Assembly: GCA_903961015.1 (NCBI GenBank)
Contig: CAJCCX010000237.1
Coordinates: forward strand, 1 to 33,641
DNA length: 33,641 bases
From: an uncultured bacterium
GTDB lineage: Bacteria > Planctomycetota > Phycisphaerae > Phycisphaerales > SM1A02
Direction of reading: 5' to 3'
Position 1 is the stretch's first letter, and every line of letters begins with the position of its first letter. The translations under genes and the position numbers were made by a program. This document shows, piece by piece, positions 1 to 33,641 of this stretch. The notes beneath the pieces were generated by a model. That model was not told the origin of the DNA. It did not search any database and saw only the letters and a program-made list of their open reading frames with translations.

Positions 1-52
1 AAGAAGTGAATGAAATGTTTGCAAAATAGAATTCAAATGGTATATTGCAAGG

Positions 53-1219
53 ATGATCAAGCGCCTCGCCTTGCCGCTGCTCCGAAGGTCGCTCGCCCAT
101 TGGCCTGCGGCGGTCATCGTGGGTCCGCGCCAGTGTGGCAAGACAACACTGGCGAAGTCGATCGGCGGGGAGTACTACGACCTCGAACAGGACCGTGACC
201 GCCTCCGTCTCGACATGGCTTGGGATCAACTCTGTGAAGGTCGATCGTTGGTCATTCTCGATGAAGCGCAGTCGTGGCCAGCGATTTTTCCGCGCCTTCG
301 CGGGGCGATTGACGCGAAGCGGCGACGCAATGGTCGGTTTCTTTTACTCGGTTCGATTGCCCCTGCACTCATGACTTCGGTGAGTGAGTCGCTGGCGGGA
401 CGAATGGCCGTGCTCGAACTCACTCCGTTGCTCATGAGTGAACTTTCAGCGCAACCGATGCTCGATCGCAATTGGCTGTGTGGTGGATTTCCCGATGGCG
501 GCATTCAACGACTGCGTGCATTTCCGGAGTGGGGATCGAACTATGTTCGTTTGCTTGCAGAGCGCGACCTCCCAAATCTTGGGTTGTCATGTACGCCGCA
601 GACGACCATACGACTCATCCGAATGCTCGCGCTCACGAACGGACAGCAGTGGAACGCATCAGAAATCGGGCGGAGCATGGGGCTTTCCTATCAGACGATC
701 AACAGTTACACGGACTACCTCGAAGGGATTTTTCTGTTGCGGCGCCTGCCAGTGTTTCATGGCAATATGCGCAAGCGTCTCGTGAAGGCACCGAAATTAT
801 TGTGGAGGGACAGCGGGATTTTGCACAGTCTGTTGGGCATCGAGAATGGTGACTCGTTACTCACGCATCCGGCGATCGGTGCGAGTTGGGAGGCATTCGT
901 TGTCGAACAGGCGCTGGGAGTGCTGAACGCCCTCGGTGTTCGCCATGGCGCGTCGTATCTGCGCACGAGCGATGGCTACGAAGCGGATCTTGTTCTGGAC
1001 TGCGCAGGTGAGCGATGGGTGATTGAGATCAAGTTGACTTCCAATCCTGGAGCACGTGCGTTCGATCGGCTCGACGTCTGCGGCAAATTGGCGAAGGCCA
1101 CACGCCATGTGTTGGTATCGCGAGTACCGACGGACTCCGCGAGCACAACGCGACTTTCGTGTGGACTCGACCGATTCCTCCGCGAGATCAAGGCGTTAGC
1201 AAAACGAGCAAATGGTTGA
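53..1219 (+). CDS. AAA family ATPase, DUF4143-type (AAA_14 + C-terminal DUF4143)
   Basis: 388-aa ORF; Walker A-like GPRQCGKTTLAKS, Walker B-like SLVILDEAQ, C-terminal nuclease-like fold segment EADLVLDCAGERWVIEIKLTS typical of DUF4143 proteins. Confidence 0.85.
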   Translation: MIKRLALPLLRRSLAHWPAAVIVGPRQCGKTTLAKSIGGEYYDLEQDRDRLRLDMAWDQLCEGRSLVILDEAQSWPAIFPRLRGAIDAKRRRNGRFLLLGSIAPALMTSVSESLAGRMAVLELTPLLMSELSAQPMLDRNWLCGGFPDGGIQRLRAFPEWGSNYVRLLAERDLPNLGLSCTPQTTIRLIRMLALTNGQQWNASEIGRSMGLSYQTINSYTDYLEGIFLLRRLPVFHGNMRKRLVKAPKLLWRDSGILHSLLGIENGDSLLTHPAIGASWEAFVVEQALGVLNALGVRHGASYLRTSDGYEADLVLDCAGERWVIEIKLTSNPGARAFDRLDVCGKLAKATRHVLVSRVPTDSASTTRLSCGLDRFLREIKALAKRANG

Positions 1220-1455
1220 TCGTCCACCTCCCTCAATGATAGAAATTCGCTTTTGGAGTCTTATGTGGGAACGTCTATGCGAGAAGCACCGGGATTTTTT
1301 TAGTCGCGTTTGTCAGACCTGCTCCCAGCGACTGATCGCATTTGGAGTCAACAGCGAAGCGGTCGCTCCGCGAAAATGCCATGTAAATCGAGGTGAATCT
1401 GAAGCGATGATCAGAATGCAGTGCGTACTCGAACGCTTCAAGTCATAATCAAGCG

Positions 1456-1836
1456 ATGTCGTGGATTTATTTACTGTGCGCTGGAGTTTTTGAAATCGTG
1501 TGGGCGGTCACGATGAAGCACACCGATGGATTCACACAGTTGTGGCCGTCGATCGGAGTGGCCTCTGCGATGATCATCAGTTTTATTTTGTTGGCATGTG
1601 CGATTCGTCATATTCCACTTGGAACTGCATATGCAGTCTGGGCAGGTATCGGCGCTGCGGGCGCAGCGATTTGTGGAGTGATTCTTTATGACGAGCCAAC
1701 ATCGTTGTGGCGGGTCTTGTCGCTGTGTGCGATTGTTGTGGGAGTTCTGGGATTGAAATTTTTGTACGAGCCAGATGTCGATGGCGTGAACGATCATGAT
1801 GCAACACCTCTCGGCGATGCACGAAAGGGCGGGTGA
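1456..1836 (+). CDS. SMR family efflux transporter, SugE/Gdx-like subunit
   Basis: 126 aa, four hydrophobic segments; MSWIYLLCAGVFEIVWAVTMKHTDGFTQLWPS and PLGTAYAVWAGIGAAGAA closely resemble SugE/Gdx; short hydrophilic C-terminal tail. Confidence 0.9.
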   Translation: MSWIYLLCAGVFEIVWAVTMKHTDGFTQLWPSIGVASAMIISFILLACAIRHIPLGTAYAVWAGIGAAGAAICGVILYDEPTSLWRVLSLCAIVVGVLGLKFLYEPDVDGVNDHDATPLGDARKGG

Positions 1837-1839
1837 TCG

Positions 1840-2169
1840 ATGTTGACTGGTGTATGGCTTGCGTTGTTCGCAGCAGGGTGCTGTGAAATTTTGGCAACGA
1901 CGTGTGTGAAATTCAGCGATGGATTTCGCAAGGCGAAGTGGATCGCAGGATTTATTGTGACGATGAGTGGAAGTATTTTTCTGATGAGTATCGCCGTCAA
2001 GGTGATTCCAATTGGGAGTGCGTACGCGGTGTGGACTGGAATCGGCGCTGCCGGAACTGCCGCAGTTGGAATGATCGCCTTCAAGGAGTCAAGGAAAGTC
2101 GCGCGCATTGCTTGTTTGTTGTTGATTATTGCGGGAGTAATCGGTTTGCGACTCTCTGCGGCAGGATGA
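1840..2169 (+). CDS. SMR family efflux transporter, second subunit
   Basis: 109 aa; AAGCCEILATTCVKFSDGF and IGSAYAVWTGIGAAGTA SMR motifs; starts right after the first SMR gene. Confidence 0.9.
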   Translation: MLTGVWLALFAAGCCEILATTCVKFSDGFRKAKWIAGFIVTMSGSIFLMSIAVKVIPIGSAYAVWTGIGAAGTAAVGMIAFKESRKVARIACLLLIIAGVIGLRLSAAG

Positions 2170-2196
2170 ATTGATTGCTACACTCATAATCCCTCA

Positions 2197-2271
2197 CGGG
2201 GCGTAGCTCAGCTTGGCTAGAGCGCCTGCTTTGGGAGCAGGATGTCGTCGGTTCAAATCCGGCCGCCCCGA
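2197..2271 (+). tRNA. tRNA-Pro (anticodon UGG)
   Basis: Cloverleaf by eye: acceptor CGGGGCG/CGCCCCG + A73, D-arm GCTC...GAGC, anticodon arm CCTGC-TTTGGGA-GCAGG, T-arm GTCGG-TTCAAAT-CCGGC; C1-G72 is typical of bacterial tRNA-Pro. Confidence 0.95.
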
Positions 2272-2283
2272 TTCATTTCGCCC
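2253..2283 (+). repeat. Direct repeat copy A: 3' part of tRNA-Pro plus flank
   Basis: tcaaatccggccgccccgattcatttcgccc; 30/31 identical to 2450..2480. Confidence 0.9.
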
Positions 2284-2318
2284 AGTCGCAAAGTACGAAC
2301 TTTGCGCCTGGGCTTTTT
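2280..2318 (+). terminator. Rho-independent terminator downstream of tRNA-Pro
   Basis: GCCCAG-t-CGCAAAGT-acga-ACTTTGCG-c-CTGGGC followed by TTTTT. Confidence 0.8.
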
Positions 2319-2449
2319 CATCGGTGCGTGCGATCCGCGCGTGCGCGCGTCTCGCTTCATCCCGCGTCACTCACTCCTGCCCGCAAGTCAAAGCACTTGC
2401 GGTCATTCGCTCGCGACGCAGTCTGCGCCGTCTGTGGCGCCCAAGGTCG

Positions 2450-2480
2450 TCAAATCCGGCCGCCCCGATTCAATTCGCCC
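2450..2480 (+). repeat. Direct repeat copy B: orphan tRNA-Pro 3'-end copy
   Basis: tcaaatccggccgccccgattcaattcgccc; 30/31 identical to 2253..2283, no intact tRNA 5' part upstream. Confidence 0.9.
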
Positions 2481-2481
2481 C

Positions 2482-2529
2482 AAGTTCTTTTTTGCGCAAA
2501 GTACAGACTTTGCGACTGAACTTTTTAAT
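2482..2529 (+). terminator. Second terminator-like hairpin after the orphan tRNA 3' end
   Basis: AAGTTC...CGCAAAGT-acag-ACTTTGCG-act-GAACTT followed by TTTAATTTT. Confidence 0.6.
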
Positions 2530-2541
2530 TTTGTCTGCGAC

Positions 2542-2955
2542 TCACGCTCTGCGAAAAGCTAACTTTCCGCCGATCCAAGCCGCGGGCAGATACGCAGCGG
2601 CAAGGTCCAAGATGATGAACCATGTCGGAGCTGGAATCAAGAAAGCCATGGTGATTCCGCCGATCATGTGGACTACGCCAATCACCACAGCGAAGATCAT
2701 CTTGTGAGTTGCGGCGACGAGAGCGGCGATATACGCGCCGATCAAACTGCCAAGGCCGTGTGCGAGGAATGGAAAAATGAAATGTTTGACCTCGTATCGA
2801 TCGATGTTGTCCGCGATACTTTTGGCGTCGTTAGGGTTGATGCCTTCAGGTAACGGAATAACAGAACTGCTGAGGGTAATCAGAAATCCGTTGACCGCCA
2901 TGCAAACAACAAGTCCAACGATGACAGCAAGGATGTTTCGAAGAAAGGGCGGCAT
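2542..2955 (-). CDS. Small integral membrane protein, unknown function
   Basis: 137-aa ORF with four hydrophobic segments; no recognised family. Confidence 0.6.
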   Translation of the reverse strand: MPPFLRNILAVIVGLVVCMAVNGFLITLSSSVIPLPEGINPNDAKSIADNIDRYEVKHFIFPFLAHGLGSLIGAYIAALVAATHKMIFAVVIGVVHMIGGITMAFLIPAPTWFIILDLAAAYLPAAWIGGKLAFRRA

Positions 2956-2997
2956 GAAAATGCAACTTGGTAAAGGTAGGGGAAGTCTACTTTCGCC

Positions 2998-3511
2998 TCA
3001 CGCAACCCAATCGGGGAGTGTCGCTTGTGGCGCTAGTTCAGGAATGAGGGGAAGGAGTTGCGCAGGTTCGAATATGCGAACTGCTGCGGGGTCGCTGCGG
3101 TCATATTCCCCGTAGATGTAACTATTCGTACCCACAAGATGGTTCTGAAGAATCCATTGGCGCAAATCGTTGAGTGTTCCAATGAACCAACAAAATGTCT
3201 TTTGCGTGTTTCGCGCCCATTCAGCTTTGGATGGATCAGATGGAGTCGGAAGTGTTTTATCGCACCAGATTTGCCGACAGATGTTTTCATCCGCAGAAAT
3301 AATTTCGAGCGGCTCCAAATCGGTGGCTCTAGTGGTTCCACTGGCGCATATCGATGTTTGGAGCAGGCTCTCCTGTGACAACGTCGACAACAATCAACGT
3401 CGTTGGAACGCGGGTATGCGCCATCGATGTGCATCCAGAAACTGCAATAGCGCAGGCTGCTAGTGCGGTCAAGCTGAGGATGCTGCGTATCGAATGCGTT
3501 AAGTGTTTCAT
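2998..3511 (-). pseudogene. Putative lipoprotein gene split by an apparent frameshift
   Basis: N-terminal ORF (MKHLTHSIRSILSLTALAACAIAVSGCTS..., lipobox VSGC) stops at 3329; an overlapping +1-shifted frame (ORF 2998..3393) carries the plausible remainder ...ATDLEPLEIISADENICRQIW...LPDWVA. Confidence 0.45.
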
Positions 3512-3518
3512 CGGTGAT

Positions 3519-3553
3519 AAAAAAAACGGCCTCCGCACTGTGCAGAAGCCGTT
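3519..3553 (-). terminator. Rho-independent terminator for the 3593..4123 gene
   Basis: On the minus strand: AACGGCttctgcacagtgcggagGCCGTT followed by a T-run. Confidence 0.75.
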
Positions 3554-3592
3554 GAATTTCTCAGTGGTATTCGCGTTTCACAGTCGTGCAAA

Positions 3593-4123
3593 TCAGTCGA
3601 TCTTCTTCCAGTGATCTGTGAATGCTCCAGGCATGGTCGCAATCATTCCATCTTTTGTGAATGCCCCACTTGGTTCGCCATGGTTTGGGAACTTGAATTG
3701 AGGTTCGCCATCCTTCATCGTGACTGGCGATGCGCCATGCAGCGCAGTCGTGTCGTATGTCATTCCCTTGGCATCAATATTCGCAGCATAGAACATAGAT
3801 TCTTCCGTATATTCTTTTTCGCTCAATGTGTACTTGGCAATGAGCGAAATTGAGGCGGGCTTGCCGTCATTGGTCCAACAGACATTCATATTTCGGTAAT
3901 CATCCGAATACGTCATGATTCCAACGACAGCCGGCGAAGTGATTTTCTTGCCGTCAGCCATCGTGCGATATTCAAGGATGTATGTTCCTTCGACTTTGGG
4001 TCCGCCAGCGTTCGGTTTGGCAGCTCCAAGGCCCATACCTACGAGCCCGATCCCAACAAGTGCGCAAGGAAGTGCGAGCGCGAGAGTCCAGACGTTTCGT
4101 TTGGTGTTGTTGATGTTTGTCAT
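3593..4123 (-). CDS. Hypothetical secreted or membrane-anchored protein
   Basis: 176 aa with N-terminal hydrophobic segment WTLALALPCALVGIGLVGMGLG; well-formed terminator downstream. Confidence 0.7.
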   Translation of the reverse strand: MTNINNTKRNVWTLALALPCALVGIGLVGMGLGAAKPNAGGPKVEGTYILEYRTMADGKKITSPAVVGIMTYSDDYRNMNVCWTNDGKPASISLIAKYTLSEKEYTEESMFYAANIDAKGMTYDTTALHGASPVTMKDGEPQFKFPNHGEPSGAFTKDGMIATMPGAFTDHWKKID

Positions 4124-4146
4124 AGTGCGCAGAGTATCGTTCGTAC

Positions 4147-5121
4147 ATGAACACTGCGAATCTGAAAAAATGCAGAATTTTTATGTTGTTACTTATAAGC
4201 GCAACGTGGAGTTGCTCGAAAGATAATGCGGCGGAAAAAGTTGCCGTGCCTGCTATAGCTGATCCAGTTGTTGTAGTCGTAGCACCCGCTGCGCCAATTT
4301 TAATTCCAGTTCCAGTTTCAGCTCCAGTTCCGGCAGCTCCTCCGTCTCCACTCACATGGGCTGAAGTGATTGATTTCCATCCCGATCCCAAGATCGTGAC
4401 CGACGCAGATTTGCTTCAGCGAATCACTGCGACTGGTTTGCCATGGAGAGTTCGCGACAATAAAAATGGAATTGAACTCCTGCTCGTTCCTCCTGGAACA
4501 TTCATGATGGGACTCAGCGATAGGGATACAGAAGGGCAGAATTCTGAGAAGCCTGCTCATCAAGTTACGATCACGAAAGCTTTTTATCTTGGACGCTTCG
4601 AAGTGACGCAGTTGCAATGGGAGCGCGTGCTCAATTCGAATCCAAGCGTGTTCTTTGATCCGCGCCTGCCTGTGCAGCGGGTCTCATTCAGCGAAGCAGA
4701 ACGTTTTCTTGATGTGACTGGATTTCGACTGCCGACGGAGGCGGAGTGGGAGTATGCGTGCCGTGCCGGATCAGATCAAACGCGATACGGAGATATTGAA
4801 GTCATCGCGCGATACGAAGGGAATTCGAAATCTCGTCCAGGTGTTGTTGGAGAAAGGTCCGCGAATGCATTTGGATTTCACGACATGCTGGGTAATGCGA
4901 TGGAATGGTGCGCAGATTTTTATCAGCCCGACTACTACTCGCAGTGCAAGAGTGGCGTGACGGATCCGGTGGGACCGAGTCAAGGAAAGTTCCGAGTCAT
5001 GCGTGGCGGATCATGGGCGGGAATCGCAAAAATGTCGCGCGCCTCGTATCGATACGGCGTGATGGCGGATTACAAAAGCGACTATCTAGGCGATGGATTT
5101 CGCGTGGCGCGTACGCCATAA
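4147..5121 (+). CDS. Formylglycine-generating-enzyme (SUMF1/FGE-sulfatase) family lipoprotein
   Basis: 324 aa; PGTFMMGLSDRDTEGQNSEKPAHQVTITKAFYLGRFEVTQLQWERV, RLPTEAEWEYACRAG, GNAMEWCADFY, RVMRGGSW; lipobox-like LLISATWSCS. Confidence 0.9.
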   Translation: MNTANLKKCRIFMLLLISATWSCSKDNAAEKVAVPAIADPVVVVVAPAAPILIPVPVSAPVPAAPPSPLTWAEVIDFHPDPKIVTDADLLQRITATGLPWRVRDNKNGIELLLVPPGTFMMGLSDRDTEGQNSEKPAHQVTITKAFYLGRFEVTQLQWERVLNSNPSVFFDPRLPVQRVSFSEAERFLDVTGFRLPTEAEWEYACRAGSDQTRYGDIEVIARYEGNSKSRPGVVGERSANAFGFHDMLGNAMEWCADFYQPDYYSQCKSGVTDPVGPSQGKFRVMRGGSWAGIAKMSRASYRYGVMADYKSDYLGDGFRVARTP

Positions 5122-5135
5122 AAACAAACGAGACT

Positions 5136-7508
5136 TTAAGGGCAAGGTCCCCAGCCGGCCAAGATGTACAACAAATCCATTCCGTCCGTGGTTCCATCAT
5201 CGGTGCAATCGCCAGCAGAAGTTCCCCATCCAGCAAGAGCCAGAACCAAATCAATTCCGTCCGTGGTTCGATCACGATTTAAATCGCTGAGGCACAAATA
5301 GTCTTGCAACTCTGCAAGAACGACGTTGTGAAATCCGCCGCATGCAACACGAGTTCCATAGTTTAAATTAGCAGGCACGCCGCACTGATATTGTTGGCAA
5401 GATCCCCACAGAAGAATTTTCTTCATCGAATTGATTGCAAGAGAATGCGCATCGCCCGCGGCAATCTGTACGTACGGACCTGGGTTGGTTGGAATAGCCC
5501 ACGATCCACCGATCGGCGACCCCCAAGACTGAATTGACCCGTCTGATTTGAGCGCAAGAGTGTGGTGTGCACCCGCAGCAATTCGAATGCACGATCCAAT
5601 TTGTTGACAGTCGAGCGGTGTTGAAGTTGGTGAGAGTTGTCCAAAGAGATCATCCAAAATTCGCTCGCTGAACTTTGAATAACCCAGTTCGGAAAGATGA
5701 TATTGGCTTCCGCTGCTGTACCAAATTTTCGAACTCATTTCGTTGGTTGTACTTAATTTGGATAGGTCGATAATGGTGAGATTGGAAATCGTGTTGGGTA
5801 AGTTGTTGGCATATTCTCGCAATTGAATCAATATATTTTCAGGATCGTAAATTGGGTGCGAGACCATTGCCACAAATGTGATGTTGTTTGGATTGTTTCC
5901 AAGTGCTGACCAAGCACTCTCAAGCGCATTTTTGATCGAGACGACTGCATTTCCCCAAGAATTCGGCACATTGACATCCTGATTGATTCCTCCCTGAATG
6001 AGCACAATGATCCTTCCACTTCCGCCACCAGCAATTTGGCGGCTGACAAGTTCTTTGAGCCATGTCATTCGAGATTCCAGCGGCATCTGCGAAATGTCGG
6101 TTGCGATTCTTGTCATGGTTGCGCCTCCGCGATATTCGAGTGGCTGCGACGCCCAGCCACGGCGTCGCTTGTAGACACTTTGCAGGCCCATTGCACAATT
6201 TCCCTCAATGCCAAATGATTGTCCAAATCCAGTTCCACAGCATGTCGCATGAAGAGATGACATCGCTCGATTTTCATCAGCCGGCAATACCAATTCATCA
6301 GCAACCCACCCAAAGGAATTCCCCATTACGGATCGTGGTGTTGGCAGAACAAGGTTCTGCTGCAATGCGTTTCGCCATCCTTGAAAATATGAACCAGGAT
6401 TATTGGATTGCGGAAGTTCTCCGCGCACAATTCGATAGACGAGTTCGCTTTTAATGTCGAGTGCACTATCCGTCTTGACATAAACTCCCGAGTCGAAATT
6501 CGAAAATCGATTTTGTTGCAATGGGATCCAAGCAAAGTCAAATGGCACTGCGGTTGGTTGTAACCCGATTTCGTTTGGTCCAACGCCGCTTGTCAATTGC
6601 GTGACTAATTCAGAAGGCGCATTGGCGAGGCCGCTCATATTGAAAGCGATAGATGATCCACGAGTCGATCCGTTTCCAAATGGCATCACGCCATTCTCTG
6701 AACTGACGCCAAAGCTTCGGCCTGGTGGTTCAATTGGAAGAAGCGGTGTTGCGTACTGCGGAAATCCACGAGCGCGAAGAGCGTTGGCGAATCCATCGGT
6801 CCAACCGCTGACGTCTTGCGAATCTCGAAAGCCAGTATTGCTATCGCCGCACTGGAGGAAGTCCACGCTGTTAGTGCCATTTTGAACGTCGCGGAGGAAT
6901 TCAATGATCTTCGTCGAGCCTGTGATTGCACATTGATCGCGTCCCCAACAGACGACAGTTCCTTGCGTTGTGAGTGCGGCAGAGTGGTAGCCACCAGCAG
7001 CGACCGCAATGCACGATCCAAGAGAAGTCGGAACTGAAGTTTGACCGAATTCGTTGCTTCCCCAACCTAAAACATCTCCGTTCGAGCAAAGAGCAAGTGA
7101 GTGTGCCGCACCACCCGAGATTTGAGTGCATGTTCCAATAGTTGGGGAGATGTTGCACTGTCCTGAGTCGTTGCGTCCCCATGCTTTCACGAATCCATTC
7201 GAGGTGATTGCGAGCGTGTGATACCAACCGGCAGCAATAAATGAATATGACACACTGATTGGGGGCGCCGCACATTGTTGATATGCATTTGATCCCCAGC
7301 AATGAATTGATCCATTCACTTCGAGAGTGACGGAATGAAGTTTTCCAGCGGCAACTTGAGAGCATGGCCCGAGACCGTCTGGAACAGCACATTGACCTTC
7401 AGTTTCACGTCCCCAGCAAGCGACAATTTCATTTGATTGTGCAAACGAGAGATTGGCTCCCATCGAAGGAAGTGAGACGGATAAAATTGTTGTAAGGGTT
7501 CGCATCAT
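5136..7508 (-). CDS. RCC1-repeat protein with internal SGNH/GDSL-hydrolase-like segment and C-terminal dockerin-type repeats
   Basis: ORF to 7562; likely start at MMRTLTTI (7508). Repeated VAAGGYHSAALTTQGTVVCWGR-type RCC1 units at both ends; middle contains FLQCGDSNTGF, VLIQGGINQD, YHLSELGYSKF; tail SDLNRDRTTDGIDLVLALAGWG...CTDDGTTDGMDLLYILAGWGPCP. Confidence 0.8.
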   Translation of the reverse strand: MMRTLTTILSVSLPSMGANLSFAQSNEIVACWGRETEGQCAVPDGLGPCSQVAAGKLHSVTLEVNGSIHCWGSNAYQQCAAPPISVSYSFIAAGWYHTLAITSNGFVKAWGRNDSGQCNISPTIGTCTQISGGAAHSLALCSNGDVLGWGSNEFGQTSVPTSLGSCIAVAAGGYHSAALTTQGTVVCWGRDQCAITGSTKIIEFLRDVQNGTNSVDFLQCGDSNTGFRDSQDVSGWTDGFANALRARGFPQYATPLLPIEPPGRSFGVSSENGVMPFGNGSTRGSSIAFNMSGLANAPSELVTQLTSGVGPNEIGLQPTAVPFDFAWIPLQQNRFSNFDSGVYVKTDSALDIKSELVYRIVRGELPQSNNPGSYFQGWRNALQQNLVLPTPRSVMGNSFGWVADELVLPADENRAMSSLHATCCGTGFGQSFGIEGNCAMGLQSVYKRRRGWASQPLEYRGGATMTRIATDISQMPLESRMTWLKELVSRQIAGGGSGRIIVLIQGGINQDVNVPNSWGNAVVSIKNALESAWSALGNNPNNITFVAMVSHPIYDPENILIQLREYANNLPNTISNLTIIDLSKLSTTNEMSSKIWYSSGSQYHLSELGYSKFSERILDDLFGQLSPTSTPLDCQQIGSCIRIAAGAHHTLALKSDGSIQSWGSPIGGSWAIPTNPGPYVQIAAGDAHSLAINSMKKILLWGSCQQYQCGVPANLNYGTRVACGGFHNVVLAELQDYLCLSDLNRDRTTDGIDLVLALAGWGTSAGDCTDDGTTDGMDLLYILAGWGPCP

Positions 7509-7669
7509 GCGAAAGTCAAGCTTTCTCAGCAGAATCTTTTCGCAGATCGAATACATATCCAAAACAGTATTCCATCACTACGCAGGAATGCAAATTTGCA
7601 GTGCAAAATTACAACAGAGATGCGCTCAATCAGCAATTCCGAAGCGAAAGGCTGTTTGCAGGTTGGTCC

Positions 7670-9874
7670 TCACCGCAAAAATGCTTCGTGCAATCCACCG
7701 TCGACAGCGATGACTTGGCCCGTCGTCTTGCTGAGGCGATTCGAGACAAGCAAGAAATATGCTTCCGCTTGATCGGCTGGTGTGATCGGGGACTTGGTTA
7801 GTGTTCGCTGCGCATAAAAGTTAGAAAGTATGTTGGTGAGCGAATCATCGGACTCACTCGCTTCATGGCTGATCGAGTATTTTGCAAGTGATGCGATCAC
7901 GCGTTCGCGAGGAAACATCGACGAACCTTGTACGACAGTTGCGGGTGCAACTGCGTTCACACGCACAAGCGGAGCAAGTTCCATCGCCAATTCTCGAACA
8001 AGATGATTCGCTGCCGCTTTCGAAGTGTCATACGCAAGCGATCCTTTCTTTGCGACGAGGGCATTTGCACTCGTTGTCAGTACAAGATTGCCAGCAAGGC
8101 CTTGATCTTTCCATGTGATTGCGGCTTCGTCTGCAACGAGATAGCTGCCAGTCACATTGAGCGCGAAAGTGAAGGCCCATTTGTCATCTGGAATATGTCC
8201 GGTTGTATCTGGAGGAACGAAAACTCCAGCGGTGATACAGATCGAATCGAATCCGCCATATGCGATTGCAACTTGATCGAGCATCGTGCGAATCGACGCG
8301 CGATTGGTGATGTCAGCTGCGAATCCGATTGCGGGCCCGCACCCAGAAATACCCGAACCTGCAACGCCGATACCCAGTCCGTGTTTGTCAGTAATTTCTT
8401 TTGCTGTTGCCTTCGCTGTGTTTTCGTTCAGGTCGACACAAACGATGTGCGCGCCCTCTTTCACAAGCCGATGCGCAGTTTCTTTGCCGATGCCCGATCC
8501 AGCGCCAATGACAATGATGACTTGTCGAGCAAGTTCTTTCTCCGCTGGCATCCGTTGCAATTTTGCTTCTTCAAGCAGCCAATATTCGATGTCAAATGCT
8601 TCTTGCTGTGGGAGCGAAACGTATTGGTCAATCGCTTCGGCGCCACGCATCACTTCAACTGCGCAGTTATAAAACTCCGCCGTGACTCGTGATTCGGATT
8701 TGTCCTTGCCCCAGGCAATCATTCCAAGTCCTGGGATCAGTACGACCGTTGGATTCGGATCGCGCATTGCAGGAGAATTCGGGCGCTTGCATGCGTTGTA
8801 ATACGCTGCATAATCGACGCGATATTTTTCCAGCGCCATGGAAATTTTCTTTCGCAGTGTGGCGATGTCTTCGTTCTGCGGATCCCAGGCGACATACATC
8901 GGCTTGATCTTCGTTCGCAGAAAGTGATCTGGGCACGATGTGCCAAGTTCTGCAAGACGGTGCGCATCTTGCGAGTTGATGAATCGAAGAATTGCGTGGT
9001 CGTCCTGAATGGTCGCCACGAAACGCTTGTTCTTGGAAATATTCCCGCGAAGCCACGGCAAGATTGCAGCGAATGTGGATCGACGTTGCAGTTCGTCAAG
9101 GCTCTTGTGTTTCGCTCCACCGAATGCCTTTGAATCGCCACCTTTGGCCTGATACTTCGACTCGATGAAAACGGACGCTGTTTCGATCATCGAAAGCGTT
9201 CGCTCATAGCAAGCCTTGTCGTCATCGTCCCACGAGATAAATCCGTGTTGCCCCATCATGATCGCTTTGATGCGTGGTTGCTGCTTCGCAATTTCTTGCA
9301 TTGCAAGTCCAAGCTCAAATCCAGGGCGCATCCAAGGCACGTACGCCATCGAAGGCGAACCTGCGTCGACGAAAATCTCCTTGGTCAGTGCCGCGCAATT
9401 CTTGGATGCAGCGATCGCAATGATCGCATTGGGATGCATGTGATCAACGTGTTTGCTTGGAAGAAAACTGTGCAGGGGAGTGTCGATCGAGGAAGCGCGT
9501 GGATTGAGATTGAATGTTGTGTGGTTGTACATCGCAACCATCTCATCTTCGGCAGGGGACTTCAAACCTTTGTCGGCGCGAGCGGAATAGACACGCTGCA
9601 GTCCAACAACTTTTTCTTGATAGAGCGAAGCAAAGTTTTCTTTCGTGCTTGTGCGGAGGTCGCCGCCAGAACCCTTGACCCAGAGAACCGCAACATTTTC
9701 GCCAGTAAGAGGATCTTTCTGCGAAATCTTTGATGACGTATTTCCGCCACCAGTATTGGTGATTCGCTGATCCGCGCCCAATTTGTTCGATCGATACACG
9801 AGGCGTCCAGCTGCATCGAGTGCCGCAACCTCTGCGTCATTCCAAAGATGATGTACGTGTTTGAATGAAGTCAT
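7670..9874 (-). CDS. Bifunctional class II aldolase (rhamnulose-1-phosphate aldolase-like) / short-chain dehydrogenase
   Basis: 734 aa; aldolase domain with TNTGGGNTSSK, DHMHPNAIIAIA, MGQHGFISW; SDR domain with VIGAGSGIGKETA and YDTSKAAANHLVREL. Confidence 0.9.
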   Translation of the reverse strand: MTSFKHVHHLWNDAEVAALDAAGRLVYRSNKLGADQRITNTGGGNTSSKISQKDPLTGENVAVLWVKGSGGDLRTSTKENFASLYQEKVVGLQRVYSARADKGLKSPAEDEMVAMYNHTTFNLNPRASSIDTPLHSFLPSKHVDHMHPNAIIAIAASKNCAALTKEIFVDAGSPSMAYVPWMRPGFELGLAMQEIAKQQPRIKAIMMGQHGFISWDDDDKACYERTLSMIETASVFIESKYQAKGGDSKAFGGAKHKSLDELQRRSTFAAILPWLRGNISKNKRFVATIQDDHAILRFINSQDAHRLAELGTSCPDHFLRTKIKPMYVAWDPQNEDIATLRKKISMALEKYRVDYAAYYNACKRPNSPAMRDPNPTVVLIPGLGMIAWGKDKSESRVTAEFYNCAVEVMRGAEAIDQYVSLPQQEAFDIEYWLLEEAKLQRMPAEKELARQVIIVIGAGSGIGKETAHRLVKEGAHIVCVDLNENTAKATAKEITDKHGLGIGVAGSGISGCGPAIGFAADITNRASIRTMLDQVAIAYGGFDSICITAGVFVPPDTTGHIPDDKWAFTFALNVTGSYLVADEAAITWKDQGLAGNLVLTTSANALVAKKGSLAYDTSKAAANHLVRELAMELAPLVRVNAVAPATVVQGSSMFPRERVIASLAKYSISHEASESDDSLTNILSNFYAQRTLTKSPITPADQAEAYFLLVSNRLSKTTGQVIAVDGGLHEAFLR

Positions 9875-11391
9875 ATTTTTACTTTTCTGCTGCGCCGAAT
9901 ACTAGTGGACGATGCAGCGGCAACGACCGGAAGGTCTTGGAAGCGATCGAGAGCCTCACGCCACGATTCAATGCTCTTTTTGCTGGGGCGTGGGTTGAAT
10001 GACTTGAGTGTGAATGAGCGTCGCATCACACTTCGCATCGCAGCGATTCCCGAAAGTTTGCCCGTCGCAACTGCTTGGACAAGAATGTTGCCAGCCGCAG
10101 TTGCTTCCACCGGTCCAGCGATGACGGTGCGATCGAGTGCATCAGCGGTCATCTGATTCAAGAGCGCATTTTGACAGCCACCTCCGACCACATGCAGCGT
10201 TGAAATTTTACGACCGATGAGCGACTGCAATCCATCCAGTTCAACTCGGTATGAAAGTGCGAGCGATTCGAAAATGCATCGTGCGATTGCTCCGTGTGTT
10301 TGTGGGACAGGTTGATTTGTTTCGCGGCAGTACGACTGCACCTTGCTTGTCATGTTTCCCATCTTTGCAAATCGAATATCTCCAGTATGAATAAGCGAAC
10401 GAAGCGGTTTCGCAGCGGCCGCAAGTTTGACGATGCGCGAGTAATCACCATCCGCTTTCGACCACTCGCGGCGACATTCTTGCAAGATCCATAATCCAAT
10501 CAGGCATTTCAGTAAGCGCGTCGTTCCTGCAAAGCCTGCTTCGTTTGTGAAATTTGCAGCGCGTACTTCTTCATTGATGAGTGGCCCTGGCAGCTCGACA
10601 CCCAAGAGAGACCATGTGCCAGACGAAAGGTATGCCCAGTTCTTTCCGTGTGCGGGTATTGCTGCAACGGCGGCCGCGGTGTCGTGCGAACAAGTCGCAA
10701 CGACTTTAGTTCCAGCAAGCCCAGTGTTTTCGCAGACTTGCGGAAGCAATCGACCAATGACTGTTCCAGGTTCGATCGTCTTTGGAAAAAGATGCTTTGG
10801 GATATGCAATTTTTTCAGAAGCGGCCACGCCCATGCTCGCTTGCGTGTGTTCCAACATTGTGAAGTTGACGCGAGAGTTGTTTCGGCTTTCGACTTCCCC
10901 GTCAACATCCAGTTGATGTAATCCGCTATCAGCAAAATACGATCTGCCTTGCGAAGCAACTTGGATCGATGTTGAAAATCATCACAAAGTTGATAGAGCG
11001 TGTTGATGGGATAGGAACCAATGCCAGTCTGCGCAAACAACTCTTTGCGTGACATTTTCTTCAAGACCTTGTCGAATGACGCAAATGTTCGTTCGTCGCG
11101 GTACGCATAGGGCGGTGCGAGAAGTGGCTGGTTGCCTTTCAAGAGAACATAATCGACTCCCCACGAATCGCAGGCAATTGCGCTGATATCACCTGCGTTC
11201 GAAGCCGTATGCAGTCCAATTTGAATTTCTGCCCACAGTCTCACAACATCCCATCTCAAGGTGCTGCCAATTCGAATTGGCGCATTCGCAAAGCGGTGCA
11301 ATTCCTTCAAGCGCAGTTTGCCTCCTTGAAATGTCCCAAGAATGACGCGTCCTGATTCCGCTCCAAGATCAATGGCGATATAGCGCGACAT
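9871..11391 (-). CDS. rhaB: Rhamnulokinase-like FGGY family kinase
   Basis: 506 aa; RYIAIDLGAESGRVILG, SCDSWGVDYVLL, CSHDTAAAVAAIP, LHVVGGGCQNALLNQMTADAL. Confidence 0.88.
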   Translation of the reverse strand: MSRYIAIDLGAESGRVILGTFQGGKLRLKELHRFANAPIRIGSTLRWDVVRLWAEIQIGLHTASNAGDISAIACDSWGVDYVLLKGNQPLLAPPYAYRDERTFASFDKVLKKMSRKELFAQTGIGSYPINTLYQLCDDFQHRSKLLRKADRILLIADYINWMLTGKSKAETTLASTSQCWNTRKRAWAWPLLKKLHIPKHLFPKTIEPGTVIGRLLPQVCENTGLAGTKVVATCSHDTAAAVAAIPAHGKNWAYLSSGTWSLLGVELPGPLINEEVRAANFTNEAGFAGTTRLLKCLIGLWILQECRREWSKADGDYSRIVKLAAAAKPLRSLIHTGDIRFAKMGNMTSKVQSYCRETNQPVPQTHGAIARCIFESLALSYRVELDGLQSLIGRKISTLHVVGGGCQNALLNQMTADALDRTVIAGPVEATAAGNILVQAVATGKLSGIAAMRSVMRRSFTLKSFNPRPSKKSIESWREALDRFQDLPVVAAASSTSIRRSRKVKI

Positions 11392-11417
11392 GATTTCTCC
11401 GTGAAGATCGGCGATGC

Positions 11418-12179
11418 TTAAAGTTTCAACACGCTCTGTCGATAGTGCTCATCTGGTCGACCAGCAATTCGCTTGACTTGTTTCGCAGTCAAGAAGTTTG
11501 GTCCGCCGAGATTCGCAGCTCCCACAAATATCTGCGCAGACTTTTCAGCCATCAAGAGCGATGCGCGCACTCCTTCGGGAGATGATCCCACCGCAATCAC
11601 TCCGTGATTTTCTAGCAAGATGATTCGTGGCTCGCGCTTGGTGCGCGCCACAAACTTCATAGTCTTTTCACGAATGACTTGTGCAAGCGCAAGTCCAGGA
11701 TCGGTGTATGGAACCAAAACAGATTCGCAACCACAGCAGACGACTTCGTCTGGGAAAATGCGCTTGCGTGCGAATTCTTTTGCACGTGGCGAGCAGAGGA
11801 TCTGATTGACAGCAATCGCATGGACATGTCCAACGCACTGAACGCCTGGAAGTCCAAGAAGCCAGGCATGAAAGAGCGATTCGACCGATGGCTTCTTTGC
11901 AGCGAGATTCACACGCGCGTCCAAAAGAGATTGATCGATCTGCGCATCCGTCAATCCTTCGCTCTCCATCATGGGGAGTAATTTGTCAAAGCGGCATTCT
12001 GCGATTCCCGATTCATCCAGAGTTTCAAGATTCGATCCAGAGGTTTTGACAAAAAAAGTTTCGTCGCTCATGCGCATCGAAACATTGCCCTCACCCAGGA
12101 TCGACATGCGCAAATCATCCTTGCCCAATTTGTGCGCGAGTTGGAGAAGACTTGCGATTGATTCGGAATGCGTCGTCAT
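11418..12179 (-). CDS. Class II aldolase/adducin family protein (fuculose-phosphate aldolase-like)
   Basis: 253 aa; LGEGNVSMRMSDETFFVKTSGSNL, HAWLLGLPGVQCVGHVHAIAVNQIL, ILLENHGVIAVGSSPEG. Confidence 0.85.
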   Translation of the reverse strand: MTTHSESIASLLQLAHKLGKDDLRMSILGEGNVSMRMSDETFFVKTSGSNLETLDESGIAECRFDKLLPMMESEGLTDAQIDQSLLDARVNLAAKKPSVESLFHAWLLGLPGVQCVGHVHAIAVNQILCSPRAKEFARKRIFPDEVVCCGCESVLVPYTDPGLALAQVIREKTMKFVARTKREPRIILLENHGVIAVGSSPEGVRASLLMAEKSAQIFVGAANLGGPNFLTAKQVKRIAGRPDEHYRQSVLKL

Positions 12180-12181
12180 CT

Positions 12182-13801
12182 TCAGAGTGTCCCACAGATG
12201 AAGACTTCCATCCCAAGCGCGCGCATCGCTGCCGCCTTGATCGCCAGACCCTTTCGCGCGTCAGCTTTGCTTGGGGCATAGACAACTTGAATGTGATTTG
12301 CTTTGTGACGAGCCATCATTTGATCGCGATCGATTCCCTGAAGAACGACATGCATGATCGGCCACTGGGGCGTGGTCAATTTCCAGCGATCTTCGGTTTC
12401 GGCTTGTGGGAGTTCGACGACTTCGCCGATTCCGATGTCGAATCTCAATTGCGCTCCTTCTATATATATACGGGACCACACGATCCACCCTGGCTTGGAG
12501 ACTCCCTTGACCGTTCCGCCGCCAAGCCGGAAATACATCGGCGGCTGTCTTTCGCTCGATGTGCCGCGATATCCACCGATGAAATGTGCTGGAGGCGCTG
12601 CGCCCGAGATGAGGAAGACCCAGACATATGCGTCGAGCATTCGGCCGCCGGATTTTCCGCAGTAGTGCCGTCCCCAGCGAAGGTCGTGCAATGTGTTTTC
12701 TGGTTCCCATCCAAGCTTCTTCCAGAGTTCATATGTCACCAATCCGTCGAGTCCTGAACACTCGTCGACTTCATTGAAGTGCGGCAACGCTTCTCTCTTA
12801 AAAAGTTCCTTGCGCGACTTTGCGTGAAAGACCGGAGGCCGATCTCGATTGTTCAGCAGTCCCTCAGCAAGATCGGAGGCGGGGGAGAGATCTTTCAGAC
12901 CTTGTTGATATTGAATCCCGATCGTCGCGCATCCAAACTCGTCCGCAATTCGTACGGCGGCGATGTACATCTTCAGTTGGTCAATCGACTGTCGCTTCGT
13001 CAGTTCGGTCTTGGAGTTTTTGCCCCAGTTGAATCTCATCCCTCTGCGCACCAACCAACGAAGTGCCGCATTCGCATCAGCGGTCGACACTTGCAGCATT
13101 GCGGCATAGAGCGAAGATTGACTGAGTCTTTCTTTGAAAATACCCGTCGATTGCAGCAATTCATCTGGAATAATCGCATTATGCATTCCCATGCAACCTT
13201 CATCGAAGACTCCCATGATCGCCTTGCGGCTGCGAAGATCCGCAGCATATTTTTCGCCGATGCGTGTGGCTGATGGCGGGAGTTTTGCGCTGGCATATGT
13301 TTGAACATGTTTCGTCGCATGCGAAACTTTTCCTTTGCGAAGCCACGTGCGAAGTCCAGCACGAAAAGTTGAATCCTGAAAGTCTTCGCTCCACAGCGAT
13401 GAATATTCAATGCCAGCCTTCGTCATCGACCCATTGAGATTCAGCATGCCTACAAGTCCTGGCCAAGTTCCAGACCAATTTGCTGCAGTCAAGATCGGTC
13501 CTTTGTGGGTCATCAATCCATGCAGAATGTGATGCGAGTATTGCCAGACGGCCTCGGCAATGATCAGCGGTGCGCCGCTAGGAATCTTGCGAAAGATTTC
13601 CATTCCATATTTTTGAGAATCAATAAAACTATGTCCCACTTCCTTACGAAAACCATGCGCGCGCTTGACCGTCCATCCTTCCAATTCGATCGCTTTGTTC
13701 AGCGCACTCTCCATTGCAAGTTGAGCGGCTTCGCATTTTTGATTTGCAGAAGCGCGAAGGTCTCCATTGGCTATGAGATAGATGATTGGTTTCGCATTCA
13801 C
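12182..13801 (-). CDS. L-fucose isomerase-like protein
   Basis: 539 aa, GTG start; overall resemblance to fucose/arabinose isomerase family (AIMGVFDEGCMGMHNAIIPDELL, FGCATIGIQYQQGLKDL) plus operon context. Confidence 0.7.
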   Translation of the reverse strand: MNAKPIIYLIANGDLRASANQKCEAAQLAMESALNKAIELEGWTVKRAHGFRKEVGHSFIDSQKYGMEIFRKIPSGAPLIIAEAVWQYSHHILHGLMTHKGPILTAANWSGTWPGLVGMLNLNGSMTKAGIEYSSLWSEDFQDSTFRAGLRTWLRKGKVSHATKHVQTYASAKLPPSATRIGEKYAADLRSRKAIMGVFDEGCMGMHNAIIPDELLQSTGIFKERLSQSSLYAAMLQVSTADANAALRWLVRRGMRFNWGKNSKTELTKRQSIDQLKMYIAAVRIADEFGCATIGIQYQQGLKDLSPASDLAEGLLNNRDRPPVFHAKSRKELFKREALPHFNEVDECSGLDGLVTYELWKKLGWEPENTLHDLRWGRHYCGKSGGRMLDAYVWVFLISGAAPPAHFIGGYRGTSSERQPPMYFRLGGGTVKGVSKPGWIVWSRIYIEGAQLRFDIGIGEVVELPQAETEDRWKLTTPQWPIMHVVLQGIDRDQMMARHKANHIQVVYAPSKADARKGLAIKAAAMRALGMEVFICGTL

Positions 13802-13888
13802 GAGGGATTTGATTTTACCGAATGCGTTCTCCTTCTGCGTTACTTTGAGTCTGTTGCCCTAGCATTGCATTCACTCCAACCGAAACAC

Positions 13889-14665
13889 ATGACGAGCACA
13901 ACGAGTTCCATCCGCTGGTCGCCAACAACTCCGCCTGCGCGTATTCGCGTGGAAGAATTGATGGATGATCCTGCGCTTGATCCGCGCGAACATCATGCTG
14001 CACTTGCAGGCTTGAAACGCTTGAACGCATGGTCCAAGAGTGCGCGCATTCTTTGGCCAAGTATTGCAAGGCTTGCTGTTGATACAAACGCACAGGGTCG
14101 GCCACTTCGTGTGATGGATGTTGCGACAGGTTCTGGCGATGGTCCGATGGCGATGGCGAAGTTGGCGCGTCGGCGGGGATTGAATATCAGTTGGACTTTG
14201 TGTGATTTCAGTTCTCGTGCGCTAGAAGTTGCTCAACAGAATGCGCACGCAATCGGCGAGCCCGTCAATCTGCTCCGTGTCGACTTGCTTCGCGAGGAAA
14301 TCCCAGCGCGAGCAGATGTCGTGATCAGTTCGCTCTTCATGCATCACCTCGATCATGACACCGGCCAAACGGTCATGCGCACGATGGCAAGCGCGGCGGA
14401 TGTCGCCGTTGGAATCGCGGATCTTGATCGATCGAATGTGGGATTGGCGCTTGCATGGATTGGATCGCGAATACTGACACGTTCTCGTGTTGTGCATTTC
14501 GATGCGATTGCAAGTGTGCGTGCTGCGTTCACTCTTGATGAAGCGCGCGCAATGGCACACGAAGCTGGATTGCATGGAGCTTCTATTTCTCGTGCATGGC
14601 CCGCGCGGTGGAGACTCTGGTGGCAGCGACCCTCTACGAGAGCCGCAAGCGAAGTTTCACTATGA
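13889..14665 (+). CDS. SAM-dependent class I methyltransferase
   Basis: Motif I VMDVATGSGDGPMA, post-motif ADVVISSLFMHHL; likely start ATG 13889 (MTSTTSSIRW), the longer ORF from 13505 would overlap the divergent isomerase. Confidence 0.85.
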   Translation: MTSTTSSIRWSPTTPPARIRVEELMDDPALDPREHHAALAGLKRLNAWSKSARILWPSIARLAVDTNAQGRPLRVMDVATGSGDGPMAMAKLARRRGLNISWTLCDFSSRALEVAQQNAHAIGEPVNLLRVDLLREEIPARADVVISSLFMHHLDHDTGQTVMRTMASAADVAVGIADLDRSNVGLALAWIGSRILTRSRVVHFDAIASVRAAFTLDEARAMAHEAGLHGASISRAWPARWRLWWQRPSTRAASEVSL

Positions 14666-15828
14666 ATCTCCTCGATACAAATTTAAGTGCAATTGAAGAA
14701 CAATTCGATGTGATTATCGCAGGCGGAGGACCAGCAGGATCGGCCGCCGCAATTGCGGCAGCCCGTGCAGGTTGTTCAGTACTTGTCGTTGATCGTGGCA
14801 TTCATCCACGCCCCAAAGTCTGCGGATGTTGTTTGGCACCGGCAGGAATCGAAGCGCTTACTCAGCTTGGAGCATCATCAGTTCTGAATGAAGCGCAACA
14901 ATTATCCACAGTGCGCTTGGAATGCGGTGATCGAATAATCCAAATGCGCCGTGAAGGTGGCGTTGCGATTGGTCGCGATGAACTTGATGAATCGCTGCTG
15001 CGAGTCGCGGCGGAATCTGGTTGTGTCATTCTGATGGGATCCGCCGCATCATTCGATGTTGATGGATCAGTTGTCGTGCGTCAAGATAAAATTGTGCGAA
15101 GGATTCGCTCTCGCGTGCGCATCGCAGCGGATGGATTGCAGGGAACTTCGCTTGACGGCATGTCCAAGTTTGAGTGGCGCGTTTCTAAATCAAGTCGTAT
15201 GGGATTTGGCGCAACGGTTGATGGAGCCGCGCTTGATATCTGCCGCGAACAAATTCTCATGAGCGTTCACACTGGTGGTTACATCGGTGCAGTTCGACTG
15301 GCAAATGGACGAATTGATATCGCCGCCGCTGCGCATCCGAGCATCATTCGCGGCGCAGGTGGAGTTGCACCTCTTGCAGCGCAGTGGCTTGGTTCGCATC
15401 TGCGCATTGGTGCGGGGCTTGGTGCGGCGGAGTGGCGAGGGACGCCTTTCTTGACTCGTCGTCGCATGCAACTTGCTTATAAAGACGTCTTGGTCGCTGG
15501 GGATGCAAGCGGATATGTTGAACCATTCACCGGCGAGGGAATGAGTTGGGCGCTTGCAACCGGTCTTGCGGCGGGCAACCATGCGAGTGCAATGATTCTT
15601 TCCAACGCATCGTCAAACCAGTGGCCGCGTATTGCCAACCGAATTGTGCATTCGTCGCGTATGCGGTGCTGGATCACCGCTCGACTTCTTCGTCACCCTC
15701 GATTGCTCCGAAGTGCAATGCACACTGCTCAATTTTTCCCGTCGGTTGCAGATCGAGTTGCAAGTGCGTTTGGTTCCAATTTGGATGCAACTATTTACTC
15801 TCGCATTTTCACGAAACCTGCACCATGA
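14662..15828 (+). CDS. FAD-dependent oxidoreductase, geranylgeranyl reductase-like family
   Basis: DVIIAGGGPAGSAAAIAAARAGCSVLVVDRG, PKVCGCCLAPAG, VLVAGDASGYVEPFTGEGMSWAL; ATGA overlap with the upstream gene. Confidence 0.88.
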   Translation: MNLLDTNLSAIEEQFDVIIAGGGPAGSAAAIAAARAGCSVLVVDRGIHPRPKVCGCCLAPAGIEALTQLGASSVLNEAQQLSTVRLECGDRIIQMRREGGVAIGRDELDESLLRVAAESGCVILMGSAASFDVDGSVVVRQDKIVRRIRSRVRIAADGLQGTSLDGMSKFEWRVSKSSRMGFGATVDGAALDICREQILMSVHTGGYIGAVRLANGRIDIAAAAHPSIIRGAGGVAPLAAQWLGSHLRIGAGLGAAEWRGTPFLTRRRMQLAYKDVLVAGDASGYVEPFTGEGMSWALATGLAAGNHASAMILSNASSNQWPRIANRIVHSSRMRCWITARLLRHPRLLRSAMHTAQFFPSVADRVASAFGSNLDATIYSRIFTKPAP

Positions 15829-16892
15829 CGCACGCATGTATTCATTCCATCGGATGCGCCAACCCTCCACAGCGTTTGACCCGCGCTCAGTGGATCGAGA
15901 TGGCATCATTGGTTGCGCCCAAATCGCTTGACCGCGCAGTGATTCTTCGACTTGCTGAGCGCAGTGGAATTGATGGTCGTTGGTGCGCTTCGGCGCAGGA
16001 AGTGGGGAAGCCGGCGTTTTTCCAAGCAGATCCCAATGGGTACGGCCCAACGACTGCGCAGCGCATGCAACTGTGGGCAAGCGCGGCACGGCAGATGAGC
16101 ACGCAGGCATGCTTGCAAGCAATTGATCGCGCAAAACTTTCGGCACGTGCAATCACGCACATCGTCACTGCATCCTGCACAGGATTTGAAGCTCCCGGAT
16201 TGGATGCGTGGCTGATCGAAAGTCTTTCACTTTCCGCCGACTGTCGCAGAACAAATGTTGGATTCATGGGTTGTCATGCGGCAGTGAATGCCTTGGCGAT
16301 TGCGCGCGATGTGACGTTGGCGAATCCCGACTCAGTTGTCTTGGTCTGTTGCACTGAGGTTTCTTCAGCCCATCTGCATTATGGCGCCCGTCTTGATCAA
16401 TTGATCGCCAACACGCTTTTCAGTGACGGAAGCGCTGCAGTGATCGTTGCGCGTGGAGATCCAGATGCGCTGCCATGCATTGCGGGAACACACAGCATCT
16501 TGATGCCAGAGAGTGCAAGTGAAATGGCGTGGCACATTGGAAATCATGGATTTGAAATGACGCTCGGCGCGCGTGTCCCAGAAATTATTGAATCCCGTGT
16601 TGGCGAATGGGCGCAAAATGCGCTTGCGAAACACTCTCTCAAGGTCGAAGACATTCGCGGATGGGCGATTCATCCAGGTGGACCACGAGTCATCGAAGCT
16701 GTAATCACTTCGCTTGCGATCGCTCATGAATCAGGCGATGCAAGCCGCTGCGTTCTTCAAAACTTTGGGAATATGAGCAGCGCAACTTTGCTATTCATTC
16801 TGAGTGAATTGTTTGAACGCAAGATTGCTCGCCCATGGGTCGGACTCGCATTTGGTCCAGGACTTGCTGGCGAGATGTTGGTGGTCGAGTGA
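15825..16892 (+). CDS. Type III polyketide synthase (chalcone/stilbene synthase family)
   Basis: Cys-His-Asn triad motifs VGFMGCHAAVNAL, WAIHPGGPRVI, NFGNMSSATLLFIL and FGPGLAGEM; ATG at 15825 overlaps upstream stop. Confidence 0.92.
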   Translation: MTHACIHSIGCANPPQRLTRAQWIEMASLVAPKSLDRAVILRLAERSGIDGRWCASAQEVGKPAFFQADPNGYGPTTAQRMQLWASAARQMSTQACLQAIDRAKLSARAITHIVTASCTGFEAPGLDAWLIESLSLSADCRRTNVGFMGCHAAVNALAIARDVTLANPDSVVLVCCTEVSSAHLHYGARLDQLIANTLFSDGSAAVIVARGDPDALPCIAGTHSILMPESASEMAWHIGNHGFEMTLGARVPEIIESRVGEWAQNALAKHSLKVEDIRGWAIHPGGPRVIEAVITSLAIAHESGDASRCVLQNFGNMSSATLLFILSELFERKIARPWVGLAFGPGLAGEMLVVE

Positions 16893-16910
16893 AAGTCCCA
16901 GCACTTTCAC
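16889..16910. terminator. Hairpin between convergent genes (possible terminator)
   Basis: GTGAAAGT-cccagc-ACTTTCAC, perfect 8-bp stem overlapping the PKS stop codon; no clear T-run. Confidence 0.4.
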
Positions 16911-16912
16911 CG

Positions 16913-18265
16913 CTAAGAACTTCCAAATTTTCCAATCATAATCAATGGCTTGATCAATAAAAGAATGGCAACCGCAGCGAAGGAGGCGATGATCGCATTC
17001 AAGCCGCCATCCATCACGCTTATCGCAATACTCCAAACGGCGAGCACGATAGAAATGATTGGCGTCACGGGATAGAACGGCACTCGAAACGGGCGGGGTG
17101 CATCAGGCATTGTCTTGCGAAGGACAATCACGGCAGCAACTGACAGTGACGAAAAAATATTAATGAGCACAGTCAGCAATCCAAGGATGTCATCGAGATT
17201 TCCAATCGCAAGCGATGCCAGACTTGCGACCGTGAGCACAATGAGCGCTCGCATTGGCACACCATTGGCAAGCCGAACACCTATCCATGCAGGTATCTCT
17301 CGCGAATGCGCCATAGATTCGATGATGCGTGCGCCAGTGATAATCCCTGAGACCATCGTTGAAAAAAAGAGTAGTGCGATCACTGCAGCCATTGCGTTGC
17401 CGACGGCAGTGCCAAAGAGCAATCGAGCAGCGACCCCACCAATGGCTTGCATTGGCGTTCCGTCAGCATCGAGCATTGCGGCCGGATCAATGACACGCAG
17501 ATAAACAATATTCACGCCGATATAAATCGCAAATACAAGCACGATTGCTGTAATGATCGAAAGCGGAACATTACGGCCTGGTCGCTTCATGTCGCCTGCA
17601 ATATCTGCGCCAGCTGCCCACCCGAGATATGCGAAACTGACTGTGAGAGTCGCGCTTGCGACTGCGGCAGAAATCATGCTTGGATGCGTGACAGTTTCAG
17701 AGAGTGCGGGCGCGGCCATGCGCGAAGTGATCGGCCAGAAAAGTCCAGCAAATACAAAGAGTGCGACAAATCCAAATTTGACAAATGAAAGCGCAGTGTT
17801 GAAACGATATCCAGCATGAAGTCCGAAGATCTGCGAGACGAATGCCGCGACGATGGCGAGTGATGCAATCCAGCCTATCGGGACTGGCGTCGGAAGGAGT
17901 TGATTGACATATTCACCAAGCAGTAAGCCGATGACAGCCAGTGATAAAAAGTAGCCGCAAAAAATAGAGACCATTGCGACGAGATATCCAATTGTGCCAC
18001 CGAATGCGCGACGTGCGAATTCGACGCTCCCGCCAGAACACGGAATCATCGCGCCAAGTTCAGCAAGCGAGAGGCCGCCACATAAAGCGAGCACTCCGCC
18101 AATGACCCAAGCAGCAAGAATGTTCTCAGAGGTGCCAAGTTTCGCACCGAATTGGCCAGTCAGCGAAAAAATTCCGCTCCCAACCATGGAAGCAACGATG
18201 ATTCCAGTTGCGCCGACAGGTCCAACAACACGAAAATCCTGCAGTTCTTTAAATGAGTTTTTCAC
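16913..18265 (-). CDS. APC superfamily amino acid permease
   Basis: 450 aa, about 12 hydrophobic segments; VGATGIIVASMVGSGIFSLTGQFGAKLG, PCSGGSVEFARRAFGGTIGYLV. Confidence 0.9.
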   Translation of the reverse strand: MKNSFKELQDFRVVGPVGATGIIVASMVGSGIFSLTGQFGAKLGTSENILAAWVIGGVLALCGGLSLAELGAMIPCSGGSVEFARRAFGGTIGYLVAMVSIFCGYFLSLAVIGLLLGEYVNQLLPTPVPIGWIASLAIVAAFVSQIFGLHAGYRFNTALSFVKFGFVALFVFAGLFWPITSRMAAPALSETVTHPSMISAAVASATLTVSFAYLGWAAGADIAGDMKRPGRNVPLSIITAIVLVFAIYIGVNIVYLRVIDPAAMLDADGTPMQAIGGVAARLLFGTAVGNAMAAVIALLFFSTMVSGIITGARIIESMAHSREIPAWIGVRLANGVPMRALIVLTVASLASLAIGNLDDILGLLTVLINIFSSLSVAAVIVLRKTMPDAPRPFRVPFYPVTPIISIVLAVWSIAISVMDGGLNAIIASFAAVAILLLIKPLIMIGKFGSS

Positions 18266-18296
18266 GGTTGGATGAATTACAAATTAGACTGTATCA

Positions 18297-19661
18297 ATGA
18301 TCAATCACTTCATGCAATTCACTCTTGCTCTTTGTTTCGCTCTCTCAACTTTCGCCACCGCCCAAGAGAGTGCGCAGTCGACGTCCAAGAAGGTTGTTGC
18401 CGCAAAGATCACAGCAGTTGTTCCTGTTGGAGAAGTCGAGAATTCTAAAACCGCTGTTGATTCAGCTTCTCAACCGCAGACGATTGACCAGAACGCTTTA
18501 ACGATTTACGAAAAGTCAGTTGCTGTTGCACGCGCGTTGAAGGCAATTCAATTGACCACACGAATGACAGCGACTGGAAGAGATTCGGGAATGATGCCGC
18601 CCGAGTTTATGGAACCAACAAATTCAATCTGGGATCTTGAAGCAACAGAAGGCTCGCCATGCAAACGAATGCGAATCGAGAGCATCAAGAATGACAAGCC
18701 TGTGCGTGTGATTACATTTGATGGAACGCATTCACTTCTGGCCAACGTGCCATCCAAAACTTATATGGAAGAAGGAACCAACTGGTCTTTACTCCTGAAG
18801 TCCGCCGGATCTGGTGTGCCTCAATGGGTGTTTGAAATGCATGCTGAAGAGGCCGCTCCTTCCAAGATCATCGCCGCAAACATCATCGGTGAGGAAACAA
18901 TCGACGGGCAACCGTGCGATATGGTTCGCATATTGCGTTCAATCGATCTTGGAACTTCCGATGATGGTGATGAAAAACCTTCCACGATGACGATGACTGA
19001 CATTCTGTCCATCGCGCGCGCTGATAGTTTTCCGCGAAGGCTTTCACAAAAAATGGCGGTGAATGGAGAAGATCAGATGGCGAATCTGGCGGTGTCATAT
19101 CAGTATTCGAATGTAAAACTCGATCCGACTCTCGATGCATCAATGTTTGCGACCACTCCGCCTGCGGGCTATGTCAAAGGAGAGAATCCCAAGGATGCGC
19201 CTGGTGGCGAGCGCGAACAGCCACAATTGAAAGCGAAGGTCGGCGAGAAGGCTTTGGATTTCACGCTCACAGGAATTGATGGCGCACAAGTTTCTCTTGA
19301 AGGCCTCAAAGGCAAGGTGATCTTGTTGGACTTCTGGGCGACTTGGTGTGGTCCATGCAAACAAGTCATGCCAACGATTCAGAAAATTGCAGACGAATAT
19401 AAGGGTAAGGATGTCGCTGTATTTGGCGTCAACACCTGGGAACGCGGCGAAGGCGCTGCGAAGAAATATATGGAGTCAAAAGGTTTCACATATCCCTGTC
19501 TTCTCGCTGGCGATGAACTTGCGAAGTCTTATGAAGTTCCTGGAATTCCAACACTTCTCGTCATTGGAAAAGACGGCATGATTGTGTTGGCGGAAGTTGG
19601 GATGGCTCCAGACGGCGGCAAAGCTCTGCGAGCTGCAATTGATGCAGCGCTGGCAAAGTAA
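18297..19661 (+). CDS. Secreted TlpA/thioredoxin-like redoxin with N-terminal domain of unknown or LolA-like type
   Basis: 454 aa; signal peptide; C-terminal KVILLDFWATWCGPCKQVMPTIQ and VPGIPTLLVIGKDG. Confidence 0.87.
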   Translation: MINHFMQFTLALCFALSTFATAQESAQSTSKKVVAAKITAVVPVGEVENSKTAVDSASQPQTIDQNALTIYEKSVAVARALKAIQLTTRMTATGRDSGMMPPEFMEPTNSIWDLEATEGSPCKRMRIESIKNDKPVRVITFDGTHSLLANVPSKTYMEEGTNWSLLLKSAGSGVPQWVFEMHAEEAAPSKIIAANIIGEETIDGQPCDMVRILRSIDLGTSDDGDEKPSTMTMTDILSIARADSFPRRLSQKMAVNGEDQMANLAVSYQYSNVKLDPTLDASMFATTPPAGYVKGENPKDAPGGEREQPQLKAKVGEKALDFTLTGIDGAQVSLEGLKGKVILLDFWATWCGPCKQVMPTIQKIADEYKGKDVAVFGVNTWERGEGAAKKYMESKGFTYPCLLAGDELAKSYEVPGIPTLLVIGKDGMIVLAEVGMAPDGGKALRAAIDAALAK

Positions 19662-19689
19662 GAATTGTTCCGTGTGCAAGAATTGCCGA

Positions 19690-21372
19690 TTATTTGTCCG
19701 CAACTTCTGCGACGGTGATATCAAACAGTGAAAGTGTTCCACTGACTTCGTTGCACACAACAAGTATTGGTCGTTTGGTTGGACTCGAGCTCGCGGGGAT
19801 CACAAGAAGTCCTTCTGGTCCCAAATCACCAACATCCGCAAGCTTGTCTGGAACTTTGTCGCCATCCACATCGACAGCCAAATCAATGCTTGTATCGCGT
19901 CGATTGAAATAACCAGCAAAGATTGGCTTCGTTGGATTCGTCGCATCCCACATCATCACACCACCAGCTCGTTCCAATCCAACAAAGATTATTCGATGAT
20001 CGGAAATCATCGCCACGGCAACACCTTCTGGCTCTGGACCGCGCGCATCACTGCGATCATCTTGCGACGAGTTTTCTCGGTTGTCTGCATTAAAAGCTAG
20101 GGGCATGCGATCGCGAAGTGTGCGTTCTATTTCGCTTCCAGAATCCCACGTCAATTCAAGTCGCGTTTGTGTGTCGCCAGTTGCTGGCACGATTCGCCAA
20201 ATACTTGCTGATCGTGCGCCGAAGCAAACAAGATCGTCATAGTCTCCATCTTGATCTGTATCGCCGCATGCTTCACTGACTTCAAGTCGACCTATTGCGT
20301 CAGATTTCAATAAATCGCTTTGCGAATGCCCCTCTTCACCTTCAGCTGAAAGTGGAAATCGAGTTGGTTCAAGAGCAGGCTTCGTTTTATCTTTCGAATT
20401 TTTCAATTTCGAAACGCGCTGGGTTTCGTTATAAAATGGATATTCAAATGACTCTCCTTCATTTGCTGTCACCAGATAATCCTGCCCATCGCACTTGAAA
20501 TACGCAACCGTATCGGGTTGATACATGCCACGAATTGGCCATGGAGAAATTGTTGTTCGGTTTTCTTTGTCGCTCGCATCAAGGCCCACTCCAGCGGCGC
20601 TGAAATCTTTCAACCCAAACGGCAAGATCGCAATGATTTTCGCTGCCGGGATGTCAAGCACCGCAAGCGCGTTCGCTTCTTGCAATGTGATGAATGCGCG
20701 CGTGCCATCTTCGGAGACGGCGATGTATTCAGGCTCGAGTTGTTGGACGAACGATCGACCAGGCATAGGTGCGTGGACTCCTGCCGTTCGTAACTCTGAG
20801 GCGCGTGACTCGAATGCATCGAAACTTGCATTTCGAAGCGTTGCTTTCTCGGCACCCTGCGACAGATCGATGACAGAGATTGACCCAGCGGGGTCTTCGG
20901 CGCCATCATCGCTTGGTTCTGCTTCGTTGGCGACGAGTAGTGTCTTGCCATCAGGTGTGAATGTCAGCATGTCGGGACCGAAGCCCACTTTGATTACTCC
21001 AATTTGTTTCATCGCCAAATCGAAGAATCGGACCTCGCCCTGCACTTCTTTCGACTTTGGAATCCAGCACATTGCAACAAGATTTCCATATGTTGCAACG
21101 CTGGTGATTCCAAACTGCCGCGTCATCGAAATCCACAAGGGATTTGCTTGGTCTGAAATGTCGACCATTGAGAGCCCCTGCGCCGAGTTTGTGACATAGA
21201 GCCGCTTTGAGTCTGGACTCCACGCCGAAATCTCGCACGCCGATTCATTAAAGAGTCCAGAAGAATATGCGCCAAGAAACTTGACCTGAGCGATGTCTGA
21301 GGGGGCCGTACCAGCAAGCGGTGGAGAGAAAAATAAACACACGCCGGCAAAAGTGGTTGGAATTAATGTCAT
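19690..21372 (-). CDS. Choice-of-anchor I-like secreted beta-propeller protein
   Basis: ORF to 21486; likely start MTLIPTTFAG (21372). GPDMLTFTPDGKTLLVANEAEPSDD, YIAVSEDGTRAFITLQEANALAVLDI, PEGVAVAMISDHRIIFVGLERAGGVMMWD. Confidence 0.8.
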   Translation of the reverse strand: MTLIPTTFAGVCLFFSPPLAGTAPSDIAQVKFLGAYSSGLFNESACEISAWSPDSKRLYVTNSAQGLSMVDISDQANPLWISMTRQFGITSVATYGNLVAMCWIPKSKEVQGEVRFFDLAMKQIGVIKVGFGPDMLTFTPDGKTLLVANEAEPSDDGAEDPAGSISVIDLSQGAEKATLRNASFDAFESRASELRTAGVHAPMPGRSFVQQLEPEYIAVSEDGTRAFITLQEANALAVLDIPAAKIIAILPFGLKDFSAAGVGLDASDKENRTTISPWPIRGMYQPDTVAYFKCDGQDYLVTANEGESFEYPFYNETQRVSKLKNSKDKTKPALEPTRFPLSAEGEEGHSQSDLLKSDAIGRLEVSEACGDTDQDGDYDDLVCFGARSASIWRIVPATGDTQTRLELTWDSGSEIERTLRDRMPLAFNADNRENSSQDDRSDARGPEPEGVAVAMISDHRIIFVGLERAGGVMMWDATNPTKPIFAGYFNRRDTSIDLAVDVDGDKVPDKLADVGDLGPEGLLVIPASSSPTKRPILVVCNEVSGTLSLFDITVAEVADK

Positions 21373-21396
21373 TGAGGGAGAGTAAAGAGAAGTTAT

Positions 21397-21413
21397 GTTC
21401 AGACTGAGTTCAG
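21397..21413 (-). promoter_or_regulatory. 11-bp-phased direct repeat CTGAAC-N5-CTGAAC upstream of the minus-strand gene
   Basis: + strand GTTCAGactgaGTTCAG; spacing 11 nt. Confidence 0.5.
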
Positions 21414-21454
21414 TTTCAATGAAGGCATCAGAAAGCAACGCTTCTAAATGCGAA

Positions 21455-21471
21455 CTGAACTTCAACTGAAC
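21455..21471 (+). promoter_or_regulatory. 11-bp-phased direct repeat CTGAAC-N5-CTGAAC upstream of the plus-strand gene
   Basis: AACTGAACttcAACTGAAC at 21453..21471; spacing 11 nt. Confidence 0.5.
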
Positions 21472-21494
21472 AATTGTTAAGCACAATTTCCCTC

Positions 21495-23264
21495 ATGTTT
21501 AAGAATCAAACGATCGTCAATCTCTTGGTTGTGACTTCCTACGTTATCACTTCTACAAGTGCATTGGCATCTGATGTCATCGTGAACGAATGGAATTCAG
21601 TTGGAAGCGCCAAGTGGCTTGGAAATCCTGCCGCGGCAGTGGTTGGGTGCCCGACACCTGATGGAGTCGGCGGAGCAGCTTGTTCGATTGAAGAAGATGT
21701 TTACTTCGGTCGTTCGCTGGGCAACGGTGGTGATTGGATCGAGATCGTCATCGTCAAGGATCACACAGATATTCGAGGTTGGAAACTTCAGTGGATTGAA
21801 TCCGCGGCAGGCGATGCGGATGGCACGGATGTTTGGTACGAAAATGGCTTGATCCCGCAAGGTGAGATTTTGTTTTCTGGTGCAGCAATCTGGTCTGATT
21901 TGCGCGCAGGAACGATTCTGACAATCACAGAATCGTCGACAGTTCTTGGGGGACTTGATACGGACACATCATTCAATCCGTGCAATGGCGACTGGTGGAT
22001 CAATGTCAATTGCTTTGACGCAGCTCTCGTCACGTGCAACGCAAACGTGATTGATCTGACGAATCCAACTTACAACGATCCGTTGGATGTTGGAAACGAC
22101 AACTGGGCGTCGCGCATCATCAATGCGAAAGGACAGATCGTCATCGATCTCGCAGGCGAAGGCCAGCCATCATGGGGAGCAACTGGCGTAAATAGTCGTG
22201 AAGCCGTGAGACTTGAGGAGAGTCCATCACAGGCAATCACGCCATATTCACGGTACGACGACGCTGACAATTCTTCTTTCGGTCAACCGAATGGCTGGAG
22301 CGACACGGTCACTCTGTGCAAGACATATCAGGACTTTTCTGCTTTGCGCTCGCCAGTGCTTGCGGAACTTTGCCAAACCTGCAAGCCGCTCATGCTGAAT
22401 GAATATAACGCAGTCTCTGCGACTGGATTCTTAGGCGGCGGAACGCAAGCAGCCGACGCTGCTGGTGGTCAGGCGAGTGATTTGCAGTTTGGTCGATCAC
22501 TCGGCAACGGAGGCAACTGGTGTGAATTTGTAATCATTGCGGAGAACTTGGATATGCGCAATTGGATCTTGCGCTGGCAGGACAAGACAGATTCTGGAAC
22601 AATCAGACTGTCGAACAATACATTCTGGTCGAATCTTCGAAGTGGCATGATCTTGACCTTCACAGAAAGCACTGCTGTGCAGGGTGGACTCGACACGGAC
22701 TTGTCATACAACCCAACTGGTGGAGATGTATCGGTCAATGTCAACACTTTTGATACCACGCTTGTTACGCAGACGACCAGCACGAAGCCGCTCCATGTTT
22801 CGGGAGAATTTTCCGTGTCGAACGATCGCTGGGCGATTGAAGTTCGTGACCAATCATTCGCGTCAATCATCGAACTTCAGGGTGAAGGTTCCGCGAATTA
22901 TTTTGCTGGTGGGGTTGGCGTGGGCGATGTTTGCAGACTGCGAGCGAATCCATCGGGTCGCATCGATGCTGCAAGTTTTTATGATGATTCCGGCACTTCT
23001 AGCACATTTGGATATGCGAACACTTGGACTTCCTGCCCAGGTTCGACGACTGTTACGCAATCATTCGTTGCGCTTCCGGAGGTTGGATGTGTTTGGGTGA
23101 TCGCCAATCCAGCGGACATCAATGGCGACGGATTTGTCGATGGTACAGACATGACGTCGTTGCTCTCCGCGTGGGGTAGCAAAGGACCAATCGGCGATAT
23201 CAACCATGATGGTGCTGTCAATGGAGTCGATCTCACTTCGCTGCTTTCGGGATGGTCGCCTTGA
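21495..23264 (+). CDS. Secreted protein with two tandem lamin-tail-like units and a C-terminal dockerin-type domain
   Basis: Likely start MFKNQTIVNLL (21495). Unit 1 VIVNEWNSVGSAKWLG...FGRSLGNGGDWIEIVI; unit 2 LMLNEYNAVSATGFLG...FGRSLGNGGNWCEFVI; tail DINGDGFVDGTDMTSLLSAWG...DINHDGAVNGVDLTSLLSGWSP. Confidence 0.85.
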   Translation: MFKNQTIVNLLVVTSYVITSTSALASDVIVNEWNSVGSAKWLGNPAAAVVGCPTPDGVGGAACSIEEDVYFGRSLGNGGDWIEIVIVKDHTDIRGWKLQWIESAAGDADGTDVWYENGLIPQGEILFSGAAIWSDLRAGTILTITESSTVLGGLDTDTSFNPCNGDWWINVNCFDAALVTCNANVIDLTNPTYNDPLDVGNDNWASRIINAKGQIVIDLAGEGQPSWGATGVNSREAVRLEESPSQAITPYSRYDDADNSSFGQPNGWSDTVTLCKTYQDFSALRSPVLAELCQTCKPLMLNEYNAVSATGFLGGGTQAADAAGGQASDLQFGRSLGNGGNWCEFVIIAENLDMRNWILRWQDKTDSGTIRLSNNTFWSNLRSGMILTFTESTAVQGGLDTDLSYNPTGGDVSVNVNTFDTTLVTQTTSTKPLHVSGEFSVSNDRWAIEVRDQSFASIIELQGEGSANYFAGGVGVGDVCRLRANPSGRIDAASFYDDSGTSSTFGYANTWTSCPGSTTVTQSFVALPEVGCVWVIANPADINGDGFVDGTDMTSLLSAWGSKGPIGDINHDGAVNGVDLTSLLSGWSP

Positions 23265-24133
23265 TGCAAATCGAGTATCAATTTTCAACCCCGCGCGCAC
23301 GAGCATTTACGCTCGTTGAAATTCTCGTCGTCATTGGCATCATCGCAACTTTGGTTGGCATACTTATGCCTGGAATCGGCATGGTTCGCAAGAGCGCTGC
23401 CGCAACGAAGAGTCAATCAAATTTGAAACAGTGGGGAATGGGGACAATCATGTGGTCCACAGTCAATAAGGATCGGTTGCCATGGGAAGGATTGAAAGAT
23501 GCGAATGACATGCCTTTGAATCTTGCTCAAAAGGCATATTGGGCGAATGCGATTCCGCCAATGGTTGACCAACTTCCATACTCAAAAATTTCTGATGATG
23601 CGTACAGCGCACAAACAAATGTGCCATTTGCAGGTAACAGCAATTCGATTTTTATCGATCCTGCTGCAACGACTGCGGAATTTGCACCTTGGGGCACCGG
23701 TCAACCAGGTTCAGGAGGAATTCAGCGTCAGTTTTATTTCAACTATGTTCCAAACAGCCAACTGAACAACACGCTGCTCGCATCTTCTGGTCAAGGGCAA
23801 TATTCGCCGAAACTCGCTATGAAAATCGCGTCAATTTCGCGAGCAGACTCGACGATCTTGATGTTGGAAATGCGATCAAACCCAAGCGAATTGTCTGCGA
23901 GCGATGTTCACTTTGGACGAGATCTGAAGCGCCACCGTGCGGACTGGAAGCGTTTTGCTTCACGACATTTTGAGGGAGGCCACATGCTCTTTGCGGATGG
24001 GCATGTTGGTTGGGTGTTGAATTCAGAGGCAACACGCAATGTCCAAGGAAGTCGCGATCCAAGTTTCGCAGGCGGCGATTGGAACACGAACAAACTTGTT
24101 TGGGATCCGATTGGTCCAGCAACGGACGAATGA
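23264..24133 (+). CDS. Type II secretion/type IV pilus-like pseudopilin with prepilin N-terminal methylation motif
   Basis: ARAFTLVEILVVIGIIATLVGILMPGI; C-terminal HMLFADGHVGWV typical of planctomycete pseudopilin-like proteins; start overlaps the upstream stop (TGATG). Confidence 0.9.
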   Translation: MQIEYQFSTPRARAFTLVEILVVIGIIATLVGILMPGIGMVRKSAAATKSQSNLKQWGMGTIMWSTVNKDRLPWEGLKDANDMPLNLAQKAYWANAIPPMVDQLPYSKISDDAYSAQTNVPFAGNSNSIFIDPAATTAEFAPWGTGQPGSGGIQRQFYFNYVPNSQLNNTLLASSGQGQYSPKLAMKIASISRADSTILMLEMRSNPSELSASDVHFGRDLKRHRADWKRFASRHFEGGHMLFADGHVGWVLNSEATRNVQGSRDPSFAGGDWNTNKLVWDPIGPATDE

Positions 24134-24164
24134 TTATGAACTTTTTCTCAATCTGTTTCAATAT

Positions 24165-24202
24165 CTTCACGCAATCTTCACCAAGTATTCACTTGTATTC
24201 AC
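24165..24202 (+). promoter_or_regulatory. Four phased TTCAC direct repeats
   Basis: cTTCACgcaatcTTCACcaagtaTTCACttgtaTTCAC; TTCAC starts 24166, 24177, 24188, 24198 (steps 11, 11, 10). Confidence 0.45.
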
Positions 24203-24298
24203 ACGATCTCGGTCTATGTTTTCTTTGATTAATTCACGCGTTGTGGATTGATCTGTTCAGAATGTAGGGAGGCGTAAAAAGGAGTTGGAGCTCCTGTT

Positions 24299-25084
24299 AT
24301 GTCATTTCATTCATCCCTTCCATTCGCGGCAATTACTGCCACTCTTCTTTCTTCTTCATCCTTCGGTGCTTTGATCGCTGGCGATGTTGCAATCGTTGGC
24401 TTTCAAGCTTCTGGCGTGCCAACGGACTCTGTGGCATTCGTCACATTCGTCGATCTTGCACCAGGAACAGTCCTGTACTTCACCGACAATGGTTGGACAG
24501 GTACCGCATTTCGAGGCGTTTCAGCAACTGATGGCGATGGAAACGAAAACCTCATGCGCTTCACAGTTGTCAACACAATCGTTGCGGGAACGATCATTGG
24601 ATCAAGAACAACATCCGCGGATTATGCTTGGACACTCAGCGGTTTGGTTGGACCAGGAACGTCGGCGTATGCACAGCTTTCGCTTTCTTCGACTGGTGAG
24701 CAAGTCACGATTCTCGAGAGCACAAATCTAGCAAATCCGATTTTCAGTGACTTCACTGCGCTGTACAACTTCGACAATACGAGTACATATGAAACTGCGA
24801 CAACTTCCGGAACGGGAAGTTTGCCGACTGGATTGGTTCAAGGAACCAGCGCAGTCCTTTTGACTAGTGCTTTGAATTCCGCAACGTTCAATCTCGGCAC
24901 GCTGACTTCGGGAACACAAGCAGAGTGGCTCGCAGCGATCGGCAATGCAGCAAATTGGACCACTGGAACTGGAACTGCTGATGCAGGTTCTGGTTTTATC
25001 AATGTGGTTCCAGCACCTGGCGCTCTCGCTCTTTTGGCATGCGCAGGTATGGCCGGATCTCGCCGCCGACGCAGCGCACGCTGA
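24299..25084 (+). CDS. Secreted PEP-CTERM-like surface protein
   Basis: 261 aa; signal peptide; C-terminal VPAPGALALLACAGMAGSRRRRSAR tripartite sorting-like signal. Confidence 0.8.
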   Translation: MSFHSSLPFAAITATLLSSSSFGALIAGDVAIVGFQASGVPTDSVAFVTFVDLAPGTVLYFTDNGWTGTAFRGVSATDGDGNENLMRFTVVNTIVAGTIIGSRTTSADYAWTLSGLVGPGTSAYAQLSLSSTGEQVTILESTNLANPIFSDFTALYNFDNTSTYETATTSGTGSLPTGLVQGTSAVLLTSALNSATFNLGTLTSGTQAEWLAAIGNAANWTTGTGTADAGSGFINVVPAPGALALLACAGMAGSRRRRSAR

Positions 25085-25142
25085 ACATTTAAAACAAGTC
25101 CCGTTTCCCCCGCACGCTTCCTGCGGGATACGCCAGACCAAC

Positions 25143-25177
25143 ACGCTGATCGCTTCAAGCGATCGGCGTTTTCTTTT
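25143..25177 (+). terminator. Rho-independent terminator downstream of the PEP-CTERM-like gene
   Basis: CGCTGATCGCT-tca-AGCGATCGGCG (one G-U) followed by TTTTCTTTT. Confidence 0.85.
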
Positions 25178-25237
25178 GACTGGCGACTTCATTTCGATGG
25201 GCGTTACACTCTCGCCACACAACACGAGCACCCAACT

Positions 25238-26644
25238 ATGTCACACGCACCATCAAAGAACGCTACTCGTACCGAAACCGACGCCATGGGCGCGATTGAA
25301 GTTCCCGCCAATCGATATTGGGGAGCGCAGACCGAGCGTTCGATTCATCATTTCCCATTTGGTGATCGAATGCCACTGCCGATTGTGCATGCATTTGGAT
25401 TGCTCAAGGCCGCATGCGCCGAAGCAAATTGCGAAATAGGCGGACTTTCGAAAGATCTGCGCGACTTGATTGTGTCTGTTGCCAAAGAAGTCTCATCTGG
25501 CAAACTTGATGAAGAATTCCCTTTAAAAGTATGGCAAACGGGCTCTGGCACACAGTCAAACATGAACGTGAACGAGGTGATTTCCAATCGCGCAATCGAA
25601 TTGGCTGGGGGAGTGCAAGGTTCTAAGAAGCCGGTCCATCCAAACGATCATGTCAATCTCTCGCAATCAAGCAACGATACTTTTCCAACTGCGATGCATG
25701 TCGCTGCCGCAATCGAAATCGAGCGGACGCTCCTTCCTGCCGTGAAAAAATTGCGCGATGCGCTCGATGCCAAAGCGAAAGAATTTTCGGGTATTGTCAA
25801 GACTGGTCGAACACATTTGCAAGACGCAGTCCCCTTGACTCTTGGGCAAGAATTTTCTGGCTATGTTGCGCAGCTCGATTTTGCGATCCGCGCAATTGGC
25901 GAAAGTCTGCCTGGCTTGCGCGACCTTGCCATTGGCGGAACTGCCGTCGGCACAGGACTCAACGCACCGGTCGGATTTGGCGAACTCGTCGCAAAGAAAC
26001 TTTCCGCAACAACAGGCATTGCGTTCACAAGCGCACAAAATAAATTCGCTGCGCTTGCTGGGCACGAGGCCGCGACACAGGCCCATGGGGCATTTTCTGT
26101 GCTGGCCGGATCGTTGATGAAAATCGCTAATGATGTGCGTTGGCTTGCAAGCGGACCTCGCTGCGGCATCGGCGAAATTTCGATTCCTGAAAATGAACCA
26201 GGTTCAAGCATCATGCCAGGAAAGATCAATCCAACACAAAGCGAAAGTATGACGATGGTGTGCGTGCAAGTCTTTGGCAATAATTCGGCAGTGCAGTTCG
26301 CTGCAAGCCAAGGCAATTTTGAGTTGAATGTTTTCAAGCCAGTTATCGCGCAAAATCTTTTGCAGTCATGCGAATTGCTCGCGGGAACCTGTCATGCGTT
26401 CCGCGAATTCTGCGCAGAAGGCATTGTTGCAAATCACGAACGTATTTCTGAGTTGTTAGGACAAAGCCTGATGATGGTCACTGCTCTCACGCCGCACATC
26501 GGATATGACAAGTCCAGCGCAATTGCGAAGCATGCGCACCATAAACGCATGACGCTGAAAGCGGCGGCACTGCACTTGGGTCATGTCGACGAAGCGACCT
26601 TTGATCGCGTTGTGAGGCCGGATCAGATGGTGGATCCTTTATAA
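25238..26644 (+). CDS. fumC: Class II fumarate hydratase
   Basis: 468 aa; [44 protein letters not shown], signature [13 protein letters not shown]. Confidence 0.95.
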
Positions 26645-26821
26645 AGTCGATAATGGGCGGATAAAGTTGAAGTTTTTAAGGCAAGATCGGTGTCGCGGAA
26701 ACCTTCAGTTTCTGGCAACGCCAATGTTACATCGGTGCTAAAGTGATGTTCAATTTATTGGTTGGAGACCTGAGCAAAACACGGAGATTCGGTGTTGCAA
26801 AGTACGACAGAAGAAAATGTA

Positions 26822-27796
26822 ATGGTCCTTGAAGAGGATCTTGTTGTTGGAAACGACATCCATGACCTTGGCGATCCGAAAGACACCGTTCAGGAAGAAT
26901 CGCCACTCTCAAAAGGGCAAATGCATCTGGCCATGTTGGCGGCAGTCGCCTTGCCACCGCTCGGACTCTTGGCGGCGATGTATTTCCTTTGGGGCGGGAT
27001 GTTCAGCTGGTTAAATCTCTCGATGATGATTGCTCTTTATATAGCAACCGGGCTTGGAATCACGATTGGATATCACCGGATGTTCACCCACAAGGCGTTC
27101 GTAGCACCAAAGCCCATTGCAATTTTCTTCATGATCTTGGGCGGTATGGCCGCTCAAGGGCCGCTCGTTTGGTGGGTCGGAACCCATCGCAAGCACCATC
27201 ACTATTCGGATCACGACCATGATCCTCATTCGCCGCACGCAAGTCGCAAGCCGGGCGTTGTTGGTTGGGTCGTAGGTTTTATGCACGCTCATATTGGATG
27301 GCTCTTCAGCAGTACTGGTGATAGCAATTATCGATACGTGCCAGATCTGTTGGCGGACAAGACGATCATGCGCGTGAATAATCTTTTTCCAGTGTGGGTC
27401 GCTCTTGGCTTGGCGATACCGGCGATTATTGGTGGACTCGTCACAATGTCGTGGACTGGTGCAGCACTTGGATTCTTATGGGGAGGGCTCGTACGCATGT
27501 TCCTCTTGCATCACTCGACTTGGAGCATCAATTCAATCTGTCACGTTTGGGGATGGCGCGACTATCGCTCGGGTGATGAGAGTCGAAATAATCCAGTGAT
27601 GGGAATTCTTTCCTTCGGTGAAGGTTGGCATAATAATCATCACGCGTTTCCTTCGAGCGCTCGACACGGTCTGAAGTGGTGGCAGTTCGATGCAAGTTGG
27701 GTCATCATTCGATCGCTCCAAATTGTTGGCTTGGCAAGCAAGGTTCGACTTCCTACCAAGGAGCGAATGGACGCTCGGCGCCGTAATCCTGCGTGA
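26822..27796 (+). CDS. Acyl-CoA/fatty acid desaturase (delta-9 type)
   Basis: Histidine boxes [23 protein letters not shown]; start uncertain (GTG 26792 or ATG 26822). Confidence 0.9.
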
Positions 27797-27800
27797 CGGA

Positions 27801-28646
27801 ATGTTCACGAATATCGCTGTTTATAAGTTTGCACCGCTTTCCGACTTGGAAACACTTCGTGAAAAATTGCAGGGAATTTGCCGTGATTGCGAATTGAAAG
27901 GAACAATTTTATTGAGCCCTGAGGGGATCAATTTGTTTGTTGCTGGAACTCAGAGCAGTATCCAAACCTTGTTGACGGAATTGAGGTCGATCACAGGATT
28001 TGAAGACCTCAATCCGAAGGAAAGCTTCAGCGAGAATCAACCCTTTCGTCGCATGCTTGTCAGATTGAAGAAAGAAATCATTGCATTTGGCGTCGAAGGA
28101 ATTGAACCAGGGAAAAAGTCTTCGGCAAAAATTTCCGCCCAGACACTGAGGCAGTGGATTGACGAGGGCAAACCGTTGACGCTGCTCGACACGCGCAACG
28201 ATTATGAAATTCGTATGGGGACTTTCGAGGGAGCCATCCCCGCGGGCGTTGAGCACTTTCGAGATTTCCCAAATGCAGTCGAAAAGCTTTCACCCGAGTT
28301 GAAAGAGCGAACAATCGTGATGTTCTGCACAGGAGGTATTCGCTGCGAGAAGGCGGGTCCATTTATGGAGCGCGCAGGATTTCAGAATGTCTTTCAACTT
28401 GATGGCGGCATTCTCAAATATTTCGAGGAGTGCGGCGGAGCGCATTACAAAGGCGATTGCTTTGTATTCGATCGGCGCGTGTGCGTTGATTCACAATTGT
28501 GCGAAACCTCGGCCGCAATTTGTTTCAGTTGCCAGATGCCGTTGACCGAACAAGAGCAGCGACACCCACACTATCTCGTTGGAGAAACGTGTCCATTCTG
28601 CCATCCATCTCGCGAGCCTTCGAACGAATCCACAGCTGGTTTCTGA
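27801..28646 (+). CDS. trhO: Rhodanese-domain tRNA uridine(34) hydroxylase (TrhO/YceA family)
   Basis: From M at 27801: [47 protein letters not shown]-terminal Cys-rich ICFSCQMPL...CPFCH. Confidence 0.9.
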
Positions 28647-28698
28647 GCAGACTGCAGCCGTTCGAGCGAAAATGAATAGAGCCTTTATGATGAAGTAA

Positions 28699-29409
28699 AT
28701 GCACAGCCAAAGATATTCTTCGAGCGCTCCCAACTCTTACAACTCATTGTGCTCCAACCATTCGATCGCAATCGCAGCGATTGGCTGTCTTACTGTTGGA
28801 GGCCTCGTAGATATTGCGACAGGCGAAACGCTGAGTATGACCGAGAATTCGCCGACGTCACTCGTCATCATCTTTCGTGCTTTGGACTTGTACGCCAGTC
28901 CGCTCGGGCTATTGTGTATTGTCGTTGCAACATTTTTTTGGTTTCGCGGCTCGAAGAAATTCCTCAGGTGGTTTGACATTGTCTTGGCTCTCGCAATGAT
29001 TGCGCTGCTCAACAATCTTGCAGGGCTGATCGTGTCGATCTTCGACCCAAAGGTGAAAGCTGCCTATCTATTGCTTTCTGCGAGCTTGGTTTACATAGAA
29101 AATATCGTTGTTTTCGTGGCGTTTTATTGGAGATTCGACCATCAATGGCAGGAACGAATTTCTGCAGGAGAAAAAACGATTCCTGCTGTTCTGTTTCCCC
29201 AAAATACGATTTCCCAAGATTTGTTGCATGGTTGGCGTCCAAGTTTTATAGATTATTTATTTTTATCGTTCAATACGGCAAGCACATTTGGCCCAACGCT
29301 TCCCATCCCACTTCGCCCATCAATCCATATCGGAATGATGATGCAAGTCTCCATTGCAATGGCGGTCTTGATCATGATCGCTGCTCGCGCAATCGGCTTG
29401 ATTGCCTGA
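28699..29409 (+). CDS. Integral membrane protein, possibly DUF1345/two-TM-channel-like
   Basis: 236 aa; hydrophobic segments; pore-like string DYLFLSFNTASTFGPT. Confidence 0.6.
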   Translation: MHSQRYSSSAPNSYNSLCSNHSIAIAAIGCLTVGGLVDIATGETLSMTENSPTSLVIIFRALDLYASPLGLLCIVVATFFWFRGSKKFLRWFDIVLALAMIALLNNLAGLIVSIFDPKVKAAYLLLSASLVYIENIVVFVAFYWRFDHQWQERISAGEKTIPAVLFPQNTISQDLLHGWRPSFIDYLFLSFNTASTFGPTLPIPLRPSIHIGMMMQVSIAMAVLIMIAARAIGLIA

Positions 29410-29462
29410 TCTCTTGATTGCGTAACCCTAAAATTCTTTTTGGATGAACAATTGCGCGAAGA

Positions 29463-30773
29463 TCAGTTCGTAGCACTTTTCAGTACACGTTCGACTGCAG
29501 CCAAGTTTGCATCGATTTCAATGGGCGCCCTGGGATGCGGATGAGGATGCGGATGCGGAGAATGTGCATCGCTTGTCAATATTTTTTCTGGATCCTTCAG
29601 AACGTGCCCAGTCAGCATTGTGACAACGCTTTCTCCAGGCTTGATCACGCCTCGTGCTACAAGAGCCTTGACTCCTGCGACACTTGCCGCACTTGCAGGT
29701 TCGCAGCCGACACCGCTTGCATCAATGACAGACTTTGCTTCCATGATCGCTTCGTCGCTGACAGCGGCAACAACGCCGTTGGTGAATCGAATCGCAGCAA
29801 CACCGCGATCCCATGATGCTGGATCGCCGATGCGAATTGCAGTTGCAATTGTTTCTGCACGAACGCGGTGTCGGTTTGCAAAATCTTCTGCGAATGCATG
29901 TGCAAATGGCGCGGCACCGCTTGCTTGAACAGAAAGCAAGCGAGGAATTTTTTCGATCAGTCCAAGTTCGTGCGCTTCACGCAGTGCCTTTCCGAATGCG
30001 GATGTATTCCCGAGATTGCCCGCAGGAAGCGCAATCCAATCAGGCGGATTCCATCCGCACTGTTGAAGCAGTTCGAAGATGATTGTCTTCTGGCCTTCGA
30101 TGCGAAATGGATTAAGCGAGTTGCCTAAGTACACGCCGAGCGACTGCGCAGATTCGCGTACGAGTCGGAGGCAATCATCAAAGTCGCCGCGCACCAATAA
30201 GGTTCGTGCGCCATACGCAACTGTTTGCGCAAGTTTTCCCATGGAAATTCTGCCAACTGGAACCATCACCAGCGCAGGGATTCCAGCATGTGCCGCATAA
30301 GAGGCGAGCGAACTGCTGGTGTTTCCAGTTGAAGCGCAGGCAATTGCAGTTGCACCGCATCGACGCGCTTGCGTGACGGCGACAGTCATACCGCGATCTT
30401 TGAATGATCCAGTTGGATTATGACCTTCATGTTTCATGCGCAGCGAATCGATTCCGGCATAATGAGATATAGCCTTGCGTTGCAAGAGTGGCGTATTGCC
30501 TTCAGGATGCGAAACGATCGACGCATCATCGGTCGGCAGTACGAGTTCGCGAAAGCGCCACACTCCAGATTGTTCGATCGCTGTTCCGCGCATCGCATGA
30601 TCGCTTGCGCGAGTATCAAACAATTTCTGAAGCGCTGCGCCTCGAGCGGGAGGCGATGCGGGAGTAATGTCCAGCAATCCGTCGCATTGTGGGCACGTCG
30701 CATGTGGCGTGCGATCACTCAGCGTTTTACCACATGATGCGCAAGCGATAATCATTGAATTGTTGACAGTCAT
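29463..30773 (-). CDS. thrC: Threonine synthase
   Basis: 436 aa; PLP motif HEGHNPTGSFKDRGMTVAV, ACASTGNTSSSLASYAA, N-terminal zinc-ribbon-like CASCGKTLSDRTPHATCPQC. Confidence 0.92.
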   Translation of the reverse strand: MTVNNSMIIACASCGKTLSDRTPHATCPQCDGLLDITPASPPARGAALQKLFDTRASDHAMRGTAIEQSGVWRFRELVLPTDDASIVSHPEGNTPLLQRKAISHYAGIDSLRMKHEGHNPTGSFKDRGMTVAVTQARRCGATAIACASTGNTSSSLASYAAHAGIPALVMVPVGRISMGKLAQTVAYGARTLLVRGDFDDCLRLVRESAQSLGVYLGNSLNPFRIEGQKTIIFELLQQCGWNPPDWIALPAGNLGNTSAFGKALREAHELGLIEKIPRLLSVQASGAAPFAHAFAEDFANRHRVRAETIATAIRIGDPASWDRGVAAIRFTNGVVAAVSDEAIMEAKSVIDASGVGCEPASAASVAGVKALVARGVIKPGESVVTMLTGHVLKDPEKILTSDAHSPHPHPHPHPRAPIEIDANLAAVERVLKSATN

Positions 30774-31732
30774 GCGTCCCTTACGATAGCCCCTTGTGTG
30801 TCGATTTCACAGATGCGAACCGTGCAATCCAGTCCAGCGCGTGCATAAGCATTTTGCATCGCTTGAACGATCTTGGAAGCAGTCGCTTCGCTGTCGCAAA
30901 GAGCGAATGCAGTTGGACCAGCACCCGAAATAGAAACTCCCAGCGCGCCAGCATCAATAGCGGCGACTTTCGCATCCGCGAAACCTGGCAGAAGGGGAGT
31001 TCGCGCAGGTTCTGCGATGCGATCATCCATTGCTCGCCCAAGCAGAGCGAGATCACCTGAGTGACACGCTGAAACGATTGCTGCAACTTGCGCTAACTGA
31101 TGGACCACGATGGACCGCGGTACTTCGATGGGCAGAACGCTGCGTGCTCTGGTTGTTGTGAGTTGTTGCGCTGGAGTTGCAAGCACAATTCGAAGGCCTG
31201 CAGGCGCTGGAATCTTCACAACTTCAATCGGGTCGAGCGAACGAACAAGAACGATGCCGCCAAGAAGTGAAGGTGCAATATTGTCAAGATGCCGTCCTGC
31301 AACGGTCTCTTCACCTTCGAGAGCGCAGGTCAACAATTCATTTTGTGTAAGTCCAGAACCAACTGGCCAGATCAGCGCATTTGCTGCGACTGCTCCTGCG
31401 ACAGCAGATGCTGCGCTTCCACCTTGACCGCCAGAAAGTGGAAGACCTTTCTTGATTGTGATCGCGATGCCCGGATGCGACATGCGCATTCCACGCATTG
31501 CCGCTGCGCGCATGACAGAAGCAGCTGCGATCGACGCAGTATTTTTCGACGGATCTGTCGGCAATTGTGGATGACCCGCATCGATGATCGTGATGCCTGC
31601 AGTCTGCGACCACTCGGCGATCACTTCGTCACGCGCACCGGTCAATGCACATCCAAGCACATCAAGTCCTGGTCCCAGATTTCCAATTCCGCCTGGAACC
31701 GAAACGATGACACGCATGCATGGAGCACTCAT
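30770..31732 (-). CDS. thrB: Homoserine kinase
   Basis: 320 aa GHMP kinase; PGGIGNLGPGLDVLGCAL, GLPLSGGQGGSAASAVAGA; ATGA overlaps on both sides. Confidence 0.92.
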   Translation of the reverse strand: MSAPCMRVIVSVPGGIGNLGPGLDVLGCALTGARDEVIAEWSQTAGITIIDAGHPQLPTDPSKNTASIAAASVMRAAAMRGMRMSHPGIAITIKKGLPLSGGQGGSAASAVAGAVAANALIWPVGSGLTQNELLTCALEGEETVAGRHLDNIAPSLLGGIVLVRSLDPIEVVKIPAPAGLRIVLATPAQQLTTTRARSVLPIEVPRSIVVHQLAQVAAIVSACHSGDLALLGRAMDDRIAEPARTPLLPGFADAKVAAIDAGALGVSISGAGPTAFALCDSEATASKIVQAMQNAYARAGLDCTVRICEIDTQGAIVRDA

Positions 31733-33641
31733 GATGCCACCACACGAAGAAGATCATTCAACACGCCTGCAGCAGTCACTGCTGGACCAGCTCCCGGACC
31801 AGAGATGACCAGCGAATTCTCGCGGTATCTCGTAGTTGTGAAGACGAACTGATTGTCTGTGCCACTGAGCGAACCAAGCGAACTCGATTGCGGCACACTG
31901 AGCAGTCCAACTCGCACGGATGCTCGTGTGACCGAGGCGCAATAGCGAAGAACATCTCCCTTTGCAGTCGCCACTTCGACGCGCTGGGTCCATGCATCAT
32001 CAAGCGTACGGAGTTGAGTCATGAAATCTTTGAGCGATACTTCGCGCAGAGCAGATGGCACAAGCGATTCGACGGCAACATTCGCTAGTTCTCCTTGATA
32101 TCCAAGCATGCGACCTAAGATGATCGCTTTGCGTGCGACATCGCATCCCGAAAGATCTTCGCGCGGGTCTGGTTCGGTGTATCCCAGTTTCATGGCTCCG
32201 CGCAATGCATCAGAAAACTTCCGTCCTCGTCCAAGTTCACTGAAGAGATATCCCATCGTTCCCGAAGGACACGCCAAGATGCTCAAGATCCGATCGCCAG
32301 AGGCAATCAATTTTTCGGCTGTATCGATGATCGGCAGTCCTGCGCCAACAGTTGCTTCGTGAAGAACCTGACGACCATTCGTTCGCGCATCTCGAAGAAT
32401 TGCGCGAGCAGAAGCATTGTCGAGCGCAAGCGGAATTTTATTCGCAATCACCAAGTCGATCCCGTTGGCGATGGCACTGAGCAGCGGCTCGCGTGTATCG
32501 CCGCTTGAGACATCGACAAGCACAGGTCGTGTCAACGCGTAAGAGGCAAGATGTCGAACTGCGTCGAGTGGCGTTCCAATATGCACGCCCGATATTTCCT
32601 TGAGTGATCCTCCGCGCTTCTTCGCCAATACGATCGCTTTCAGACGATTTGCTGAGAATCCACGCGATTGAAAAATAAATCCTGTTGTATCAATGACCGC
32701 AACGATTCGCAAAACGGATCTCTCTCGAAGTGGTAACGATTCAATTTGATCGAGTAGCTCTCGTCCAATGCGACCGCAACCCATCAAGATCACATCGGCT
32801 CCGTGGCGACGAACCGTGCGACCTCCACCAACTTTATCCAGCCTGAATGTGGCATGAATTGCGCGCAGTGCGCTTGGGACACTCTCGGTGTTCACCACAA
32901 ATGAAATGTTCCGTTCAGAGGAACCCTGTGCGATTGCGATCACATTGACTTGCGCATCTGCAATTGACCCCAAGACTCGAGCGGCGGTTCCTGGCGTGCG
33001 TGCCATGCCGACTCCGACCACTGCGACTGTCGCGACTCCCATCAAGACTTCGACCGAGTCAATTTCTCCACGTTCCAGTTCATCAGCAAACGCAGCCCTC
33101 AATTGTGTTTCTGCAGCAGCGGCTGCATGTTCAGGAACTGTGAAGCAAATCGAATGTTCAGAAGATGCCTGTGAAATCAGCGAGACAGATATGCCGCCAT
33201 TGGCAAGCGCGCCAAATGTTCGAGCAGCGATGCCAGGTACGCCCAGCATTCCGTTGCCGGCCACTGTCACGAGTGCTTGAGAAGTCATCGCAGAAAGCGC
33301 ACGCACAGGAGAGCCCGCAACAGATCGACCGTGGGCAATTTCAGTTCCGTCAGCATCTGGATCTGCGAATGGACGAATGCGAAGCGTCGTGCCAAGAGTC
33401 AACGGAATCAAAGCGCGCGGATGCAGCACTTTTGCACCGTAATAAGCCAGTTCCGAAGCTTCGCGTGGATCAAGTTGAGGAACGATGCGCGCTTCAGGAA
33501 CAATGCGTGGATCTGCTGTCAGAAATCCGCGGACATCTTTCCAAAGTGTCACTTCATTTGCAGTAAGGACTCGAGCGATGACCGTTGCGGTCAAATCAGA
33601 ACCTCCGCGGCCAAGTGTCACCACCGAATTTTCTTTGCCTA
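31729..33641 (-). CDS. thrA: Bifunctional aspartate kinase / homoserine dehydrogenase, 5' end beyond the window
   Basis: NSVVTLGRGGSDLTA, GAKVLHPRALIPL, two ACT-like segments, then homoserine dehydrogenase VILMGCGRIGRELL and ATVGAGLPIIDTAEKL; open at the right edge. Confidence 0.9.
   Translation of the reverse strand, partial: GKENSVVTLGRGGSDLTATVIARVLTANEVTLWKDVRGFLTADPRIVPEARIVPQLDPREASELAYYGAKVLHPRALIPLTLGTTLRIRPFADPDADGTEIAHGRSVAGSPVRALSAMTSQALVTVAGNGMLGVPGIAARTFGALANGGISVSLISQASSEHSICFTVPEHAAAAAETQLRAAFADELERGEIDSVEVLMGVATVAVVGVGMARTPGTAARVLGSIADAQVNVIAIAQGSSERNISFVVNTESVPSALRAIHATFRLDKVGGGRTVRRHGADVILMGCGRIGRELLDQIESLPLRERSVLRIVAVIDTTGFIFQSRGFSANRLKAIVLAKKRGGSLKEISGVHIGTPLDAVRHLASYALTRPVLVDVSSGDTREPLLSAIANGIDLVIANKIPLALDNASARAILRDARTNGRQVLHEATVGAGLPIIDTAEKLIASGDRILSILACPSGTMGYLFSELGRGRKFSDALRGAMKLGYTEPDPREDLSGCDVARKAIILGRMLGYQGELANVAVESLVPSALREVSLKDFMTQLRTLDDAWTQRVEVATAKGDVLRYCASVTRASVRVGLLSVPQSSSLGSLSGTDNQFVFTTTRYRENSLVISGPGAGPAVTAAGVLNDLLRVVAS

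Follow-up and report, generated by a model that had tools for sequence, protein, structure and literature searches.

The window, i.e. the whole stretch of 33,641 nucleotides analysed here, is contig C237 of a 2.88-Mb genome assembled in 308 contigs. It contains two divergently oriented genes whose start codons, at 21372 on the minus strand and at 21495 on the plus strand, are separated by a gap of 122 nt, and in this gap the pattern CTGAAC-N5-CTGAAC is present on both strands. The genes, the repeats and the neighbouring features are as follows.

19690 to 21372, minus strand: gene for a secreted choice-of-anchor I (PF22494 / NF038117) beta-propeller protein of 560 aa
21381 to 21386, minus strand: -10-like hexamer TTTACT, separated by 10 nt from the last repeat and by 8 nt from the ATG
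21397 to 21413, minus strand: predicted Pho box of the propeller gene, CTGAAC-TCAGT-CTGAAC, CTGAACTCAGTCTGAAC (read from 21413 to 21397)
21424 to 21419, minus strand: weaker third repeat CTTCAT, ahead of the propeller box
21444 to 21449, plus strand: weaker third repeat CTAAAT, ahead of the dockerin-type box
21455 to 21471, plus strand: predicted Pho box of the dockerin-type gene, CTGAAC-TTCAA-CTGAAC, CTGAACTTCAACTGAAC
21482 to 21487, plus strand: -10-like hexamer CACAAT, separated by 10 nt from the last repeat and by 7 nt from the ATG
21495 to 23264, plus strand: gene for a secreted protein of 589 aa in which a NEYN...FGR..GNGGDW domain is repeated internally and the C terminus has dockerin-type repeats
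23252 to 24133, plus strand: gene for a pseudopilin-like protein with an N-methylation motif and H-X9-DG, its start overlapping the end of the preceding gene
24165 to 24202, plus strand: third array, probably of the Pho type, CTTCAC-gcaat-CTTCAC-caagt-ATTCAC-ttgt-ATTCAC, with the final interval shorter by one base
24299 to 25084, plus strand: gene behind the third array, encoding a secreted protein of 261 aa without a Pfam family, whose C terminus resembles a PEP-CTERM-type anchor by eye

Each of the two boxes has a repeat spacing of 11 nt and is oriented toward its own gene; from the last repeat to the ATG there are 24 nt on the minus side and 23 nt on the plus side. A preliminary description of this DNA had reported two gene-oriented copies of CTGAAC-N5-CTGAAC with 11-nt spacing about 24 nt from the starts, which is exact. 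Published Pho boxes consist of direct repeat units of 11 nt (PMC4415409), and the Pho box of E. coli sits 10 bp upstream of the -10 element (PMC1906773). The window sites indeed have at least two head-to-tail repeats with an 11-nt period and precede a sigma-70-type -10 element by about 10 bp, with TTTACT and CACAAT as imperfect -10 hexamers.

Exact CTGAAC-N5-CTGAAC occurs at only three sites in the genome, two of which are in this promoter, and the reversed control pattern does not occur. Judged by the local frequency of CTGAAC, 0.37 exact pairs would be expected per genome and 1.6e-5 in the gap. When CTGAAC pairs at spacings from 7 to 33 were collected from about 77 kb of the organism's own sequence, the two of the window (11 nt) were accompanied by a single further pair, at 27 nt. 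One could argue that such repeats arise by chance in an AT-rich spacer, since near-matches are common: with three mismatches the window has 38 against 31 expected, and with one mismatch the genome has 16 matches compared with 36 for the control. The one-mismatch pattern is not enriched, and therefore the signal resides in exact or near-exact sites plus their context. Chance is, however, refuted by the very low expectation for the gap and by the conservation of the boxes, both in three congeners and in several further genera, which leaves it with a negligible probability.

In the three congeneric genomes G091, G115 and G070 the genes are divergent and both boxes as well as both -10 hexamers are kept. 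The propeller-side hexamer reads TTTACT in G091 and G115 and TCTCCT in G070, the dockerin-side hexamer CACAAT, CATCAT and CACCTT in G091, G115 and G070, respectively. Across the four congeneric genomes, 22 of the 24 hexamer columns are invariant versus 14 of the 98 other columns (Fisher p 8e-13). Outside the genus, a dockerin-side box occurs in G017, G054, G096, G117 and G025 and in the named records L094 and L144, with variants elsewhere; the divergent pair itself, with the dockerin-side box, is found in G017, G054, L094 and L144. The dockerin-side box was not detected in the family genomes G015, G027, G076, G092, G030 and G040. In G025 the two genes are on one contig and not adjacent, and the sole match in that genome of the pstS-trained model described below is upstream of the dockerin-type ortholog. 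Conservation in orthologous intergenic regions, which the preliminary description had named as a check, was accordingly found in three congeners and in other planctomycete genomes. In L031, L033 and L144 a conserved AAAGTCATGGT follows CTGAAC upstream of the dockerin-type gene and replaces the usual -10 spacing.

These comparisons bear on two other explanations. Both boxes together could be a single inverted repeat with 20-nt arms and a 37-nt loop, functioning as a hairpin or a dyad operator in which the direct repeats are incidental, and the arms are 80% complementary. However, divergent direct-repeat boxes necessarily resemble an inverted repeat, at pstS these direct repeats run in a single orientation, and G017, G054, G096 and G117 keep the box on one strand only. 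Moreover, the conserved columns are the hexamers and not the whole arms, and we consider an inverted repeat extremely unlikely. The second explanation accepts real Pho boxes but assumes that one gene alone, for example the dockerin-type gene, responds to phosphate. A clear box is present only on the dockerin-type side in G017, G054, G096, G117 and L144, and in G025 (L025) and G058 (L042) the CTGAAC-N5-CTGAAC by the propeller gene faces a divergent RNA-methyltransferase-like gene and not the dockerin-type gene. Against this, the propeller-side box and its -10 hexamer are conserved in G091, G115 and G070, and the propeller side of L094 has an apparent GCGAAC-acaaa-GTGAAC, read by eye. We consider a response of only one gene unlikely.

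When motifs were sought de novo in pstS promoters from 26 relatives, leaving aside the genome under study, the result was T[TG]AAC-RCRAT-CTGAAC and, after it, a conserved A belonging to the -10 element; the likelihood was 254 versus 80-94 in shuffles. In the aligned pstS sites a [GC]ANNNT hexamer lies 10 nt past the last repeat. A position matrix trained on these pstS sites alone gave scores of 15.9 for the propeller box (p 0.001), 15.0 for the dockerin-type box (p 0.002) and 28.8 for the organism's own pstS, whereas 15 control promoters, taken from other upstream regions of the window, reached at most 4.3. The matrix places both window sites in exact register with their -10 hexamers. One point against the Pho reading is that the spacers of the window sites, TTCAA and TCAGT, are unlike the ACAAT of the pstS type. 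A sequence-only covariance model of the pstS sites (R1) scored the window sites weakly (best 8.3 bits) and was discarded as a genome-wide finder because it was too weak to recover them, whereas the plain matrix with the same columns scored clearly against the local promoters.

A search of the genome for the OmpR-type DNA-binding domain (PF00486, Trans_reg_C) returned one protein. Its best NCBIfam equivalog is PhoB; the score of 218 bits is below the TIGR02154 cut-off of 296. The phoB gene (C82:1152-1868) is followed by the gene for the sensor kinase PhoR, the cognate partner, which is cut off by the start of contig C82; the end of contig C294 encodes a sensor-kinase C terminus, followed by pstS, pstC, pstA, pstB and phoU. 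The assembly divides the phoR-pstS neighbourhood between these two contigs, which probably join as phoB-phoR-pstSCAB-phoU because in the relative G016 a phoB match precedes pstS by about 2.2 kb in the same orientation. The pstS promoter of the organism itself reads CTTAAC-gcaat-CTGAAC-cagat-CTAAAC; between its last repeat and the ATG there are 23 nt, as in the window. Upstream of its phoB there is the weaker CTTCAC form, ATTCAT-ccaat-CTTCAC (matrix p 0.018). The occurrence upstream of phosphate genes that the preliminary description had asked for was seen at the organism's own pstS, phoB (weaker) and Porin_O_P genes and at pstS in most relatives.

Another member of the OmpR/PhoB family (CtrA-, MtrA- or KdpE-like) could bind the repeats, and the genes would then answer a different signal. 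Direct repeats of 11 bp are common to several OmpR-family regulators; one example is PhoP of M. tuberculosis, reported to have 7-bp motifs with a 4-bp spacer (PMC4832192). The PhoB protein, as mentioned, remains below the equivalog cut-off. However, it is the only Trans_reg_C protein found in the genome, and throughout the family pstS has this motif ahead of it, which makes a different regulator very unlikely.

The repeats, their spacing, the position of the -10 hexamers, the conservation and the motif common to pstS are all read directly from the DNA. They argue, with a probability of roughly 0.9, for a two-way phosphate-starvation (PhoB) switch in the divergent promoter of what we take to be an uncultured planctomycete. 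The co-control of both transcription units by a PhoB-like regulator, as proposed in the preliminary description, is supported by the motif at pstS, by the conservation and by the single OmpR-family regulator being PhoB, with binding and induction as predictions. At low phosphate, phosphorylated PhoB would bind head-to-tail as a tandem dimer on each CTGAAC-N5-CTGAAC box. The box, 10 nt upstream of the -10 hexamer, would replace the -35 element, and PhoB would recruit the main sigma factor and RNA polymerase. One box would drive the propeller gene leftward, the other the dockerin-type gene together with the pseudopilin gene rightward. From the -10 hexamer to the ATG there are only 6-9 nt in the window, in the G091 and G115 promoters and at pstS of G000, G091 and G042 (also L207 and L050), and such short distances hold for most Pho promoters of this genus. 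Transcripts would then begin on the ATG itself or no more than a few bases away from it, and the mRNAs from several Pho promoters of the genus are therefore probably leaderless. For Planctomycetes genes without a Shine-Dalgarno sequence, a comparative study reports leaderless or S1-dependent initiation signals (PMC5397173). In the last and weakest step of the scheme, the secreted products would serve phosphorus scavenging.

What could the products do? The propeller protein, described beforehand as choice-of-anchor-I-like, is a member of the curated choice_anch_I family, well above the cut-offs of PF22494 (314.8 bits vs 32) and NF038117 (459.9 vs 300). It has many invariant acidic residues, and its AlphaFold2 model has a pLDDT of 83.7 and a pTM of 0.88. 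The best Foldseek match was the phosphotriesterase of Sphingobium TCM1 (5hrm; E 3e-12, TM about 0.5), with other propellers at about 1e-10; phosphotriesterase activity was not assigned since the fold match is not specific and generic propellers are close behind. We know of no enzyme activity of a bare choice-of-anchor I propeller, and a literature search for the family name returned no paper. Five related genomes encode a long form of the family, whose open frame spans about 1,000 residues. In G017 (L038, L049) and G045 (L035), the two in which the long forms were scanned, a Phytase-like domain (PF13449) interrupts the choice-of-anchor I domain. The propeller protein of the window clearly belongs to the same family but does not have the phytase-like insertion. 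Because the same propeller family carries this inserted domain in relatives, a role of the propeller in phosphoester scavenging is plausible. PhoD was not found in this genome.

The divergent gene had been described as 'lamin-tail/dockerin'; the dockerin-type repeats at its end hold, whereas the lamin tail has no Pfam match: at E<=0.001 Pfam gave Dockerin_1 alone, weak and below its cut-off. The pseudopilin that had been assigned to the same plus-strand operon overlaps the dockerin-type gene and follows it in all ten genomes examined. It is tempting to speculate that the regulon includes a secreted scavenging module, made up of a metal-dependent choice-of-anchor I phosphoesterase and a divergent surface protein with a pseudopilin, both under leaderless, PhoB-dependent promoters, but taken as a whole this picture is doubtful.

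Whereas the type of site is well known, its target genes are new candidates for phosphorus scavenging. Like the E. coli PhoB box (CTGTCAT-N4-CTGTCAT), which controls pstS and phoB, the sites have tandem head-to-tail units of 11 nt about 10 bp before a sigma-70 -10 element; unlike it, the hexamer is CTGAAC/CTKMAC instead of CTGTCA, two boxes form a bidirectional promoter, the target genes are different and the starts are probably leaderless. The cyanobacterial SphR box, at least three tandem CTTAACCT units with 3-bp linkers, controls pst, phoA and nucH. It shares the 11-nt period, often three repeats and a CTTAAC core close to the pstS boxes described here (CTTAAC-gcaat-CTGAAC), but here CTGAAC is the commonest second repeat and the target genes are others. 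The PhoP box of Streptomyces (GTTCACC direct repeats) likewise has 11-nt units in variable number; it has a different core and is actinobacterial. Our open literature search returned no Pho-box model for uncultured Planctomycetota, and CTKMAC-N5-CTGAAC-N10-[GC]ANNNT may serve as a testable one. It would tie an uncharacterised protein family of many phyla, with a plausible phosphoester role, to phosphate starvation and would place a pseudopilin and a dockerin-type surface protein in a Pho regulon. This bears on phosphorus acquisition by these bacteria and on the prediction of their response from genomes only.

The regulon may extend beyond the divergent promoter. A spacer-specific pattern, YTKMAC-RCAAT-CTKMAC with at most one mismatch, has five sites in the organism's own genome and none in the control: upstream of pstS, a DUF4142 gene, a DUF3450 gene and a Porin_O_P gene, and in the array at 24165 of the window. 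The array matches without mismatch and is also present in G091 and G115. The Porin_O_P and 24165 sites rest on the pattern search and were not significant with the pstS-trained matrix. The DUF4142 site, CTGAAC-acaat-CTGAAC (L001; C58:1724), is the third exact site of the genome and lies 69 nt before the gene, with no clear -10 hexamer; at the DUF3450 gene, CTGAAC-gcaat-CTTCAC is located 165 nt upstream (L205; C301:13472). Pho-type boxes were seen upstream of Porin_O_P (phosphate-selective porin) genes in the organism itself (L206; C197:5382) and in relatives (L089, L091, L210 and L211). Model or pattern matches in relatives include phoB and Porin_O_P genes, and a stricter family-wide pattern had only six sites.

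With generic Pho repeats, 66 upstream regions of choice-of-anchor I genes from many phyla gave p<0.05 in 10 cases in sense and 6 in antisense orientation, which is not significant overall and was left out of account; those of Acinetobacter are suggestive of such repeats. Candidate arrays (p 0.01-0.02, with some selection by eye) are seen with the long choice-of-anchor I/phytase-like forms in G045, G026 and G011, and the array upstream of the G045 gene consists of four repeats of the CTTGAC type.
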